This document shows, piece by piece, positions 1-64,000 of a DNA stretch of 64,000 nucleotides. Every line of letters starts with the position of its first letter. Within the stretch, counting starts at the first letter, position 1. Location: contig NZ_JACCCG010000003.1 of the NCBI RefSeq assembly GCF_013410955.1, forward strand, positions 186,001 through 250,000, written 5' to 3'. The notes below the pieces were generated by a model that had not been told where the DNA came from, did no database searches, and saw nothing but the letters and a program-made list of their open reading frames with translations. The stretch comes from Microbacterium sp. AK009 (lineage in GTDB: Bacteria; Actinomycetota; Actinomycetes; Actinomycetales; Microbacteriaceae). The translations under genes and the position numbers were made by a program.

Positions 1-249
1 AAGGTCCTCTCCGGAAAGGTGCTCGCTGACGCCGAGGGGCATCTCGAGGTCCTTCGCGCGTCGGGGCTCGACTGGACGGTCGTGCGTGGGCCTCGCCTCA
101 CCGAGAAACCCGGGGTCGGCAGCCACCGGGTCGGGTGGGTCGGGGTGAACGCGAGCACGCAGATCAGTCGCGACGACCTGGCCGATTTCATCCTCACGCA
201 GGTGGAGGATCGCCGGTTCGTCGGCGCGATGCCGTTCATCAGCGCATGA
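1..249 (+). CDS. NAD(P)-binding (NmrA/atypical SDR-like) protein, C-terminal part
   Basis: This is the 3' end of a gene that begins before the window. The frame is open from base 1 and the stop is at 247-249. The visible piece carries the pattern 'GLDWTVVRGPRLTE' followed by a 'SRDDLADFI' segment, which is typical of the C-terminal half of short NAD(P)-binding proteins of the NmrA/atypical SDR group. The Rossmann glycine motif is outside the window, so cofactor use is inferred from the family. Its stop overlaps the start of the MarR gene by four bases (ATGA), and an NmrA-like gene follows, so the three probably form one operon of a redox regulator with its oxidoreductases. The substrate is unknown. 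Confidence 0.75.
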   Translation, partial: KVLSGKVLADAEGHLEVLRASGLDWTVVRGPRLTEKPGVGSHRVGWVGVNASTQISRDDLADFILTQVEDRRFVGAMPFISA

Positions 250-680
250 CTCTCGCGCCGCGCGACGCCGCGATCGGTCGCGTTCTGGAGGGTGTCATCG
301 CCGTTCGACGGGTGTTGGGAGTCCGCCGGAGACCCTTCGCTCAGCTGCACCTCTCTTCGTCGCAGCTGGAGGCGCTGTACCTCATCGCCCACTCGTCCAG
401 CCCGGTCACCCCGGGGGGTCTCGCGGCTCGGCTGGGCGTCACCCCCGGTGCCGTCACCCAGTTGGTCGAGGGTCTCAAACGCGTCGGCCTCGTCGCCCAA
501 CGACCGCACCCCGACGATGCCCGCTCGCGGACGCTTTGGCTCACCGACGCAGCGCGCAGAGAGGTCGACGGGTTCGAAGCCCAGGTCATCGACGACATGC
601 GCGGTCATCTGTCCGAACTGTCGGATGCGGAGGTGGCGGAGCTCGGCCGGCTTCTTCACCGCGTGGGCGGCGATGGCTGA
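246..680 (+). CDS. MarR family transcriptional regulator
   Basis: This 144-residue protein has the size and layout of a MarR dimeric winged-helix repressor. Residues about 30-95 form the wHTH, with a recognition-helix region 'GLAARLGVTPGAVTQ' and a wing 'RPHPDDARSRTLWLT'; the DDxRxR wing pattern is characteristic of the family. The start chosen is the ATG at 246, which overlaps the upstream stop by four bases. The open frame extends further upstream, but that part overlaps the previous gene and is not MarR-like. The gene overlaps the following NmrA-like gene by eight bases, so it likely regulates its own operon. The ligand is not predictable. Confidence 0.85.
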   Translation: MTLAPRDAAIGRVLEGVIAVRRVLGVRRRPFAQLHLSSSQLEALYLIAHSSSPVTPGGLAARLGVTPGAVTQLVEGLKRVGLVAQRPHPDDARSRTLWLTDAARREVDGFEAQVIDDMRGHLSELSDAEVAELGRLLHRVGGDG

Positions 681-1587
681 GGGGAGAAGACAGGGCGCGG
701 TCCTCGTGACCGGCGCGACAGGCACCGTCGGCGCATCTGTCCTCGCCGAGCTCGCCGCGCGCGGCGCCGAGGTCGTCGCGGCGGTGCGCGATCCGGCCGC
801 GCCGTCGGCGCGAGCGCTGGGTGTGCCGGTTCGCGAGTTCACCTTCGACGGTTCGCCGACTAACGCGCAGCGCGCCCTCGAGGGAGTCGACAGGGTGTTC
901 CTGATGCGTCCCCCGCAGATCGAGGATGTCCGGACCTTCCTCTTCCCCACCATCGACGCGTGCCGTGCAGTGGGGGTGCGCCAGGTGGTGTTCCTGTCGT
1001 TGCAGGGAGTCCAGGTCAATCGCCGAACACCCCATCACGCGGTGGAGGCCAGGCTCCGAGAGGCGCGAGTCCCGTTCACCTTCCTCCGACCCAACTTCTT
1101 CATGCAGAACCTTTCGGCGACGTACGCGGCCGACATCCGGGTCCGGGATGAGATCTTCGTGCCCGCCGGTCGATCGCTGACCGCCTTCATCGACGCGCGC
1201 GACATCGGGCGGGTCGCCGCCTGCGTCCTCACCGAGGACGGGCACCTCGGAAAGGCGTACACCCTCTCGGGTGAGCGTGCCCTCGGCTATCGCGACGTCG
1301 CGCGGGTACTCACCGATGTCCTCGGTCGAGAGATCCGCTACGCCCGTCCGCGCGAGGATGCCTACCTCGATCGTCTGCGAGCGGATGGGGCGCCCGCCGC
1401 GTACATCGAGGTGCAGCGGATGATCTATCGCATCGTCCGCGCGAACGTGTCAGCGCTGCCCAATCGGATGGTGCGTCGACTCACCGGGCATCCCGCCATC
1501 ACCTTCCGGCAATTCGCGATCGACCATAGGGATGTCTGGATGCCCGACGGTGCCGGTGGCATCCTGCAGCCAGGCCCAGAGACGTGA
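673..1587 (+). CDS. NmrA-like NAD(P)-binding protein
   Basis: This 304-residue protein starts with the Rossmann motif 'VTGATGTVGASV' near residue 12 and fits the NmrA/HSCARG-like atypical SDR family, which binds NAD(P) and often acts as a redox sensor or small-molecule reductase. The middle segment 'FLRPNFFMQN' and the later 'FIDARDIGRVAACVL' are family hallmarks, and the end 'TFRQFAIDHRDVW' is a normal NmrA C-terminus. The ATG at 673 lies inside the end of the MarR gene (8-base overlap), which implies translational coupling. The 3' end runs 138 bases into the convergent SDR gene on the other strand. A longer upstream reading of the same frame overlaps MarR and was discarded. Confidence 0.85.
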   Translation: MAEGRRQGAVLVTGATGTVGASVLAELAARGAEVVAAVRDPAAPSARALGVPVREFTFDGSPTNAQRALEGVDRVFLMRPPQIEDVRTFLFPTIDACRAVGVRQVVFLSLQGVQVNRRTPHHAVEARLREARVPFTFLRPNFFMQNLSATYAADIRVRDEIFVPAGRSLTAFIDARDIGRVAACVLTEDGHLGKAYTLSGERALGYRDVARVLTDVLGREIRYARPREDAYLDRLRADGAPAAYIEVQRMIYRIVRANVSALPNRMVRRLTGHPAITFRQFAIDHRDVWMPDGAGGILQPGPET

Positions 1588-2490
1588 CTGGCGCCCGGCG
1601 TCGAAGGTGACCGCCTCGGCCCGGGTCTCGCGTCCGATCTCGATGTAGGCGTCGTGCCGGTCTCGGTGCCGCTCGCCGAGGGCGAGGGCGACTGCGTGGC
1701 GCGCGGTGCCTCGCGGCGTTGTGGCCCCGGGAAGGACTGCCATCGCCGGCATGACGTTGCGCCACACCCAGTCCATGTAGGCCGGCATGCCGCGCACCAG
1801 ACCCGTGCCCGCGACGAGCCCCGGGTCGTAGACATTGAGGCGCCGTCCGGTGGAGCCGAGCCGCGTCGCCCACGGGTGGGAGAGGGTGACGAGCGCGAGT
1901 TTGCTGGTCGCGTACGCCACGCCGCCGCGTTCGCGTTCGGCACGGAACGTCCCTGGAGGGGTGTCGTCGGGGATCGCGAGCTCAGCCGGCTCCTGCCAGA
2001 AGGGGTCGGGCACGAGACCGAAGGACTGACGCTTGCCGCGATGGGTGGAGGACCCGGCGAGCACGACGTGACCGGTCGGGCTGAGGAGCGGCACGAGCCC
2101 CTGGAGCACCGCATGCTGCGCGACCACGTTGATGGCGAACGTGAGCTCGTGCCCCTGTGCGCTGACGTGACGGCGATCGAGGAACTGTCCGCCGGCGTTG
2201 AGCAGCGCCGCATCGATCGTGGCGACCTCTCCCGAGCGGACGAGAGCGGCGACCTTCTCGAGCGCAGAGCGGACGGAGTCGAGGTCGGCGAGATCGAGGA
2301 GGATGCCGCGGGCATCGGCTCCCGCAGCGCGCGCCGCGGCCACGGCTTCGTCGAGTGAGCCCCGGTCGCGGGCGAGGAGCACGAGGCGGGGTTGCGCGGG
2401 GTGGGTCAGCAGACGATGGAGCATCGCTCGACCGATGCCCCGGGTCGGTCCGGTGAGGAGGACGGTGGGCGTGATGTCACTCTGTGTCAT
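1450..2490 (-). CDS. SDR family oxidoreductase
   Basis: This 346-residue short-chain dehydrogenase has the cofactor motif 'LLTGPTRGIGRAML' (about residues 10-24), the central 'LLNAGG' and the catalytic 'YATSK' (YxxxK). It resembles the retinol-dehydrogenase-like/protochlorophyllide-reductase-like classical SDRs of actinobacteria, which reduce or oxidise hydrophobic carbonyls with NADP. The last 45 or so residues overlap the end of the NmrA gene on the opposite strand and look less family-like, so the original stop may have lain earlier. It is divergent from a TetR gene 50 bases away, which is the probable regulator. The substrate is unknown. Confidence 0.8.
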   Translation of the reverse strand: MTQSDITPTVLLTGPTRGIGRAMLHRLLTHPAQPRLVLLARDRGSLDEAVAAARAAGADARGILLDLADLDSVRSALEKVAALVRSGEVATIDAALLNAGGQFLDRRHVSAQGHELTFAINVVAQHAVLQGLVPLLSPTGHVVLAGSSTHRGKRQSFGLVPDPFWQEPAELAIPDDTPPGTFRAERERGGVAYATSKLALVTLSHPWATRLGSTGRRLNVYDPGLVAGTGLVRGMPAYMDWVWRNVMPAMAVLPGATTPRGTARHAVALALGERHRDRHDAYIEIGRETRAEAVTFDAGRQSRLWAWLQDATGTVGHPDIPMVDRELPEGDGGMPGESTHHPIGQR

Positions 2491-2540
2491 AGCCCCACGA
2501 TAGGTGATGTCATAATGTGACGCAAGGGTAGAGTGGACGG
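2491..2540. promoter_or_regulatory. Divergent promoter/operator region between SDR and TetR genes
   Basis: This 50-base gap serves both genes. TAGAGT at 2529-2534 sits six bases before the TetR ATG and looks like a leaderless -10 element. A short inverted repeat GTCA-N5-TGAC lies at 2509-2521, and the 9-mer GTGATGTCA occurs at 2504-2512 and again at 2471-2479 inside the SDR start. These are plausible TetR contact sites, but the arms are short. Confidence 0.35.
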
Positions 2541-3116
2541 ATGCCGCGTTGGCCAGAGGATTCCCGTGAGCGTCTCGCCGGCGCTGCGGTGTCGCTCTTC
2601 GTCGAGCGAGGGTTCGCGGCGACGACGGTCGAGCAGATCGCCACGGCGGCGGGGGTCACGCCGCGCACGTTCTTCCGGCATTTCCGTGACAAGGAGGAGG
2701 TGCTCTTCGCTGAGGAGGACGAGCTCCTGCCGCTCCTGCTCGACGCGATCGCGACGCTCGAGCCGCCGTTTCGCGCCGAGGAGCTGATGCGTCACGCGCT
2801 CGGCGTGCTGGCCGACACGATGGAGCCGGACCGGACGCGCCTGCGCGTGCGGCACGCGATCATCAAGACCGATGTCGCCCTCGCGGGACGGGAGTTGGCC
2901 AAACAGGCGGCGTGGCAGCCGCAGATCGCCGCGGCGATCGCCGCGCGCGGCTACACCGAAGCTGACGCCGAACTGCTCGCGGCCATCGGATTCGCCCTGT
3001 ACCGCACGAGCTTCGTCGCGTGGCTGGAGGAAGACGAGCCGGAGCCGCTGCGCGAGCGGGTTCATCATGCCCTTCCCTCGGTGCGGACCGTGATGGACCT
3101 CGTCATCCCCGTGTGA
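2541..3116 (+). CDS. TetR family transcriptional regulator
   Basis: This 191-residue protein has the standard TetR layout. The N-terminal HTH (about residues 8-55) contains 'SLFVERGFAATTVEQIA' and 'GVTPRTFFRHFRDKEE', closely matching the TetR_N consensus. The all-helical C-terminal part is the ligand/dimer domain and resembles the MftR-like group. It is transcribed away from the SDR gene, the usual arrangement in which a TetR repressor controls its divergent neighbour. The start is supported by TAGAGT six bases upstream, which suggests leaderless initiation. The effector is not predictable. Confidence 0.85.
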   Translation: MPRWPEDSRERLAGAAVSLFVERGFAATTVEQIATAAGVTPRTFFRHFRDKEEVLFAEEDELLPLLLDAIATLEPPFRAEELMRHALGVLADTMEPDRTRLRVRHAIIKTDVALAGRELAKQAAWQPQIAAAIAARGYTEADAELLAAIGFALYRTSFVAWLEEDEPEPLRERVHHALPSVRTVMDLVIPV

Positions 3117-3158
3117 CGCGCGACGCGTCCGGCATGCCGGAACGGGCGGGTCGGCGGC

Positions 3159-3632
3159 TCAGAGGGCGCGGAGGAGAGCCTCGATCCGTCGATGTCGTGT
3201 GGCCGCCGTCGCGGCGCCGTCGATCGGCACGAGCTGGCGACGGCGTGTGGTGGGCGGCTGCAGATCCCATCGCTCCCGGAGCCCGGCGGCCGAGAGTGCC
3301 TCAGCGAGGTCGTCGGGCACGGGTACCTCGTCGGGGTCGACCGGCGCGAGCCACCCGGCGACAGGGTCACCGACCTCCAGGCGCAGTCGGCGCAGCAGCG
3401 ACGATCCCGTCCAGACGAACGTGTCGTCGATCACCGGGGCGCGCGTGAGCGCGAGGTTGACCGCGACGTCTTCGAGTCGGCCGGCCACCCGCCGGGTGCC
3501 GGCGTCGTCGGCGGCCTCGACGAGAGAGGGAGGTATCCGCAGCACGGTGTATCGCGAGCGTCCCCAGACCATCGGCTCGATGAACCCCGTCACCTCGTGC
3601 GGCGCTCCCAGAAGCGGCCAGGACTCGCTCAC
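3159..3632 (-). CDS. YdeI/DUF1905-type protein
   Basis: This 157-residue protein joins an N-terminal DUF1905-like beta domain (about residues 10-95, with 'VRGSSLLRRLRL'-type strands) to a short C-terminal helical tail of the YdeI/OmpD-associated kind. That tail carries tandem arginines and ends in 'TRHRRIEALLRAL'. Such proteins are cytoplasmic and widespread in actinobacteria; the biochemical role is not established. Some members are annotated as bacteriocin-protection proteins, but nothing here tests that. It stands alone on the minus strand, between a TetR gene and a membrane protein gene on the plus strand. Confidence 0.65.
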   Translation of the reverse strand: MSESWPLLGAPHEVTGFIEPMVWGRSRYTVLRIPPSLVEAADDAGTRRVAGRLEDVAVNLALTRAPVIDDTFVWTGSSLLRRLRLEVGDPVAGWLAPVDPDEVPVPDDLAEALSAAGLRERWDLQPPTTRRRQLVPIDGAATAATRHRRIEALLRAL

Positions 3633-3737
3633 GTCACCCTCCCTCGTCTCATCCGTCAGGGCTTGCGCGGTCGGACTCTACCGGCCGAGACGGCCTGGCG
3701 GTACGGTGACCTCACCCACCTCGTCGAAGGGGTTGCC

Positions 3738-4886
3738 GTGACGTCGTCCAGTGCTGAATCCGTCGCCCCCGCCGTCCCGACCACGCGCGTGCGCGTCGAG
3801 AGTGAGGCGTTCTACGCCTTCGTCGCGGCGGCCGCGTCGGGCGGCGTGCTCGGACTCCTCCTCGGGTGGTTCGGGCCACCCCGTCCTCTCTCCGGTGAAG
3901 GGTCCTTCGGCTGGATCTCGGCGGCGGCGTGCGCGGTGACCGCGGTCAGTGCCGCGGGTGTCGGCTATTGGCGGGCCCGGCGCTCCCCTGGCCATCGGTG
4001 GCGACTGGTTCTGTCGTCGTGGCGTTTCGGTGTCAACGCGGTGGCGGTGGCGCTCGTGCACGCCGGACTGGCGACCCTTGCAGCCCTCGTCGTGTTCCTC
4101 GTTCTCAACGCGGGACTGATCGGATGGGACGTCGAGCCGTTCTGGGCGGCCGTGCTGATGGGGGCGACCACGGGGATCACCGCCTACCTGGTGTATCTGT
4201 CCGCTTCGGGGATGACGACGCGGCGGATGTCCTCCCTGCTGCTGGCGTTCGTCGTGGTCGGCACCCTGACCGCCATGGTGACGACCCCCGACCCGGCCTG
4301 GTGGGAGATCCACTTCAGCCACCTCGGCACGTTCCGGCACCTTTCGAGCGTCGTCTTCAACGGCACCCTCATTCTCGGTGGGCTTCTGGTCACCGCGTTC
4401 GCCGTCTACGTCGCCCACGATCTGGCAGCGGCGGCGGCATCCGGCGGCATCGACCCGGCGGCGCGCTGGCGCGTGGTGCCGACGCTCTTCGTCGTCATGG
4501 GCATCATGCTCGCGGGCGTCGGGGCTGTGCCGGTGAACGCCAGTCTGCTGATCCACAACCTCTGCGCGTCGGGGCTGGCCGCGATGTTCCTGTGCCTCCT
4601 GGCCGGGGGGCGCTGGCTCATGCGGGGCTTGCCCCGCGCCTACTTCCGGGCGGCGGCCCTTTTCCTCATCGCCCTGCTGGTCTCGGTCGTGCTGTTCGCC
4701 ACCGGCTACTTCGGTCTCACGGCCTTCGAGATCGTCGTCTTCGCCCTGATCTTCGGCTGGATCGCTGTCTTCATCCGCTTCCTCACCGCCGACCAACCCG
4801 CGGACACCGGCGACGCCGCCGAAGCGGGGCCGACTCACGGTATTCGGCTCCCTGATGCATCCGTTCGAGGCGTCCTGCCCGAATAA
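3738..4886 (+). CDS. DUF998-like multi-pass membrane protein
   Basis: This is a 382-residue integral membrane protein with about ten hydrophobic segments. The central part resembles DUF998 proteins: the 'HFSHLGT' motif is followed by a helix beginning 'FNGTLILGGLL'. The family has no proven function. The start chosen is the GTG at 3738 because AAGGGG lies a few bases upstream (3727-3732); the longer frame upstream has no membrane character and overlaps the YdeI gene. The last 50 or so residues are polar and probably cytoplasmic. No operon partner is obvious. Confidence 0.7.
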   Translation: MTSSSAESVAPAVPTTRVRVESEAFYAFVAAAASGGVLGLLLGWFGPPRPLSGEGSFGWISAAACAVTAVSAAGVGYWRARRSPGHRWRLVLSSWRFGVNAVAVALVHAGLATLAALVVFLVLNAGLIGWDVEPFWAAVLMGATTGITAYLVYLSASGMTTRRMSSLLLAFVVVGTLTAMVTTPDPAWWEIHFSHLGTFRHLSSVVFNGTLILGGLLVTAFAVYVAHDLAAAAASGGIDPAARWRVVPTLFVVMGIMLAGVGAVPVNASLLIHNLCASGLAAMFLCLLAGGRWLMRGLPRAYFRAAALFLIALLVSVVLFATGYFGLTAFEIVVFALIFGWIAVFIRFLTADQPADTGDAAEAGPTHGIRLPDASVRGVLPE

Positions 4887-4951
4887 CCCTGTGACACGGA
4901 CGACGGTGTCCGCCGGGCCATCCGGCTCGTCGACGGTGGAAGGGGACCGGC

Positions 4952-5944
4952 ATGGCGAAGAAGCTGACCGAAGCGACGGTGGTCGAGTACGACCGCACGG
5001 GCGATGCCGACGTCCTGGAGGTGCGTACGCATGAGCTCCCGCCGCCGGGGCGCGGGGAGGTCACGGTCGAGGTCATCACCGCGGGCATCAGCCACATCGA
5101 CGGATTCATCCGGAGCGGTCGCGAGGACGCCTTCGCGCACGACCCGTTCCCGCGTCGCTCGGGAAGCGATTTCGCGGGAACGGTCATCGCCGTCGGTGAG
5201 GACGTCCACGGCTTCGCCAAGGGGATGGACGTCGTCGGGCACGTGCGTGCGGGAGCCCACGCCTCGGCGATCACCGTGCCGACGTCGGTGCTCGTGAAGA
5301 AGCCGCGCACGGTGTCGTGGGAGGCTGCCGGCGGCCTCTTCCTGGCGGGGGCGACGGCTCTCGACATCCTCGACCAGGTACGCGTCGGGGAGGGCGACAC
5401 CGTCGTGGTGTCGGCCGCGGCCGGCGGGGTCGGGAGCATCGAGGCGCAGATCGCGCGATACCGCGGAGCGACGGTCATCGGCACGTGCGGTGAGCGCAAC
5501 TTCGACTATCTGCGGCAGCTCGGCATCAAACCGGTGCTGTACGGGCCGGGCATCGCCGACCGCATCCGCAAGGCCGCGGGAAAGCCCATCACCGCGATGA
5601 TCGACAATTTCGGGCAGGACGGTCGCGCGCTCGCCGAGGACCTGGAAGTCTCACCCTCGCGCTACCGGTCCAGCGAAGACCGTCGAGACACCGAGGTGCG
5701 GTTGCTGCAGGACGATCCCGAGTCGGTCGCTCAGGCGACGTCGCTGCTGGAGCGCGTGGCTCAGCTCGCCGAGAAGCGCGCCTTCACCCTGCTGGTGTCG
5801 GGGCTCTACTCGCTCCGAGACGTGGCCGAGGCCTACGCCGATCTCGGCAAGCTCCACGCCCGGGGGAAGGTGGTGCTCGCGACGCGACCGGTGACCACGG
5901 TGCGTACCCTGAAGGCCCGGGATGTCTGGGAGGCGGCGGGCTGA
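4952..5944 (+). CDS. NADP-dependent quinone-reductase-like oxidoreductase (MDR family)
   Basis: This 330-residue medium-chain dehydrogenase/reductase lacks the zinc ligands of alcohol dehydrogenases and so fits the quinone oxidoreductase (QOR/zeta-crystallin) branch. The N-terminal GroES-like domain includes 'RRSGSDFAGTVIAVG', and the nucleotide-binding loop is 'AAAGGVGS' near residue 155. The C-terminal 'GKVVLATRP' closes the fold. A good ribosome site (AAGGGG) precedes the ATG. Members reduce quinones or enones with NADPH; the substrate here is not predictable. It is monocistronic, followed by a convergent GIY-YIG gene. Confidence 0.85.
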   Translation: MAKKLTEATVVEYDRTGDADVLEVRTHELPPPGRGEVTVEVITAGISHIDGFIRSGREDAFAHDPFPRRSGSDFAGTVIAVGEDVHGFAKGMDVVGHVRAGAHASAITVPTSVLVKKPRTVSWEAAGGLFLAGATALDILDQVRVGEGDTVVVSAAAGGVGSIEAQIARYRGATVIGTCGERNFDYLRQLGIKPVLYGPGIADRIRKAAGKPITAMIDNFGQDGRALAEDLEVSPSRYRSSEDRRDTEVRLLQDDPESVAQATSLLERVAQLAEKRAFTLLVSGLYSLRDVAEAYADLGKLHARGKVVLATRPVTTVRTLKARDVWEAAG

Positions 5945-5986
5945 CCCAGGCAGCACGCCCGGCGCACGCCAGGCAGCAGACCCCGG

Positions 5987-6418
5987 TCACAGCCGCTCCC
6001 GGTGCGCGCTGCTGACCCACCGGGCGTACGAGCCCCACGGGTCGGCGCTGCCGGGGAGAGCGCCGATGTGCGCGAGCAGTTCCGGCGCGGAGGTGAACCA
6101 TTCACCGCCCTCACGGAGGTGCGCGAACAGCCGGTGGCGTGAGCGCTCGACCGTGCGATCGCCGGGTTCGAAGGCGAGCAGTTCGTCGTGCCTGATCGCG
6201 CGGAGGCGCGCGCGGGGCTCGCGAGTGGTGCCGATCTTCACCCGCTCGGCGTACCCGAGGTAGTACACGACGTCGACTCGCGGTGGCGGGAGATCCGGAT
6301 CGGGCGCGTCGCCCACCCGCCAGGCGCACACGGCGCAGAACCATGAGCCGTTCCGACGGACGCCGCGGCGCTCGCCGCACAGCACGCACGGCCCCGGCAT
6401 CACCCGCCTGATCCCCAT
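5987..6418 (-). CDS. GIY-YIG nuclease family protein with zinc ribbon
   Basis: This protein is about 143 residues. It begins with a CxxC...CxxC zinc ribbon ('CVLCG' and 'CAVC') and continues into a small GIY-YIG domain of the T5orf172/Mug113 type. The two core motifs appear as 'VVYYLGYAE' and 'RVKIGTT', followed by an arginine-rich helix and the terminal 'GGEWF', the usual metal-binding glutamate region. Such domains cut DNA or act as decayed nucleases. The start is uncertain: ATG 6418 is used, but ATG 6400 has a better purine-rich site (AGGCGGG) in front of it. It is divergent from another zinc-ribbon nuclease-like gene at 6489. Confidence 0.75.
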   Translation of the reverse strand: MGIRRVMPGPCVLCGERRGVRRNGSWFCAVCAWRVGDAPDPDLPPPRVDVVYYLGYAERVKIGTTREPRARLRAIRHDELLAFEPGDRTVERSRHRLFAHLREGGEWFTSAPELLAHIGALPGSADPWGSYARWVSSAHRERL

Positions 6419-6488
6419 GGCCACAGGGTAGGACGCAGCTCCGACACGCCGCCCCGGAGTGTCGGATGCACGCGCTAGGTTCTCGGCC

Positions 6489-7382
6489 ATGACCGAGAGG
6501 GTGGAGCTGTGGTGGGCGAGGCGGCAATTCTCGCGCGGCGCGGACGTGCCGTACGCGATCGGCACCTACCGCGAGGCGTGGGCGGCCTACCCGGCCGTCG
6601 CGCGCCAGTACCACCCCGACCTCAACGCCGGGATCGCGCTGTCGCAGATCCCCCCGGCCGCCGACGTGCTGCTGCGGTGGCAGTGCGACGCGGGCCACCT
6701 GTTCGCGGCCACCCCGACCGAGCAGCGAAGTCGCCCCGGGCGCGTACGCCGGCGGTCGGCCTGGTGCCCCGAGTGCCTCGAGGCGGCCACGGGGCGCGGT
6801 GCCTTTCCCGCACTGGCACTGCTGCCGCCCGGTGCAGATGCCTCATCGCCGCCGCCGATCACGTCGTCCTCCCGCGCAGCACCCTCTCGCGCCCCGCGCC
6901 GGAGCGCCCGGCCGGGCCCCATCTGCGAGAAGACGCCCGACGTGCCGTCCGGCACGTCGTTCGCAAGCGTCTGCGCACCCCAGCCCGCGTCGGCGGCGGA
7001 GGCGTTGCTGCACGAGCGACTGTTCGGCGCGCTCGCGGTGACGCGAGGTCACACCGCGGTCCGCGTCTCACGCCCGTTCTTCGAGCACCGCGAGGTCTGG
7101 CCCGACCTCGTCCTGCCCGAGCTGCGGATCGCGGTGGAGTACGACACGATCGGTCGGTTCGGCCTGGAGCATGTCGGCGCCCGCGAGGACTCCGATCGGC
7201 GCAAAGACCGGCTCCTCCGCGAGGCCGGGTGGGAGGTGGTGCGCCTGCGCAGCGGCAAGCTCGAGAAGCTCGGTCCCCATGACCTGCAGATCACCTCGAC
7301 AGGCCCGCGGACCGTCGGCCTGCTGCTCGACGCGTTCCGCAGCATCCGCGGTTCTCTCCTCATCGACGCCTATGCGACGTGA
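6489..7382 (+). CDS. Zinc-ribbon protein with VSR/DUF559-like endonuclease fold
   Basis: This 297-residue protein has an N-terminal part ending in a zinc-ribbon-like region (WQC...H, later CPEC), a proline/serine-rich linker (about residues 115-160), and a C-terminal domain resembling very-short-patch-repair and DUF559 nucleases. In that domain 'WPDLVLPELRIAVEYD' carries the acidic D...E of a PD-(D/E)xK-like site and 'RKDRLLREAGWEVVRLR' gives the following helix and strand. TAGGTT seven bases before the ATG suggests leaderless transcription. It is transcribed away from the GIY-YIG gene 70 bases off, so the two may act together. Actual nuclease activity is an inference from fold motifs. Confidence 0.7.
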   Translation: MTERVELWWARRQFSRGADVPYAIGTYREAWAAYPAVARQYHPDLNAGIALSQIPPAADVLLRWQCDAGHLFAATPTEQRSRPGRVRRRSAWCPECLEAATGRGAFPALALLPPGADASSPPPITSSSRAAPSRAPRRSARPGPICEKTPDVPSGTSFASVCAPQPASAAEALLHERLFGALAVTRGHTAVRVSRPFFEHREVWPDLVLPELRIAVEYDTIGRFGLEHVGAREDSDRRKDRLLREAGWEVVRLRSGKLEKLGPHDLQITSTGPRTVGLLLDAFRSIRGSLLIDAYAT

Positions 7383-7392
7383 GCCGGGCCGT

Positions 7393-7743
7393 TCACCGCT
7401 CCTGCAGGATCTGCCGCCAGTTCAGCGGAACCCGACCGCGCGGCCCGGGCGCCGGCTGGTCGTCGGGATGACTGCGGGGCGGCGCGAGCTCGGGCCCGTC
7501 GACGATCCGCTCGTCGATGTAGTCCCAGAACCAGTCCTCGCCCGGTTCGAAGCTCTGGATGACGCGGTGCCCGGTCTCACGGAAGTGCGCGGTGGCATGA
7601 CGACCGAGCGAGTCGTCGCAGCATCCCACGTGCCCGCAGGCCGCGCACCGCCGCAGGTGCACCCACCAGCCGTCGTGCGCGCCGCATTCCACGCACCCGT
7701 CGCCACTCGGGCGAGCGAGCGGATCGATGGCTGTCTCACTCAT
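7393..7743 (-). CDS. UBP-type zinc finger protein
   Basis: This 116-residue protein consists mainly of a UBP-type (ZnF-UBP) zinc finger: C-x2-C, a tryptophan-rich strand, C-x2-C-x3-C, and later histidines in 'GRHATAHFRETGH'. In eukaryotes this fold binds the ubiquitin C-terminus; the bacterial role is unknown. A strong GGGAGG site precedes ATG 7743. It lies 31 bases downstream of the flavoprotein gene on the same strand, and the two are very likely co-transcribed. That pairing recurs in actinobacteria and hints that the finger recognises a partner or modified tail linked to the reductase. Confidence 0.85.
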   Translation of the reverse strand: MSETAIDPLARPSGDGCVECGAHDGWWVHLRRCAACGHVGCCDDSLGRHATAHFRETGHRVIQSFEPGEDWFWDYIDERIVDGPELAPPRSHPDDQPAPGPRGRVPLNWRQILQER

Positions 7744-7774
7744 GGGGTCTCCCTCCCTCGACCGGATGACGCCG

Positions 7775-9418
7775 TCATCCCGCCAGAGCACGATGCACCG
7801 ACGCGACGGCGCTGGAACCCTCGCCGACCGCCGCGGCCACCCGCTTCATCGAGCCGCGGCGCACGTCGCCGGCGGCGAAGATGCGGGGGAGCGAGGTCTC
7901 GAAGGGCAGGGGCTCGCGTCCCGTCGCCTGCCATCGCGTGAGCGATTGCACGGTGATGTCGGTGCCGGTGCGCACGAAGCCGTCGTCGTCGCGGTCGAGA
8001 TCGGGAAGCCAGGATGTCGCGGGGTCGGCGCCGATGAAGCAGAACAGACCGCGCGCGTCGACCTCGCCGACGCTGTCGATGGCGACTCGGCGCAGCGACC
8101 GGTCGCCGTCGAGGCCGACGACGTGCGAGCGCGTGTGCACGTGGACGCGCGGGTCTTCCAGGAGTCGGTCGACCAGGTAGCTGGACATCCGGAACGACAG
8201 GTCATCTCCACGAACGACCAGGTTGACGTCGCATCCGTTCGCCGCGAGGTAGAGGGCGGCCTGTCCCGCCGAATTCGCCCCGCCCACCACGACGACGGGC
8301 GACTCGGCCACCTGCCGCAGCTCGAGCGGCGTGGCGGCGTAGTAGATGCCGGCGCGTTCGAAGTCCTCCCACCGATCCAGCTGCAGCCGGCGGTAGCTGG
8401 CGCCGGAGGTCACGATCGTGCTGCGCGTGCGGATGCGCCTCCCGTCGGCGAGGGTGACATCGAGGTCGTCGCCGTGCTGTTCGAGGGCGATCGCCTCGCA
8501 GGGCGCGTAGACACGGACACCGAACTTCAGTGCCTGCAGCGTCGCCTGTCCGATGAGGTCGCTGCCGCTCACACCGAACGGGAAACCGAGGAAGTTCTCG
8601 ATGCGCGACGTCGCTGCGGCCTGGCCGCCCGGAGCGACCGCGTCAAGGAGCACCGTCTCCAGACCCTCCGACGCCCCGTAGATCGCTGCGGCGAGCCCGG
8701 CGGGGCCGCCTCCGATGACGACGAGGTCGACGACCTCGTCCGCCTGTCCCTGGTAGCTGAGCCCCAGCCGGTCGGCCACCATCCCGGGCGTCGCCCGGAC
8801 GAGGGGCTCGCCCTGGATGAACGCCACCGGAAGGTCCTCCGCGGTGAATTGCAGGGTCTTCCCCGACGCCTCCGCCCTCAGCACCTCATGATCGGTCACC
8901 GCGTGCGCGGCGTGGATGAGGTCGATCCGCTCAGCGAACCGGCGCAGCGCCAGGAACTCGCTGGACCCGTCCCTGCCGAGGAACTTCAGCGTCCACGCCG
9001 CCGAACCCCGTCGAAGGCTCTCGCGGCGGGCCCAGAGCGCGTGCAGGATGATGTCGCACAGCTCGTCGTCCTCGTTCATGATCCGGCGCAGCTGCGTCCG
9101 GGGGAGGAAGTACATCCTCCCCGCCTCGGTCGCGCGAGCGGACAGGAACGCCGCCTGACCGTTCAGCAGCCCGAGCTCGCCGACGATCGAGCCGGGACCG
9201 ACCGCGGCGAGGATCTCCTCGTCCGCCCAGGCGAGCGCATCGCGGACGATCTCCACCTCGCCGGTGCCGACCAGGATCATCGGGTAATCGCGCTCACCCG
9301 AACGGAAGACGTACTCGCCCGCGGCGACATCCCGTGACTCCGCGGCGGACGTGAGGCGCTCCCACTGGGAGTCGGTGAGGGTGGGTGATTGGACAGCGTC
9401 GAGATTCTGACCGGCCAT
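7775..9418 (-). CDS. Cyclic-nucleotide-binding/thioredoxin-reductase-like flavoprotein
   Basis: This 547-residue protein has three parts. Residues about 15-130 form a cyclic-nucleotide-binding fold with a phosphate-cassette-like 'GSIVGELGLLNGQ'. Residues about 140-225 look like a thioredoxin/glutaredoxin-type domain. Residues about 228-547 are a thioredoxin-reductase-type FAD/NADPH domain with 'VVIGGGPAGLAAAIYG' and the C-terminal 'IFAAGDVR'. Where true reductases carry the redox pair CxxC, this protein has 'YYAATPLE', so it cannot relay electrons by the normal dithiol. TAGCCT seven bases before the ATG suggests a leaderless start. It is followed by the UBP zinc-finger gene. It may be a ligand-gated flavoprotein with another electron acceptor. 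Confidence 0.85.
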   Translation of the reverse strand: MAGQNLDAVQSPTLTDSQWERLTSAAESRDVAAGEYVFRSGERDYPMILVGTGEVEIVRDALAWADEEILAAVGPGSIVGELGLLNGQAAFLSARATEAGRMYFLPRTQLRRIMNEDDELCDIILHALWARRESLRRGSAAWTLKFLGRDGSSEFLALRRFAERIDLIHAAHAVTDHEVLRAEASGKTLQFTAEDLPVAFIQGEPLVRATPGMVADRLGLSYQGQADEVVDLVVIGGGPAGLAAAIYGASEGLETVLLDAVAPGGQAAATSRIENFLGFPFGVSGSDLIGQATLQALKFGVRVYAPCEAIALEQHGDDLDVTLADGRRIRTRSTIVTSGASYRRLQLDRWEDFERAGIYYAATPLELRQVAESPVVVVGGANSAGQAALYLAANGCDVNLVVRGDDLSFRMSSYLVDRLLEDPRVHVHTRSHVVGLDGDRSLRRVAIDSVGEVDARGLFCFIGADPATSWLPDLDRDDDGFVRTGTDITVQSLTRWQATGREPLPFETSLPRIFAAGDVRRGSMKRVAAAVGEGSSAVASVHRALAG

Positions 9419-9428
9419 GCCCAGAAGG

Positions 9429-11321
9429 CTACTCAGCCGGTGCGTCAGCGCGAGGGGCCCGCGGCTCTTCGCGTGACGCCTGCAGCGAACGGATGAGAGT
9501 CTGTGCGTCGTAGGGACCGTGATGGCGGCGGCCGCCCAGGAAGAACGTCGGCACCGCTGAGATGTTCATCGCTTCGGCGTCGAGCATGTCGTCGCGCACC
9601 CGTGCGGTCACCTCGGGTGAGGTGAGGTCGCGCTCGAACCGCTCGACATCCAGCCCGAGCGAGGCCGCGAGGCGCACGATGTCGGAGGGGAGCTGGTGTT
9701 CCTGATCCGAGAAGAGACCGCGCTCGAACTCGAAGAACCGCCCCTGGAGCGACGCCGCCTCCGACGCCTCTGCGCCCGCAAGGGCGTTCGGATGCTGCTG
9801 GGTCAGCGGCGCATGTCGCCACACGTACCGCAGCTGATCTCCCAGCTCTCGCCGGACCTCCTCGATCGATCCCGAGGCCTTCAGGCAGAACGGGCACTGG
9901 AAGTCGCCGTACTCGACGATCTCGTAGGGCGCGTCCATCGAACCGAAGATGTGGTCGCGTCGTGGGTCGACCGCCCGGACGAGGGTCTCGCCCGTCTGCA
10001 CATCGGGGTGCATCGCGTCGGACACCCGGAACACGATGGTGGCGACGATGAAGGCGAGGACGGATGCGGCGAGAACCCCGACCCGCGCCTCGTTCTGGGC
10101 GAGGTCGTCGTCGATCGCGAGGTCGACGATGAAGAGCGAGATGGTGAATCCGATACCGCACAGGGCCGCTCCTCCGGCGATCCGGTCGAGGGTGAGGCCC
10201 GGCCCGAAGTCGCCGATCTTCAGCACGCGAAGCACGGCCGACGACCCGAAGACGCCGAGGAACTTCCCCGCGACCAGACCGATGACGATCCCCCAGGTGA
10301 GGGCGGAGCCCATCGCGCCGGCGAGGATCTCCGGCGTGAGCTGAACGCCCGCGTTGGCCAGAGCGAACAGCGGCAGGATGACGTAGGCGACGTACGGGGC
10401 GTAGGCGGACTGCAGGCGCTCGTTGATCGAGATCGACTCGCGCAGGCTGTTCGCCGCGGCTCGGGCGTACTCGGTGTTCGGCGATTGGCGGAAGGTGCGC
10501 GCGAGGTCGAGCGCATGCTCCACGTCGCGCCGGTTGGGCCGGTAGACCGGTACGAGGAGGGCGATCGCGACACCGGCGAGGGTCGGGTGCACGCCGGAGG
10601 CGAGGAACGCCAGCCACACGGTGATCGCGAGGGTCGCGTACACCGGACCGCGACCGGACGGCAGATAGCGGGTGAAATACACGCCGACCAGCCCGACCGC
10701 GGCGATCAGGAGTGGCAGCGGAGTGAAGTTCTCGGTGTAGACGAGCGCGATGATGCTCAGGGCGCCGATGTCGTCGACCACCGCCAGCGAGAGCAGGAAG
10801 ATCCGCAGTCGCCCCGGGATCCTCGGACCCACCAGTGCGAGGGCGCCGACCAGGAAGGCGGTGTCGGTCGAGATGACCACGCCCCAGGCGTGGGCGTACC
10901 CCGAGGGGAGGGCGACCCAGAAGAACAGGAGGGCGGGGACGACGAGGCCCGCGAGCGCCGCGACAACGGGCACCAGCGCGCGGGACCAGCTGGTGAGCTC
11001 GCCGATCGCGAACTCGCGCCGCACTTCGAGGCCCACGGTGAAGAAGAAGATCGCCATCAGGGCGTCGTTCACGAGCGCGTGGAGGGTGAAGTCGAGTTGG
11101 ATGTCGCCGAGCCCGACCGTCAGCTCCATCTCCCAGAAGGACTCATAGGCCCCGTGCGCGACATTCGCCCAGACGACGGCCGCGACGGTGGCGATGAGAA
11201 GCAGCAGGGCGGCTGCCCGGTTCTGCCCGATCGCCCCGATCTTCTCCGCGATGGAATGCCGTCGGCGCGGGCGGGGCGCGGGCGCGGCGGGCGGGTCGGC
11301 GGATGTCGTGGAAGCACTCAT
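9429..11321 (-). CDS. nhaA: NhaA Na+/H+ antiporter fused to DsbA-like thioredoxin domain
   Basis: This 630-residue fusion has two parts. Residues about 25-420 are an NhaA antiporter with the essential aspartates in 'STDTAFL' and 'LAVVDDIGA' (D163/D164 of the E. coli protein) and the usual 10-12 membrane helices. Residues about 440-615 are a DsbA/thioredoxin-fold domain with 'FQCPFCLKA' (CxxC active site) and the cis-proline loop 'SAVPTFFLGG'. NhaA exchanges protons for sodium; NhaA-DsbA fusions are known in actinobacteria, but the role of the thiol domain is unclear. ATG 11321 is preferred over a start five codons upstream. The stop lies 11 bases from the next minus-strand gene. Confidence 0.9.
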   Translation of the reverse strand: MSASTTSADPPAAPAPRPRRRHSIAEKIGAIGQNRAAALLLLIATVAAVVWANVAHGAYESFWEMELTVGLGDIQLDFTLHALVNDALMAIFFFTVGLEVRREFAIGELTSWSRALVPVVAALAGLVVPALLFFWVALPSGYAHAWGVVISTDTAFLVGALALVGPRIPGRLRIFLLSLAVVDDIGALSIIALVYTENFTPLPLLIAAVGLVGVYFTRYLPSGRGPVYATLAITVWLAFLASGVHPTLAGVAIALLVPVYRPNRRDVEHALDLARTFRQSPNTEYARAAANSLRESISINERLQSAYAPYVAYVILPLFALANAGVQLTPEILAGAMGSALTWGIVIGLVAGKFLGVFGSSAVLRVLKIGDFGPGLTLDRIAGGAALCGIGFTISLFIVDLAIDDDLAQNEARVGVLAASVLAFIVATIVFRVSDAMHPDVQTGETLVRAVDPRRDHIFGSMDAPYEIVEYGDFQCPFCLKASGSIEEVRRELGDQLRYVWRHAPLTQQHPNALAGAEASEAASLQGRFFEFERGLFSDQEHQLPSDIVRLAASLGLDVERFERDLTSPEVTARVRDDMLDAEAMNISAVPTFFLGGRRHHGPYDAQTLIRSLQASREEPRAPRADAPAE

Positions 11322-11444
11322 GGTCGAACTGGGCACATGCTAGAGCACTCGTGTGTCCGGCACATCATCCCGCGTCGGTACCCGATCCAACCGTCCCTCG
11401 TCAAACCCCCGCGGCACGGGGCGGCTCGTGTCTACCGTCGAGGG

Positions 11445-12443
11445 ATGGCTCACCCGACCCACCGGCCGCGGATCAGTGTCGTCATCCCCGTGAAGGACGA
11501 CGCCGACGAGCTCCGGCAGGCGCTGGCGGCGCTCGGCGAGCAGACGGTGCGACCCGACGAGGTCGTCGTGCTCGACAACGGCTCCGACGACCACGTCGAA
11601 ACGGTCGCGCGGGAGGCGGGCACCCGTCTGGTGCGGGTGCCCGGCGGCGGGATACCCCGCGCGAATGCGGCTGCCTTCGATGCGGCCACCGGCGACATCG
11701 TCGCGCGCATGGATGCCGACTGTCGACCGGGCCCGACCTGGGTGGCGGGGATCGTCCGCGCCTTCGATGCCCGGCCCGAGCTCGCCGCCGTGACGGGTGG
11801 TGGCCGTTTCGTCGACGGACCCGCATGGCTCCGCCGACCGCTCGCCGCCATCTACCTCTTCGCCTACTCGGCATCGCTCTGGCCGGCACTCGGCCACGCG
11901 CCGCTCTGGGGGTCGAATCTGGCGGTGCGACGAGAGGCCTGGCAGCGCGTCGCGCATCTCGTCCACCGAGACGACCCCGACGTGCACGACGATCTCGATC
12001 TCGCCTTCCATCTCGGCGAGCGTCACCGCATCGCTCTGGTTCCGGGGCTCCCCATGGGGGTGTCCATGCGGCCGTTCGCCGATGCGTCGGCAATGCGTCG
12101 GCGGTTCCGCCGCGGCATCCACACGGTCTTCCTCCACTGGCCGCGAAACGTGCCACCCGTGCGGGTCGCGCGCCTCACCCTCGCGCGCGCGACGGGGCGG
12201 ACCTTCCCCGGTGCCGCCCGGATGTCAACGGGGTCGACCGGCGTGGGTGAGGGCCGCACAGTGGACCACATGAGCGACGCGACAGCATCCCAGCCCTCCG
12301 ACCCGACCGACGCCGCCGACGGAGCGCAGACCCACGAACCTACCCCCGACGCGGACGGCGACACGGTGGCGGTGGACGACGGGGATTCCCTGCGCGACCG
12401 CAGCGACCTCCAGGATCTTCCGCCCGTGGACGCGAGGACCTGA
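11445..12443 (+). CDS. Glycosyltransferase family 2 with acidic C-terminal extension
   Basis: This 332-residue protein has a GT-A fold: 'ISVVIPVKDDADELRQAL' near residue 10, 'VLDNGSDD' and the metal-binding 'ARMDADCRPGPTW'. These are GT2 hallmarks, so it probably transfers an NDP-sugar to a lipid or surface acceptor. TACCGT six bases before ATG 11445 suggests leaderless initiation. The GT domain ends near residue 260. The frame then runs through 'TVDHMSDATASQPSD' into about 57 acidic, Asp/Pro/Thr-rich residues that look like a separate small protein with its own ATG at 12270. A lost stop codon or a genuine disordered tail are both possible. Confidence 0.8.
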   Translation: MAHPTHRPRISVVIPVKDDADELRQALAALGEQTVRPDEVVVLDNGSDDHVETVAREAGTRLVRVPGGGIPRANAAAFDAATGDIVARMDADCRPGPTWVAGIVRAFDARPELAAVTGGGRFVDGPAWLRRPLAAIYLFAYSASLWPALGHAPLWGSNLAVRREAWQRVAHLVHRDDPDVHDDLDLAFHLGERHRIALVPGLPMGVSMRPFADASAMRRRFRRGIHTVFLHWPRNVPPVRVARLTLARATGRTFPGAARMSTGSTGVGEGRTVDHMSDATASQPSDPTDAADGAQTHEPTPDADGDTVAVDDGDSLRDRSDLQDLPPVDART

Positions 12444-12454
12444 TCCGCCCTCGG

Positions 12455-12468
12455 GCCCGCGAGCGGGC
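12455..12468. terminator. Hairpin between convergent genes
   Basis: GCCCGC and GCGGGC are separated by two bases and lie in the 37-base gap between two convergent stops. The stem is short and there is no T tract, so a role as a bidirectional terminator is only plausible. Confidence 0.35.
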
Positions 12469-12480
12469 GCACCCACGCGC

Positions 12481-12936
12481 TCAGCCGAGGCGGTCCAGGA
12501 AGACGTCGAGCGCGGCCTCGACGCTTGCCTCCAGCACCTCGCCCGGGTCGTCGGTGTCGAGCGCCAGCGCGCGGTGCCCGGTACCGGTGTCATCGGCCCA
12601 CCCCACGTACACGGTGCCCGGGGGGTGTCCGTCCGAGGGATCCGGACCGCCGACGCCGGTCACCGACACGGCGATGTCGGCGACGATGAGCCGGCGCACA
12701 CCCCGGGCAAGCTGCTCAGCGCACTGCGGAGAACACGGATCCGTGCCGGGTTCCAGCCCGAGGAGCCGCTCCTTCACGTCGAGGGCGTAGCAGATCACGC
12801 CCCCGGCGAACCACTCCTGCGCCGATGCGCCCTTTCCGATCGTCGAGGCGAGCAGGCCGCAGGTCAGCGACTCGGCGACGGCCAACCGTGCGCCGCGCTC
12901 CTGTGCGCGCTCCGCGAGCGCCTCGACGACGTCCAT
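12481..12936 (-). CDS. CinA family protein (nicotinamide-nucleotide amidohydrolase type)
   Basis: This 151-residue protein corresponds to the stand-alone C-terminal CinA/PncC domain. The diagnostic 'AVAESLTCGLLAS' (residues 19-31) supplies the catalytic serine region, and 'VTGVGGPD' with 'GTVYVGW' follows as expected. PncC-type enzymes hydrolyse NMN to NaMN and ammonia in pyridine-nucleotide salvage; they act in the cytoplasm. The start overlaps the upstream gene's stop by a few bases (ATGA), so translation is coupled to that small acidic protein. The N-terminal MoCF-like domain of full-length CinA is absent, which is normal for PncC proteins. Confidence 0.85.
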   Translation of the reverse strand: MDVVEALAERAQERGARLAVAESLTCGLLASTIGKGASAQEWFAGGVICYALDVKERLLGLEPGTDPCSPQCAEQLARGVRRLIVADIAVSVTGVGGPDPSDGHPPGTVYVGWADDTGTGHRALALDTDDPGEVLEASVEAALDVFLDRLG

Positions 12937-13370
12937 CAGGGGTGGACGCCCGGAGAGGTGTCGTCGTCCGAGGGGCTCTCCACCTCTCGGACCAGGGCGT
13001 CGAGGTCGACGTCGTCAGCGAGACCGGCGTCACGCAGACGGCGGGACAGGATGTCGCGAACCTGGTCTTCGCGCGCGTTGCCGAGCTGGATGTCGGCCCG
13101 GGTCTGCACCAGGATGCCGCGCACCTCTTCGCTCAGCGTCGTGGAGTTTTGATCCTCGAGGGGTGCGTCCTGGGTGGCGACATCGTCAGGCTCTCCGCCG
13201 CGCGGGCCGACACCGGCGATGTCGTTCTGGCTCGACGCCTCGTCGCCTGTCGCATCCCTGCCCTCCGGGGCGACTGCCGGGGCCGCGCCGGAATCGGCAC
13301 CGCCGCCGCCCGCGGGCGTCGGGCTCACCGATGCTGCCTTGTCGTCGTCGTGCGGCTGGTTCGTGGTCAT
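12936..13370 (-). CDS. Acidic low-complexity protein with short helical C-terminus
   Basis: This 144-residue protein is not assigned to a known family. Residues 1-75 are Gly/Ala/Asp/Pro-rich and probably disordered. Residues about 78-125 could form two helices ('TTLSEEVRGILVQTRADI' and 'DQVRDILSRRLRDAG'). A good GGAAGGGAA ribosome site precedes ATG 13370. The stop overlaps the start of the CinA gene, so the two are translationally coupled. No membrane segment or signal is seen. Confidence 0.6.
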   Translation of the reverse strand: MTTNQPHDDDKAASVSPTPAGGGGADSGAAPAVAPEGRDATGDEASSQNDIAGVGPRGGEPDDVATQDAPLEDQNSTTLSEEVRGILVQTRADIQLGNAREDQVRDILSRRLRDAGLADDVDLDALVREVESPSDDDTSPGVHP

Positions 13371-13595
13371 GTGGGTTCCCTTCCCGGGGGCGGTGCCGTC
13401 GATGGACGATACCGCGGCTGTGGTCCAGCCTGGCGCGACGGGGTCCGGTGCGCACCCGCTTGACGGTCGCGTCGTCGCGGGGTACCGCGCGGTCGCGGGG
13501 GAGCGGGGCGGACAGCGGAAGTGGTCCGACCGCCGCTGTCAAGGGTCTGGGCGACGCCATTCCTTCGGGCGCACCATCGAGACGAGGTGAAAGCC

Positions 13596-13880
13596 ATGTA
13601 CAACCTCAGTGAGAGATTCTTCGAGTTCGCGCCGGTGACCGGTGACTCGTGGCAGCTCCGCGATCGCTCCCTGCCCGACGACGACCCCCGCGGTGTGATC
13701 GCCATCGTGACGCGTGTCGCCTTCGGCGTCGACGTGATCTGGGGCCGGGGTATTCGCGCGCCCGACCACTTCGGCCGCCTCGATGACGTTCTCCGCACCG
13801 CCGTAGAGGTGCTCTCACGCGGCAGCGGCGGACCGCGCCGACCGGTGCCGATCCCGCACCGCCCGCCCGCGCGCGGGTGA
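13596..13880 (+). CDS. Small hypothetical protein
   Basis: This 94-residue protein is of unknown function. It starts at ATG 13596 with GAGG a few bases upstream; the longer open frame upstream is not convincing. The N-terminal two thirds alternate strand-like segments ('RGVIAIVTRVAFGVDVIWG') with a helix ('RLDDVLRTAVEVLS'); the tail is Arg/Pro-rich. Base composition matches its neighbours. It lies alone between the divergent CinA-linked gene and an SDR gene. Confidence 0.5.
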   Translation: MYNLSERFFEFAPVTGDSWQLRDRSLPDDDPRGVIAIVTRVAFGVDVIWGRGIRAPDHFGRLDDVLRTAVEVLSRGSGGPRRPVPIPHRPPARG

Positions 13881-13974
13881 ACCCGCGGCATCCGGCTGTC
13901 AACCCCCTCGCTCCTGCGACCATCTGCGACGAAAGTCGACTCGACATCGGCCGTCGACCTCGAGGAGCACTCCC

Positions 13975-14836
13975 ATGTCGGATAGCACCGAGCAGGACTT
14001 CCCGCCTCAGGGGCAGGAGCAGCCCGGAACCACCGAAGAGATGACGCCGGACCCCGACCACGGCGAGGAAAGCTACGTCGGCTCCGGGAGGCTCGCCGGC
14101 AAGCGCGCCCTCATCACCGGGGGCGACTCGGGTATTGGCCGCGCCGTGGCCATCGCGTTCGCGCGAGAGGGCGCCGATGTCGTCATCACGGCGATGCCGG
14201 AGGAGGAACAGGATGCCGCGGGCACCGTCTCCCTCGTCGAAGACGCCGGCCGCACCGGTGCGGCGCTCGTCGGCGATCTGCGCGACGAGGCGTTCGCGAC
14301 GGGCATCGTCGGTGACGCGGCGGAGCAGATGGGAGGTCTCGACATCGTCGTGCTGAACGCCGCGTACCAGGCCGACCGCGACAGCCTGGCCACCATCCCC
14401 ACCGACGAGTTCGATCGCGTCTTCCGCACCAACCTCTACGCGCTGATGTTCACCGCGCGCGCAGCCCTGCCGCGACTGGCGGCGGGAGCATCGATCATCG
14501 TCACCTCGTCGGTCCAGGCGTTCCAGCCCTCGCCCGGGCTCATCGATTACGCGATGACGAAGGCGGCGCAGGTGGCGTTCGTGAAGGCGCTGGCGCAGGA
14601 GGTCGGCGAGCGGGGCATCCGGGTCAACGCCGTTGCTCCGGGGCCGATCTGGACACCGCTCATCCCCGCGACCGGCTTCGACGAGGAGAAGCTCATATCC
14701 TTCGGTTCCGACACCCCCCTCGGGCGTGCCGGTCAGCCTGCGGAGCTCGCCGGGGCGTATGTCTACCTCGCCTCGGACGACGCGTCGTACACGTCGGGGG
14801 CCGTCCTCGCCGTGACGGGGGGGCAAGCCGCTGTAG
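13975..14836 (+). CDS. SDR oxidoreductase (general stress protein 39-like), frame shifted at a G run
   Basis: This SDR has the polar N-terminal extension typical of the YdaD/GSP39 group, then 'LITGGDSGIGRAVAIAF', 'VVLNAA' and the catalytic 'YAMTK'. Family members are NADP-dependent and often stress-induced. The as-read frame runs on to 14967 and into the next gene, but the expected family ending 'VTGGKPL*' is present one frame over. The run of seven G at 14817-14823 holds one base too many, and removing it gives a stop at 14834-14836 and a 286-residue protein. GAGGAG lies upstream of ATG 13975. The extra G may be a sequencing error or a real frameshift. Confidence 0.8.
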
Positions 14837-14885
14837 CCGCACGCACTCGCCGCCCTGGTGGGGCCGGACTGGGTAGGATCTCCCC

Positions 14886-15227
14886 ATGGGCAGGTTCATC
14901 TATGACACGATGGCGAATTCCGTTGACATCGAAGACCGGACGCTCGCTCACCTCCGGATCGTCGTGATGAACAAGCTCCGCCGGTCGGAGTCGTTCATGT
15001 TCGACGTCGAGATCGGCGACGGCAGCGGTCGACGCAGCTTCTGGATGCACCCGTCGGTGCCGATGCAGTTCCACTTCTTCGGCAGCCGGAACCCCCGCAT
15101 CAACCGCCTGTGGATCGAGGAGCTCATGCTCGCCGCAAGCGGCCCGAACGGCCTCAGCATCACTCCCGAGCCCGCCGAGGAAGAGAATCCGCCGAACCCC
15201 GGGTCGGCCCCTCGCGGCCTGAGCTGA
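14886..15227 (+). CDS. DUF7882 family protein
   Basis: This 113-residue protein belongs to a family typical of Microbacteriaceae, sometimes mislabelled 'ATP-dependent DNA ligase'. It has 'MGRFIYDT' at the N-terminus, 'VDIEDRTLAHLRIVV' and 'KLRRSESFMF', then 'SFWMHPSVPMQFHFFG' and a terminal 'ASGPNGLSITPEP'. The function is unknown; it is probably a small cytoplasmic beta-rich protein. TAGGAT at 14874-14879 stands six bases before ATG, so transcription is probably leaderless and independent of the SDR gene. A second family member lies 50 bases away on the other strand. Confidence 0.85.
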   Translation: MGRFIYDTMANSVDIEDRTLAHLRIVVMNKLRRSESFMFDVEIGDGSGRRSFWMHPSVPMQFHFFGSRNPRINRLWIEELMLAASGPNGLSITPEPAEEENPPNPGSAPRGLS

Positions 15228-15277
15228 CCCCGCCGGTCGGGTCGGCTTCGCGACGCCGCGGCGCGATCGCGGGCGGG

Positions 15278-15640
15278 TCAGCGGAGGGCGCGCAGCTCGG
15301 CGATGTGCTGCGGAGCGGCGTTCTCCGTGGAGGCGTCCATGTGGTCGGTGATCAGCATGATGCCGCCGCTGGAATTCGCCGAACCCACCAGTTCGTCGAT
15401 CCATGCACGGCTGATCGCAGGCTGCTCCGGATCGTCGAAGACGAAGCGCAACGGAATCGACGGGTGCAGCCAGATCGTGCTGCGCCCGGTCGGCTCCTCA
15501 TCCGGATGCCGCCACGACAGGGTGAAGCTCTCATCGCGGCGCAGCTTCGTGGCGATGACGACCTTCAGGTGCGCCAGCGCCCGATCCTCGATGTGGATGG
15601 GGGTCGCCGAGCCGCCGTAGAAGATGGTGCCCACGATCAC
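15278..15640 (-). CDS. DUF7882 family protein (second copy)
   Basis: This 120-residue protein is a paralogue of the plus-strand gene at 14886 and converges with it. 'HIEDRALAHLKVVI', 'KLRRDESFTLSW' and 'TIWLHPSIPLRFVF' match the family in order. GTG 15640 overlaps the upstream stop (GTGA), supporting coupling; a GTG two codons on (15634) would give the more usual 'MGTIFYGG' and is an alternative. The function is unknown. Having two diverged copies side by side suggests an old duplication. Confidence 0.8.
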   Translation of the reverse strand: MIVGTIFYGGSATPIHIEDRALAHLKVVIATKLRRDESFTLSWRHPDEEPTGRSTIWLHPSIPLRFVFDDPEQPAISRAWIDELVGSANSSGGIMLITDHMDASTENAAPQHIAELRALR

Positions 15641-15801
15641 GTCACCCCTCGGCCGACCGGTGCGGTCGAGCGCTCAGGGGGGAGGAGCGGGTTCGGCTCC
15701 GCGGGGTTCGGCGCGGTCGGTTCGTCCGGCGTCGGGACGACGGGCTCGGCGGGAGTGGAGCCCGGAGTCTCCTCAGGAAGAGGGAGTGCAGCGAAAGTCA
15801 T
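15637..15801 (-). CDS. Proline-rich mini-protein coupled to DUF7882
   Basis: This 54-residue protein is short and very rich in Pro, Thr and Glu ('TPAEPVVPTPDEPTAPN'), so it is probably disordered. The start ATG 15801 is preceded by a near-perfect ribosome site (AAGGAGG, seven bases), and the stop overlaps the DUF7882 start by four bases. It may exist mainly to drive coupled translation of the next gene, or be a partner of it. No homology is recognised. Confidence 0.6.
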   Translation of the reverse strand: MTFAALPLPEETPGSTPAEPVVPTPDEPTAPNPAEPNPLLPPERSTAPVGRGVT

Positions 15802-15918
15802 GACAACCTCCTTCACGCTCCACAATGCGCCGAACCGGGCCGGCAGCCCAGTGGGTTGACGGCCCGGGTTCCGGGGTATACCCGCGCGCACGCGCGCGGC
15901 AGCCGCGCGGTTCTCCGG

Positions 15919-18252
15919 TCAGCGGACGGCGGCGGCCACCGAGGTCGACACCCCGTCCCGGGATACGGATACCGGCGTGACACGGGCGATCGCGATCCGC
16001 GGATCGCCCGCACCGACGGGGTGGACCTCTCCGGTGATCTCCAGCGTCGCCGCCGTCTCGCGCTCGGCGACCGACGCTCCCACCCACAAGTGGATCGTGC
16101 CCGGCTCGACGATGCGGGTGAGGTCCCGCCCGCTGAACGCGAGTCGCTGGGTGGGAACCTCGAACGAGACCATCGCCGACTCGCCGGGCTCGAGGGTCAC
16201 CCGCTGGTAGGCGAGCAGCTGAGCCCGGGGCCGTGTGATGGTCGCCACCGGATCGTGGGCGTACAGCTGAACGACATCGGTGCCGGTCCGCTCGCCGGCG
16301 TTGCGCACCGTGACGCTCGCCGTGAAGCTGTTCCCCGCCCCCACCGCCGAGGGAGCGGTGAGGTCCTCGTGTCGGAACGTCGTGTACGCGAGCCCGTGTC
16401 CGAAGGGCAGCACCGGCGCGTTGGAGGTGCTCGTGACGTCGGAGGGCCCGCCCAGGATCGGATGCAGGTAGCTGTAGGGCTGGGCGCCGGCGGCGCGGGG
16501 GAGCGAAACCGGAAGCCGGCCCGACGGGTTGACCGCACCGGTGAGAATCGCGGCGAGTGCCGTGCCGCCCTCTTCGCCGGGGAAGAACGACTGCACCACC
16601 GCGGCGGGGGCGCGGGTACCCTCGACGGCCCATGCGATCGCGTAGGGGCGGCCGGTGAGGAGCACCATCACCACGGGGGTGCCGGTGGCGACGATCGCCT
16701 CGACGAGCTCGCGCTGGAGGCCCGGGAGATCGAGCGACTCGACGTCGTTGCCCTCGCCGACCGTGCCGCGGCCGAAGAGGCCCGCTCGGTCGCCCACGAC
16801 GACGACGGCGGCGTCGCTTCCTGCCGCGAGTTCTGCCGCGGCGGCGATGCGCGACCGGTCGTCGCCCTCGACGTCGCATCCCGCCTCATGGCGGATCTCG
16901 GCCTCGGGCAGCGCGGCGCGCAGCGCCTCGAGCACCGTCGGGATCTCGAATCCCATCTCGGTGCCGGGGTGGTGCGCGAGCACGTGGTTGGCGAACGAGT
17001 AGCAGCCCATGAGGGCCTCCGCGCTGTCGGCGTTGGGCCCGAGGACTGCGATCCGACGCGCATCGGGGCCGAGCGGCAGCATCCCGTCATTGGTCAACAG
17101 CACCGTGCCCTCCTCGGCCAGCCGACGCGCGACGCGGCGGTGCGCCGGGCTGTCGAGGTCGATCTGGCGGGGAGGGGTGTCGAACTCGGCGTCGAGCAGA
17201 CCCAGCTCCTCCTTCTGAGAGAGGACGCGGGTCACCGCCCGGTCGATCACCGCCTCGTCGAGGAGACCCGCCCGCACCCGCTCGATCAAGGCGGGGTAAG
17301 CGTCGAGGGTGGGGAGTTCGACATCGATGCCGGCCTCGAGCGCGAGCTGAGCCGCCTCACCGGGGTCGGCGGCGATCTGGTGCATCGTCTGGAGGAAGGC
17401 CACGGCGAAGTAGTCGGCGACGACGACCCCATCGAAGCCCCACCGATCGCGCAGGAGATCGGTGAGGTATTCGCGGGATGCCGCGACGGGCACCCCGTCG
17501 ATCTCGGCGTAGGAGTTCATCACCGAACGCACGCCGCCGTCGCGCACCGCCATCTCGAACGGCGGCAGGAAGACGTCCGCCATCTCCCGTGGACCTGCGT
17601 GCACGGGTGCGTGGTTGCGGCCGGCCTGTGAGCCGGAATAGCCGACGAAGTGCTTCAGGGTGGCGTGTACGCCCGCATCCTGCAGCCCCCGCACGTAGGC
17701 CGTTCCGATGGTGCCGACGACGTAGGGGTCTTCGGCGATGCATTCGTCGACCCGTCCCCATCGCGGATCGCGGATGACGTCGAGCACCGGCGCCAGGCCC
17801 TGGTGGATGCCGAGTTCGCGCATCGACCCGCCGATGAGGCGGCCCATCTCGGCGACGAGGTCGGGATCGAAGGCCGCGCCCCACGCCAGCGGTGTGGCGA
17901 AGGTGGCCGCCTGCCAGGCCGCGAGCCCGGTGAGACACTCCTCGTGCACGAGCGCGGGGATCCCTAGACGGGTCTCGCGCTGCAGCCGGCGCTGCTCGTT
18001 CCAGAGCCACTCGGCCCGCGCGATCGGATCGACCGGGCGGGTGCCGTAGACCCGCGTGAAGTGCCCGATTCCATGCACGATCGCGTCCTCGAACCGGGTC
18101 GAGGTCTTCATCTCGCCCGCGAGGGGAGCGACCACCTCATCGCCCTGGTCGATCCAGAAGCCGACGAGCTGGCCGAGCTTCTCCTCGAGGGTCATGCGGC
18201 GGACGAGGTCCAGGACGCGATCGGATGCCGAGAGGGCAGGGGAGAGTGTCAC
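15919..18252 (-). CDS. Glycoside hydrolase family 3 (beta-glucosidase/beta-xylosidase)
   Basis: This 777-residue protein has the full GH3 layout: an N-terminal TIM-barrel domain with 'KHFVGY' (K200-H201) and the nucleophile aspartate D280 in 'VVVADYFA', a middle alpha/beta domain with 'GDRAGLFGRGTVGEG', and a C-terminal fibronectin-III-like domain starting near residue 660. No signal peptide is seen, so it works in the cytoplasm on imported sugars. Family members release glucose or xylose from the non-reducing end. Because it sits with a xylanase and xylAB, beta-xylosidase or xylo-oligosaccharide activity is favoured by context. GTG 18252 is the start. It follows the ABC permease gene and is probably the last gene of that operon. 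Confidence 0.9.
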   Translation of the reverse strand: MTLSPALSASDRVLDLVRRMTLEEKLGQLVGFWIDQGDEVVAPLAGEMKTSTRFEDAIVHGIGHFTRVYGTRPVDPIARAEWLWNEQRRLQRETRLGIPALVHEECLTGLAAWQAATFATPLAWGAAFDPDLVAEMGRLIGGSMRELGIHQGLAPVLDVIRDPRWGRVDECIAEDPYVVGTIGTAYVRGLQDAGVHATLKHFVGYSGSQAGRNHAPVHAGPREMADVFLPPFEMAVRDGGVRSVMNSYAEIDGVPVAASREYLTDLLRDRWGFDGVVVADYFAVAFLQTMHQIAADPGEAAQLALEAGIDVELPTLDAYPALIERVRAGLLDEAVIDRAVTRVLSQKEELGLLDAEFDTPPRQIDLDSPAHRRVARRLAEEGTVLLTNDGMLPLGPDARRIAVLGPNADSAEALMGCYSFANHVLAHHPGTEMGFEIPTVLEALRAALPEAEIRHEAGCDVEGDDRSRIAAAAELAAGSDAAVVVVGDRAGLFGRGTVGEGNDVESLDLPGLQRELVEAIVATGTPVVMVLLTGRPYAIAWAVEGTRAPAAVVQSFFPGEEGGTALAAILTGAVNPSGRLPVSLPRAAGAQPYSYLHPILGGPSDVTSTSNAPVLPFGHGLAYTTFRHEDLTAPSAVGAGNSFTASVTVRNAGERTGTDVVQLYAHDPVATITRPRAQLLAYQRVTLEPGESAMVSFEVPTQRLAFSGRDLTRIVEPGTIHLWVGASVAERETAATLEITGEVHPVGAGDPRIAIARVTPVSVSRDGVSTSVAAAVR

Positions 18253-18288
18253 GATGCTGCTTTCTTCGAGTCGACGAGGGGGGAGGCG

Positions 18289-19170
18289 TCAGCCCTTGAC
18301 GGCGCCGGTGAGGCCGCCGACGATGCGACGCTCGAACAGGCTGAAGAAGATCAGCGCCGGGAGCATCGACAGGGACGTGAACGCCAGCACCCGCGCGGTG
18401 TCGACGGAGTACTGCGAGGAGAACTGCTGCACGCCCAGGGGCAGGGTGAAGGCCGCCTCGTTGTTCAGGATGAACAGGGGGAGAAGGTACGCGTTCCAGC
18501 TGCCGATGAACGCCAGGATCGCCACGGTGATGACACCCGGGATCGACAACGGGAGCACCATCCGCCAGAAGAACGACAGCCGCCCGCATCCGTCGATGTA
18601 GGCCGCCTCCTGGATCTCGTCGGGGATGGCCCGCAGGAACGGCACCAGGATGATGATCGTCACGGGAAGCGCGAAGGCGATCTGGGGCAGGATGACGCCC
18701 GGGAGGCTGTTCATCAGGCCGAGGTTTCGGATCACGATGTACAGCGGAGTGATCGCGACGGTGATGGGGAACATCAGCCCCGCCGCGAACAGGGCGTACA
18801 GCGCGCCCCGGCCGCGGAAGCTGTAGCGGGCGATGACATAGCTGGCCATGAGCCCGAGCGCGACGGCGCCGAACGTGGTCGCGAGCCCAACGAGGGTGGA
18901 GTTGCCGACCTGCGTCCAGAACTGCGGGGCAGCCAGCACGCTGGCGTAGTTCTCCCAGCGCCACTCGGTGGGAAGGCCCGCCGGGTTGACGGTGATCTCG
19001 GAATTGCTGCGGAAGCCTCCGATGATGATGTACAGCACCGGGCCGAGCATCATCCCGATGACGACGAGGGCGATGAAATAGACGCTCGGCGGGCCCCAGG
19101 GGAGCTTCTTCTCGGGCGCGCCCTTGCTGCGTCGGCCTGCGACGCGGGTGGTGAGGGTCATGGTGCTCAT
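18289..19170 (-). CDS. Carbohydrate ABC transporter permease (MalG/LacG type)
   Basis: This 293-residue protein has about six membrane helices and the EAA loop 'EAAYIDGCGRLSFFWRMVLP', the docking site for the ATPase, near residue 210. It belongs to the CUT1 family of sugar importers. Its start overlaps the stop of the upstream permease by four bases (ATGA), so the two are translated together as a heterodimer. It is followed by the GH3 gene 36 bases on. No ATP-binding gene lies in this locus; CUT1 systems often share a MsmK-like ATPase encoded elsewhere. The substrate is inferred to be xylo-oligosaccharide. Confidence 0.9.
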   Translation of the reverse strand: MSTMTLTTRVAGRRSKGAPEKKLPWGPPSVYFIALVVIGMMLGPVLYIIIGGFRSNSEITVNPAGLPTEWRWENYASVLAAPQFWTQVGNSTLVGLATTFGAVALGLMASYVIARYSFRGRGALYALFAAGLMFPITVAITPLYIVIRNLGLMNSLPGVILPQIAFALPVTIIILVPFLRAIPDEIQEAAYIDGCGRLSFFWRMVLPLSIPGVITVAILAFIGSWNAYLLPLFILNNEAAFTLPLGVQQFSSQYSVDTARVLAFTSLSMLPALIFFSLFERRIVGGLTGAVKG

Positions 19171-20180
19171 CCGGCACCCCTTTCGGTGATCGCGCCGGCG
19201 GTGTCGCGCCGCAGCACGTAGCGCTGGTACACCAGGGCGACGGCCAGCGAGATGAGGAAGATGACGACGGCGACGGCGTTGCCGTAGCCGAAGTTCCCGG
19301 CGTTGCGGCCGGTGGCGACCATGTAGATGGCCATCGTGTTCGTGCCGGCGACCGACGCGACGTACTGGCCCCAGATGATGTAGACGAGGTCGAACAGCTG
19401 CAGTGCGCCGATGATCGACAGGAACGCCCAGATGCGGACGGTGGGTCCGAGCAGCGGCAGCGTGATCCGCCGCTGGATCTGCCAGTACGACGCGCCGTCG
19501 ATCGCGGCGGCCTCGTACAGCTCCTCTGGGATCGACTGCAGGCCTGCGAGGAACAGGATCACGGCGAAGCCGACGTACTTCCAGGTCAGGATCGCCATCA
19601 GCGTCCAGATCGCGATCGCGGGGTCGGAGAGCCAGTCGGCGGCGAGGAAGCCCAGCCCGACGTTCTCGAGGAACCCGTTGAGGGCCCCGCGGGTGGCCAG
19701 CAGAAGGCTGAAGCCGGTGCCGACGACGACCTCGGCGATGACGTACGGGACGAAGATCAGCACTCGGATGACGGACTGGCCGCGCATCTTGCGGTTCAGC
19801 AGCAGCGCCAGCAGCAGCGCCACCGGTCCCTGCATCACCAGCGAAGCCACGACGATGAAGGCGTTGTGACCGAGCGCCGCCTGGAAGTTCGGGTCACTGA
19901 AGATGACGAAGTAGTTCTGGAGGCCGACGAAGTCTGTGGCGGGACCGAACCCCGACCAGCGGAAGAACCCGTAGTAAGCCGCCATCACCACGGGAAGGAT
20001 GACGAAGCCGACGAAGAAGGCGACGGCGGGGCCCACCATGAGGAGGACTTCGAGCCGGCCGGACCAGCCCAGGCTGCGCGGACGGCCCCTGTCCCGCCGC
20101 ACGGACGGGGGCGGCGTGGCGCCGCCCCCGTCGTGCTGCGCGAGATCGGAGTCCGTGGCGGACATCTCGCGAACGGTCAT
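19167..20180 (-). CDS. Sugar ABC transporter permease (MalF type)
   Basis: This 337-residue protein is the MalF-type partner of the CUT1 importer. A polar N-terminus of about 45 residues precedes six or so membrane helices, and the EAA motif is 'YEAAAIDGASYWQIQRRI'. ATG 20180 is used; it falls just after the stop of the binding-protein gene, so the binding protein and both permeases form one transcript. The N-terminal region before the first helix is unusually rich in Asp/Gly/Pro. It likely pairs with the permease at 18289 to import oligosaccharides. Confidence 0.9.
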   Translation of the reverse strand: MTVREMSATDSDLAQHDGGGATPPPSVRRDRGRPRSLGWSGRLEVLLMVGPAVAFFVGFVILPVVMAAYYGFFRWSGFGPATDFVGLQNYFVIFSDPNFQAALGHNAFIVVASLVMQGPVALLLALLLNRKMRGQSVIRVLIFVPYVIAEVVVGTGFSLLLATRGALNGFLENVGLGFLAADWLSDPAIAIWTLMAILTWKYVGFAVILFLAGLQSIPEELYEAAAIDGASYWQIQRRITLPLLGPTVRIWAFLSIIGALQLFDLVYIIWGQYVASVAGTNTMAIYMVATGRNAGNFGYGNAVAVVIFLISLAVALVYQRYVLRRDTAGAITERGAG

Positions 20181-20181
20181 G

Positions 20182-21471
20182 TCAGCCCTGCGCACCCGCC
20201 GCGTTGACCGACTGGATGAACTGCTCAGGGTCGCTGTTGCCCGCGAGCATGTCGACGACCGCCACGTTCAGGGCGTTGCCGACGTTCTGGCCGAGTACGG
20301 TGTCGAGCCACTGCGAGACGAACGGGGCGCTGTTGTAGGCCTCGAGGATCTGCTGCAGGTAGGGCTCGGTCACGGCTTCCTGCGCCACGGTGTTCACCGG
20401 CGGCGACTGGAAGGCCTCGTAGTACAGCTGCTGCTGCTCGGCGCTGGCGACGAAGTTCAGGAAGTCGACGCACTCGTCCGGAGCGTCTGCCGCGCAGGAG
20501 TATCCGTCGACACCGCCCATCATCGAACCGGGCTCACCCTCGCCGCCCTCGATCTCGGGGAAGGGGAACCAGGCCAGGTCGGGAAGCGGCTGCTCGTCCG
20601 GCGTGAGGGAGGCGATTACGCCCGGGTTCCAGGCGCCCATGAGCTCCATCGCGGCCTGACGGTTGGCGAGGAGACCCGCCGACGACCCGGCGCCCTGCTG
20701 GGCGGGGGTGGTCAGGAAGCCCTCGTTGAAGGGCTCGATCGCGGCGAAGTCCTGCAGGTTCTCGGCGGCGCGGGTCCAGCACTCGTCGCTGAAGTCCTTC
20801 GAGTCGCCGGTCTCCTCGATCACCTCGGGGCTGCATTCGCGCAGGGCGAAGAAGTAGAACCAGTGAGCGGCCGGCCACGCGTCCTGCGCACCGAGGGCGA
20901 TCGGCGCGATGCCGGTCTCCTTGAGCGACTCGACGGCGGCTTCGAGGTCGGCGATCGAGGTCGGGGTCTCGTCGATTCCGGCCGTGGCGAAAGCGTCCTC
21001 GCTGTACCAGAAGCCTCCGGGCAGAACCGAGAGCGGCATCGCCCACACCGAGTCCTGGTAGGTCTCGGCCGCGAAGGAGCCTTCGGGGATCTCGGCGCGC
21101 ACGTCGTCGGAGATCAGGTCGGTGAGGTCCTTCAGCTGGCCGGCGTTGACCATGTCGGCCATCTTGCCGCCACCGCGCTGGAGGAAGATGTCCGGCGGGT
21201 CGCCCGCGTTCAGAGCTGTCTGGAGCAGACCGTCGAGGTCTTCGTTCTGCACCGACTGCATGTCGATGGTGACACCGGGGTTCTCCTCCTCGAACGCGTC
21301 GACGGCGTTCTGCCAGAACTCCTGACCGGGGCCGGTCGTGGAGTTCTGCCAGAGGGTCATCTCCACGCTGCCGTCAGCGGACTCGCCGCCGCCTCCGCCG
21401 GAGCATGCGCTCAGCACGAGCGCGCCGGCGAGCAGGGACACGGCGCCCGCTGTGATTCTGCTGGCTTTCAT
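20182..21471 (-). CDS. Sugar ABC transporter substrate-binding lipoprotein
   Basis: This 429-residue lipoprotein begins with a signal sequence ending in the lipobox 'LSAC' (cysteine near residue 23), followed by a Gly/Ser spacer and a CUT1 solute-binding fold. 'NPGVTIDMQSVQNEDLDG' and later 'MELMGAWNPG' are typical. It is anchored to the outer face of the membrane and delivers sugar to the permeases. ATG 21471 is chosen because AGGTGG sits six bases upstream; GTG 21480 would fall inside that ribosome site. A strong TTGACA box and a LacI-type palindrome lie upstream, so expression is probably controlled by the divergent LacI regulator. Confidence 0.9.
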   Translation of the reverse strand: MKASRITAGAVSLLAGALVLSACSGGGGGESADGSVEMTLWQNSTTGPGQEFWQNAVDAFEEENPGVTIDMQSVQNEDLDGLLQTALNAGDPPDIFLQRGGGKMADMVNAGQLKDLTDLISDDVRAEIPEGSFAAETYQDSVWAMPLSVLPGGFWYSEDAFATAGIDETPTSIADLEAAVESLKETGIAPIALGAQDAWPAAHWFYFFALRECSPEVIEETGDSKDFSDECWTRAAENLQDFAAIEPFNEGFLTTPAQQGAGSSAGLLANRQAAMELMGAWNPGVIASLTPDEQPLPDLAWFPFPEIEGGEGEPGSMMGGVDGYSCAADAPDECVDFLNFVASAEQQQLYYEAFQSPPVNTVAQEAVTEPYLQQILEAYNSAPFVSQWLDTVLGQNVGNALNVAVVDMLAGNSDPEQFIQSVNAAGAQG

Positions 21472-21563
21472 GTGATCCACCTGTTCTCTTCCTTGAGGTG
21501 CACTCTCGGTCCTCGAGGTGCGATGCGAATTTCCGGGGTGCTGTCGGGACCCGGACGGCGTCC

Positions 21564-21606
21564 AGTCTTCGTAACCGATGAAGGTGTGTCAAACGTTTTC
21601 GAAAAC
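21564..21606 (-). promoter_or_regulatory. Promoter and LacI-type operator of the sugar ABC operon
   Basis: TTGACA (minus strand, 21587-21592) is a perfect -35 box, with AAGACT 17 bases on (21564-21569) as a weak -10. Immediately upstream is the perfect 12-base palindrome GTTTTCGAAAAC at 21595-21606, typical of LacI/CcpA-class operators. The site also lies just upstream of the divergent LacI gene's -10, so one repressor could control both directions. Confidence 0.7.
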
Positions 21607-21632
21607 AGTTTCAATGCGACTACCATCCCCCT

Positions 21633-22634
21633 ATGGGATCCCGTCCGACCATCACCGACGTCGCCCGCGCCGCGGGCGTCTCGGCAGCGACGGTGTCCAA
21701 AGCCGTGAACGGTCGATACGGTGTCGCACCCGACACCGTGGAGCGCGTGCTCCAGGTCGTCGCCGAGCTCGGTTACGAGTCGAGCCTCGTCGCCTCGAGC
21801 ATGCGCTCCCGCCGTACCGGCGTCATCGGCGTCCTGGTCGCGGACTTCGAGCCGTTCAGCGCCGAGATCATGAAGGGGGTCGGGCGAGCGCTGCGCGACA
21901 CGCACTACGACCTCTTGGCCTACAGCGGCTCTCGGCACCAGAACGGCGAAGGGTGGGAGCGCCGTTCGCTCAGCCGGCTCAGCGGCACGCTGATCGACGG
22001 GGTCATCATGGTCACCCCGACCGTGGTCGGTGCGAGTGCCGAGGTGCCGATCGTCGCCGTCGACCCCCACACCGGCCGGGCGGACCTTCCGACGGTCGAG
22101 TCCGACAGCTTCGCCGGTGCCCGCGAGGCCACCCGGTATCTGCTGGAGCTGGGTCACCGTCGCATCGGCTTCATCGCGGGGCGCCCCGACCTGCGGTCCT
22201 CCATCCTGCGCGATGCCGGGTACCGGCGCGCGCTGTCGGATGCGGGCGTGGCCTACGACCCTTCCCTCGTGCGGGTCGGCATGTACCAGCCCGACGTCGT
22301 GCGCGATCAGGCGCGCGGGCTGCTCAGCCAGGACCGTCCGCCGACCGCCGTCTTCGCGGCGAACGACCTGTCGGCGCTCGCCGTCATCGATGTCGCGGCC
22401 GGGATGGGCCTGCGGATTCCGCAGGATCTGTCGGTGATCGGATTCGATGACATCCCCGACGCGACGCAGGGGCCGGTGTCGCTGACGACCGTGCGTCAGC
22501 CGATGCAGGGGCTCGGCGCGACGGCCGCCGGAATGCTCGTCTCGCTGATGAACGGCGAGACGCTCGACGCCGTGCACGTGGGGCTGGCCACGCGGCTGGT
22601 GGTCAGAGGGACGACGGCGCCGCCGCCTCGGTGA
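21633..22634 (+). CDS. LacI family transcriptional regulator
   Basis: This 333-residue protein has an N-terminal LacI HTH ('TITDVARAAGVSAATVSKAV') with the hinge helix after 'LVASSMRSRRT', and a periplasmic-binding-protein-like effector domain. It is divergent from the sugar-binding protein gene, and a perfect palindrome lies between them, so it most likely represses the ABC operon and itself until a xylo-oligosaccharide is bound. TACCAT stands six bases before ATG, suggesting a leaderless mRNA. The 3' end overlaps the convergent ROK gene by 32 bases. Confidence 0.9.
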   Translation: MGSRPTITDVARAAGVSAATVSKAVNGRYGVAPDTVERVLQVVAELGYESSLVASSMRSRRTGVIGVLVADFEPFSAEIMKGVGRALRDTHYDLLAYSGSRHQNGEGWERRSLSRLSGTLIDGVIMVTPTVVGASAEVPIVAVDPHTGRADLPTVESDSFAGAREATRYLLELGHRRIGFIAGRPDLRSSILRDAGYRRALSDAGVAYDPSLVRVGMYQPDVVRDQARGLLSQDRPPTAVFAANDLSALAVIDVAAGMGLRIPQDLSVIGFDDIPDATQGPVSLTTVRQPMQGLGATAAGMLVSLMNGETLDAVHVGLATRLVVRGTTAPPPR

Positions 22635-23832
22635 GCCCCGCGCCGGCATCGGAGGTAGGCTCCGGGGCGGTCGTAGGGTCGGCCAAGAGGCCGTCGAACA
22701 CCGTCTCGGCCGCGCCGATGAGCAGGCGATCCTCGGCCAGCGAAGCCAGGCGCAGCTGGAGGTCTTCGGTCGCGGCCGGCATCGCCTGCGCACGCACGCG
22801 GGTGAGGAGGTCGTCGACGTCCACGTCGGCGATGGTCGCCAAGAACCCGCCGAGGACGACCACGGAGGGGTTCAGGACGTTGACGGCGTTCGCGAGGGCG
22901 GTGGACAGGATGCGGCGCTGCCGCGCGACCTCGGCGGCGACGGCGGCGCGGGCTCGGGGGTCGGGCGGGTCGGCGAGGGCGGCGGCGAGGGTCGGCTCGT
23001 CGGCGGAGTCGAGCCCGACGGCGGCGAGCAGTCGCGATCTGCTGACCTCGTCTTCGAGCACGCCGTCGGCGGCGAGCCGGTCTGCTCCGTCGGCGATCCC
23101 CGGCCGGTTCTGACCGAACTCCCCGGCGTAGCCGCCCGAGCCTCCCACGGTCACGCCGCCGACGATGAGACCGCCGCCGATGCCGCTCGCGCCGCCGTTG
23201 AGGTAGACGACGTCGTCGACGCCGCGCGCAGCCCCGAAAAGGTGCTCGGCCAGCGCGCCGAGACTGGCGTCGTTGGCGACGCGGGTGAGCAGGCCCGTCG
23301 CCTCTCCGACGAGGTCGCCGAGGGGCACATCGCGCCAGTGCAGGTGGGGGGCATCACGGACCAGACCATCGGAGGCGCGAACGAGACCGGGCACCGCGAG
23401 GCCGATGCCGACGATCGCGGCGTCGGCGAGCACGCCCTCGCGCCATTCCTCCAGTCGCGCGGCGAGCAGGGCGGTGGTCTCCGCGGGAGTCGGCGGCCGG
23501 TCGACCTCGTGACGCTCGCGGATCACGGTGGTCTGGTCGAGGCGCACGGCGGCGATCGTGATCGCGTCGACCTCCGGATTCGCGGCGATCGCGACGACTC
23601 GCGGTGAGATCTCGACGACCGGCGACGGCCTTCCCACCCGGCGGGCGGGGTCGGGGGCGCGCTCGGTGACGAGACCGTGGCGGACGAGCTGGCCGACGAG
23701 GTCGGCGATGGTCGATCGGTTGAGTCGTGTGGCCTCGGTGAGGCTCGCGCGCGAGAGCGATCCGGAGCGATGCAGGAGCGTCAGGATCGTCGACAGGTTC
23801 CGCTGTCGACCGCCGGGCCCGAGCAGACTCAT
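22603..23832 (-). CDS. ROK family transcriptional regulator
   Basis: This 409-residue protein joins an N-terminal winged helix (about residues 10-75, 'GSLSRASLTEATRLNRSTIADL') to a ROK sugar-kinase-like domain, the XylR/NagC layout. The glycine-rich 'NGGASGIGGGLIVGG' is present. The zinc-binding CxCGxxGC motif of catalytic ROK kinases is missing; 'GYAGEFGQNRPG' replaces the region, which fits a regulator rather than a kinase. TACACT lies six bases before ATG 23832 (leaderless type). Its position between the ABC operon and the xylanase suggests a role in xylan or sugar control. The 3' end overlaps the convergent LacI gene. Confidence 0.85.
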   Translation of the reverse strand: MSLLGPGGRQRNLSTILTLLHRSGSLSRASLTEATRLNRSTIADLVGQLVRHGLVTERAPDPARRVGRPSPVVEISPRVVAIAANPEVDAITIAAVRLDQTTVIRERHEVDRPPTPAETTALLAARLEEWREGVLADAAIVGIGLAVPGLVRASDGLVRDAPHLHWRDVPLGDLVGEATGLLTRVANDASLGALAEHLFGAARGVDDVVYLNGGASGIGGGLIVGGVTVGGSGGYAGEFGQNRPGIADGADRLAADGVLEDEVSRSRLLAAVGLDSADEPTLAAALADPPDPRARAAVAAEVARQRRILSTALANAVNVLNPSVVVLGGFLATIADVDVDDLLTRVRAQAMPAATEDLQLRLASLAEDRLLIGAAETVFDGLLADPTTAPEPTSDAGAGLTEAAAPSSL

Positions 23833-23852
23833 CGCTCCAGTGTAGAGAGGCG

Positions 23853-23931
23853 GTGCCCCGCGCCCGGACCGACGCGGGGCGCTGCGGGGTGAGAGGCGGA
23901 GTGCCCCGCGCCCGGACGGACGCGGGGCACT
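23853..23931 (-). terminator. Two tandem hairpins downstream of the xylanase gene
   Basis: A roughly 48-base unit is repeated twice. In the second copy AGTGCCCCGCG (23900-23910) pairs perfectly with CGCGGGGCACT (23921-23931) around a ten-base loop; the first copy (23853-23882) forms a near-identical stem. Both follow the xylanase stop at 23948 and precede the ROK gene promoter. They are probably factor-independent terminators or 3'-end protectors, though no T tract follows. Confidence 0.6.
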
Positions 23932-23947
23932 CCGGGGAACGTGCGCC

Positions 23948-26900
23948 TCAGCCCTGCATCCGCTCCCGTCGTCGCTGCGCGAGGATCGCGCCGGCGAGAA
24001 GGGCCAGCAGGCCCGCAAGGCCGAGACCGATCGGCAGGCCGCCGCCGGTGGAGGCGAGCGGGTTGCGCGGGTCGTCCGCCGCGCCGCCGCTGGATCCGCC
24101 CGATGCCGGGGGCGTGGTCGGCGTGCCGGGCGTGCCCGGCTCGGTCGGGGTGGTGGGCCCACCGGGCTGGGTGGGCGTCGTGCCCTCCGCGGCGACCAGC
24201 TCTCCCACGCCCCAGCGGGCCGTGGACTGGTAGCCGGCGCCGGTCGGATCGGCCCAGTTGCGGATGCCGGTGCGCGCACCGTCGGAGGCGTCGTTGACCT
24301 GGAAGTCAAGACCGTGGAACGTCCCCTCACCGCCCGAGTCGAGCAGGCTGATGCGAGCCTCGACGATGTAGCCGCCGTCGACGGTGGTGACCTGGGACTC
24401 CACGCGGTTCCGCTGGAACGCCTCGTCCCCCGTTCCGAACGACACGGCACCGGCCGCGCTGATGCGGATCTGGGTGTCGTCGTAGCGGTACGAGCCGTTC
24501 TTGACGTTGCCGGCGTCGACGTAGATCTCCACCGAGTCCTGGATCCAGGGGTCGGAACCCGAGACATCCACCACCGGGTCGGCCACTTCGGCCAGGACGA
24601 ACAGGGTGTTGTCCTGCCAGAGGGTCCGCACCGACGCGGTCGCGCCACCCGTTCCCTCGACCTGGCGGTCGGTGGTGACGGGGTTCGCGGCGGCCCAGGC
24701 GTCATCCACCGCGCCGTCGATCGTCGGAGCCTCGGCCGCCTCGACGACATCGACGAACGACAGCGGCTCGACGAGCGTGAGGATTCCGAGCTCGCCGGCG
24801 GTGTTCCATCCGGCGGAGGCATCGCCATCGGCGATGCGCACGTCGAAGCGGACCACGTCGCCGAGCGCCGCGTCGCCGAGGGGCAGCGCCGCGACGACCC
24901 GGTAGCCGGTCTCGGTCTCGATGACCGAAGCGGTCACGTCGCCCTCGCCGTCGCGGCCCACGACGTACTCCTGGTCGCCCACGGTGAAGCCGACGCCGTC
25001 GGCGTCATCCATGGATCCATCCGTGACCTCGACGTACGCGGTGAGGGTGCCGGCCTCCCAGCGCAGCTGGAAGGCACCGCTCTGCTCGATCGGCAACAGG
25101 GGCAGACGGTCCCACTCGTCCGCGGTCGGCGCCGCGTCGTCCACCGGCACGGAGCCGCCGAACACGAAAGCGCTGCGCTGGCGGGCCGGCAGTTCCTCGT
25201 CGACGGCGCCGAAGAAGGCGGGCTTGCCCTGGTAGGCATCGTCGAAGAGCAGCGGTGCTCCGTTCGCCGAGCGCCAGCTGCGGCCGTCGGTGAGGCCCCA
25301 CACGGTCACGCTGTAGAGCTCGTCGATGTTCTCGCGGAACACGCGGAACGCGTCACGGTAGTAGTAGCCCTGCTCGATCAGCAGCGCTTCGCTCACGGGT
25401 GTTCCCGTGGTGACGTCCAGCTCGGTGACCACCTGCGTGACGGGCAGATCGGCGAAGGTGCGGATCGCCTGCTCCAGCGCCGAGACCGGCATCGCCAGGC
25501 TCACGTGGAACTGGTGTCCTACACCGTCGATCGGCACGCCCCGCTCGAGGAGCCGCTCGACGAGCGCCAGGTAACGCCCCTGTTTGCCCGACTGCTCTGT
25601 GTTGTAGTCGTTGATGAAGAGGGTTACCGGGCGGTCGGTCCCGTCGGCGGCGTAGACGTCGTTGAACGCCTCATCGGCGTACTGGAACGACAGGTCGATG
25701 AACTCTTCACCGAGGATGCGGTACCACTCGCTGCGACGCAGGCCGTCGGCGTACTCGGAGCCGTCGGAGACGACCTCGTTCACGACATCCCATGCGTTCA
25801 GCGGGTTGGTGCCGCCGAACTCGCCGTACTCGGTGGCGAGCCACTCGGCGACGTTGAAGATGTGCTCGCGGAGGCGATCCCGCAGGATCTGCTTGTCGGC
25901 ATCGCTCGTGGTCAGCGGTGAGCCGTCGGCCCCCTGGAAGAAGAAGGCCGGGGTCTGGCTGTGCCACACCAGCACGTGCCCGTACACCGCGAGGTCGTTG
26001 GCCTCGGCGAAGTCCATGAGCGCGACCGCTTCGGGGTTGGCGCGGAACTGGCCGTTCGCGTCGTACCAGGCCTCGGGCTTCATGTAGTTCTCGCCCGTGA
26101 TCTGGTCGAAGTGGCGTAGGAGCAGCTCCGAGGCGACGCCCGTCGTCTCCCGGCTGTCGATCGCGACGCCCACCGGCACATCGAGGGTGTCCTGCAGCGG
26201 CGTGAGGTCCTGGATCTGGCCGGGCTCGGGCACGCTCACCTGGATGTCGTCGAAGAACAGGTCGGAGGTGTTCGTGCCGTTGTAGTCGGTCTCGAAGTAG
26301 AGCAGACCCGTGTCGAACGCCTGGAGCGGGAAGGATGCCCGCACCTGCGTCCAGCCGGAGTTGGTGACGTTCGCGAACTGCGCGAGCGTGGAGAACGTCG
26401 TCGCACCCTGGTAATCGCGCTGCAGGCTCAGCCAGACCGGACTGGTGGGCTGACCTTCACCGAAGCGCACCCAGGCGGTCACCTCATAGGTCGTGTTCGC
26501 CTGGAGCCCCGCGATGTCGTGGCCCATGCCCGAGCCCTGCGACGTGCGACCCGTCAGCGCCGCCGCCTGGTTGCCCTGCTGAGCGTCGTCGGTGGTGAGC
26601 GTCACGGTCGGGGCGCCGCTGCCGCTGTCGCGCGGAACCCAGCCGCCCAGGCTCTCCTCGAAGTCGTTCGAGAGGGCCGTCGGACCCACCACGGGCGGTG
26701 TGCCCGGGTCGGTCGGGTCGGTGGGATCGGTCGGCTCGGTGTCGAGGGCCGTCACGACGAGGTCGTCGAGGTAGTAGGTGAAGGTTCCCGAGTCGGCACC
26801 GCCCGTGCCGATGTAGAGCTGGAGCCCGGGCAGATCAGCGTCGTCCGCGACGGTGTACTCGCCGCTGATGGTCGTCCAGTCCTCGGCAGTGGCGGTGGTC

Positions 26901-27268
26901 GGCCCGATCCACGTGTAGGCCGGCTTCATCACGAATCGCGCCGACTGGTCGGCGGTGCCTTCGGCCAGTTTGATGCGGGCGGAGACGCTGTAGGTCGTTC
27001 CCGCCTCGAAGATCCCGGCGGGGCTCTGGATGCCGGTGAAGTCGTTGGCGCGATCGGCGACCTGAAGGACCTGCGAGCCGTCGAGCTCGACCACCGAGAG
27101 TGTGTTCTCACCTCCTCCGCTGGCGATCCAATCGCCGGTCGTGCCGTCCTCGAAGTCGATCGAGGTGATGACGGTGTCGGCCGCAGAGGCGGCTGACAGG
27201 GGGGCGACGATCAGTGCAGCGGCTGCCAGGACGGCGGCCGCAGCGGATCGAGCACGATGTCGTCTCAC
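23948..27268 (-). CDS. Secreted, wall-anchored multidomain endo-1,4-beta-xylanase (GH10)
   Basis: This 1106-residue protein has a signal peptide (residues 1-30), two CBM22/CBM4-9-like modules (about 31-175 and 195-348) joined by a 'TDPTDPTDPGTP' linker, and a GH10 catalytic domain (about 355-690) with acid/base E498 in 'WDVVNEV' and nucleophile E616 in 'VVTELDV'. Two CBM9-like modules follow (about 700-835 and 845-1025), then a Thr/Pro/Gly linker and 'NPLASTGG' (LAxTG at 1071-1075), a hydrophobic helix and an Arg-rich tail. This is a sorting signal of the class E sortase type, so the enzyme is displayed on the wall to cut xylan. GTG 27268 has AAAGGAG upstream. LacI regulation is likely. Confidence 0.95.
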   Translation of the reverse strand: MRRHRARSAAAAVLAAAALIVAPLSAASAADTVITSIDFEDGTTGDWIASGGGENTLSVVELDGSQVLQVADRANDFTGIQSPAGIFEAGTTYSVSARIKLAEGTADQSARFVMKPAYTWIGPTTATAEDWTTISGEYTVADDADLPGLQLYIGTGGADSGTFTYYLDDLVVTALDTEPTDPTDPTDPGTPPVVGPTALSNDFEESLGGWVPRDSGSGAPTVTLTTDDAQQGNQAAALTGRTSQGSGMGHDIAGLQANTTYEVTAWVRFGEGQPTSPVWLSLQRDYQGATTFSTLAQFANVTNSGWTQVRASFPLQAFDTGLLYFETDYNGTNTSDLFFDDIQVSVPEPGQIQDLTPLQDTLDVPVGVAIDSRETTGVASELLLRHFDQITGENYMKPEAWYDANGQFRANPEAVALMDFAEANDLAVYGHVLVWHSQTPAFFFQGADGSPLTTSDADKQILRDRLREHIFNVAEWLATEYGEFGGTNPLNAWDVVNEVVSDGSEYADGLRRSEWYRILGEEFIDLSFQYADEAFNDVYAADGTDRPVTLFINDYNTEQSGKQGRYLALVERLLERGVPIDGVGHQFHVSLAMPVSALEQAIRTFADLPVTQVVTELDVTTGTPVSEALLIEQGYYYRDAFRVFRENIDELYSVTVWGLTDGRSWRSANGAPLLFDDAYQGKPAFFGAVDEELPARQRSAFVFGGSVPVDDAAPTADEWDRLPLLPIEQSGAFQLRWEAGTLTAYVEVTDGSMDDADGVGFTVGDQEYVVGRDGEGDVTASVIETETGYRVVAALPLGDAALGDVVRFDVRIADGDASAGWNTAGELGILTLVEPLSFVDVVEAAEAPTIDGAVDDAWAAANPVTTDRQVEGTGGATASVRTLWQDNTLFVLAEVADPVVDVSGSDPWIQDSVEIYVDAGNVKNGSYRYDDTQIRISAAGAVSFGTGDEAFQRNRVESQVTTVDGGYIVEARISLLDSGGEGTFHGLDFQVNDASDGARTGIRNWADPTGAGYQSTARWGVGELVAAEGTTPTQPGGPTTPTEPGTPGTPTTPPASGGSSGGAADDPRNPLASTGGGLPIGLGLAGLLALLAGAILAQRRRERMQG

Positions 27269-27369
27269 GAATACGCTCCTTTGCGCGGGGGTTTTGTCGT
27301 GCTCGCAAACCTATGTGCGCTGAGGAGCAGTGAGGGCGTTCCTCACAAAAACGTTACGAAACTCTGCAC

Positions 27370-28383
27370 TTAACTTTCGACCAGTGCAGGACCCGTGCTT
27401 GCCCGCACGACGAGGTGCGTCGCGAGGTCCATTCGCAATGTCTCGGGCCGGCCGCCCTCACCGAGTCGGAGGGCCAGGCGGGTCGCCTCCTCGCCCATGC
27501 GGCGAAGCGGCTGGTGGACCGTGGTCAGCTGCGGGCTGAACCACCGCGCGAGCGCGATGTCGTCGTACCCGACGACCGAGAGGTCGGCGGGCACCTCGAG
27601 CCCGGCACCGCGCGCCGCGGCGATGACGCCGATGGCCTGCAGGTCGCTGCCGGCGAAGATGGCCGTCGGGCGGTCGGGGAGGGCGAGCAGCTGACGCGCC
27701 CACGTCTCGCCGCCGGAGGGGTGGAAATCGCCGAAGCGGACCCAGCCGGCGTCGACGGGGAGGCCCGCCGCGTTCATCGCCGAGCGGTATCCGTCGAGCC
27801 GGGCGTGCGAGCACATCGCGTCGGCGGGCCCGGTGATGGCTGCGATCCGCCGGTGGCCGAGCTCGATGAGGTGTCGGGTGGCGACGAGGCCGCCGGTCCA
27901 GTTCGCCGATCCGACGGCGGGCACGTCGGCGGCCGGGTCTCCCGACGGGTCGACGATGACGAACGGGATGCCGCGGCGCTTGAGCTTGTCGCGGTGGGCG
28001 GGTGCGAGGTCGGAGAAGACGAGGATGACGGCGGCCGGGCTGCGACGCAGCACGCCGTCGATCCACTCGTCGCCGGGGGCATGCCGGTCGCCGCTCAGGG
28101 TGAGCACCGTCGACAGTCCCGCTTCGGCCGCGACCGTCTCGACGCCGGTGATGAGGTCGGTCGACCAGCTCGGCTCGAGCTCGTGGAGGACGAGCTCGAC
28201 GTATTCACCGCGGCGGTTGCCGGTGCGGCGGGTGTAGCCGTGCACGGCCAGAAGCTGCTCGATCCGCGCCCGGGTCGAAGACGCGACATCCGTCCGGCCG
28301 TTGAGGACCTTCGACATCGTCGCGATTGAGACGCCGGCTTCCTCGGCCAGCTGCGCCAGCGTGACGCGCGTGGTTTCCGCCAT
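27370..28383 (-). CDS. LacI family regulator of xylose genes (XylR-like)
   Basis: This 337-residue protein has a LacI HTH ('VTLAQLAEEAGVSIATMSKVLNG') with the conserved hinge, and an effector domain resembling other LacI/GalR proteins. It lies between the xylanase and xylA and is divergent from xylA, so xylan and xylose genes are its likely targets and xylose or a derivative its likely inducer. ATG 28383 is chosen because TACACT stands six bases before it; the frame continues upstream without HTH character. A CGAAAGTTTCG palindrome just upstream of its own -10 suggests autoregulation. Confidence 0.85.
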   Translation of the reverse strand: MAETTRVTLAQLAEEAGVSIATMSKVLNGRTDVASSTRARIEQLLAVHGYTRRTGNRRGEYVELVLHELEPSWSTDLITGVETVAAEAGLSTVLTLSGDRHAPGDEWIDGVLRRSPAAVILVFSDLAPAHRDKLKRRGIPFVIVDPSGDPAADVPAVGSANWTGGLVATRHLIELGHRRIAAITGPADAMCSHARLDGYRSAMNAAGLPVDAGWVRFGDFHPSGGETWARQLLALPDRPTAIFAGSDLQAIGVIAAARGAGLEVPADLSVVGYDDIALARWFSPQLTTVHQPLRRMGEEATRLALRLGEGGRPETLRMDLATHLVVRASTGPALVES

Positions 28384-28389
28384 ATCGGG

Positions 28390-28409
28390 AGTGTAGACCG
28401 AAAGTTTCG
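28390..28409 (-). promoter_or_regulatory. Promoter and operator of the XylR-like LacI gene
   Basis: TACACT (minus strand, 28390-28395) is the -10 of a likely leaderless mRNA. The palindrome CGAAA-G-TTTCG (28399-28409) lies just upstream, inside the promoter. Half-sites CGAAA and TTTCG also occur near the 3' end of this gene and the xylanase promoter (27357-27379), but with wider spacing. Confidence 0.55.
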
Positions 28410-28458
28410 AAGCGGCGTCGCCTCCGGCTGGGTGGTGTGGACGCGGCATCCGATCTGG

Positions 28459-28477
28459 TATAGGTTGTTAACCGCAA
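28459..28477 (+). promoter_or_regulatory. xylA promoter with overlapping inverted repeat
   Basis: TATAGG (28459-28464) is a good -10 candidate for xylA. Immediately downstream GGTT-GTT-AACC (28463-28473) and GTTG...CAAC form overlapping inverted repeats, well placed for a LacI-type repressor to block initiation. No clear -35 is seen. Confidence 0.5.
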
Positions 28478-28499
28478 CATTTTCCCGCAAAGGAGCGCC

Positions 28500-29705
28500 A
28501 TGCCCACCCCCACCCGCGCCGACAAGTTCTCGTTCGGTCTCTGGACCATCGGATACAACGGCACCGACCCGTTCGGCGGTCCGACCCGCCCGGCCCTGGA
28601 CGTCGTGCACGCGGTCGAGAAGCTCGCCGAACTCGGCGCCTACGGACTCACCTTCCACGACGACGACCTCTTCGCCTTCGGCTCGAGCGACGCCGAACGT
28701 CAGACGCAGATCGACCGGCTGAAGGGCGCGCTCGCCGACACCGGCCTCATCGTGCCGATGGTGACCACCAACCTCTTCTCCGCCCCTGTGTTCAAGGACG
28801 GCGGATTCACCTCGAACGACCGTCAGGTCCGGCGCTTCGCGCTGCGCAAGGTCCTCCGCAACATCGACCTCGCCGCCGAGCTCGGCGCGAAGACGTTCGT
28901 GATGTGGGGCGGCCGCGAGGGCGCCGAGTACGACGCGGCGAAGGACATCCGCGCGGCCCTCGAACGCTACCGCGAGGCCGTCAACCTCCTCGGCGACTAC
29001 GTCACCGACAAGGGCTACGACATCCGCTTCGCGATCGAGCCGAAGCCGAATGAGCCCCGCGGCGACATCCTGCTCCCCACCCTCGGACACGCGCTGGCCT
29101 TCATCGACTCGCTCGAGCGTCCCGAACTCGTGGGTCTGAACCCCGAGGTCGGTCACGAGCAGATGGCGGGCCTGAACTTCGCCGCCGGCATCGCGCAGGC
29201 GCTGTACCACGGAAAGCTCTACCACATCGACCTCAACGGCCAGCGCGGCATCAAGTACGACCAGGACCTCGTGTTCGGTCACGGCGATCTGCACAACGCC
29301 TTCGCCCTCGTCGACCTGCTTGAGAACGGCGGCCTGGGTGCTGATGGACAGCGTGGCGTGCCCGCCTACGACGGCCCGCGTCACTTCGACTACAAGCCCT
29401 CGCGCACCGAGGACGAGACCGGCGTCTGGGACTCGGCGGCTGCGAACATGCGCACCTACCTGCTGCTCAAGGAGCGGGCCGCGGCCTTCCGCGCCGACCC
29501 CGAGGTGCAGGAGGCGCTCGAGGCGTCGAAGGTCACCGAGCTCGCCCAGCCGACGCTGAACGCCGGCGAGTCGTACGACGACCTGCTCGGCGACCGCTCG
29601 GCGTACGAGGACTTCGACGCGCAGGCCTACCTCGGCGGGCACGGCTTCGGCTTCGTCCGCCTGCAGCAGCTGGCCACCGAGCACCTGCTCGGCGCGCGCG
29701 GCTGA
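28500..29705 (+). CDS. xylA: Xylose isomerase
   Basis: This 401-residue enzyme converts D-xylose to D-xylulose (EC 5.3.1.5). It is a TIM-barrel of the actinobacterial class I size. The catalytic histidine H53 lies in '[10 protein letters not shown]', the metal-binding '[10 protein letters not shown]' near residue 180 and '[16 protein letters not shown]' follow, and 'LYHIDLNGQ' is the second metal cluster. AAAGGAG lies just upstream of ATG 28500. It is divergent from the LacI-type regulator and followed by xylB, separated by a long hairpin. It works in the cytoplasm as the first step after xylose uptake or release by the GH3 enzyme. Confidence 0.97.
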
Positions 29706-29729
29706 CCACTCGAAACCCACCTTCCCGCG

Positions 29730-29777
29730 CGAAACCCACCGTGACGCCGTCGGTCTCGACGGCCGCGGTGGGTTTCG
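29730..29777 (+). other. Nested hairpin between xylA and xylB
   Basis: CGAAACCCACCG (29730-29741) pairs perfectly with CGGTGGGTTTCG (29766-29777), and inside it GCCGTC (29746-29751) pairs with GACGGC (29758-29763) around loop GGTCTC. An extra direct copy CGAAACCCACC lies at 29711-29721, offering an alternative pairing. The structure could reduce readthrough into xylB, stabilise the xylA 3' end or act as an attenuator. Confidence 0.7.
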
Positions 29778-29805
29778 CCGGATCCAGCGCGAAGCGAGGA
29801 GAGCC

Positions 29806-31104
29806 ATGGCGCTCGTGATGGGGGTCGACTCGTCGACCCAGTCGTGCAAGGTCGTGATCGTCGACACCGCCTCGGGCGACGTCGTCCGCCAGGGGCGCGC
29901 CACGCACCCGGAGGGCACCGAGGTCGACCCTGCCGCCTGGTGGCGGGCGCTGCAGGCGGCGATCGAGGGTGCCGGGGGACTGGGCGACGTCGGGGCGTGG
30001 GCGATCGGCGGGCAGCAGCACGGCATGGTCGTGCTCGACGCCGACGGCCGCGTCATCCGTCCGGCCCTGCTGTGGAACGACACCCGCTCGGCCGGTGCGG
30101 CCCGCGACCTGATCGCCGAGTTCGGTGCCGACGACCTCGCGCGGCGCTCGGGCCTGGTGCCGGTGGCGTCGTTCACGATCACCAAGCTCCGGTGGCTCCG
30201 CGACGCCGAGCCCGACAACGCAGAGAAGGTCGCCGCGGTCGCCCTTCCGCACGACTGGCTCACCTGGCGGCTGCGCGGGTACGGGCCTGCCGGCGAGGCC
30301 CCGCGAGGTCCCGTGCTCGACGAGCTCATCACCGATCGATCGGATGCCTCGGGCACCGGGTACTGGGATCCCGAGACCGGCGGCTACGACCACGCGCTCC
30401 TCGAGGCCGCACTCGGCCACGACGCGCACCTGCCGCGGGTGCTCGGACCCGACGATCACGTCACCGACGCCGACGGGCGACGCGTGGGCGGCGGGGCGGG
30501 CGACAACGCCGGTGCCGCGCTCGGCCTCGGCGCCGCCGCGGGCGACGTCGTCATCTCGATCGGCACGAGCGGCACGGTCTTCGCCGTGAGCGACGAGCGC
30601 ACGATCGACCCGACCGGCACGGTCGCCGGTTTCGCCGACTGCACGGGCCGGTTCCTCCCGCTCGTGGCGACCCTCAACGCCGCCCGCGTGCTCGATGCGA
30701 TCGCGCGCCTGCTGGCCGTCGATCATGCCGAGCTGAGCCGGCTCGCGCTCGCCGCCGAGCCGGGGGCCGGCGGCCTCACCCTCGTGCCGTACTTCGAGGG
30801 CGAGCGCACGCCGAACCTCCCCGACGCCACCGCGTCGCTGGGCGGCATGACCCTCGCCTCCACGACTCGCGAGAACCTCGCGCGCGCGGCGGTCGAGGGG
30901 ATGCTCGGCGGGCTCGGCGCCGGTCTCGACGCCCTGCGCGCCCTCGGCGTGCCGCTCCGGCGTGCGCTGCTCATCGGCGGCGGTGCCCAGTCCGAGGCGG
31001 TCCGCGAGATCGCGCCCCTCGTCCTCGGCATGCCCGTCGAGGTTCCGGCGCCCGGCGAGTACGTCGCTCTCGGCGCCGCACGGCAGGCCGCCGGCATCCT
31101 CTGA
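29806..31104 (+). CDS. xylB: Xylulokinase
   Basis: This 432-residue FGGY-family kinase phosphorylates xylulose to xylulose-5-phosphate. The N-terminal '[15 protein letters not shown]' is the first phosphate loop, the catalytic base D233 is in '[12 protein letters not shown]' (same number as E. coli XylB), and 'GTSGTVFA' follows. It is shorter than the E. coli enzyme (about 480 residues), as is common in actinobacteria. GAGGAG lies upstream of ATG. It is in the same direction as xylA, 100 bases away across a hairpin. The product enters the pentose phosphate pathway. Confidence 0.93.
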
Positions 31105-31156
31105 TCGGGAGGGTTCCTCCCAGCCCGCTCAGAGCCGGCGTCCCTAGCGTCGCACC

Positions 31157-31867
31157 ATGGACTCGAACCCCGGTGACGACGACCGCATCTCGGTGAGCCC
31201 GGCGGAGATGCGGGCGCTTCGCAATGAGATGCAGCGGTTCCTGCTGGAGTACCGCTTCGGCATGCAGGAGATCGAGACGAAGATCGGCATCCTCCGCGAT
31301 GAGTTCCTCTACCTGCACGACTACAACCCGATCGAGCATGTCTCCAGCCGGGTGAAGTCGCCCGACAGCATCGTCGACAAGGTGGCGCGCAAGGGCATCG
31401 AACCCGAGTTCGCGGTGGTTCGCGAGCACATCACCGACATCGCGGGCGTCCGCATCACCTGCAGTTTCGTCACCGACGCCTACCGGCTGTTCGACCTGCT
31501 GACCCGGCAGGACGATGTGACGGTCCGCACGGTGAAGGACTACATCTCCGATCCGAAGCCCAACGGCTACAAGAGCCTGCACGCCATCGTCGAGGTGCCG
31601 GTCTTCCTCTCCACCGGTCGCGTGGTCGTGCCGGTCGAGGTGCAGTTCCGCACCATCGCGATGGACTTCTGGGCGAGCCTGGAGCACAAGATCTACTACA
31701 AGTACGACCGCCAGGTGCCCGAGGGGCTGATCGAGAGTCTGAAGGATGCCGCGGACACCGCGGCGGAGCTCGACGCACGCATGGAGCGGCTCCACCGCGA
31801 GCTGCACGCGTCGCCTGAGGCGGCCGCGGCGGCGCGGGCCCCGCACCGCGGCGCGCTCGCGGTGTGA
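31157..31867 (+). CDS. Small alarmone synthetase (RelQ/RelP-like GTP pyrophosphokinase)
   Basis: This 236-residue protein has only the RelA/SpoT synthetase domain, with no HD hydrolase or regulatory TGS/ACT parts, so it is a small alarmone synthetase that makes (p)ppGpp from ATP and GDP/GTP. 'SSRVKSPDSIVDKVARKG' is the ATP-binding arginine/lysine region, 'DIAGVRITCSF' holds the catalytic aspartate, and 'YKSLHAIVEVPV' with 'VEVQFRTIAMDFWASLEHKI' are family blocks. TAGCGT six bases before ATG indicates leaderless initiation. It is followed by a coiled-coil protein gene with a GTGA overlap or a separate promoter. Confidence 0.92.
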   Translation: MDSNPGDDDRISVSPAEMRALRNEMQRFLLEYRFGMQEIETKIGILRDEFLYLHDYNPIEHVSSRVKSPDSIVDKVARKGIEPEFAVVREHITDIAGVRITCSFVTDAYRLFDLLTRQDDVTVRTVKDYISDPKPNGYKSLHAIVEVPVFLSTGRVVVPVEVQFRTIAMDFWASLEHKIYYKYDRQVPEGLIESLKDAADTAAELDARMERLHRELHASPEAAAAARAPHRGALAV

Positions 31868-31914
31868 ACGCCGCTTCGCCCGAGCCGGTCACCGGGGCGC
31901 GGCAGAATGGGGTG

Positions 31915-32838
31915 ATGACCGGTGACGAAGCGGGCGGTGCGGGGCGCGGCGACGCCGACGAGCACGACCCTCTCGCCGCCGAGCGCGACCCTGTCGCGGT
32001 CGAGCTGGACACCGTCGCGGTCGAGCTCTACGCCCTCCGCCCCGATGAGTTCACGGCGGCGCGGAACGCCCGCGCCCAGGCGGCGCCGCGCGCGCTCGGG
32101 GCTCGCATCCGCACTCTCCGCAAGCCCGCGGCCTCGGCCTGGGCGGTCGATCTCCTCGCCCGGGAGGGACTGCTGACCGACGTGCTGGAGCTGGCCGCAG
32201 CGCTCCGCGAGGCGCAGGACGACCTCGACGCGAAGGAGTTGCAGCGTCTCGGCCGCGAACGTCGGGCCCTCGTGCAGGCGCTCGCCCGCCGGTCGGTGGC
32301 CCTGGCCGCCGAGCGCGGAGTGACCCTCAGCGGGGCGGCACGCGACGACGTCGCCGCGACGATCACCGCCGCACTCCTCGACCCGCGGGCGGGAGCTGCC
32401 GTCGCCACCGCCAGGCTCATCCGGCCCCTCGAGGCGACCGGGGTCGACCCGGTCGACCTCAGTGAGGCGGTGGGCGGCAGCATCCCGGGGCTCCCCGACG
32501 CTCCCGCCCGTCCGCCGCGGACGACCGACGACCTCGCCGCGCGTCGGGCGCGGAAGGCCGCCGAGCAGGCGGTGCGGGCCGCCGAACGCGGTGCGAGCGA
32601 GGCCGAGCGGGAACTGACGCGGGCGGAGGCGCTGCTCGCGGCGGCGACCGAGCGCGAGACGCACCTCGCGGAACGGCTCGACGAGCTGCGCGCACAGCTG
32701 GCCCGCCTCGAGAAGGACGCCCGAGCGGCCGCCGACGCGGGCGAAACCGCCGCCGACGCGCGCGCCGCCGCCGCCGAGCGTGCCGGCGACGCGCGTCGTG
32801 CGCTCGAGACGGCCCGCGACGCTCTTCCAGGGGACTGA
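31915..32838 (+). CDS. Alanine-rich coiled-coil protein
   Basis: This protein is about 307 residues, very rich in Ala, Arg, Glu and Asp. Residues about 40-185 form a helical domain with 'ELYALRPDEFTAARNARAQ' and 'ASAWAVDLLAR'; the C-terminal 100 residues are long heptad-like coils. No enzyme motif is recognised, and database labels such as 'transposase' for similar proteins are unsupported. ATG 31915 is preferred because CAGAAT stands six bases before it; GTG 31864, which overlaps the preceding stop, is an alternative that would add 17 unusual residues. The role is unknown. Confidence 0.6.
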   Translation: MTGDEAGGAGRGDADEHDPLAAERDPVAVELDTVAVELYALRPDEFTAARNARAQAAPRALGARIRTLRKPAASAWAVDLLAREGLLTDVLELAAALREAQDDLDAKELQRLGRERRALVQALARRSVALAAERGVTLSGAARDDVAATITAALLDPRAGAAVATARLIRPLEATGVDPVDLSEAVGGSIPGLPDAPARPPRTTDDLAARRARKAAEQAVRAAERGASEAERELTRAEALLAAATERETHLAERLDELRAQLARLEKDARAAADAGETAADARAAAAERAGDARRALETARDALPGD

Positions 32839-32887
32839 TCGGCGCTCTCCGCTGACGGACGACCCGCCGCTCGCTACGCTGAGCGAC

Positions 32888-34108
32888 GTGAACGGGTTGG
32901 ACATCGCCGCGGTGGTGATCGCGCTGGTGGCGGTGGCGGCGCCGCTGCTGGTGCGCGGCCTCAGCCGCTGGGTCGCGGTGCCCATCGTGGTGTTCGAGCT
33001 CCTCCTCGGGATCCTCGTAGGACCTCAGGTGCTCGGCTGGGTCGATGAGTCGGCTTTCATCGACTTCCTCAGCGAGTTCGGGCTCGTCGCGCTGTTCTTC
33101 ATCGCGGGCTCCGAGATCGAAGCCAGCGCCCTGAGGGGACGCGGGGGCCGAGTCGCCTGGCTCGGCTGGGCGATCAGCATCGGCGTCGGCGTCGGGATCG
33201 GCTTCGTGCTGTCCCCGGGCGAGGCCGGCGTCATCGTCGGCATCGCGCTGGCGTCCACGGCGCTCGGCGCGCTCGTGCCGATCCTTCGCGACAGCGGCGA
33301 TCTGCGCACCCCGTTCGGTCGATCGGTCATGGCGGTGGGAACCGTGGGCGAGTTCGGTCCCCTGATCGCCATCACGTTGTTCCTCGGTGGCCGCGACATC
33401 GGAACGGCGACCGTCGTGCTGCTGATCTTCCTCGTGGTGGCCGCCGGGGCGATGGCGCTGGCGTACCGGATGCCGCAGGGCCCGCTCTACACGGTCGTGA
33501 CGGCCACGCTGCACACCTCGGGACAGTTCGCCATCCGGGTGATGTTCCTGATCATCGCGGCGCTCGTCGTCCTGAGCGTCATCCTCGGCGTCGACGTGCT
33601 GCTGGGCGCTTTCGCGGCCGGCGTGATCTGGCGGCTCCTCATGCGGGGGGCAGGGGAGAAGCAGCGCAAAGACGTCGAGACCAAGGTCGAGGCGGTGGCG
33701 TTCGGCTTCCTCATCCCGGTGTTCTTCATCGACACCGGCATCGAATTCGACCTGGCGAGCCTCATCGCCGAGCCGCTCCTCCTCCTCGCCGTTCCCGTCG
33801 CGCTGGTGGGGTTGCTGATCGTCCGCGGGGTTCCATCGATGCTCGCGGCGCCGCCGGGCTCGAGCGCGCGCGACCGGGTGGCGACGATGTTCATGGGTGC
33901 CACCGCTCTGCCGATCATCGTCGCGGTCACCACCATCGGCGTCGACGAGCGCGTTCTCGAGGGTTCCACGGCCGCCGTGCTCGTCGGGGCCGGGATGCTC
34001 TCGGTGCTCCTGTTCCCCCTTCTCACCGCCATCGCCCGCGGGAAGCGTGCGACCTCGGCCGGCGACAGCCTCGAGTGGGACTCCGCCCCGATGTCCGACA
34101 CCGCGTGA
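32888..34108 (+). CDS. Cation:proton antiporter (CPA2/Kef-type membrane domain)
   Basis: This 406-residue protein has about 11-12 membrane helices of the Na+/H+ exchanger family. 'LLLGILVGPQVLG', 'LALFFIAGSEIEASAL' and 'SVMAVGTVGEFGPLIAIT' are typical CPA2 blocks. It lacks a C-terminal TrkA-N/RCK nucleotide-binding domain. It probably exchanges K+ or Na+ for protons in pH and ion homeostasis. GTG 32888 has TACGCT seven bases upstream, typical leaderless geometry. The stop overlaps the next gene's GTG by four bases, linking the two. Confidence 0.88.
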   Translation: MNGLDIAAVVIALVAVAAPLLVRGLSRWVAVPIVVFELLLGILVGPQVLGWVDESAFIDFLSEFGLVALFFIAGSEIEASALRGRGGRVAWLGWAISIGVGVGIGFVLSPGEAGVIVGIALASTALGALVPILRDSGDLRTPFGRSVMAVGTVGEFGPLIAITLFLGGRDIGTATVVLLIFLVVAAGAMALAYRMPQGPLYTVVTATLHTSGQFAIRVMFLIIAALVVLSVILGVDVLLGAFAAGVIWRLLMRGAGEKQRKDVETKVEAVAFGFLIPVFFIDTGIEFDLASLIAEPLLLLAVPVALVGLLIVRGVPSMLAAPPGSSARDRVATMFMGATALPIIVAVTTIGVDERVLEGSTAAVLVGAGMLSVLLFPLLTAIARGKRATSAGDSLEWDSAPMSDTA

Positions 34109-34596
34109 GCACCCTCGACGACCTCCTCGCCGATGCCCGGGCCCGACTGGTCGGGGTCTCCCGCGAGGGGCTGGGCGAACTGCTGCCGCCGCGGCGCCTG
34201 CTCGGCATCCCCCGCGCGCCCCGGATCGTCCGCAGGGGATCCGCCTGGCATCTCGGCACGCTCCTCCTCACCGATGACGGGCTGCTGGCGACGGGCGACA
34301 TCCTGCGCGCCCGCGCCGAAGTGCGCCGCGGCTTCACCGCGGAGTCGCAGCGGCAGCGGGCGCAGCTCGCGGCAGCGGCCCGGCGGGGCGGATTCGCCGA
34401 AGGCGAGACCGTTCACATCGGCTGGCTGTGGCTCGACCTCGACGCGGTCGGGCGCGGCGCGGCATCCGGTCCGGTCAGGGTCGTGGACGGCGAACCGCGG
34501 GTGCGGTGGAGCGCCGCCGGGGGATACGTTCCGCTCGCGGGCTACCTCGACGAGCGGATCGGACTGCTCGTCGATCCTCCCGGAGGGGCGACCTGA
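34105..34596 (+). CDS. Hypothetical protein coupled to antiporter
   Basis: This 163-residue protein begins at GTG 34105, overlapping the antiporter stop (GTGA), so it is translationally coupled. It is soluble, with a helical N-terminus ('TLDDLLADARARLVGV'), a strand-rich middle ('SAWHLGTLLLTDDGLLATG') and a C-terminus with 'GGYVPLAGYLDERIGLLVDPP'. I do not recognise the family. Association with the antiporter could indicate a regulatory subunit, which is a guess from gene order only. Confidence 0.6.
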   Translation: MSTLDDLLADARARLVGVSREGLGELLPPRRLLGIPRAPRIVRRGSAWHLGTLLLTDDGLLATGDILRARAEVRRGFTAESQRQRAQLAAAARRGGFAEGETVHIGWLWLDLDAVGRGAASGPVRVVDGEPRVRWSAAGGYVPLAGYLDERIGLLVDPPGGAT

Positions 34597-34611
34597 GCGT
34601 CGCTGGAGGTG

Positions 34612-35355
34612 TCAGGAGGCGCCGAAGTGCGCGCCGAAAGCTGCCAGCAGACGAGCCGGCTCGGTGACCGGGGTCGCGAGCACCCGGCCGGCGATGACGT
34701 CGTAGTCGCGGGCGTCGTAGTACCCGTCGTTGCGGTAGACCTGCATGCGCTCGGTGAAGGCCCGCGGGGTCAGCTCCGGGTGGAACTGCGTGGTGTAGAG
34801 GCGGTCGCCGACGCGGTAGGCCTGCACCGGGCATGCGTCGTTCGCGGCGAGATGCACCGCGCCCGTCGGCAGGACCGCGGTGCCCTCCTTGTGGCCGGTC
34901 AGAGCCGAGAACCTCGGTGCGAGCGGGGCGAAGAGCGGGTCGCCCTGCGCGGCGGGCGTCAGCGACACCGCGGTCGGGCCGGCATCCTCGGGGAATCCGC
35001 GGCTGACCTGGCCGCCGAGGAGGCGCGTGACCACGCTGATGCCGTAGCAGGTGAACATCGCGGCGAGGGAGTCGCCCCCGGCTGCGGCGGCGGCGACCCT
35101 TTCGAGGTCGCGCTCGACGCGGCGCTGCACGTCGGTCTTGGTCGACTCCGGGTCGACGACGTTGAAGGGGCTTCCGCCGACGACCACGGCGCGGTAGGAC
35201 TCCAGTGCGTCATCCGGCAGGGGCGAACGAACCAGATCGTGGCGGTCCATCCGCTCGATGCCGACGCCCATCGCCTCGCGGAAGGAGGCGTATTCGGCCT
35301 CCGCGGCCGCCTCCTGGGGCCGCGCGCAGAGGTAGAGCAGATCGGCGGAGGTCAC
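34612..35355 (-). CDS. Class I glutamine amidotransferase-like protein
   Basis: This 247-residue protein has a class I GATase fold. The nucleophile cysteine lies in 'MFTCYGISVV' and the histidine-glutamate pair in 'YTTQFHPELT'. It has no synthetase domain, so it resembles stand-alone GMP-synthase-like amidotransferases whose natural substrate is usually unknown. GTG 35355 has TAAACT six bases upstream, giving a leaderless start. It is divergent from the sigma factor gene. Confidence 0.8.
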   Translation of the reverse strand: MTSADLLYLCARPQEAAAEAEYASFREAMGVGIERMDRHDLVRSPLPDDALESYRAVVVGGSPFNVVDPESTKTDVQRRVERDLERVAAAAAGGDSLAAMFTCYGISVVTRLLGGQVSRGFPEDAGPTAVSLTPAAQGDPLFAPLAPRFSALTGHKEGTAVLPTGAVHLAANDACPVQAYRVGDRLYTTQFHPELTPRAFTERMQVYRNDGYYDARDYDVIAGRVLATPVTEPARLLAAFGAHFGAS

Positions 35356-35433
35356 CCGTGAAGTTTAGGTCGGCCGAGGATGTATCACACGCCCGGGTGG
35401 TGCCTCTGTTCGGGTGTGGCCACAATGGGCGCT

Positions 35434-36051
35434 ATGACGCATGCTGACGCGGGTGCCGGGGTCGACCCTGCCCGCCCCCTGCGTTGGGAGCTCGCCGCCA
35501 CCCTGTTCCAACGGTGGCGCGCCGGTGACCGCAGCGCGATGGACGACCTCGTCCGACTCATGACCCCGACGCTGTGGCACGTCGTCCGCGCCTACGGCGT
35601 CGACGCGGCGCTGGCGCAGGACGTCGTGCAGACGACCTGGCTGACCCTGGTGCGCCGGCACGAATCGATCGTGGAGCCGCTGGCGGTATCGGGGTGGCTC
35701 ACCACCACCGCCCGCCGGGAGGCGTGGCGGGTCGGGCGTCAGCAGCGCCGCGCCGACCCCACCGAGGTCGACGACCTCGAACCGCACCTCCCGGCCCAGG
35801 AGTCGGCCGAGGAGACCGCGTTGCGCGACGAGGCATCGCGGAGACTCTGGCTCGCCGTGACCCGGCTCAACGAACGGTGCCAGCGCCTGCTGCGCGTGGT
35901 CGCCTTCGACGAACGACCCGATTACGCCCGCATCGCGACAGACCTCGCGATGCCGATCGGCTCCATCGGTCCGACGAGGCAGCGGTGTCTCGGAAAGCTG
36001 CGGGCGATCCTCGCAGAGGAAGGAGAGGACGGCAGAGATGACGACGGATGA
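35434..36051 (+). CDS. ECF-like RNA polymerase sigma factor
   Basis: This 205-residue protein has sigma region 2 ('AMDDLVRLMTPTLWHVV', 'AQDVVQTTWLTLVRR') and region 4 ('LNERCQRLLRVVAF', 'YARIATDLAMPIGSIGPTRQR'), without regions 1 and 3, the layout of ECF sigma factors. No anti-sigma factor with a membrane anchor follows. ATG 35434 is used; CACAAT sits seven bases upstream and could be a weak -10. It overlaps the next gene by 14 bases. It starts a gene set ending in a subtilase and a CHAT protein, so it probably controls that cassette. Confidence 0.85.
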   Translation: MTHADAGAGVDPARPLRWELAATLFQRWRAGDRSAMDDLVRLMTPTLWHVVRAYGVDAALAQDVVQTTWLTLVRRHESIVEPLAVSGWLTTTARREAWRVGRQQRRADPTEVDDLEPHLPAQESAEETALRDEASRRLWLAVTRLNERCQRLLRVVAFDERPDYARIATDLAMPIGSIGPTRQRCLGKLRAILAEEGEDGRDDDG

Positions 36052-36508
36052 CTCCGCCGATGCCCGTCTGTTCGCACGGCTTCGCGCAGTGTGGGAGGAG
36101 GTCGACCCGATGCCCGCGGGCCTGGTCGACCGGATGGTCGCCGCCGTGGCGGTCGAAGACCTCTCCCGCGAGTACGCGCTGCTGACGCTCGTGGAGGGAA
36201 CGCTCGCTGCTACCCGCGGCGACGCCGACACGGCCACGCTGCAGTTCAGCGACGGGCGCACGAACGTGCTGCTCCACCTCTCCGTCGCCGACGACGGCCG
36301 GCGCCGGGTGGACGGCTGGGTCGACGCCGAACCACTCTCGATCCGGCTCGTCCAGGACGCGCGGGAGTGGACGACGGATGCCGGCGAGCACGGCCGGTTC
36401 GCCTTCGTCGACGTCCCCGCGGGGTTGACCCGCCTCCGCCTGTCGCTTCCCGCCGCGCCGGGGGAGACCCACCCCCGCGAGTTCCAGACCCCGCAGTTCG
36501 AAATCTGA
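36038..36508 (+). CDS. Small protein linked to sigma factor and subtilase
   Basis: This 156-residue protein is of unknown function. The N-terminal half is helical ('FARLRAVWEEVDPMPAGLVDRMVAAV'-like, acidic), and the C-terminal half has strand patterns ('RRVDGWVDAEPLSIRLV', 'GRFAFVDVPAGLTRLRLSL') resembling a carboxypeptidase-regulatory/transthyretin-like beta sandwich. It overlaps the sigma gene by 14 bases, which implies coupling and possibly control of sigma activity or recognition by the protease. No membrane segment is seen. Confidence 0.6.
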   Translation: MTTDDSADARLFARLRAVWEEVDPMPAGLVDRMVAAVAVEDLSREYALLTLVEGTLAATRGDADTATLQFSDGRTNVLLHLSVADDGRRRVDGWVDAEPLSIRLVQDAREWTTDAGEHGRFAFVDVPAGLTRLRLSLPAAPGETHPREFQTPQFEI

Positions 36509-36513
36509 CCGTG

Positions 36514-36531
36514 CCGCGCCGTGCGGCGCGG
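36514..36531 (+). terminator. GC hairpin before the subtilase gene
   Basis: CCGCGCC (36514-36520) and GGCGCGG (36525-36531) form a seven-base stem with a four-base loop, in the 54-base gap before the subtilase gene. It may weaken readthrough from the sigma-factor transcript. Confidence 0.35.
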
Positions 36532-36562
36532 CCTCGCCCCCTGATCGAGGAGACGCCTCACC

Positions 36563-38218
36563 ATGGTCCGACCCGACGGAACCCCTGATTGGCGCGATCG
36601 CGTCGACGCCGCCCGCCCCCGAGGGGTGCCCCTGGACCCCACCAGTGAACGCGTCGAGGGGGTGCGACCCTATCCGACCGCCTACGACCCCGACCACCTC
36701 CTCCTCACCGACGATGAGCTGCTCGATGAAATCCTCTCGATCCTCCGCGGCGCCGCCGGCGACTTCGGGTGGGGCGTGCGACTGGAGACGGTGCGGGGTG
36801 AGCGACTCACCGATGAGGAGGCGCGGGAGCGCGCGGGCACCGCGCGACGCGAGCTGGGCCTTCCCCTCGTGCTCGTCGCCCGGATCTTCCCCGACCCGCA
36901 GCCAGACCGCGACGATGAGCCGGTTCCCCCGATCGATGCCTGGCGGCTGCTGCAGCGGGCGCGCGGGCGTTCCGGGAAAGGACTGCCCGGGGTCGGGCTC
37001 GACCACGTCATCTCCATCGATCCCTACGGCTCGACGAACCCGTACGGCTCGACGAACCCCTACGGCTCGACCAACCCGTATGGCTCGACGAACCCGTACG
37101 GGTCGACGAACCCCTACGGGTCGACGAACCCCTATGGGTCGACCAACGCCCCCGGTCCCGGCTCCTACGCCTACCCCGGCTCCGGTGGGCGCGAGGTCGT
37201 GTCGTACATCGGAGATCCGCCCCGCCGCGACGACGACTCGATCCGGGGGCGCCGCCCCGTGGTCGCCTTCATGGACACCGGATGCGGGCGGCACGCGTGG
37301 CTGCCCGACAGCATCGTCGATCGCCACCTCCACAACGGCGGCGAGCCGGTCGGCGTCGTGGGAGCGGCCACCGACCCGGAGGAGATCGGCGACGTGTCCG
37401 GCCCCTTCGACGGCTTCCTCGACCAGGCCGCAGGTCACGGCACCTTCGTCGCCGGGGTGATCCGGCAGATCGCGCCCGACGCCGATCTCATCTCCATCCG
37501 CGTCGCCGACAGCCAGGGGACCCTCCTCGAGGGGGAGTTCCTCGAGGCCGTGCGAGCGGTGGCCGAACTCGTGATCCGCTACGCCCGCGGTGAGGGCGGC
37601 CGGCCCATCGACGTGCTCAACCTCTCGCTCAGCTACTACCACGAGACCCCCGAGGACGGTCAGTTCGACCAGACCCTGGTGACCTACCTGGTGGCCGCGC
37701 GGCGCCACGGCTGCGCGGTGGTGTGCTCGGCCGGCAACGATGCGACCGATCGCCCCGCCTTCCCCGCGGCCCTCTGGCGATGGCCGGATGCCGACTTCAC
37801 GGTGGAGGACCCTGACGACGCCGCACCGCACCTCTCGGTCGGCGCGCTCAACCCCAATGCCAGGAGCGTCGCCCTGTTCAGCAACGTCGGCGACTGGGTC
37901 CGGGTGTACGCCCCGGGTGTCGCGGTGGTCAGCTCCGCGCCGCCCCTCAACGGCGGCATCCAGGCCGGGACGCGCAACGACCGTTACGGCCTTCGCCGCG
38001 AGACGATCGACCCCGATGACTTCACCGGCGGTTTCGTGATCTGGAGCGGCACCTCCTTCGCCGCCCCGCACATCGCCGGAGCGCTCGCCGAGATGGTCGG
38101 TGTGAAGCTCATGGACGGTTCGCTCGACGAGAAGCCCGCACCGCGGGTGAAGGCGCTCCGCAAGGCCGGGGCGCAGCTCGAGAAGGAATGGAAGGGCACG
38201 ACGCGGGCGCCAGCCTGA
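36563..38218 (+). CDS. Cytoplasmic S8 family (subtilisin-like) serine peptidase with PYGST repeats
   Basis: This 551-residue protein has a helical N-terminal region (1-150), a tandem repeat (153-194) of one DPYGST and six NPYGST units, and a subtilase domain with catalytic D238 in 'VVAFMDTG', H292 in 'GHGTFVAGV', oxyanion N392 in 'CSAGND' and S498 in 'SGTSFAAPHIAG'. All three catalytic residues are present. There is no signal peptide or propeptide of the secreted type, so it likely acts inside the cell. A GGAG site precedes ATG 36563. It lies between the sigma-linked protein and the TPR-CHAT gene, making a two-protease set. Confidence 0.9.
   Translation: MVRPDGTPDWRDRVDAARPRGVPLDPTSERVEGVRPYPTAYDPDHLLLTDDELLDEILSILRGAAGDFGWGVRLETVRGERLTDEEARERAGTARRELGLPLVLVARIFPDPQPDRDDEPVPPIDAWRLLQRARGRSGKGLPGVGLDHVISIDPYGSTNPYGSTNPYGSTNPYGSTNPYGSTNPYGSTNPYGSTNAPGPGSYAYPGSGGREVVSYIGDPPRRDDDSIRGRRPVVAFMDTGCGRHAWLPDSIVDRHLHNGGEPVGVVGAATDPEEIGDVSGPFDGFLDQAAGHGTFVAGVIRQIAPDADLISIRVADSQGTLLEGEFLEAVRAVAELVIRYARGEGGRPIDVLNLSLSYYHETPEDGQFDQTLVTYLVAARRHGCAVVCSAGNDATDRPAFPAALWRWPDADFTVEDPDDAAPHLSVGALNPNARSVALFSNVGDWVRVYAPGVAVVSSAPPLNGGIQAGTRNDRYGLRRETIDPDDFTGGFVIWSGTSFAAPHIAGALAEMVGVKLMDGSLDEKPAPRVKALRKAGAQLEKEWKGTTRAPA
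37019..37144 (+). repeat. In-frame 18-bp tandem repeat (PYGST) in the subtilase gene
   Basis: Seven consecutive 18-base units encode one DPYGST and six NPYGST. Copies differ only at third codon positions (CCG/CCC, TAC/TAT, GGC/GGG, ACG/ACC), so the peptide repeat is kept by selection or is recent. The tract joins the helical N-terminal part to the catalytic domain. Confidence 0.95.
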
Positions 38219-38240
38219 TCTTCTCGGCGTCGGCCCGCGC

Positions 38241-38318
38241 GCAACGGCGGGGATGGCGTGCGACACGCCGCCCCGCGGCATCCGTACCCGGCGTGTCGGC
38301 CCCCGGCCCCGCCGTTGC
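38241..38318 (+). other. Nested hairpin between subtilase and CHAT genes
   Basis: GCAACGGCGGGG (38241-38252) pairs perfectly with CCCCGCCGTTGC (38307-38318). Inside, CGACACGCC (38261-38269) pairs with GGCGTGTCG (38290-38298). The structure fills most of the 129-base gap. It may terminate the upstream transcript, since the CHAT gene could have its own start site, or control expression of the CHAT protein. Confidence 0.7.
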
Positions 38319-38347
38319 GGACCCCCACGTCTGCGCGAAGATGAAGG

Positions 38348-40798
38348 GTGGCCACCAGGAGCGCCGATGATCTGCACCGACTCGCCGTCGAGCTGTGCAT
38401 CTCCGGACGCTACGCGCGCGCGCTGCGCGTGCTCGCGCAGGCCTCTGGCCGCACCGGTGATCCCGACCTCCTCGCGCGCATCGAGGGGACCCGGGCCCTG
38501 GCGCTGCAGCGCACCGGGTCGCCGGCCGAGGCCGAGGAGGTGCTGCGAGAGGCGCTGTCGGCTCGGGGGTTGACCGCGCACACGCGCGCGATCCTGCGGG
38601 GTCAGCTCGGGGCGCTGGCCATGTACGGTGGACGGCTCGACGAGGCCGAGCGCCTCTTCGGCGAGGCGACCGCTTCTCTCGACGACGCCGATCCGCTCGC
38701 CTCCGCCCGGGTGCGGATGAATCGGAGCCTGGGCCGGATGCAGCGGCGAGACCTCGGTGGAGCCGCCGCGGACGCCGAATGGGCGGCCACCCGTTTCGCC
38801 GCTGCCGGCCTCGCGACCGACGAAGCGCACGCCCGCCACAACCTCGGCTACATCGCCCTGCTCTCGGGCGACCTCGTCACGGCGCTGGACGCGATGCTCA
38901 CCGCGAGGCCCGCCGCGGCGACGACCCCCGTTGCGGGAGCGGTGGGCGACATGGACAGGGCCGAGGTGCTGCGGGAAGCCGGGCAGACCACCGAGGCCGA
39001 GCGCCTGCTCGAGCGCGTCGCGGCCGTCTTCGGCGCCCACCGGATGCCGCAGTCGCGGGCGGAGGCGGAGTTCCAGCTGGCGCGATCGCTCCTGGCCCAC
39101 GACCCCGAGCGTGCGCGGAGGGTCGCGCTCGCCGCATCCCGCAGATTCCAGCGCCTCGGGAACGAGGTCTGGGCACACCGGGCGGAGGCGATCCGGTGGC
39201 GCGCCCAGCTGCAGTCTCCGCGCGCAGCGTCGGGGGAAGGAACGACCCGACGGGTCGAGGAGGTCGCGGTTCATCTCACGCGAGCGGGCTTCCGCGGCGA
39301 GGCGACCGCCCTGCGGCTGACGGCTGCAGTCGCCGACCCCGCGCTCGACGGGCGCCGCCTGAGGGTCGGTGACGACGCCCCCCTCGAGGTGCGCCTCATC
39401 ACGCAGGAGGTGAAGGCGGCGCGTGCTGCGCGGCGCGGTCGGCACGGTGAGGTGCGCCGACACGCGGGTCGGGGCATCGACACCCTGGCGTCGTGGACGG
39501 GCACGTTCGGGAGCCTCGATCTGCAGACTTCCGCCGCCATGCACGGCGCGCGCCTCATGTACGCGGGCCTGGACGCGGCGTTGCACTCGCGGGATCCGGA
39601 GATCGCGTTCGCGTGGGCCGAGCGCGCCCGGCATCTCAGCCAGCAGTCGACACCGCTCCGCCCGCCCCCGGACCCGCAGCTGGCCGCCGAGCTGGCCGAA
39701 CTCCGCACCATCCGCGCGGAGCGACCGGGGATCGATTGGCTCGACGATCCGCGCGCGGCCGAGCTGCGCGAGCGCGCGCGTCGGCGGCAATGGGCGGGAA
39801 CCCTCGTGGGCGAGGCGTCGGAGCGCACGACCCTGCAGACCGTGCGTGAGGTCCTCGGCGCCGATACCGCCGTGCTGAGCTTCCTCTACACCGGAGCCGA
39901 ACTCGGCGTCCTGGTGTCGGACAGCGAAGGCGACAGTCTGGTCCGGCTCGACGACCCCGACCGGGTCGGCCGGCTGCTGTCAGGGCTGCGGGCGGATCTG
40001 GACATGTCGGCGGCGGTGCGGTGGGGTCCGATGGTCTCGGTTGTGCAGGCCGCCCTGCGGACCCGACTCGCCGAGCTCGACGCGGGCATCCTCGATCCCG
40101 CGCTCGCACGCACGGATCGCCGGCGACTCGTGCTCACCGTTCCCGGCATCCTCAGCGGGGTGCCGTGGGGGATGCTGCCGTCGATGGAGGGACGGGTGTT
40201 CACGACGGCGACCTCGGCGACGCGCTGGGTGCGCGCCATGCGCGCGACTCCCGCCGTCCCCGGCAGGGGGACCGGATTCGTCGTCGGACCGGGGGTGCCG
40301 CGCGGGGAAGAGGAGGTCGCCCGGGCGGGGTCTGCCTGGTCGGCATCGGCGACTCTCCTGGCGGACCGGGCCACGGTGCGCGGGGCGGCCGAGCTCGCCG
40401 CGTCATCCGGTGTCCTCCACGTCGCCGCGCATGGCCGCCACACGGCCGACAACCCGTTGTTCTCGGGCTTGGAGCTCACCGACGGCGTGCTCTTCGGGTA
40501 CGACATCGATCTGATTCCCGATGTGCCCCGCGTCGTGGTGCTCTCGGCGTGCGAGGTCGGGCGGTCCTCGGTGCGGTGGGGGGAGGAGGCGCTCGGCATG
40601 GCGCGCATCTGGTTGCACGGCGGGGCGGACTCGGTGGTGGCTGCGCCCGTCCGGGTGGCCGACGACGATGCGTGCGAACTGCTGGCGGTGATGCACGAGG
40701 GCCTCGCCGCCGGTGAGGCCCCGGCGGAGGCGCTCGCCGCCGCGGCCCGGCGGACGGGGATTCGCGCGCCTTTTCAGGTACACGGCCGTGGGTTCTAG
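38348..40798 (+). CDS. TPR-CHAT protein (caspase-like peptidase)
   Basis: This 816-residue protein has helical TPR-like repeats over residues about 1-440 (Ala/Leu/Arg-rich pairs such as 'ADDLHRLAVELCISGRYARAL') and a C-terminal CHAT domain, a bacterial relative of caspases/separases. The catalytic dyad is visible: H695 in 'HVAAHGRHTADNP' and C735 in 'VVLSACEVGRS'. CHAT proteins cleave proteins and are effectors in defence or cell-death modules, for example the TPR-CHAT subunit of Craspase. GTG 38348 is the start. It lies 129 bases after the subtilase gene, across a strong hairpin. Substrate and trigger are unknown. Confidence 0.9.
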   Translation: MATRSADDLHRLAVELCISGRYARALRVLAQASGRTGDPDLLARIEGTRALALQRTGSPAEAEEVLREALSARGLTAHTRAILRGQLGALAMYGGRLDEAERLFGEATASLDDADPLASARVRMNRSLGRMQRRDLGGAAADAEWAATRFAAAGLATDEAHARHNLGYIALLSGDLVTALDAMLTARPAAATTPVAGAVGDMDRAEVLREAGQTTEAERLLERVAAVFGAHRMPQSRAEAEFQLARSLLAHDPERARRVALAASRRFQRLGNEVWAHRAEAIRWRAQLQSPRAASGEGTTRRVEEVAVHLTRAGFRGEATALRLTAAVADPALDGRRLRVGDDAPLEVRLITQEVKAARAARRGRHGEVRRHAGRGIDTLASWTGTFGSLDLQTSAAMHGARLMYAGLDAALHSRDPEIAFAWAERARHLSQQSTPLRPPPDPQLAAELAELRTIRAERPGIDWLDDPRAAELRERARRRQWAGTLVGEASERTTLQTVREVLGADTAVLSFLYTGAELGVLVSDSEGDSLVRLDDPDRVGRLLSGLRADLDMSAAVRWGPMVSVVQAALRTRLAELDAGILDPALARTDRRRLVLTVPGILSGVPWGMLPSMEGRVFTTATSATRWVRAMRATPAVPGRGTGFVVGPGVPRGEEEVARAGSAWSASATLLADRATVRGAAELAASSGVLHVAAHGRHTADNPLFSGLELTDGVLFGYDIDLIPDVPRVVVLSACEVGRSSVRWGEEALGMARIWLHGGADSVVAAPVRVADDDACELLAVMHEGLAAGEAPAEALAAAARRTGIRAPFQVHGRGF

Positions 40799-40989
40799 AA
40801 AACTTCCGCGCGGCGTGTATCACGGCTGCCTCGCGCCGCTCCGTCACTGTGAAGCGGCAGTGAGTGCGGTCGGCCGAAGCCCGACCGGGGGGCACTCAGG
40901 ATCTGCCGGGGGGCGCGCTCCCGCGGGGCGTGAAGATCCATGCTGCTTCCAGGGGTGTCGCGAGGGTTTCGGTTCGCGGCACCCCTGTC

Positions 40990-41601
40990 TCACGTGCGCG
41001 ACGAACGGGCGCTGCGGCCGCGGACGATGCCGATGAAGGTCTGGATGTGCGCCGCGACCTCGTCGTCGGGCGGATGCAGCGGCCACGCCAGACCGACGGG
41101 TGACACAGGGCCGCCGATCAGCGGACGGAACGTCGCGTCACGGCGGTGGTGCAATCGCGCGAGCGACATCGGGACGATGACGATCCCGGCCCCGCTCGCT
41201 GCCGTGGCGATGGCGTCGGCCGTGTCGAGCGAGCCGTCCACGGCCGCCGCGACCGTTCCGGCGACCTCGATGCCGAGCACATCGTCCGACGGAGTGAAGA
41301 CGATCTCACCCGAAAGATCCTCTGAGCTCAACTCCTCCGCGACGCTCAGGTGGGACTCGGTGGACATGACGACGACGGCTATCTCGTCATAGAGGGGGAT
41401 GAGGTGCAGACCGTCCCTGTTGATGGGCTGACGAACGAGCGCCGCGTGCACATCACCGGAATCCAGGCGACGTCGCTGCTCTGACACCGAGATCGGCACG
41501 AGCTCGAGCGCGACCTGCGGCATCCTCTTGTTCCAGATCCCTATCCATTTGCCGGGGGTGGCGCCGGGAACGACGCCGAGGAGGAACGGCCGGCCAGTCA
41601 T
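40990..41601 (-). CDS. LysR-type substrate-binding domain protein lacking HTH
   Basis: This 203-residue protein matches only the effector domain of LysR regulators: 'LLGVVPGATPGKWIGIWNKR', 'GDVHAALVRQPI' and 'DAIATAASGAGIVIVPMSLA'. The N-terminal winged helix is absent and no remnant lies upstream, so it cannot bind DNA in the usual way. It may be a solute-binding protein or a modulator, or a decayed regulator. The hexapeptide-repeat gene lies upstream on the same strand, with 46 bases between them. Confidence 0.75.
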   Translation of the reverse strand: MTGRPFLLGVVPGATPGKWIGIWNKRMPQVALELVPISVSEQRRRLDSGDVHAALVRQPINRDGLHLIPLYDEIAVVVMSTESHLSVAEELSSEDLSGEIVFTPSDDVLGIEVAGTVAAAVDGSLDTADAIATAASGAGIVIVPMSLARLHHRRDATFRPLIGGPVSPVGLAWPLHPPDDEVAAHIQTFIGIVRGRSARSSRT

Positions 41602-41647
41602 GCGTTCAGGCTAGCGGCGGCGGGTGCGGCTTCCGCGCCGGCCGGGG

Positions 41648-42055
41648 TCATGCAGCCAGACGGAAGCCTCGCCGGTCCGTCGCGACGCGCTCGCCGTCGG
41701 CGATCGTCTCATCGTCACGGATGAGGGAGTTCACTGCGACCCGCGCGTTCGCGCCGATGTTCGTCCGGACGCCGATGCGGGCGCCGGCGCCGATGACGGC
41801 ACCGGGACCGACGTGGGCGTGAGGTGCGATGTGGGCTTCGGGGCCGATGAGTGCCTCCGCCTCGATCCACGCACCGCGTCCGACACGAGCGCCGGCCGCG
41901 ATCTGCGCGCCGGGTTCGACGTAGGCGCCGGCTTCGACGATGGCAGTCGGGTGCACCTTCGCGCCGTGGGCGATCAATCCGCGTCCGTTGACGTGCTTGC
42001 GGTAGCGGAGCGTCTCGCCCTGGTCGTTCTCGATGTCGACGTAGTTCTTACCCAC
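41648..42055 (-). CDS. Left-handed beta-helix (hexapeptide repeat) protein
   Basis: This 135-residue protein is built from hexapeptide repeats ([LIV]GxxAxI pattern), e.g. 'AHIAPHAHVGPGAVIGAGA', which form a left-handed beta-helix as in acyl/acetyltransferases. It is too short to hold a full transferase, so it may be a binding protein or small carbonic-anhydrase-like trimer. GTG 42055 is chosen because AAGGAGG lies five bases upstream; the frame extends 25 residues further but without support. Two operator-like repeats lie upstream, so it is probably tightly regulated. Confidence 0.75.
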   Translation of the reverse strand: MGKNYVDIENDQGETLRYRKHVNGRGLIAHGAKVHPTAIVEAGAYVEPGAQIAAGARVGRGAWIEAEALIGPEAHIAPHAHVGPGAVIGAGARIGVRTNIGANARVAVNSLIRDDETIADGERVATDRRGFRLAA

Positions 42056-42087
42056 GATCTCCTCCTTCAGCGCGGTTGTTGCGCCGA

Positions 42088-42119
42088 GTACAGATACAAC
42101 CGATGCCTGTACAGATACA
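42088..42119 (-). promoter_or_regulatory. Two direct operator-like repeats upstream of the hexapeptide gene
   Basis: GTACAGATACA occurs at 42088-42098 and 42109-42119, exactly 21 bases (two helical turns) apart. With one flanking base the second copy is TGTACAGATACA, a partial dyad TGTA-N4-TACA. The spacing puts two regulator dimers on the same face of the DNA, typical of a TetR- or MerR-class control site close to the promoter. Confidence 0.6.
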
Positions 42120-42209
42120 TTCCCTCGCATCAGCCCGATTGGATGCAGGGGCTTGCAAAGTCTTCGTCGCAGAGGTACGCAGCGGATGGGAGGGCCCGGC
42201 GACGGCGTG

Positions 42210-42983
42210 TCAGGTCTGACAGACGGGGCACCAGAAGATGATGCGCTCCCGTGTCGGATCCGGCCCGAGTTCTCCGCCGAGGATCTGCGTGCCGCATCGT
42301 CGGCAGGGGCGGCCGTCGCGCCGGTAGACCCAGGTGCTCTGCCCGGGGCGGGAGTCCCCGGTGAATGTGCGGCCGGAGCGATCGCGATTGGCCCGGATCA
42401 TCCGGGTTCCGACCTCGAGCAGTGCCGCGGCGTCGACCTCGGACGCGGGAGTGGTGGGAAGGATGCCGCGGACGAAGAGGATCTCGTTGGCGTACTCGTT
42501 GCCGAACCCGGCGACGTTGCGCTGATCGAGCAGGGCGACATGGATCTCGCGAGGGTCGGCGACGAGTCGCCGCGCGGCCTCAGCCGGATCCCAGTCCTGT
42601 GCCAGGGGGTCGGGTCCGAGATGATCGACGAGTTCGCCCTCGCGCTCGGTGGGGACGACGGCGATGTCGGCCAGGTCGAATCCGACGGTGTCCCATTCGG
42701 TCGTGCCGACGACAGCGCGCGCTTTGTAGCCGGGTTTGCGCCACCGCCCGCCGCGGCGATAGACGTGCCACTCACCCTCCATCTTGAGGTGGCTGTGCAA
42801 CGTCCAGGCGCCGATGCGGTGGAGGATGTGCTTGCCTTTCGGAATCACCGCGTGCACGGTCTCGCCGGTGAGATCGACCGTCGCGACCTGCGGAACGCGC
42901 AGATCGAAGCGCGCCACCGGGTGGCCGGCGAGGGCTTCGTGCAGTCGACGCGCGGCGCGAAATACGGTGTCGCCCTCAGGCAC
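42210..42983 (-). CDS. nei: Fpg/Nei family DNA glycosylase (endonuclease VIII type)
   Basis: This 257-residue enzyme begins 'MPEGDTV'; Pro2 is the catalytic nucleophile and Glu3 the proton donor. The H2TH region ('LLDQRNVAGFGNEYANEILF') and a C-terminal zinc finger with 'CRRCG' and 'WCPVCQ' are present. It removes oxidised pyrimidines from DNA and cuts the abasic site. The actinobacterial Nei2 group matches best. Its start overlaps the Lhr helicase gene by eight bases, so the two repair proteins are translationally coupled. Confidence 0.93.
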   Translation of the reverse strand: MPEGDTVFRAARRLHEALAGHPVARFDLRVPQVATVDLTGETVHAVIPKGKHILHRIGAWTLHSHLKMEGEWHVYRRGGRWRKPGYKARAVVGTTEWDTVGFDLADIAVVPTEREGELVDHLGPDPLAQDWDPAEAARRLVADPREIHVALLDQRNVAGFGNEYANEILFVRGILPTTPASEVDAAALLEVGTRMIRANRDRSGRTFTGDSRPGQSTWVYRRDGRPCRRCGTQILGGELGPDPTRERIIFWCPVCQT

Positions 42984-45900
42984 GACGCCCCGATCCGGGG
43001 GTGGCTGCCGCGGTGGCGCGACGAATCGTCAACCCACGAGGGCTTTCGACGAAACCGGCCTCGCGGAGCGCGCCGCCCACGGGCGTACCGAGGACGAACG
43101 ACCCGTTCACCTGCTCGATCGTGACCGTGTCGAGCCGGCGGGCCGTGATCGTCGCCGCGAGGTCACGCGTCGCCGCCTGCAGCGACGCGACATCCTCGGT
43201 GAAGGCGAGGGTCGACTTTCCGCCGCGCTCGACGTACAGCACGAGGCGTCCGTCGACGATCACCACGAGCCCCCCGGCTTTGCGTCCCGGGCGGTGGGAG
43301 ACGCCCTCCACCCGCGGCCAGGGGAGGGCGGCGCCATAGGGATTTGCAGGGTCGGTGGCGGCGAGGGTGACGGCGGCGAACGGCGGCGGGTCGGCGAGAG
43401 CGGCGAAATGCCGCAGCCGGTCCACGGTGCTCGACGCGGCGAACTGGGCCGCGCCGAGCTTCTCGATCACGTACCCGCGTCGGCAGTGACCGGCCTCCTC
43501 GAAGCCCGCCAGCACTCGGTACGCCTGCGCGAACCCACCGGGCATCCCTTCGGACTGGACGGAGCCGCGCGTCACCACTCCGTAGCGGTCCAGCAGCAGG
43601 CTCGCCGCCGCGGTCGCGCGAAGCGCGGGGTCGGGCTCGGGGTCGGGGAGAAGAGACCAGCGTCCTCCGATCGCCGGCGGCCGGGGCGGCGCCGACGGGG
43701 TGACGCGCGGCAGGGCTGCGCCGCGATACATTCGCGCGCGCGGCGCCCGCCGGCTCACGCGGTGCGCCTGCGACCCGCCGGTCAGGAGGGTGCGAATCGG
43801 CGCGAACGTGTCGTTGGTGACGCGTCCGCTCCACGTCAGTGACCAGAGGGCATCGATCACGGACTGCTCGTTCTCGGCGTCGGCGAGTGAGCGCAGCTGC
43901 GCGGCGAAGTAGGCGCCCCCGGCCTCCAGCACCTCGATGATGCGCGCCTCCAGCGACCCCTCGGCGAGCTCGTCCTCCGCCGGCGCGAGGGTGAGAGGGA
44001 CGGTGTCGGCTGGATGCAGCGCGATCCAGCCGTCGCGTCCCGGGAGCGATCCGTGTCCGGACCAGACCACCTCACCGCTCGTCGTCAGCTCGTCCAACAG
44101 CGCCGGGGTGTAGTCGCTGACCCGTGACGGGAGGATGAGCGACTCCCACGCACTCGCCGGGATGGGCACCCCGGCGAGCTGCTCGATGACGGCGGCGACG
44201 CCGTCAAGACCTTCCAGGGGTCGGGTGACGTGCTGCCATTCGGGGAGGAAGCGCGCGAAGGCGTCGGGGGGAACGGGCTCGACGCTGCCGCGGATCGCGG
44301 CCAGCGAGCGCATCCGCAGGCGTCGCAGCACCTCGCTGTCGCACCACTCCGCCTCCTCCGCGCGCCCGGTCCGGTCATCGCCGACGGGGAGGAAGAACCC
44401 GCTCGACAGGCGTCCCTGCGCCTCGAGGCGCTGGAGGGTGAGACGTGCCACGGCGGAGCCGATGCCCAGACGAGTCGCCACGTCGTCGGTGCGGAACGGC
44501 CCGTGAGTGCGTGCGAACCGCGCCACGAGGTCGCCGAGCGGATCGGCGAGCGGCTCGAGGAAAGCCACCGGGATGCCGACGGGGAGAGCCACCCCGAGGG
44601 CGTCGCGGAGGCGGCCGGCGTCTTCGATGCCCGCGACCCGGGCGACGCCGCCGATCGTGACCGGTATCGCGCGGCGCGCGTCGACGAGGGCGTCGAGGAG
44701 GGCCTGGGCGGTCCGGGCATCGGCAGGCGCGTCGCCGGTGTCTTCGTCCGTTCCGTGCTCCGTCTGCAGCCGGGCCGCGACGTCATCCGCGTCGAGGGGG
44801 CCGAGGAGACGCAGCAGGTCTGCGACGCCCTCGATCCCTTTGACGCGCCGTTCGGGGTCGAGTCGCTGCACCTCGCGCTCGAACTGGGCGATGACGTTGG
44901 GGTCGAGAAGCTCCCGCATCTCGACTTTGCCGAGCAGTTCACCGAGCAGCGCAGGATCGACCGACAGCGCGGCGGCTCGACGTTCGGCGAGGGGCGAGTC
45001 ACCCTCGTACATGAACGCACCGACATATCCGAAGAGCAGGTCGCGTGCGAACGGTGAGGGCTGGCTCGTCGTGGTCTCGATGAGACGGATCCGCCGATCG
45101 GCGATGCTCGCCGCGATGCGCAGCAGCGCCGGCAGGTCGTAGACGTCCTGCAGCACTTCACGAAGCGTCTCGAGGATGATCGGAAAGGTCGGGTAGCGCC
45201 GCGCGACCTCGAGCAGCTGTGCCGCCCGCTGGCGCTGCTGCCAGAGGGGACTTCGGCGGTTCGGGTTGGTACGCGGCATGAGCAGCGCCCGCGCGGCGCA
45301 CTCGCGGAACCGGGAGGCGAACAGCGCCGACCCGCCGACCTCGTCGGTGACGATCTGCTCGAGCTCGTCGGGCTCGAACACGAAGAGCTCCGCGCCGGGA
45401 GGCTCGGCCGTGGCATCCGGAACCCGCGCGATGATGCCGTCATCGCTGGCGACCGCCGCGCCTTCGACGCCGAGGCGTTCCCGGATCCGCGCGTTCACTG
45501 CGAGCGCCCACGGCGCATGGACCTGCATTCCGAATGGGGAATGAAGGATGACGCGCCAGTCGCCGACTTCGTCGCGCGAACGCTCGACGGTGAGCGTGCG
45601 ATCGGTCGGAAGCGACCCGGTCGCCTCGCGCTGCTCGGCGAGGTAGGTGAGGAGGTTCTGCTGCGCGTGCGGGTCGAGACCCGCGGCGTCGAGGCGCTCG
45701 GCCGCCTTCTCTGCAGCTGCTGAGGTCACCTCTCGGGAGAACCTGCCGAGGGCTTCGCCGAGTTCGGCGGGGCGCCCGATACCGTCACCGTGCCAGAACG
45801 GAAGCTTTCCGGGCTGACCGAAGGCCGGCACGACGTTCACCCGGTCGTGGGTGATCTCCACGATCCGCCAGCTGGTCGTGCCGAGGGTGAAGACGTCGTT

Positions 45901-47736
45901 GACGCGAGACTCGTAGACCATCTCCTCGTCGAGTTCACCCACGCGGGCGTTGCTGCTCTCCCCGGCGACGAACACCCCGAACAGGCCCCGGTCGGGGATC
46001 GTCCCGCCGCTCGTCACCGCGATCCGCTGTGAGCCGGGCCGACCGGTGAGGGTGCCGTGGTCGCGGTCCCACACCAGCCGCGGCCTGAGCTCGGCGAACT
46101 CGTCCGACGGGAAGCGCCCCGCCAACAGGTCGAGCGTCGCCTCGTACGCGGAGCGGGGAAGGGTGCGGAACGGAGCGCTGCGCTTGACCGTCTCGAACCA
46201 GCCCTCCACATCGATCGGCCCCAGCGCACACGCGGCGACCGTCTGCTGCGCGAGGATGTCGAGCGGATTTTGGGGCACGGCGATCGCCTCGATCTGCCCC
46301 GCGAGCATCCGCTCGGTGACGATCGCGGTGTGCAGCACGTCGCCGCGGTGCTTCGGGAACAGCGCGGCCCGGCTCACCTCGCCCACCTGGTGGCCCGCAC
46401 GCCCGATCCGCTGCAGGCCGGACGCCGCGGACGGGGGAGCCTCGACCTGGATCACCAGATCGACTGCGCCCATGTCGATACCGAGCTCCAGGCTCGAGGT
46501 CGCGACCACGCACCGCAGCACGCCCGACTTCAGCTCCTCCTCGACCTGGGCGCGCTGCTCCTTCGACACCGAGCCGTGATGGGCCTTGGCGAGGACGGCG
46601 GGTGCGCCGGCCGAGGACCCGGCCTGCGCCATCATCGCGGCGGGCACCGTCGCGTCGGGCACATCGACTCCGATGCGCTCGGCGTAGATCTCGTTCAGGC
46701 GACCGGTCAGGCGCTCGGCGAGACGCCGGGAGTTGGAGAACACGATCGTCGATCTGTGGCCGAGGATGCGGTCGACGATCGCCTCCTCCACGTGCGGCCA
46801 CAGCGATCCGGTCCGCTCCTCCGGAGCCGAGTCCGACGCGTACCAGTCGCCGGACGCGTCGCCGCCGGCATCCGGCTCGGGCGCGGCCCCCGGGGGCGGC
46901 GGCGGGTTGAGCATGTCTTCGACCGGCACCACCACGCGCAGGTCGAACGCCTTGGTCGAGCGCGGCGCGACGATCTCGACCGGCTGCGACCCGCCGAGGA
47001 AGCGGGCGACCTCGTCGATCGGCCGGACCGTGGCGGACAGGCCGATGCGCTGCGCCGGCGCAACGCCCGTCTCGTGGGACTGACGCAACGCGTCGAGGCG
47101 CTCCAGGCTCACCGCCAGGTGGGCACCGCGTTTGGTGGCGGCCACGGCGTGCACCTCGTCGATGATGACCGTGTGCACCTCGCGGAGAGTGTCGCCGGCC
47201 TGGCTCGTGAGCATGAGGTACAGCGACTCGGGCGTGGTGATGAGGATGTCGGGGGGATCGGTCACCAGCTTCCGCCGGTCGCTCGAGGAGGTGTCGCCCG
47301 ACCGCACACCGACGGTGACGTTCGGCACGGGCTGGCCGAGGCGCCGCCCGGACTGGCCGATGCCGACCAGGGGTGAGCGGAGGTTCCGCTCGACGTCGAC
47401 GCCGAGGGCTTTCAGCGGCGAGATGTAGAGCACGCGCGTGTGAGCGGGAGGGGTTGCTCGAGCACCGCCGCGCCGGCGACGGGGAGCATCGTCGACGGTC
47501 TTCGACGGGGCATCCTTCTCCCGGAAGATGCGGTCGATCGCCCACAGGAATGCCGACAGGGTCTTCCCCGATCCGGTCGGCGCGACCACGAGGGCATGCT
47601 TGCCCCGTGAGATGGCATCCCACGCGCCGGCCTGCGCCGCCGTCGGCTCGGTGAAGGCGCTGCGGAACCAGTCCTGGGTCGCAGGACCGAAGCGGCCGAG
47701 CACCTCCGGTGCCGCGACCGTCGTGGCGTCGCTCAT
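42976..47736 (-). CDS. lhr: Lhr-type ATP-dependent DNA helicase
   Basis: This 1586-residue protein is a full-length Lhr (large helicase-related). It has Walker A 'APTGSGKT' (residues 52-59), DExH box 'IIDEVHAVA', a RecA2 domain with 'QRIGRAGHQ', and the long Lhr-specific winged-helix and C-terminal domains. Lhr translocates 3'-5' on DNA and takes part in DNA repair, in mycobacteria induced by mitomycin. ATG 47736 has GAAGAT six bases upstream. It is co-transcribed with nei, forming a repair operon. Confidence 0.95.
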   Translation of the reverse strand: MSDATTVAAPEVLGRFGPATQDWFRSAFTEPTAAQAGAWDAISRGKHALVVAPTGSGKTLSAFLWAIDRIFREKDAPSKTVDDAPRRRRGGARATPPAHTRVLYISPLKALGVDVERNLRSPLVGIGQSGRRLGQPVPNVTVGVRSGDTSSSDRRKLVTDPPDILITTPESLYLMLTSQAGDTLREVHTVIIDEVHAVAATKRGAHLAVSLERLDALRQSHETGVAPAQRIGLSATVRPIDEVARFLGGSQPVEIVAPRSTKAFDLRVVVPVEDMLNPPPPPGAAPEPDAGGDASGDWYASDSAPEERTGSLWPHVEEAIVDRILGHRSTIVFSNSRRLAERLTGRLNEIYAERIGVDVPDATVPAAMMAQAGSSAGAPAVLAKAHHGSVSKEQRAQVEEELKSGVLRCVVATSSLELGIDMGAVDLVIQVEAPPSAASGLQRIGRAGHQVGEVSRAALFPKHRGDVLHTAIVTERMLAGQIEAIAVPQNPLDILAQQTVAACALGPIDVEGWFETVKRSAPFRTLPRSAYEATLDLLAGRFPSDEFAELRPRLVWDRDHGTLTGRPGSQRIAVTSGGTIPDRGLFGVFVAGESSNARVGELDEEMVYESRVNDVFTLGTTSWRIVEITHDRVNVVPAFGQPGKLPFWHGDGIGRPAELGEALGRFSREVTSAAAEKAAERLDAAGLDPHAQQNLLTYLAEQREATGSLPTDRTLTVERSRDEVGDWRVILHSPFGMQVHAPWALAVNARIRERLGVEGAAVASDDGIIARVPDATAEPPGAELFVFEPDELEQIVTDEVGGSALFASRFRECAARALLMPRTNPNRRSPLWQQRQRAAQLLEVARRYPTFPIILETLREVLQDVYDLPALLRIAASIADRRIRLIETTTSQPSPFARDLLFGYVGAFMYEGDSPLAERRAAALSVDPALLGELLGKVEMRELLDPNVIAQFEREVQRLDPERRVKGIEGVADLLRLLGPLDADDVAARLQTEHGTDEDTGDAPADARTAQALLDALVDARRAIPVTIGGVARVAGIEDAGRLRDALGVALPVGIPVAFLEPLADPLGDLVARFARTHGPFRTDDVATRLGIGSAVARLTLQRLEAQGRLSSGFFLPVGDDRTGRAEEAEWCDSEVLRRLRMRSLAAIRGSVEPVPPDAFARFLPEWQHVTRPLEGLDGVAAVIEQLAGVPIPASAWESLILPSRVSDYTPALLDELTTSGEVVWSGHGSLPGRDGWIALHPADTVPLTLAPAEDELAEGSLEARIIEVLEAGGAYFAAQLRSLADAENEQSVIDALWSLTWSGRVTNDTFAPIRTLLTGGSQAHRVSRRAPRARMYRGAALPRVTPSAPPRPPAIGGRWSLLPDPEPDPALRATAAASLLLDRYGVVTRGSVQSEGMPGGFAQAYRVLAGFEEAGHCRRGYVIEKLGAAQFAASSTVDRLRHFAALADPPPFAAVTLAATDPANPYGAALPWPRVEGVSHRPGRKAGGLVVIVDGRLVLYVERGGKSTLAFTEDVASLQAATRDLAATITARRLDTVTIEQVNGSFVLGTPVGGALREAGFVESPRGLTIRRATAAATPGSGRRA

Positions 47737-47879
47737 CCCCCCATCTTCCCGCGCCCCTCCGACATCGGGGCGGGCTCGGCTCGTTATGCATTCGTTGCCG
47801 GTCGACGCGGGCGGCGAAAGTGCGCCCGTCCTAGGTTTGTTCACGCCGGCGCGTGACGCCGATGACGACAGGACTCAGG

Positions 47880-48917
47880 ATGTTCCGCCGCCACCGCCCC
47901 GCCGCGCTTCTCGTCGTCCTCGTCGCGACCGCGATGGTGGCCGGATGCACCGTGCCGGGGCAATCGTCGCCGTCTCCCTCCACGGGGTCACCGACGGCGA
48001 CGGCGACCGCTTCGGCGACGCCCACGCCTACACCCGATGCCCTCTCGGTGGCCGGCGGTGCGAAGCCGCCGACGGTCTTCGATGGTGACTGCGAGGGGAT
48101 GATCGCGCCCGCGACGGTGGCGGACATCGTGGGATTCCCGGTCACCTCGCAGGACACGGGCATGGCGACCGTCGTCGCCAACCTCGGGGGACTCAGCTGC
48201 ACGTGGGAGGGGGACGGCGGGATCATCCGCGCCGCGGCGATCCCCTCGAGCGCCCTCGGAAACACGGAGTTCCCTTCCGATCAGATCCCGTACTACTTCG
48301 AGGAGTGCGATCCCGGCTGGGTCTGCGGATGGATGGGTGAGGGTCAAGGCCTGTGGACCGCCGTCTCCTATCAGCTCTGGACGGGGATGACCCGCCAGGC
48401 GGTCGACGGATGGGGCGCGGAGATGGGGGCGGTCATCACCTCGGGCTTCGCCTCATCGAACTACCCGGTGTGGGAGCGCGACGAGGCCGACTGGTGGCCC
48501 GTCCTGGACTGCGCGCGCGTCGGCGACAGCCTGGGCGCCGAGCTCGGAGCGGACGTCACGGGCGAGACGGGTGGCTTTGTGGATCCACCGTCCCCCGAGG
48601 TGGTCATCGCATCGAAGGCGGCCCGGGCGTCGCACTGCTACTTCCCGGTGATCGCGGCGCAATTGCCCCTCGAGCTGTTCACTGCCGCCGGCGAGGCCTG
48701 GGCCGTCCCTTCCTCCGCCGAAGACCAAGCTGTCGACACCGGTGTTGCCGGCATCGCCGCCTACCGCGTGGAGGGCTACGAGTCGACCATCAGCGCGGGT
48801 TTCTCCCTGACCGACGGGGTGAACTCGGTCACCGCTTACATCCCGACCGACGGCGCGGTATCCGCCGAGGAGATGCTGCGAGCAGTGGCGGTGGTGGTCG
48901 CCGACGGCTGGCGCTGA
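47880..48917 (+). CDS. Secreted lipoprotein of unknown function
   Basis: This protein of about 345 residues has a lipoprotein signal with hydrophobic core 'AALLVVLVATAMVAGC' (lipobox VAGC), a Ser/Thr/Pro-rich linker (about residues 26-55), and a soluble domain of about 280 residues with several conserved cysteines (e.g. 'DCEGM', 'ECDPGWVCGW', 'LDCARVGDSLG'). It is anchored outside the membrane. The function is unknown; the fold is not recognised. Start is uncertain: ATG 47880, 47862 or GTG 47853 are possible with no strong ribosome site; 47880 gives the most normal signal peptide. Confidence 0.7.
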   Translation: MFRRHRPAALLVVLVATAMVAGCTVPGQSSPSPSTGSPTATATASATPTPTPDALSVAGGAKPPTVFDGDCEGMIAPATVADIVGFPVTSQDTGMATVVANLGGLSCTWEGDGGIIRAAAIPSSALGNTEFPSDQIPYYFEECDPGWVCGWMGEGQGLWTAVSYQLWTGMTRQAVDGWGAEMGAVITSGFASSNYPVWERDEADWWPVLDCARVGDSLGAELGADVTGETGGFVDPPSPEVVIASKAARASHCYFPVIAAQLPLELFTAAGEAWAVPSSAEDQAVDTGVAGIAAYRVEGYESTISAGFSLTDGVNSVTAYIPTDGAVSAEEMLRAVAVVVADGWR

Positions 48918-48944
48918 GGCGGGTCGTCGCGCCGCGACGAGTCC

Positions 48945-50576
48945 TCAACCAGCGTCGGCGTGTGATTCCCCGGCGCTGAGCTCCGTCTCCTCCAGCCTCC
49001 CCTCTCGCAGCTCGAGCACGAGGTCGACGCCGAGGCGGCGGAGGAACGCGTCGTCGTGGCTGACGACGAGCACCGCTCCGCGGTACGACGAGAGCGCCGC
49101 GACGAGCTGGTCGACGGTGTCGAGATCGAGGTTGTTCGTCGGCTCGTCGAGCACGAGAAGGTGCGGCGGCGGATCGGCGAGGAGCAGCCGGGCAAGCGCC
49201 ACCCGGAACCGCTCGCCCCCGGACAGCGCCGACACCGGTCTGTCGACCGCCGCACCCCGGATGAGGAATCGCGCCAGACGGTTGCGCAGTTCCACCGTGC
49301 CCGTGTGCGGCGCCGACGCGGCGACGTTGGCGAGCACGGACCCGTCGTCGTCCAGCCCGTCGACCCGCTGCGGAAGGTAGCCGATCCGGTCGGTGTGAGG
49401 CTCGAGCCGGATGTCGCCGACGAGACCGCCCCCGCTCACGAGGCGCTCGAGCGCGGTGGTCTTCCCTGCGCCGTTCGGGCCGACGAGGGCCACCCTCTCG
49501 GGCCCCTGGATCACCCACGAGCGCTCGGCGCCGTCGATCGTGGCGATGCGTCGTCCCGCCGCGACCCCGGGATCGGGAAGGTCGATGTGCACCGCGTCGT
49601 CGTCGCGGACGCGCCGCTCGGCGAGATCGAGATCGACGCGGGCCGCCTGCTCTCGGTCGGCCATCTCCCCGCGGTACTTCCCCGCCGAGACCTGAGCGGC
49701 CCGCTTCCGTCCGCCCGCGACGATCTTCGGCACCCGCTTCTCGCGCTCCGCCTTCCGACCCATTGCCAGGCGGTGCGAGATGGTCGTCTCGGCTTCGATG
49801 CGATCGCGACGTTCCCGCCGGTATCGCTGAGCCGCGGCGCGCTCGGCCTGGCGCGCGGCGCCCTGTTCGGCCTCCAGCCACGCGCGCCACTGCGAATACG
49901 GACCACCGAACATCGACAGAGCGTGGTCGTACAGCTCGGCGGTGTGGTCCATGCGCTCGAGCAGGGCGGTGTCGTGACTGACGACGATGAGGGTTCCCCG
50001 CCACTGGTCGACCAGGTCGTACAGGCGGTGCCGCGCATCGCGGTCGAGGTTGTTCGTGGGTTCGTCGAGCAGCGTGATGCACGCGCCGCCGACGCGGAGG
50101 CCGGCGATCGCGGCCAGCACCGCCTCGCCGCCCGAGAGCTCACCGACACGTCGGTCGAGCATGTCGGGCCGCAGGCCCGCCTCGGCGAGGGCGGCGTGAC
50201 ACCGTGCCTCGATGTCCCAGTCGTCGCCGATGACGTCGAAGTGGCGCGGATCGACGTCGCCGGCCTCGATGGCGCGGGCGGCCGCCAGCGTCGACGCGGC
50301 TCCCAGCAGCGCGGCGATCGGCGTGTCGACGTCGAGTGTCACGCGCTGCGCGAGGGTGGCCACCTCTCCGCTGCGCTGGATGCGTCCGGCGGACGGGGTG
50401 AGGTCACCGGCGATCAGGCGGAGGAGCGTGGTCTTCCCCGTGCCATTGCGCCCGACGAGGCCCGTTCGGCCCGAGGGGAAGGCGCCCGAGAGGTCGCGGA
50501 GCGCGACCGTTCCATCGGGCCAGTGGAAGGAGACGTCGTCGAGGACGACGGAGGGGCGAAAGGATGATTGCGGCAC
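48945..50576 (-). CDS. ABC-F family ATP-binding protein
   Basis: This 543-residue protein has two ABC cassettes in tandem without membrane segments: Walker A 'GRNGTGKTT' (43-51) and 'GPNGAGKTT', signatures 'LSGGE' twice and 'DEPTNNLD' twice, with a charged linker (about 225-315) between them. This is the ABC-F layout; members act on the ribosome as translation factors or antibiotic-resistance (target-protection) proteins. Which type this is cannot be read from the sequence, but a long structured leader resembles regulated resistance genes. GTG 50576 has GGGAGG upstream. Confidence 0.88.
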   Translation of the reverse strand: MPQSSFRPSVVLDDVSFHWPDGTVALRDLSGAFPSGRTGLVGRNGTGKTTLLRLIAGDLTPSAGRIQRSGEVATLAQRVTLDVDTPIAALLGAASTLAAARAIEAGDVDPRHFDVIGDDWDIEARCHAALAEAGLRPDMLDRRVGELSGGEAVLAAIAGLRVGGACITLLDEPTNNLDRDARHRLYDLVDQWRGTLIVVSHDTALLERMDHTAELYDHALSMFGGPYSQWRAWLEAEQGAARQAERAAAQRYRRERRDRIEAETTISHRLAMGRKAEREKRVPKIVAGGRKRAAQVSAGKYRGEMADREQAARVDLDLAERRVRDDDAVHIDLPDPGVAAGRRIATIDGAERSWVIQGPERVALVGPNGAGKTTALERLVSGGGLVGDIRLEPHTDRIGYLPQRVDGLDDDGSVLANVAASAPHTGTVELRNRLARFLIRGAAVDRPVSALSGGERFRVALARLLLADPPPHLLVLDEPTNNLDLDTVDQLVAALSSYRGAVLVVSHDDAFLRRLGVDLVLELREGRLEETELSAGESHADAG

Positions 50577-50760
50577 GAGGCCTCCCGAGTGTCTGAGGGA
50601 TGCACAGACACCGGGCGCCGGGATGCGGCAGAGAAGACCTGACGGATGCGGCGGGTCGACGGTGTCAGCGCGTGAACGCGGAGCCGTCGGATACCTTCAC
50701 CGGTTTTCCTCACGTCGGGAACAGGACCTGAACACTGTAGCGGGTCGGGCCCGGGTGACC
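50577..50760 (-). promoter_or_regulatory. Structured 5' leader of the ABC-F gene (attenuator candidate)
   Basis: On the minus strand TACAGT (50734-50739) is a likely -10 with TTGCGG about 19 bases upstream, giving a leader of roughly 135-150 bases. It holds hairpin 1 (CGACGG 50657-50662 with CCGTCG 50684-50689) and hairpin 2 (GTGTCTG 50589-50595 with CAGACAC 50605-50611) just before the ribosome site. The segment 50660-50666 can instead pair with 50607-50613, so the two hairpins are partly exclusive, as in attenuators of resistance genes. Confidence 0.5.
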
Positions 50761-50823
50761 GCAAGGGGGACGTGCGCATGGCGGCGACCCGTCGCGCCCG
50801 CGCCGCGCGCCGCGCGCGGCGCG

Positions 50824-50903
50824 GCACACCGGAGGAGATCGACACAGCGGAGGTCTCCACCCGCGCCTCGCATCCTCCCGTGTGCGGATCTCCTCCGGTG
50901 TGC
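50824..50903. repeat. 17-bp perfect inverted repeat in a 385-base gap
   Basis: GCACACCGGAGGAGATC (50824-50840) is the exact reverse complement of 50887-50903, with a 46-base loop that carries a further near-copy of the arm end. It lies between the esterase stop and the ABC-F leader. It could end the esterase transcript or act as a protein site. Nothing else coding is supported in 50577-50961. Confidence 0.7.
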
Positions 50904-50961
50904 GCGGCGGCGGTGGGGGCTTCGACGCAGGCGGCGCCGGAGGTGGACGGCGGTGGGGGGC

Positions 50962-51630
50962 CTATGTCGCCTGGTCGAGGCGCTTGTCGAGGAACACCCG
51001 CACGTCCCGCAGCTCCTCCTCGGACACACTGTGCGTGAGTCCCGGGTACAGCCGTCCGCTGAGATCGACGTGGTCGGGGAGCCACTGCGCGGTGTGCTGG
51101 ACGAGGGCCGGGGGGATGACGTCGTCGCGGGACCCGCGACCCCAGAACACCGGCGGGCGGCGTGCCGCGAGGGCGGCGTCGCCGGGGAGCGGGCCCGGCG
51201 TGACATAGCCCGACAGGTTCACCGCGAACGCGAAGCGCTCGTGATCGAGCCGCAGCGCCTGCAGCCCCACGGCCGCGCCCTGCGAGAAGCCCAGAAGGCC
51301 GACGCTCGTGGCGGGCGCCGCCGCGGCATCCAGCCACCGCAGGAGTGCCGTCGCGGCGGAGGTGACCGCTCCCGGATCACGGCTCTCGAGGCCTTCGATG
51401 GGGTACCAGGAGTACCCGGGCGAGGGCCACGGCGGAGCCAGCGGCGCGCGCACCGCGGCGACGACGAAGTCGGGCGGGAGGTGGGGCACGAGTCCGAACA
51501 GGTCGCGCTCGTCGGCGCCGTAGCCGTGCAGCAGCACCAGCAGAGGGCGCCCCGCGCGGTCGCGGGGCTCCGCTGACCACAGGGCCAGGTCGTCGGCGAG
51601 GGCGAGGGCGGGAGCGGGCTCGTCGGACAT
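50962..51630 (-). CDS. Phospholipase/carboxylesterase-like alpha/beta hydrolase
   Basis: This 222-residue protein is an alpha/beta hydrolase of the phospholipase/carboxylesterase (YpfH/PLCE) group. The oxyanion loop 'LLHGYGADERDLF' and nucleophile S116 in 'LLGFSQGAA' are clear; D169 in 'GSRDDVIPP' and H200 in 'GLTHSVS' complete the triad. Members hydrolyse short carboxylic esters or depalmitoylate proteins. ATG 51630 is preceded by GGAAGG; a longer frame upstream is not supported. It is divergent from the Nudix gene. Confidence 0.88.
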   Translation of the reverse strand: MSDEPAPALALADDLALWSAEPRDRAGRPLLVLLHGYGADERDLFGLVPHLPPDFVVAAVRAPLAPPWPSPGYSWYPIEGLESRDPGAVTSAATALLRWLDAAAAPATSVGLLGFSQGAAVGLQALRLDHERFAFAVNLSGYVTPGPLPGDAALAARRPPVFWGRGSRDDVIPPALVQHTAQWLPDHVDLSGRLYPGLTHSVSEEELRDVRVFLDKRLDQAT

Positions 51631-51717
51631 GCCGACATCCTTCCAGAGCCTCCCGACAGGCCGCCCTCCGGATCCGCGCTCCTCGGCGATCGCCACGCCT
51701 CGGGGTATACATGACCT

Positions 51718-52341
51718 ATGCCGGTGCGTACCCCAGACCCCGACCCGAGCGAGAACGACGACGCCCGCGGCGCTCGCCGCGACCCGCTCGACGGGCTCGG
51801 CGGCGGCTCGACGGGCTCGTCCGCCAACCCCGGATGGCTGAGCGACATCGAACTGGCCGAGGCCCGCCGACGGCTGCCGATGCTCTACGTCGAGGCCATT
51901 CCCGTCCGCACCGACGGCATGGGGCAGGTGATCCAGGTCGGCATCCTGCTGCGGGCGACCCCTGTCGGGGAGATCACCCGCTCGATCGTCTCGGGACGGG
52001 TGCGGTACGGAGAGACGGTGCGTGACGCGCTGTTCCGCCACCTCGAGAACGACCTCGGCCCGATGGCCTTCCCGCTCCTGCCGCCTCAGCCCGTGCCGTT
52101 CACCGTGGCCGAGTACTTCCCCCTCCCCGGCGTCAGCGCCTTCCACGACGACCGGCAGCACGCGGTGTCGCTGGCGTTCGTCGTGCCGGTCACCGGCACC
52201 TGCGAGCCGCGTCAGGACGCGCTCGAAGTCACCTGGCTCTCGCCCGACGAAGCGTCGACCGACGCCGTCGCGGCGGAGATGGAGGGTGGCCGCGGAACCC
52301 TTATCCGCCTCGCGCTGGCGAGCGTGGGCGCGCTGCGCTGA
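51718..52341 (+). CDS. DUF4916/Nudix-fold protein
   Basis: This 207-residue protein matches the actinobacterial DUF4916 group of the Nudix superfamily. After a disordered 35-residue N-terminus comes 'GWLSDIELAEARRRLPMLYVEA', the family start. The Nudix box is degenerate: 'GETVRDALFRHLENDLG' keeps the first Glu and an Arg but has His-Leu-Glu-Asn where REUxEE is expected, so hydrolysis is doubtful. TATACA lies six bases before ATG (leaderless type). It is followed by a membrane AlbA_2 gene nine bases on, probably co-transcribed. Confidence 0.8.
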   Translation: MPVRTPDPDPSENDDARGARRDPLDGLGGGSTGSSANPGWLSDIELAEARRRLPMLYVEAIPVRTDGMGQVIQVGILLRATPVGEITRSIVSGRVRYGETVRDALFRHLENDLGPMAFPLLPPQPVPFTVAEYFPLPGVSAFHDDRQHAVSLAFVVPVTGTCEPRQDALEVTWLSPDEASTDAVAAEMEGGRGTLIRLALASVGALR

Positions 52342-52350
52342 GAGGGACGG

Positions 52351-53187
52351 ATGCCGCAGAGCCCCCTCCTGGTCGATTTCGCCGTCGCGCTGCCGATCGC
52401 CGTCGGCATCGCGTATCTGCTCGCCCGTCTGATCCTGGCGGTCTTCGGCAGACGCCTGTCGCTGAGCGTCACGGCGATGACGCTGATCTCGCTGCTCGGA
52501 TTCAGCGTGGGGATCTTCCTGGCCGGAATGTTCCTCTACGGCCAGCGGCTCTGGATGCCCACCACCCTCCTCCTCACGTTCGGCTCGAGCCTCGGGCTGT
52601 CGTTCCTCGTCGCGGCGATCGTCGCCCTCACGCAACGCGGGGTCGGCGACACCGACGTCTCGGCGGTGCTGCGCGCGGGGGAGTCGGAGCGCTCGGAGTT
52701 CAAGGAGACGGCACGCTGGAACGTGCGCGAGAGCAGGAAGGATGCACGGATGGAGCTCGCGATCGCCAAGACGATCGCGGCGTTCCTCAACAGTCGAGGC
52801 GGCGTCCTCGTCATCGGCGCGAACGATGCCGGTGAGGCGGTGGGACTCGACCGCGACCTCGCGACCCTCCGCACGCCCGACCACGATCGCTTCGAGCTGT
52901 GGCTTCGCGACATGCTCTCCACGACGCTCGGCCGGAATGCGGCGGCGCTCCCGCGCATCCGGTTCGTCGGCGTGTCACCGGGCGACGCGGTCGTCTGCGC
53001 GGTGGAGTGCCCGCCGTCACCGAAGCCGGTCTTCGTCGCGGCCGGCGGGGGCGGCGCGACGACGGAGCTGTGGATCCGAGTGGGCAACTCCACCCGTGCG
53101 CTGCCGGTCGACGAAGCCTTGGAGTACGTCCAGCGTCACTGGCGTCCGACCCTGGCGTCTGTCCTGACCGGTCGCCCCGCGGCCTGA
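52351..53187 (+). CDS. Membrane-tethered Schlafen AlbA_2 domain protein
   Basis: This 278-residue protein has three or so N-terminal membrane helices (residues about 8-100) followed by a Schlafen AlbA_2 domain (about 105-270): 'RAGESERSEFKETARWN', 'LAIAKTIAAFLNSRGGVLVIG', and 'EAVGLDRDL'. AlbA_2 domains bind nucleic acid and occur in antiviral and regulatory proteins; many bacterial ones are fused to HTH or DNA-processing domains, and an N-terminal membrane anchor is less common. It is downstream of the Nudix-like gene and has AGGGACGG upstream of ATG. Confidence 0.82.
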   Translation: MPQSPLLVDFAVALPIAVGIAYLLARLILAVFGRRLSLSVTAMTLISLLGFSVGIFLAGMFLYGQRLWMPTTLLLTFGSSLGLSFLVAAIVALTQRGVGDTDVSAVLRAGESERSEFKETARWNVRESRKDARMELAIAKTIAAFLNSRGGVLVIGANDAGEAVGLDRDLATLRTPDHDRFELWLRDMLSTTLGRNAAALPRIRFVGVSPGDAVVCAVECPPSPKPVFVAAGGGGATTELWIRVGNSTRALPVDEALEYVQRHWRPTLASVLTGRPAA

Positions 53188-53274
53188 GCGGCGGTCGCCC
53201 GATCTCCGTCCCGCGGGGGAGGAATCCGCCGACACGCGCGCCTAGCCTCGAGGGACCGACGGGAAAGGAACCGG

Positions 53275-53538
53275 ATGACCCACACGAATCGTCCTGAATC
53301 GCCCGCCCAGATCGCGGTGTGGTACTTCGTCGGCGCGACGTTCGCCTTCTCGCTTCCGAACCTGCTCTTCCCCGACGCGGCGCTGTGGATGCGCATCCTG
53401 CTCTTCGTCGCCGGCATGGCGCTGATGATCGCCGGCGGATTCCGCCTCGCGCACGAGGTCGGCGCGCGCCGTGGCGGGCCAGGGGGCGACGTGCCGACGC
53501 CGACCGCGCCGCCCGGGCCGGGGCCGTCCGGCGACTGA
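53275..53538 (+). CDS. Small two-helix membrane protein
   Basis: This 87-residue protein has two hydrophobic segments ('IAVWYFVGATFAFSLPNLLF' and 'RILLFVAGMALMIAGGF') and a Gly/Pro-rich tail. AAAGGA precedes ATG 53275. It is of unknown function. The intergenic 53539-53604 before the riboswitch shows nothing else. Confidence 0.6.
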   Translation: MTHTNRPESPAQIAVWYFVGATFAFSLPNLLFPDAALWMRILLFVAGMALMIAGGFRLAHEVGARRGGPGGDVPTPTAPPGPGPSGD

Positions 53539-53604
53539 GAGCGACCGAACCCCCGCGTCATCCGGGCGCGCGAGCTTGCGCCCAAAGCATGAACTGTGCT
53601 TCAC

Positions 53605-53715
53605 TGTTCTCCGAAGGGGAGTAATCCTCGCGACGCATCGACAGTACGGTCACCCACGTGACCCGGTGCGTGGGGCAATGGACGCCGATGAGACCTTCAC
53701 GACACTCGTGGAGGT
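53605..53715 (+). ncRNA. yybP-ykoY (manganese) riboswitch upstream of terC
   Basis: The two conserved blocks of this riboswitch are present in order: AGGGGAGTA (53615-53623) and GAGACCTTC (53690-53698), about 70 bases apart, with pairing segments between. They lie just before the TerC start at 53722. In other bacteria this RNA binds Mn2+ and turns on Mn efflux genes. Confidence 0.85.
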
Positions 53716-53721
53716 TCTCTC

Positions 53722-54750
53722 ATGTCCGTCCCCCTCTGGGCGTGGTTCGTCGTCCTCGGCGTCATCGTCGCGATGCTCGCCGTCGACCTCGTCGCCCACC
53801 GCAAAGCGCACGTCATCGGCGTCCGCGAGGCCGCGGCCTGGTCGATCGTCTGGGTGCTCTCGGGCATCACGTTCGGCATCGTCGTCTGGAACTCGTGGGG
53901 CGCGGAGTTCGGTCAGCAGTACTTCGCCGGATACGTGATCGAGAAATCCCTCGCCGTCGACAACGTGTTCGTCTGGGCGATCATCTTCGCCGCGTTCGCC
54001 GTGCCCCGCGAATATCAGCACCGCGTGCTCTTCCTCGGTGTCCTCGGCGCCCTCGTCTTCCGCGGGATCTTCATCGCCGCCGGTGCCGCGCTCATCGAGA
54101 ACTTCTCGTGGATCCTCTACGTCTTCGCCGCGTTCCTCATCCTCACCGGCATTCAGATGATCCGCACGCGCAACGAGCACGTCCACCCCGAGAAGTCGCG
54201 GACCCTGAAACTCTTCCGCCGCTTCGTGCCCATGACCGACGCGTATCACGGGCAGCGCTTCCTGGTCCGGAAGGCCGGCGTGCTGCTGGCGACCCCGCTG
54301 CTGGCGGTGCTCGTGCTCGTCGAGGTGACCGACATCATCTTCGCCGTCGACTCGATCCCTGCGATCTTCGCCGTCACCAGTGAGCCGTTCCTCGTCTTCA
54401 CCGCCAACGCGTTCGCGATCCTGGGCCTCCGGGCGATGTACTTCCTCCTCGCCGACCTCATCCACCGCTTCCGCTACCTCAAGATCGGTCTCGCCTTCGT
54501 GCTCGTCTGGGTCGGTGTGAAGATGGCCCTCCTCGACGTCGTGAAGATCCCGACCCTCGTGTCGCTCGCGGTCGTCGCCGCGATCATCGCGATCGCCATC
54601 ACCGCGTCGCTCGTCGCGACCCGGGGCCAGGGCCGCCGTGAGATCGAGGTGGAGTCGGCGGGAGCCTTCCGAACCGCGACCGAGGAGGAGATGGCCGAAC
54701 TCGAGCCGGTCTTCCGCTCGCGTCGCGCCCTGGCCGGGAGCCGGCGATGA
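53722..54750 (+). CDS. TerC family membrane protein (Mn2+ exporter type)
   Basis: This 342-residue protein has about seven to nine membrane helices with the TerC acidic motifs 'SLAVDNVFVW' and 'TDIIFAVDSIPAIFAVT', which bind metal in the membrane. TerC proteins of the Alx/MntX type export Mn2+. A yybP-ykoY riboswitch lies directly upstream, so it is probably induced by excess manganese. The C-terminal 50 residues are polar and cytoplasmic. The stop overlaps the next small gene (ATGA). A second TerC gene with the same riboswitch lies at 63049. Confidence 0.9.
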   Translation: MSVPLWAWFVVLGVIVAMLAVDLVAHRKAHVIGVREAAAWSIVWVLSGITFGIVVWNSWGAEFGQQYFAGYVIEKSLAVDNVFVWAIIFAAFAVPREYQHRVLFLGVLGALVFRGIFIAAGAALIENFSWILYVFAAFLILTGIQMIRTRNEHVHPEKSRTLKLFRRFVPMTDAYHGQRFLVRKAGVLLATPLLAVLVLVEVTDIIFAVDSIPAIFAVTSEPFLVFTANAFAILGLRAMYFLLADLIHRFRYLKIGLAFVLVWVGVKMALLDVVKIPTLVSLAVVAAIIAIAITASLVATRGQGRREIEVESAGAFRTATEEEMAELEPVFRSRRALAGSRR

Positions 54751-55160
54751 GCGAGACCACCCGAACGCGCCGGCCCCGCGCGGCTCTCCTCATCGCCCTC
54801 CCGGCCCTCGGGCTCCTCGCCCTCCTGGCCCTCGCCGTCGTGAGCGGACCGGAGAGCGGGTGCGGCAATCCCTTCGGTTGCGGCAGCGTGAGAAACGCCG
54901 GCGACTCCGACCTCACCGTGGTCGCCTTCGAAGCGGATGGCACGGAGCGGGCCACCTACGCCGTGGCACCGGGTTCGCGCGATCCGCTGCTCGGAGTCAC
55001 GAACGAGATCACGGTGCCCGAGGCGTCCTGCCTCACCGTCCACGGCGGGCCCTTCTGGCTGGACCGTGTGGAGGTGCAGACCGCCGGCGACACGGCGCGA
55101 GTGCCCATCGACCACTGGGGGGCGCGCGTCGAACTGCAGGGCGGCGCCTGCCCGGACTGA
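54747..55160 (+). CDS. Small membrane-anchored protein
   Basis: This 137-residue protein has one hydrophobic segment near the N-terminus (residues about 11-33) and an extracytoplasmic domain with four cysteines ('ESGCGNPFGCGSVRN'). It starts inside the terC stop (ATGA overlap), so it is translated with TerC and may be an accessory to metal export. No family is recognised. Confidence 0.65.
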   Translation: MSETTRTRRPRAALLIALPALGLLALLALAVVSGPESGCGNPFGCGSVRNAGDSDLTVVAFEADGTERATYAVAPGSRDPLLGVTNEITVPEASCLTVHGGPFWLDRVEVQTAGDTARVPIDHWGARVELQGGACPD

Positions 55161-55336
55161 CAGCGGCGGAGCGCCCCGCCCCCTTCCGGCGAGAGTGCAT
55201 CTGCGCGCCGAGAACGCGGGGTCCACCCGCATCCTCGGAGGCCGGATGGATTCTCGTCGGGGCAGGGGGGCGAGGAGACGCGGAGCCGGCGGAGGCGGGG
55301 TTGGCGAGGCGCGGGCGCGCGCGACAGAATCGAAGG

Positions 55337-55636
55337 ATGGCAGGCGGCGGCTCATGGACATTCCTCACCCACCACGCGCACGTCCTCGTCGCCGTCGCCG
55401 ACAACAACGACGTCACTCTCGCCGAGATCGCCCGCATCGTGGGGATCTCCGAGCGTTCCACGGTGACGATCCTGAACGATCTCGTGGCCGAGGGATACGT
55501 CGAACGCGAGCGACGCGGGCGCCGGAACCACTACACGGTGCGTTCGACCCAGCCGCTGCGGCATCCCTCCAACGCCGGCCACACGATCGGCGACCTCATC
55601 GGGGCTCTCAGCCGAGTCACGATCAGCAGCGCATAG
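55337..55636 (+). CDS. Small winged-helix transcriptional regulator
   Basis: This 99-residue protein has a winged helix typical of actinobacterial one-domain regulators: 'SWTFLTHHAHVLVAVADN', 'TLAEIARIVGISERSTVTILNDL' and the wing 'GYVERERRGRRNHYTV'. It resembles MarR/AsnC-type HTH proteins but is too short for an effector domain. CAGAAT lies six bases before ATG 55337 (leaderless type); GAAGG also precedes it. Targets are unknown. Confidence 0.8.
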   Translation: MAGGGSWTFLTHHAHVLVAVADNNDVTLAEIARIVGISERSTVTILNDLVAEGYVERERRGRRNHYTVRSTQPLRHPSNAGHTIGDLIGALSRVTISSA

Positions 55637-55645
55637 CCTGAAACG

Positions 55646-56572
55646 GTGTTCGACAGCCCGTTGTCCGCCTCGGCCTACGAGGTGCTGCAGGTCGACCCCA
55701 CGGCCGATGACGAGACCCTCCGCCGCGCCTACCGCCTGCGGCTGCGCCAGACCCACCCCGACACCGGCGGCGATGCCGCGGTGTTCGTGCAGGTGCAGCG
55801 TGCCTGGGAACTCGTCGGCACCGCCGAGGCCCGCGCGGCCTACGACCGCGGGCACGGCTTCGGCGCCGAGCCGGCACCGGAATGGTCCGGATGGCGCCCG
55901 CCGGCGCCCCGCGCCGACACGCGTCCCCGCGCGCGGTCGTACGGGCACCCCGGTGGGTGGCGTCGCGAGCGGTACCTGACCCTCATCCGCGAGTGGGTCG
56001 GACGCGGTGTCACCCTCGACGATCCCTACGACCCGGCGCTCGTCCGCTCCGCGCCCCACCACCTGCGCCGCCTGCTGGCCGACGCCCTCGCCGAGGAGGA
56101 GACCGCCCGCACCGTCGCCGACCTCGGGATGGGCTACACCGTGTGGCACGACGTCGCCGCGTCGGGCCGCGACGGCGACCCCGACGTCAAGCTCGATCAC
56201 ATCGTGCTGGGCCCGAGCGGGCTCTTCGGGATCCTCTCCGAGGACTTCGGCGGACCGGTCGGGGTCCGGCGGGGCGAGATCGTCGGCGACGGGATCCCCG
56301 AGGGATCGGTCGCGGGACTGCTGTCGCGGATGCGGGTGGTCTCCCGCGCCGCACGGGTGAAGTTCACCGGCGCCATCGTGGTGCTCCCCGATGAGGACGT
56401 CACCGAGATGATCCAGGAGCTCGGCAAGGTCAAGGGCGTGCCGGTGGCCCTCGTCTCACGCAGTGCGCTGGCCACGGTGCTGCGCCGTGGCCTTCCCGGT
56501 GCCCGCGCCATCGGGGGAACCGAGCTGTTCGAGGTCCGCACGCGGCTGCAGCACACCGCCCAGTTCGTCTGA
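55646..56572 (+). CDS. J-domain protein with NERD-like C-terminus
   Basis: This 308-residue protein has an N-terminal DnaJ domain with the HPD motif (H37-P38-D39 in 'RQTHPDTGGD') that stimulates DnaK ATPase. Residues about 75-110 are Pro/Arg-rich. The C-terminal part (about 150-300) contains 'DVKLDHIVLGPSGLFGI', which resembles a NERD/PD-(D/E)xK-like nuclease-related fold. This combination is not typical of co-chaperones and could target Hsp70 to nucleic acid. TAGCCT is six bases before GTG 55646, with only nine bases from the previous stop. Confidence 0.78.
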   Translation: MFDSPLSASAYEVLQVDPTADDETLRRAYRLRLRQTHPDTGGDAAVFVQVQRAWELVGTAEARAAYDRGHGFGAEPAPEWSGWRPPAPRADTRPRARSYGHPGGWRRERYLTLIREWVGRGVTLDDPYDPALVRSAPHHLRRLLADALAEEETARTVADLGMGYTVWHDVAASGRDGDPDVKLDHIVLGPSGLFGILSEDFGGPVGVRRGEIVGDGIPEGSVAGLLSRMRVVSRAARVKFTGAIVVLPDEDVTEMIQELGKVKGVPVALVSRSALATVLRRGLPGARAIGGTELFEVRTRLQHTAQFV

Positions 56573-56590
56573 GGTCCGGTGCCGCTTCGC

Positions 56591-58108
56591 TCAGCCGGTC
56601 AGGCCGAACAGCTCCAGCGGGTGGGTGAGCCGCCACCAGAACGACGGCTCCTCGACATCCTGCGCGAGCTCGAGCCCGACGACGCTGTCATCGAGCGCGC
56701 CGGTCGCGGTGAGCGCGCCGACCGTGTCGCCTTCGGCGCGGAGATCGTCGAGGTCGAAGGTCGACTCGACGGTCGCCGTGCCGCCGTTCCACGCGATCAC
56801 CGCGGCATCCGCACTCGTCACGATCGGGACGTCCTCGCCCCAGGCGGTGCGGACGTACCCGGTCGTCGTGCCCGCCGGCACCGCCACCGTCGGCTGCAGC
56901 TCGGCCTCGAGCTGGGCGTAGAGGGCGCGGGATGCCGCGAGGCGCGCCTCATCATCGGGCTGACCGAGGACGGCGGCGTAGAGGGTCACCGGCGTCTCGG
57001 CGACCGTGATGTTCTTCGCCGAGAGCAGGCTCCACCGGTCGAGGGTGCCGGTCTTGATGCCGACGACGCCCGGGTCGGCGAGGAGGCCGTTGGTGTTGGT
57101 CACGAGCCCCGCGCCGGGGATCTCCACGGCCTGCTTGGCGACGATCTCGGCGACCACGGGGTTCGCCAGCGCGCGCTCCGCGAGCGGGATGAGGGCGTCG
57201 GGGCTGGCGCTGTTGCGCTCGTCGATGCCGGTCGGCTCGACGATCGTGAGCCCTGAGATCCCGTGCCGGTCGAGCCAGCTCGCCGCGGCGTTCGCGAACA
57301 CCGCGTCGGTGGGGTAGAGGTACGACGCGAGGCGATCGGCGTAGTTGTTCGCCGACCCGATGAGGATGCCCTCGAGCATCTGGTACATCGAGAGGGTGCC
57401 CCCGACGGGGACGTCGAGGGCCGATTCGCCGCCGGCCAGGTAGTTCCAGTACTCGTCGCTGTCGCGTCCGGTGAAGCGGAACTCCGGTCCCGGTTCACCC
57501 GGGGCGAGCGGAAGCTCATCGAGGACGACGAGGGCGGTGACGACCTTGGTGATGCTCGCGATGGCGTCGCGGTCGGCGCTGGACGCCAACGGTCCGCCGA
57601 TGCCCTCGACGGCGACGGCGGCGCTCCCCTCGGCGGGCCAGACCGGTGCCGCGGCGGGAGCTGAGACCGGGAGGACCTGCACGGCTTCGACCTCGGGGGT
57701 CACGGCGTACAGCGGCCAGAGCCCGGTGGTCGCGGCGTAGCCGCCGACGAGACCGAGGATCACCGCGGCGGGGAGGAGGACGCCGGGGCGGAAGAGCGAG
57801 CGGCGCGGAGCGCCGGCGAGCAGGTCGGTGCCCACCGGCACGTACGGCACGCCCCCGCCGGAGAGGTCTGTGAATCCGGGCGGGCGGGCGAGGATCGCGG
57901 ACTCATCGACCCAGGTGAGGGCGGTGGGATGCCGCGACTCGGCGACGATCGACGGCTCGGCCAGGCTCGATCGCGACGGTGACGGGGCGGCGTCGCCCTC
58001 GGGTGCGGTCAGCACTCCGGCGTGAGACGGCGACTGCGCAGCATCCGTCTCCCCCTGTTGCCGGCGCAGGGCGCGACGTGTGAGGGGGTGCCGGTCGTCC
58101 TCCGCCAT
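56591..58108 (-). CDS. D-alanyl-D-alanine carboxypeptidase-like protein with long cytoplasmic N-terminus
   Basis: This 505-residue protein has a Pro/Ser-rich cytoplasmic N-terminus (1-108), one membrane helix (about 109-132) and an extracellular penicillin-binding-protein-like domain with SxxK S185-K188 in 'ASITKVV', SxN S252-N254 in 'GSANNYADRL' and KTG 352-354 in 'GIKTGT'. This is a low-molecular-weight PBP (DacA-like) that trims peptidoglycan pentapeptides. The long intracellular tail is unusual and may be phosphorylated or bind division proteins. TAGCGT six bases before ATG 58108 suggests leaderless initiation. Confidence 0.88.
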   Translation of the reverse strand: MAEDDRHPLTRRALRRQQGETDAAQSPSHAGVLTAPEGDAAPSPSRSSLAEPSIVAESRHPTALTWVDESAILARPPGFTDLSGGGVPYVPVGTDLLAGAPRRSLFRPGVLLPAAVILGLVGGYAATTGLWPLYAVTPEVEAVQVLPVSAPAAAPVWPAEGSAAVAVEGIGGPLASSADRDAIASITKVVTALVVLDELPLAPGEPGPEFRFTGRDSDEYWNYLAGGESALDVPVGGTLSMYQMLEGILIGSANNYADRLASYLYPTDAVFANAAASWLDRHGISGLTIVEPTGIDERNSASPDALIPLAERALANPVVAEIVAKQAVEIPGAGLVTNTNGLLADPGVVGIKTGTLDRWSLLSAKNITVAETPVTLYAAVLGQPDDEARLAASRALYAQLEAELQPTVAVPAGTTTGYVRTAWGEDVPIVTSADAAVIAWNGGTATVESTFDLDDLRAEGDTVGALTATGALDDSVVGLELAQDVEEPSFWWRLTHPLELFGLTG

Positions 58109-58152
58109 CCGCCTACGCTACAACGCCGACGGCGATATGATGATCGCCGAAA

Positions 58153-58241
58153 CCACGGGAGTCCGGCGAGCCGGGCTGAGAGGGAGCGGACCGCGCTCCG
58201 ACCGTCGAACCTGATCTGGGTCATGCCAGCGCAGGAAGGGA
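58153..58241 (+). ncRNA. TPP riboswitch (THI element)
   Basis: The conserved THI elements appear in order: ACGGGAGTCCGG (58155-58166), GGGCTGAGAGGGAG (58173-58186), and GAACCTGATCTGGG with CATGCCAGCGCAGGAAGGGA (58206-58240). It ends just before YkoE, so thiamine pyrophosphate probably represses the transporter. Confidence 0.95.
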
Positions 58242-58247
58242 GTACTG

Positions 58248-58886
58248 ATGCACACGCACACGTCCACGACCGCGTCATCGGCCACCGGCACCGGAGGCGG
58301 CCACCGTTTCCGGTGGCGCGTCATCGACATCGTCATCGCCAGCGTCCTCGGCGTCGCGGCCGGACTGGTGTTCCTGCTGTGGAACATCGCCTATCTCGGG
58401 CCGAGCAATGTCCTGAGCCCGCTCCTGCCGGGCCTGCAGGGCCTCCTCGACGGACCGTGGCTGTTCGCCGGCGTGCTCGGAGCCCTCATCATCCGCAAGC
58501 CCGGCGCGGCCATCTACACCGAGACGCTCGCGGCGGTCGTCTCGGCTCTCGTCGGCAACACCTGGGGCGGGTTCCTCACGATCGAGGCCGGTCTCGTCCA
58601 GGGCCTGGGCGCCGAGCTGATCTTCCTGATCTTCTTCTACAGGCGCTGGAGCCTCCCCGTCGCCGTGCTCGCCGGTATGGGCGCCGCGCTCGCCGGCGGC
58701 ATCAATAACCTGATCCTCTGGTACCCGGGCTCGGGGAGCCTGTTCATCACGGTGTACCTCGCCAGCACGCTCGTGTCGGGGGCGCTCATCGCCGGGGCGC
58801 TGTCGTGGCTGCTCGCGCGCGGCCTCGCGGCGACCGGCGCGCTCGACCGCTTCGCGATCGGGCGCGAGGCGCGCGCGCGCGTCTAG
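58248..58886 (+). CDS. ykoE: ECF transporter S-component YkoE (HMP/thiamine)
   Basis: This 212-residue protein has about six membrane helices and matches YkoE, the substrate-binding component of an energy-coupling-factor-like transporter for the thiamine pyrimidine moiety HMP or thiamine. 'GLQGLLDGPWLFAGVLGALI' and 'RKPGAAIYTETLAAVVSALVG' are YkoE-type blocks. A TPP riboswitch precedes it and ATPase and T-component genes follow, so substrate assignment is strong. Confidence 0.9.
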   Translation: MHTHTSTTASSATGTGGGHRFRWRVIDIVIASVLGVAAGLVFLLWNIAYLGPSNVLSPLLPGLQGLLDGPWLFAGVLGALIIRKPGAAIYTETLAAVVSALVGNTWGGFLTIEAGLVQGLGAELIFLIFFYRRWSLPVAVLAGMGAALAGGINNLILWYPGSGSLFITVYLASTLVSGALIAGALSWLLARGLAATGALDRFAIGREARARV

Positions 58887-58890
58887 ACCG

Positions 58891-60366
58891 GTGGATCCGA
58901 CCGGAACACGTCCGGGCGCGCTGGAGGCGCGCGGCTGGGGATGGCGCCACGCCTCGCGTCGTGCGTGGGCGCTGAACGATGTGACGCTCCGGATCGACCC
59001 GGGGGAGCGCGTGCTCCTGCTCGGTGCGTCGGGGGCGGGCAAGTCGACCCTCCTCCACGGGTTCGCCGGCGTGCTCGGTGAGGGGGAGGACGGCGAGCGG
59101 ACAGGCGAGCTCCTCATCGACGGGATGCCGGCGGCCGGCGCCCGCGGCCGGGCAGGCCTCGTGCTTCAAGACCCCGATGCGCAGGTCATCCTCGCCCGCG
59201 TCGGAGACGACGTCGCCTTCGGCTGCGAGAACCTCGGCGTCCCCCGCGCGGAGATCTGGGCACGCGTTCAGGCGGCCCTCGACGCCGTCGGCCTCGATGT
59301 TCCCCTCGACCGTCCGACCAAGGCGCTCTCGGGGGGCCAGAAGCAGCGGCTCGCGCTCGCCGGAGCTTTGACGATGCGCCCCGGCATCCTGCTGCTGGAT
59401 GAGCCGACCGCCAATCTCGACCCGGCGGGGGTCGGGGAGGTGCGTGACGCCGTCGCCCGCGTCGCGGCGGAGACCGGGTTGACGCTCGTCGTCGTCGAAC
59501 ACCGCGTCGAGGCGTGGCTCGGGGTCGTCGACCGGGTGATCGTGCTGGGCGGTGCGGGACGCGGAGGTGCGGGTGGAGTCGTCGCCGACGGCGCACCCGA
59601 CGAGGTGCTGCGCCGCGACGGCGCGGCCCTCGCGGCCGAGGGGGTCTGGGTGCCGGGACGGCCGCCGCGCCATCCGGCGCCGGCGCCCCTCCCGCCCGGT
59701 CGCCCGCTCCTCGAGGCCGACGACCTCGCCGTCGCGCGCGTGCGCGACACCCCGGTGACGCGCGTCGCGCGTGCCGTCGTGAGGGAGCGCGGGGTTCTGG
59801 CGGTCACCGGACCGAACGGGGTCGGCAAGTCCACACTGGGGTTGACGCTCGCGGGGCTTCTGCCCGCGGCATCCGGCACTCTCGTGGCGACCGAGACGCT
59901 CGCCGATGGAGAGGGACCGACGCCGATCCGGTGGAGTTCGCGAGCGCTCCTCACCCGCATCGGCACGGTGTTCCAGGAGCCCGAGCATCAGCTCCTCACG
60001 CGCACGGTGCGCGACGAGCTGGCCGTCGGGCCGCGGGCGCTCGGCGTGGCCGAGCCCGACATCGAGGCGCGGGTCGATGAGCTGCTCCGGCGGCTGCGGC
60101 TCGACCACCTCGGCGCGGCCAATCCGTACACGCTGTCGGGTGGTGAGAAGCGTCGGCTCACCGTCGCCGCGGCGATCGCGACGCGACCGCGCGTGCTCGT
60201 CCTCGACGAGCCGACATTCGGGCAGGACGCCCGCACCTGGAGCGAGATCGTCGCGCTGCTCGCGGAACTCCGCGACGCCGGGACGGCGATCGTCGCGATC
60301 ACGCACGACCTCGAGGTGGTGCGCGCGCTCGGCGCCGATGAGCTGAGGATGGGAGCGGACGGATGA
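58891..60366 (+). CDS. ykoD: Double ATP-binding cassette of YkoD type
   Basis: This 491-residue protein carries two ABC domains in one chain: Walker A 'GASGAGKST' and signature 'LSGGQKQRL' in the first, 'GPNGVGKST' and 'LSGGEKRRL' in the second. This is the YkoD arrangement of the HMP/thiamine importer. It starts with GTG 58891, four bases after ykoE, and overlaps ykoC by four bases. The domains form an internal dimer that drives transport through YkoC/E. Confidence 0.93.
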   Translation: MDPTGTRPGALEARGWGWRHASRRAWALNDVTLRIDPGERVLLLGASGAGKSTLLHGFAGVLGEGEDGERTGELLIDGMPAAGARGRAGLVLQDPDAQVILARVGDDVAFGCENLGVPRAEIWARVQAALDAVGLDVPLDRPTKALSGGQKQRLALAGALTMRPGILLLDEPTANLDPAGVGEVRDAVARVAAETGLTLVVVEHRVEAWLGVVDRVIVLGGAGRGGAGGVVADGAPDEVLRRDGAALAAEGVWVPGRPPRHPAPAPLPPGRPLLEADDLAVARVRDTPVTRVARAVVRERGVLAVTGPNGVGKSTLGLTLAGLLPAASGTLVATETLADGEGPTPIRWSSRALLTRIGTVFQEPEHQLLTRTVRDELAVGPRALGVAEPDIEARVDELLRRLRLDHLGAANPYTLSGGEKRRLTVAAAIATRPRVLVLDEPTFGQDARTWSEIVALLAELRDAGTAIVAITHDLEVVRALGADELRMGADG

Positions 60367-61151
60367 CGCTCGAGCGCACCCGCGCGCGCACCGGCCCGGT
60401 CGCCTCGATCAACCCCGTCGCCAAGCTCGGCGCCGCGGCGCTGCTGACCGTGCCGCTCGTGCTGACCCTCGACCCGGTGTCGGCGGGGGTGGCGCTGCTG
60501 CTGGAGTTCGCGCTCTTCCCGTTCGCGGGGCTCGGGTGGCGCGAGTTCTGGCGTCGCACGTGGCCGGTGTGGCTCGCCGCGCCGCTCACGGCGGTCACGA
60601 TCGCGCTCTACGGCGAGACGTCGGGACGGGTGCTGCTGGAGCTGTTCGTCGTCCGCGTCAGCGAAGGGTCGCTCGAGCTGGCGTTCTCGACGATGCTGCG
60701 CGTGCTGGCCATCGCGCTGCCGTCGGTGGTGCTGTTCGTCACCGTCGACCCCACCGATCTCGCCGACGGGCTCGGCCAGGTGCTGCGCCTGCCGTCGCGG
60801 TTCGTGCTCGGGGCGCTCGCGGGGCTGCGCATGGTGGGGCTGTTCCTCGATGATTGGCGGGCGCTCGAGCTCGCGCGCCGCGCGCGCGGCGTAGCCGACC
60901 GCGGACGGGTGCGGCGCTTCCTCGGCATGGCGTTCGCGCTGCTGGTGCTTTCGCTTCGCCGCGGGGCGACCCTCGCCACCGCGATGGAGGCCCGGGGCTT
61001 CGGCGCGCCGGGCCGTCGCACCTGGGCTCGGGAATCGACGTTCGGCCGTCGCGAATGGGCGCTGCTGGCCGTGGGCGCCGCCATCGGCGGGCTCGCCGTG
61101 GGGGCGGCCGTCCTCGCCGGCACGTGGAACCTCATCCTCGGCCCCTCCTAA
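60363..61151 (+). CDS. ykoC: ECF transporter T-component YkoC
   Basis: This 262-residue protein is the membrane T component (CbiQ family), with about five membrane helices and the ATPase-coupling Ala-Arg-rich segments 'ELARRARGVADRGRVR' and 'TLATAMEARGFG'. It couples ATP hydrolysis by YkoD to movement of the YkoE substrate. The start overlaps the ykoD stop (ATGA). It is the last gene of the TPP-riboswitch operon. Confidence 0.92.
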   Translation: MTLERTRARTGPVASINPVAKLGAAALLTVPLVLTLDPVSAGVALLLEFALFPFAGLGWREFWRRTWPVWLAAPLTAVTIALYGETSGRVLLELFVVRVSEGSLELAFSTMLRVLAIALPSVVLFVTVDPTDLADGLGQVLRLPSRFVLGALAGLRMVGLFLDDWRALELARRARGVADRGRVRRFLGMAFALLVLSLRRGATLATAMEARGFGAPGRRTWARESTFGRREWALLAVGAAIGGLAVGAAVLAGTWNLILGPS

Positions 61152-61628
61152 CCGGCGGGGCGTCGGCGCGGGTCCCAGGGCGCGACTTCGCTCGTCCCCG
61201 CCGCCACGTCCACGCCGTTCTCGACCCACACCGCCGACGGGTCGATGTGGCGCAGATTGCGGGGTTGAGCGGCGCAAGGCGACCATGTGCGCCACTTTCT
61301 CTGGGCGGCGCGGATCAAGGTGTCGCGGATGGTCGGGTTGCGCGGCGTGAGGCGGCCGATTGCGCCACTTCTGCGCCACGCAGGGGTGCAGCGACGCAGC
61401 GCCGCTGATCGATGTGGCGCAGATTGCGGGGTTGAGGCGCCGAAGGCGACCATCTGCGCCACCTTCTTTGGGATGGCGCGCATCGATGTGGCGCAGATTG
61501 TGGGGTTGAGCGGCGCAACGTGACAAACTGCGCCACTTTGCGCCGCACGTCCGCCGCACCGCCGCACCCGCATGCGTTGCCCCGCAGCCCGCCCCCACCG
61601 ACCGCGCGACCACGCCCGCGCGCGGCGC
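61152..61628. other. Long non-coding gap with repeat array
   Basis: No supported gene lies here. Small open frames occur on both strands, but they consist of translated repeat units. The region holds the 49-base palindromic repeats described separately and GC-rich spacer sequence. Confidence 0.75.
61247..61536. repeat. Array of four 49-bp palindromic repeats
   Basis: Four units start at 61247, 61320, 61414 and 61488, each exactly 49 bases from GTG to CAC. In unit 3 GTGGCGCAGAT pairs perfectly with ATCTGCGCCAC, and the loop contains GGGTTGAG and GCGACC. Units 1, 3 and 4 are near-identical at the ends; unit 2 is more diverged. The spacers after units 1 and 3 also resemble each other, so a 73/74-base block may have been duplicated. 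Confidence 0.85.
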
Positions 61629-62138
61629 TCAGCCCTCGTCGAGGGCCAGGTACTGCGCGCGGAGCGCGGGGTAGTAGGCGCTCCACTCGATCTCCGCGAC
61701 GTCGCGTCCCCCACGCACCGCGACGAGCCGGTCGAGGTAGTACTCCCAGCCGGGACCGATCGAGCCGACATCCTCGCCGCCGTCGAGCCGCTGGCCGAAC
61801 GACAGCACGGTCTCGCCCTCGTCCTCCTTGAGCTCGAACCACAGGTGCCACGTCCCCTCACCCACGGCCGTGTCGGCGACGAGGCGCCGCGGCCTGTCGC
61901 ACTCGCGGATCGTGAACGTCTCGGCCGGTGCGTTCTCGCCCTCCGCGGTCATGCGGAACACCACTCGCCCGTCGGCGGGGTCACCCTCCCACGTGCCGAT
62001 CCACCGCTCGAGCCGGTCGGGGTCGGTCAGATCGCGCCAGACCTTCTTCGCCGACGCGGAGAATGTCCGCCGCAGCACCAGGTGGCGCTCATCATCGATG
62101 GTCTCGACCGTTCCGGTCGCCCGCGGGCCCTCTGTCAT
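61629..62138 (-). CDS. SRPBCC/AHSA1-like protein
   Basis: This 169-residue protein has the START-like AHSA1 fold: 'VLRRTFSASAKKVWRDLTDPDRLERWIG' at the N-terminus and 'VLSFGQRLDGG' followed by 'WEYYLDRL' at the end, the helix that closes the ligand cavity. Such proteins bind hydrophobic ligands or act in stress response. ATG 62138 overlaps the stop of the upstream phosphotransferase (ATGA). The frame extends upstream but that part has no family support. Confidence 0.85.
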   Translation of the reverse strand: MTEGPRATGTVETIDDERHLVLRRTFSASAKKVWRDLTDPDRLERWIGTWEGDPADGRVVFRMTAEGENAPAETFTIRECDRPRRLVADTAVGEGTWHLWFELKEDEGETVLSFGQRLDGGEDVGSIGPGWEYYLDRLVAVRGGRDVAEIEWSAYYPALRAQYLALDEG

Positions 62139-62869
62139 GTCGCGTTCCACAGCTCTCGGTAGTACGTCATCCGCTCCGCGTCCGGGGCCACCCCGTACGC
62201 GGCCAGCAGAGTCTCGGTCCATCCTGGCCCATAGTTCCACTCGAGACTCAACGCCGCGACCGCGATGTCGGCCCAGCGGTCGGCGACGCCGAGCGCGCCG
62301 AGGTCCACGTGCCCCGAGACGCCACCGCCGTCGGTGAGCACCGTGTTGGGACTGCACGCGTCGCCATGGCAGACCACCAGGTCGACTTCTGCGGGCGGCT
62401 CGCGCAGATGATCCGGCACACGGATGCCGCGCCGCTCCGCCCCCGCGAGACGATCGGCGACCCGCCATGAGAACGGGCAGTCGGCCACGGGCAGCAGGTC
62501 GTGGAGCGATCGGAGGCCTACTCCGATCGCCGTCACCGCGGTCTCGGGTGCCGCGCTCCACCGTGGCGCGACGGCGCTCTCGCCAGGGAGGGCCTCGGTG
62601 ACGAGCCACTCCTCGTCGTCGTTTCCGCCGTGGGTGATCACTCTCGGCACCGGCGCGAAGGCGGCCGCCCACGCCAGACGCTCCGCCTCGCCCTCGACGG
62701 TGGTCTCGGCGTTCCGCGGACCCCACTTCACATACCGGATGCCGCCGGCCCCCGTCGCCCGGAAGGTCAGCCCCCCGAGGTCGTTCCGCCAGACGGGCAC
62801 GAGGTCATCAGCCCCGGCGAGCCGGCGAACCCGCGCGGGCACCGCCACCCCGTTCACCGGAATCGACAC
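62135..62869 (-). CDS. Aminoglycoside 3'-phosphotransferase-family protein
   Basis: This 244-residue kinase-like protein has the APH catalytic pattern 'CHGDACSPNTVL' (HGDxxxxN) and 'GHVDLGALGVADRWADIA' (DxGxxGxxDrxxDla), very close to APH(3') enzymes. It could phosphorylate aminoglycosides or another small molecule. TAGGGT (62877-62882) lies seven bases before GTG 62869, so that start is preferred over GTG 62878, which overlaps the -10. It overlaps the SRPBCC gene and is divergent from the Mn riboswitch unit. Confidence 0.83.
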   Translation of the reverse strand: MSIPVNGVAVPARVRRLAGADDLVPVWRNDLGGLTFRATGAGGIRYVKWGPRNAETTVEGEAERLAWAAAFAPVPRVITHGGNDDEEWLVTEALPGESAVAPRWSAAPETAVTAIGVGLRSLHDLLPVADCPFSWRVADRLAGAERRGIRVPDHLREPPAEVDLVVCHGDACSPNTVLTDGGGVSGHVDLGALGVADRWADIAVAALSLEWNYGPGWTETLLAAYGVAPDAERMTYYRELWNAT

Positions 62870-62907
62870 GCGAGCCACCCTAGCCCGTGGGGCTTTGGTA
62901 CCCTGGT

Positions 62908-63015
62908 AGCCGCAACAAGGGGAGTACTCCCGTTTGCGGCGTGCCCGTCAATACGAACCCGATGCAGCGTTCCGGGCCGCCGACCCACTCTGGGCGGAGG
63001 AGACCTTGGGCGGTA
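62908..63015 (+). ncRNA. yybP-ykoY (manganese) riboswitch upstream of second terC
   Basis: AGGGGAGTA (62918-62926) and GAGACCTTG (63000-63008) are the two conserved blocks, about 75 bases apart, with complementary segments between. The same motif lies before the first TerC gene at 53605, so both TerC genes are probably induced by manganese. Confidence 0.85.
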
Positions 63016-63048
63016 CGACGCCCTGCCCTCACTCTTGGAGCCTTCTTC

Positions 63049-64000
63049 GTGGACATCACCCCCACCGTCTGGATCATCACGATCGCGGTCACCATCGCGT
63101 TCTTCATCTACGAGTTCTTCGCCCACGTGCGCAAGCCTCACGAGCCGAGCATCGGCGAATCTGCCCGCTGGTCGGCGTTCTACATCGGCCTCGCACTCAT
63201 CTTCGGTGTCGTCATCGGCATCGTCTGGGGCTGGGACTTCGGTGGCGAGTACTACGCCGGCTACCTCACCGAGAAGGCGCTGTCGATCGACAACCTCTTC
63301 GTCTTCCTGATCGTCATGACCGGGTTCGCGGTGCCCAAGATCTACCAGCAGAAGGTGCTGATGATCGGCATCGTGATCGCTCTGATCATGCGCGGCGCGT
63401 TCATCGCCGTGGGTGCGGCCCTCATCGAGAACTTCTCGTGGATCTTCTACATCTTCGGTGCGCTGCTGCTGTTCCTCGCCTACCGCCAGGCGTTCTCGCA
63501 CGGTGACTCCGACCCCGCCAACGGCAAGTTCATGACGTTCGTGCGCCGCCACCTCCCGGTGAGCGACGAGTACAACGGCGACAAGCTCACCGTGAAGAAG
63601 GACGGCCGCCGCTTCGTCACCCCGATGCTGCTGGTCATCGTCGCGATCGGCTTCGTCGACCTCATCTTCGCCGTCGACTCCATCCCCGCGATCTACGGCC
63701 TGACCGAGGAGGCGTACATCGTCTTCGTCGCGAACGCGTTCGCCCTGATGGGTCTGCGTCAGCTGTACTTCCTCATCGGCGGTCTGCTCGAGCGCCTGGT
63801 GTACCTCGCGCAGGGTCTCGCGGTCATCCTTGCCTTCATCGGCGTGAAACTCGTCTTCCACGCTCTGCACGTCAACGAGCTGCCCTTCATCAACGGCGGC
63901 GAGCCGCTGCTGTGGGTTCCCGAGATCCCCATCTGGCTCTCCCTGCTGTTCATCGCCGGCACGATCACGGTGGCGACGATCGCGAGCCTCATCAAAACGC
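63049..64000 (+). CDS. TerC family protein (second copy), cut by window end
   Basis: At least 317 residues of this TerC membrane protein are visible before the window ends, with no stop. The acidic motifs 'ALSIDNLFVFLIV' and 'VDLIFAVDSIPAIYGLT' match TerC, and the membrane helices are spaced as in the paralogue at 53722. GTG 63049 is the start, with GGAG eight bases upstream and the Mn riboswitch before it. The two copies differ in several helices, so they may differ in metal range or regulation. Confidence 0.88.
   Translation, partial: MDITPTVWIITIAVTIAFFIYEFFAHVRKPHEPSIGESARWSAFYIGLALIFGVVIGIVWGWDFGGEYYAGYLTEKALSIDNLFVFLIVMTGFAVPKIYQQKVLMIGIVIALIMRGAFIAVGAALIENFSWIFYIFGALLLFLAYRQAFSHGDSDPANGKFMTFVRRHLPVSDEYNGDKLTVKKDGRRFVTPMLLVIVAIGFVDLIFAVDSIPAIYGLTEEAYIVFVANAFALMGLRQLYFLIGGLLERLVYLAQGLAVILAFIGVKLVFHALHVNELPFINGGEPLLWVPEIPIWLSLLFIAGTITVATIASLIKT

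Follow-up and report, generated by a model that had tools for sequence, protein, structure and literature searches.

A four-gene unit in Microbacterium sp. AK009 encodes an ECF-type sigma factor, a small protein and two predicted cytoplasmic proteases, an S8 subtilase and a TPR-CHAT protein; twin promoter-like elements stand at its two ends, the second followed by a predicted structured RNA, and the subtilase carries an array of near-perfect repeats. The array, both elements and the structured region go beyond the original prediction's description of the locus. As the best explanation, to which we give somewhat less than an even chance, we propose that the small protein holds the sigma factor, that the TPR-CHAT protease is the trigger, that the subtilase is a self-locked arm and that the twin elements provide the output.

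Organization and conservation of the gene unit

In the window, the whole stretch of 64,000 nucleotides that was analysed, the four genes lie on one strand at the positions originally predicted, with a 14-base overlap between the first two:

35434..36051, + strand: ECF-type sigma factor, 205 aa (TIGR02937)
36038..36508, + strand: small protein, 156 aa, overlapping the sigma gene
36563..38218, + strand: cytoplasmic S8 subtilase, 551 aa (Pfam)
38348..40798, + strand: TPR-CHAT caspase-like protease, 816 aa with a GTG start (Pfam CHAT)

The sigma factor scores 64.2 bits against TIGR02937 (cut-off 42.9), and a conserved in-frame ATG at 35425, upstream of the annotated start, may be its true start. 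The subtilase matches the Pfam S8 peptidase family at E 4e-24 and the CHAT domain is matched at E 4e-20. The full S8 catalytic triad first read from the window (D238, H292, S498) is borne out by its relatives, D238/H292/N392/S498 being invariant in 119/119 aligned sequences of 500 aa or longer; likewise the H695/C735 dyad claimed for the TPR-CHAT protein (H694/C734 in 815-aa numbering) is conserved for His in 102/102 and for Cys in 101/102 sequences of 650 aa or longer, the remaining one being a gap. The N-terminus of the subtilase has no hydrophobic stretch, in agreement with the claimed lack of a signal peptide as judged by hydropathy. In PADLOC the subtilase gave weak S8-domain matches, which speak neither for nor against a role in defence, and the Cas models matched no protein of the unit at E 0.01 or better.

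The association itself is not new. An ECF sigma factor beside carboxypeptidase-like, subtilase and CHAT proteins has been reported from gene neighbourhood for the ECF54 group (PMC8999054), a likeness drawn here from the TIGR02937 score and the neighbourhood. The co-occurrence search suggested with the original prediction was run on 297 genomes of the order; the small-protein family is present in 46/46 genomes with this subtilase family, and in 60 genomes in total. Gene order and strand are shuffled across lineages, and the gene set is retained across related actinobacteria, the sigma factor and the small protein remaining neighbours; the four genes thus do form a single conserved unit, as had been predicted.

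Some loci hold part of the set. The sigma factor, small protein and CHAT protein occur without a detected S8 gene in 5/10 loci inspected, and at E 1e-50 no S8 gene was found in the genomes of those loci; some sigma-small protein pairs have neither CHAT nor S8 in the stretch examined. The CHAT protein therefore seems not to need the subtilase, and its persistence in these loci would place it nearer to the sigma factor, so that a relay like that of Csx29, Csx30 and a sigma factor is favoured. The same loci argue against a direct relay of the kind originally predicted, which we regard as unlikely, in which the CHAT protein cuts the subtilase in its array and the prodomain is lost, giving a killing or clean-up protease whose supply the sigma factor merely boosts. 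That alternative is supported by the adjacency of S8 and CHAT genes in most loci and by one locus (L104) that has both, with no sigma factor or small protein found in the 17.5 kb examined.

The small protein and proposed control of the sigma factor

No Pfam family matches the window's small protein above cut-off, and NCBIfam gave no match to it. In the predicted structure, two helices at the N-terminus are followed by an Ig-like beta sandwich at the C-terminus. Members of the family match CarboxypepD_reg at E 0.1 or better in 13/22 cases (best 1.7e-5), which adds to the likeness to ECF54, the window's own protein giving no such match at that threshold; one of the 22 matches CnrY (E 0.044). Almost no similarity to known anti-sigma factors is seen, which counts against an anti-sigma role. 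We nevertheless predict an anti-sigma-like partner that would keep the ECF-type sigma factor inactive until the TPR-CHAT protease, on some signal, cuts or removes it and so frees the sigma factor.

This proposal has a parallel in the type III-E system, where the TPR-CHAT protein Csx29 cleaves Csx30, the inhibitor of an ECF-like sigma factor (CASP-sigma) whose motif finds matches inside its own locus (PMC10028731, in part). In both systems a TPR-CHAT protein bearing a His/Cys dyad goes with an ECF-like sigma factor and an intervening protein, and by analogy the closer precedent is this relay rather than gasdermin activation. The unit described here differs in adding a predicted subtilase zymogen, in the lack of Cas-model matches noted above, and in its partner, which, compared with Csx30 by description, is a small protein of 156 aa that carries an Ig-like domain. 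If the proposal is true, the theme of a TPR-CHAT protease that frees a sigma factor extends from CRISPR to an actinobacterial unit of four genes without a CRISPR part.

The opposite has been put forward for ECF54 from gene neighbourhood: according to excerpts of the review, proteases degrade the sigma factor and thereby keep it off, with no anti-sigma factor (PMC8999054). Applied to our unit, the sigma factor would be kept scarce until a signal stops the proteases. We consider this distinctly unlikely, since it leaves no role for the adjacent small protein or for the zymogen design of the subtilase, and a constantly acting protease would presumably not need a prodomain and an array. The array, the twin promoter elements, the structured RNA and an anti-sigma partner are features of the present unit that those excerpts do not mention.

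The subtilase and its repeat array

We propose that the subtilase is an added protease arm that would be shut by its prodomain. Three parts can be distinguished in it:

36680..37015, + strand: predicted I9-like prodomain, residues 40-151
37022..37147, + strand: repeat array of seven in-frame 18-bp copies, six-residue unit NPYGST/PYGSTN, residues 154-195
37202..38110, + strand: S8 catalytic domain, from about residue 214, with D238/H292/N392/S498

The AlphaFold2 model (pTM 0.88) places the prodomain and the catalytic domain with high confidence and leaves the array between them disordered (pLDDT about 40), and on this model the protein is predicted to be a zymogen.

Adjacent codon pairs in 75 arrays, the window's included, are identical in 1238 cases and differ synonymously in 631 and nonsynonymously in 23, which gives an N/S of 0.036 where simple mutation models predict 2.5-3.9; in the window's array 11/36 pairs differ synonymously and none nonsynonymously. 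Because copies differ at synonymous sites, recent slippage as the sole source of their identity is ruled out. Arrays hold 2.8 to 12.7 nearly perfect copies, and the few imperfect ones tend toward array ends by inspection of the listing, with no statistical test. The finder, which scores amino-acid identity and so under-counts strongly degenerate arrays, called none in 14/89 distinct subtilase sequences; some sequences without a call (L014, L029, L030 and L032) retain two loose copies. Between species, all copies of an array change in concert, at a rate close to that of the catalytic domain or a little below it, not above it, which rejects a hypervariable array (128 array-bearing sequences of at least 500 aa, binned by catalytic-domain identity, relatives of one genome kept in and pairs above 99.5% identity skipped). 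P followed by F, Y, H or W is found in 63/75 units; 12 lack a P-aromatic/His core, four of these having no P at all. Asn-Pro-x-Gly is frequent in units from Microbacterium.

The array would be a likely lock between prodomain and catalytic domain, each repeat with its Pro-aromatic core being a short pseudo-substrate of the enzyme's own catalytic cleft; such mimicry would account for copies that stay identical and change together. The core can be likened to the inhibitory LIPY/F motif of intracellular subtilisins, [LVI]-[IFLV]-P-[YFH], which lies in a stretch ahead of the catalytic domain (PMC6220982, in part). The present enzyme resembles these subtilisins also in its triad and its cytoplasmic location without a signal peptide (by hydropathy), and differs in having a full predicted I9-like prodomain and a tandem array in place of one short motif. 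From Pro-Tk-subtilisin and secreted pro-subtilisins it differs in its non-hydrophobic N-terminus and in a disordered repeat array where those have a short junction. Counting against the lock, a single good copy should suffice for that function, yet all are retained; the units lacking a P-aromatic/His core and the sequences without a called array weigh against it as well.

The direct relay gains from the position of the array exactly at the junction between prodomain and catalytic domain, and from Craspase orthologs that also cut non-conserved sites (PMC11106740, in part). Against it, little is common to the units beyond P-aromatic, and redundant cleavage sites should be able to degenerate, whereas just 23/654 differing codon pairs are nonsynonymous. 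The core is, moreover, nearer to a subtilisin site than to the Craspase sites (cuts between A and S, L and D, and M and K).

The array may instead be a structural or multivalent binding element, such as a turn-rich spiral, a scaffold or a docking site for the TPR domain, with no lock; we hold this to be the least probable of the readings weighed. The range of copy number with near-perfect copies, as for avidity or a regular fibre, the common Asn-Pro-x-Gly and the placing of imperfect copies would fit it. The disorder in the AlphaFold2 model speaks against it, although single-chain models seldom reveal multivalent binding, as does the lack of a second genomic copy of the window's unit: the one back-translated pattern searched gave 6 matches, all in the array. 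The same search led us to reject the idea that the unit is a tag with a counterpart in some other protein encoded in the genome. The arrays offer a rare natural experiment, in which an inhibitory or binding motif is rewritten by species in all copies beside an enzyme possibly fitted to it; exchanging arrays, matched or mismatched, from one species to another would make protease self-recognition directly testable.

Twin promoter-like elements

The flanking features of the unit are:

35381..35407, + strand: promoter-like element 1, TGTATCAC-N15-CTCT, upstream of the sigma gene
40816..40842, + strand: promoter-like element 2, TGTATCAC-N15-CTCC, starting 18 nt past the last base of the CHAT gene
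40848..40988, + strand: predicted structured non-coding RNA with a closing stem, two hairpins and a terminator-like hairpin (40950-40987), 5' end inferred

GTATCA is present in 111/123 upstream regions and absent from 12. The strict promoter pattern lies upstream of the sigma gene in 57/75 long loci and within 120 nt downstream of the CHAT gene in 56/72 loci; 8 matches at other positions were found across the 75 loci, in which the reversed-pattern control gave 0. Genome-wide, the relaxed pattern gave 5 matches against 2 in the reversed control, and the pattern is significant by position, not by genome-wide count. The promoter-like element flanks the unit on both sides, and for this reason the sigma factor probably acts on its own locus, in line with the original prediction that the genes are under their own sigma factor, and it likely reads both elements. 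Once freed, it would drive expression of its own operon from element 1 (35381) and of the structured RNA from element 2 (40816), so that the response would be self-amplifying.

Taken further, a self-matched lock motif (about 3-12 near-perfect copies, tracking the enzyme's own active site), a TPR-CHAT trigger and a near-private sigma factor, with its own operon and a G-run-rich RNA as main outputs, would make up a new class of protease-gated sigma switch; this is possible but doubtful. As far as our literature search reached (titles and abstract openings, none on the array or on the structured RNA), the zymogen reading of the subtilase, the doubling of a bipartite promoter-like element around the operon and the structured region after element 2 are new. 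The twin elements and the RNA could serve as a ready reporter for the signal of the unit.

The structured region downstream of the CHAT gene

In most loci examined, about 140 nt of structured, G-run-rich sequence with no clear gene come after element 2. The window's region folds at -83.6 kcal/mol (z -3.87; 0/200 shuffles as good), the corresponding region of relatives shows compensatory changes, and two further controls favour a structured RNA. A search of Rfam over 34500-42000 gave no match at gathering score; a sub-threshold match to MIR4380, inside the repeat array, is put down to chance. A closing stem general to all groups is weakly supported, own arms pairing barely better than cross-locus arms (mean -22.7 versus -20.6 kcal/mol, 38% of cross pairs being as good). 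The RNA model R1, built on relatives, matches the window's RNA in part (18.5 bits, E 0.32) and was rejected as a model of all loci; the group it picks up is Microbacterium oxydans-like. Under strict filters it finds 18/119 genomes of the genus, 17/60 with the S8 gene and 1/59 without it (G334, 44% complete, E 8.8e-4).

Conservation of the four-gene unit

The reading frames, coordinates, sigma–small overlap and catalytic residues originally predicted for the four genes were borne out by the window sequence:

35434-36051, +, ECF-type sigma factor
36038-36508, +, small protein
36563-38218, +, S8 subtilase
38348-40798, +, TPR-CHAT protein

Its closest relatives place the window in Microbacterium, M. 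kunmingense matching the small protein at 95% and the subtilase at 96%. The divergent neighbour at 34612-35355 (-) matches class-I glutamine amidotransferases (Pfam E 1.2e-5), and a gene with a LysR substrate-binding domain (Pfam E 2.9e-17) at 40990-41601 (-) faces the cassette.

Starting from an alignment of 21 subtilases, 138 loci (L001-L138) were gathered, a set that counts the window's own locus three times and some genomes twice and includes loci truncated where a contig stops. By profile search, the sigma factor and the small protein were each detected in 132 of these, S8 in all 138 and CHAT in 130; the one-strand order sigma–small–S8–CHAT is present in 94 and, from the opposite strand, in a further 24, while 20 have other or incomplete layouts. 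At the level of the order, 297 genomes were covered: 60 have the small protein (E<=1e-8) and 46 have S8 (E<=1e-50), and every one of those 46 also carries the small protein (Fisher p 7e-42, kinship uncorrected). S8 is present in 60/119 genomes at the genus level, and the small protein (E<=1e-5) in 37/396 at the phylum level.

Fourteen genomes of the order have the small protein and no S8 match. Of the ten inspected, five carry sigma–small–CHAT without S8 (one of them, L226, a 6.7-kb contig), four carry sigma–small alone within the stretch examined, and one, L231, has the complete set with a divergent S8, so the S8 threshold overlooks some members. Among 40 wider stretches examined for distant layouts, some have the order S8–sigma–small–CHAT, some have CHAT or S8 transcribed divergently, and some contain several sets (L176, L177); in others (e.g. 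L180, L182, L187, L189, L195) sigma–small was found with neither S8 nor CHAT. Because layouts exist without S8 or without both proteases, the core is sigma–small, which CHAT usually accompanies and to which S8 appears to have been added. In L176 and L177, a single sigma gene shares one 20-kb stretch with two S8 genes, two CHAT genes and two to three genes for the small protein.

The repeat array of the subtilase

An in-frame tandem array of short units (37022-37147, +) sits between the prodomain's last strand (GLDHV-like) and the conserved SYxxPGSGG stretch. It is present in 75 of 89 distinct sequences, window included, with a period of six in 66, seven in 6 and eight in 3; five-residue units were also seen among the further subtilase protein-search matches listed. 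The finder detects no array in the other 14, which include large-genome class-level relatives, one fragment (L085) and four sequences retaining loose copies (L014, L029, L030, L032). The 75 arrays comprise 59 distinct units in 2.8-12.7 copies (median 4.5; seven in the window, six to nine in its closest named relatives, L033-L036). P followed by F/Y/H/W occurs in 63/75 units and P-x-aromatic in 5, and 4 are without P. One Microbacterium locus, L039, has two S8-family genes whose units differ (PFGKTN vs PFTRTN).

Between adjacent copies in the 75 arrays, 1238 codons are identical, 631 differ synonymously and 23 nonsynonymously. The resulting N/S is 0.036 against an expected 2.46-3.91 under six simple mutation settings, the finder's demand for amino-acid identity biasing it toward low N; despite this bias, selection on each copy is the simplest reading of a ratio this far off expectation. 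Sharing of the same unit by subtilase pairs is about equal to or above that expected from catalytic-domain-like site change.

Same unit shared by subtilase pairs, by pair identity
85-90%: 0.66 vs 0.43 expected
80-85%: 0.33 vs 0.33 expected
70-75%: 0.34 vs 0.14 expected
60-65%: 0.03 vs 0.05 expected

Judged from this sharing, the predicted-disordered array (pLDDT about 40) evolves much as a folded domain does, its copies all in step.

Promoter-like elements

Two promoter-like elements flank the cassette:

35381-35407, first element, before sigma
40816-40842, second element, after CHAT

Upstream of sigma, a k-mer count gave ATGTATCA in 79/121 regions, and GTATCA occurs in 111/123, some perhaps by chance, with a CTC[CT] block usually 16 nt beyond it. 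In 75 long loci a strict pattern matched 57 times upstream of sigma, in 56/72 cases within 120 nt after CHAT and eight times elsewhere, with no match in the reversed-sequence control. With a loosened pattern, which also yields chance matches, the element precedes S8 in S8-first loci (L175, L178, L179, L206, L212), and its TGTATCAA form does so in L193, L197, L199 and L202. A relaxed pattern matched the window's own genome five times (reversed control, two); two matches are the cassette ends, one lies within a long high-GC3 reading frame and two have different spacing. Further genes lie just after an element:

L210:4716-6011, -, second S8
L110:858-4355, S8-VWA protein of 1166 aa (similar in L111)
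L096:12791-14515, VWA protein
L178:11471-12949, trypsin-like protein, slightly below the Pfam cut-off

These genes hint at a protease-rich regulon. The L178 protein bears its own C-terminal VTRDP repeats.

Proposed mechanism

A review of non-canonical ECFs associates the ECF54 group with CHAT, subtilase and carboxypeptidase proteins and proposes that it is regulated proteolytically, with no anti-sigma factor (PMC8999054). We read the 'carboxypeptidase' as the putative counterpart of the small protein, because CarboxypepD_reg matches 13/22 family members. The TPR-CHAT protease Csx29 cuts Csx30, an inhibitor of an ECF-like sigma factor whose motif matches occur in its own locus (PMC10028731). 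Since the cassette has the same parts list, its sigma and small genes overlap and CHAT is kept without detected S8, a Csx29–Csx30–sigma-like relay is our first, though tentative, choice among mechanisms. We infer that the array may act as a lock from where it lies, from its Pro-aromatic core, from the pace at which it evolves and from the precedent of the LIPY/F motif (PMC6220982).

A predicted structured RNA after CHAT

GTATCA lies within 200 nt after CHAT in 60/72 loci. Fifty-nine regions were carried forward, omitting L102, L103, L105 and L109 (candidate protein genes follow) and not counting element-less loci. In all 59, the best hairpin begins 109-185 nt past the element with a score of at least 29 (6.7% of 600 random same-locus stretches) and is preceded by at least two GGGG runs (8.2% of random stretches); GGGG averages 2.7 and CCCC 0.1 per region. 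Compensatory changes occur in 7/16 pairs (14 sequences) and 11/39 pairs (18 sequences). Of the cells in the 18-sequence set, 94.5% pair and 35 are changed on both sides, a number reached in 0/500 shuffles, six slid structures giving at most 8; further pair types were not elevated (421/500 shuffles as high).

An RNA model from one group matches as a single copy in 18/119 genus genomes, 17/60 with the S8 gene and 1/59 without, and 16 of the matched genomes have it on the contig that bears S8, at a distance of 2.6-10.5 kb. Because this model does not detect the window's predicted RNA as a whole, 40848-40988 (fold -83.6 kcal/mol, z -3.87, equalled by 0/200 shuffles) is assigned as the predicted counterpart by position and fold. 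The second element with its predicted structured G-run RNA (40816-40988) falls beyond the coordinates first given for the cassette and is alike in most Microbacterium relatives examined. In Nocardioides, related proteins of about 100 aa follow the second element in place of the RNA (L103:12104-12400, L109:11994-12308), with no clear Pfam family (L109, PF22425 E 0.0012, below cut-off).
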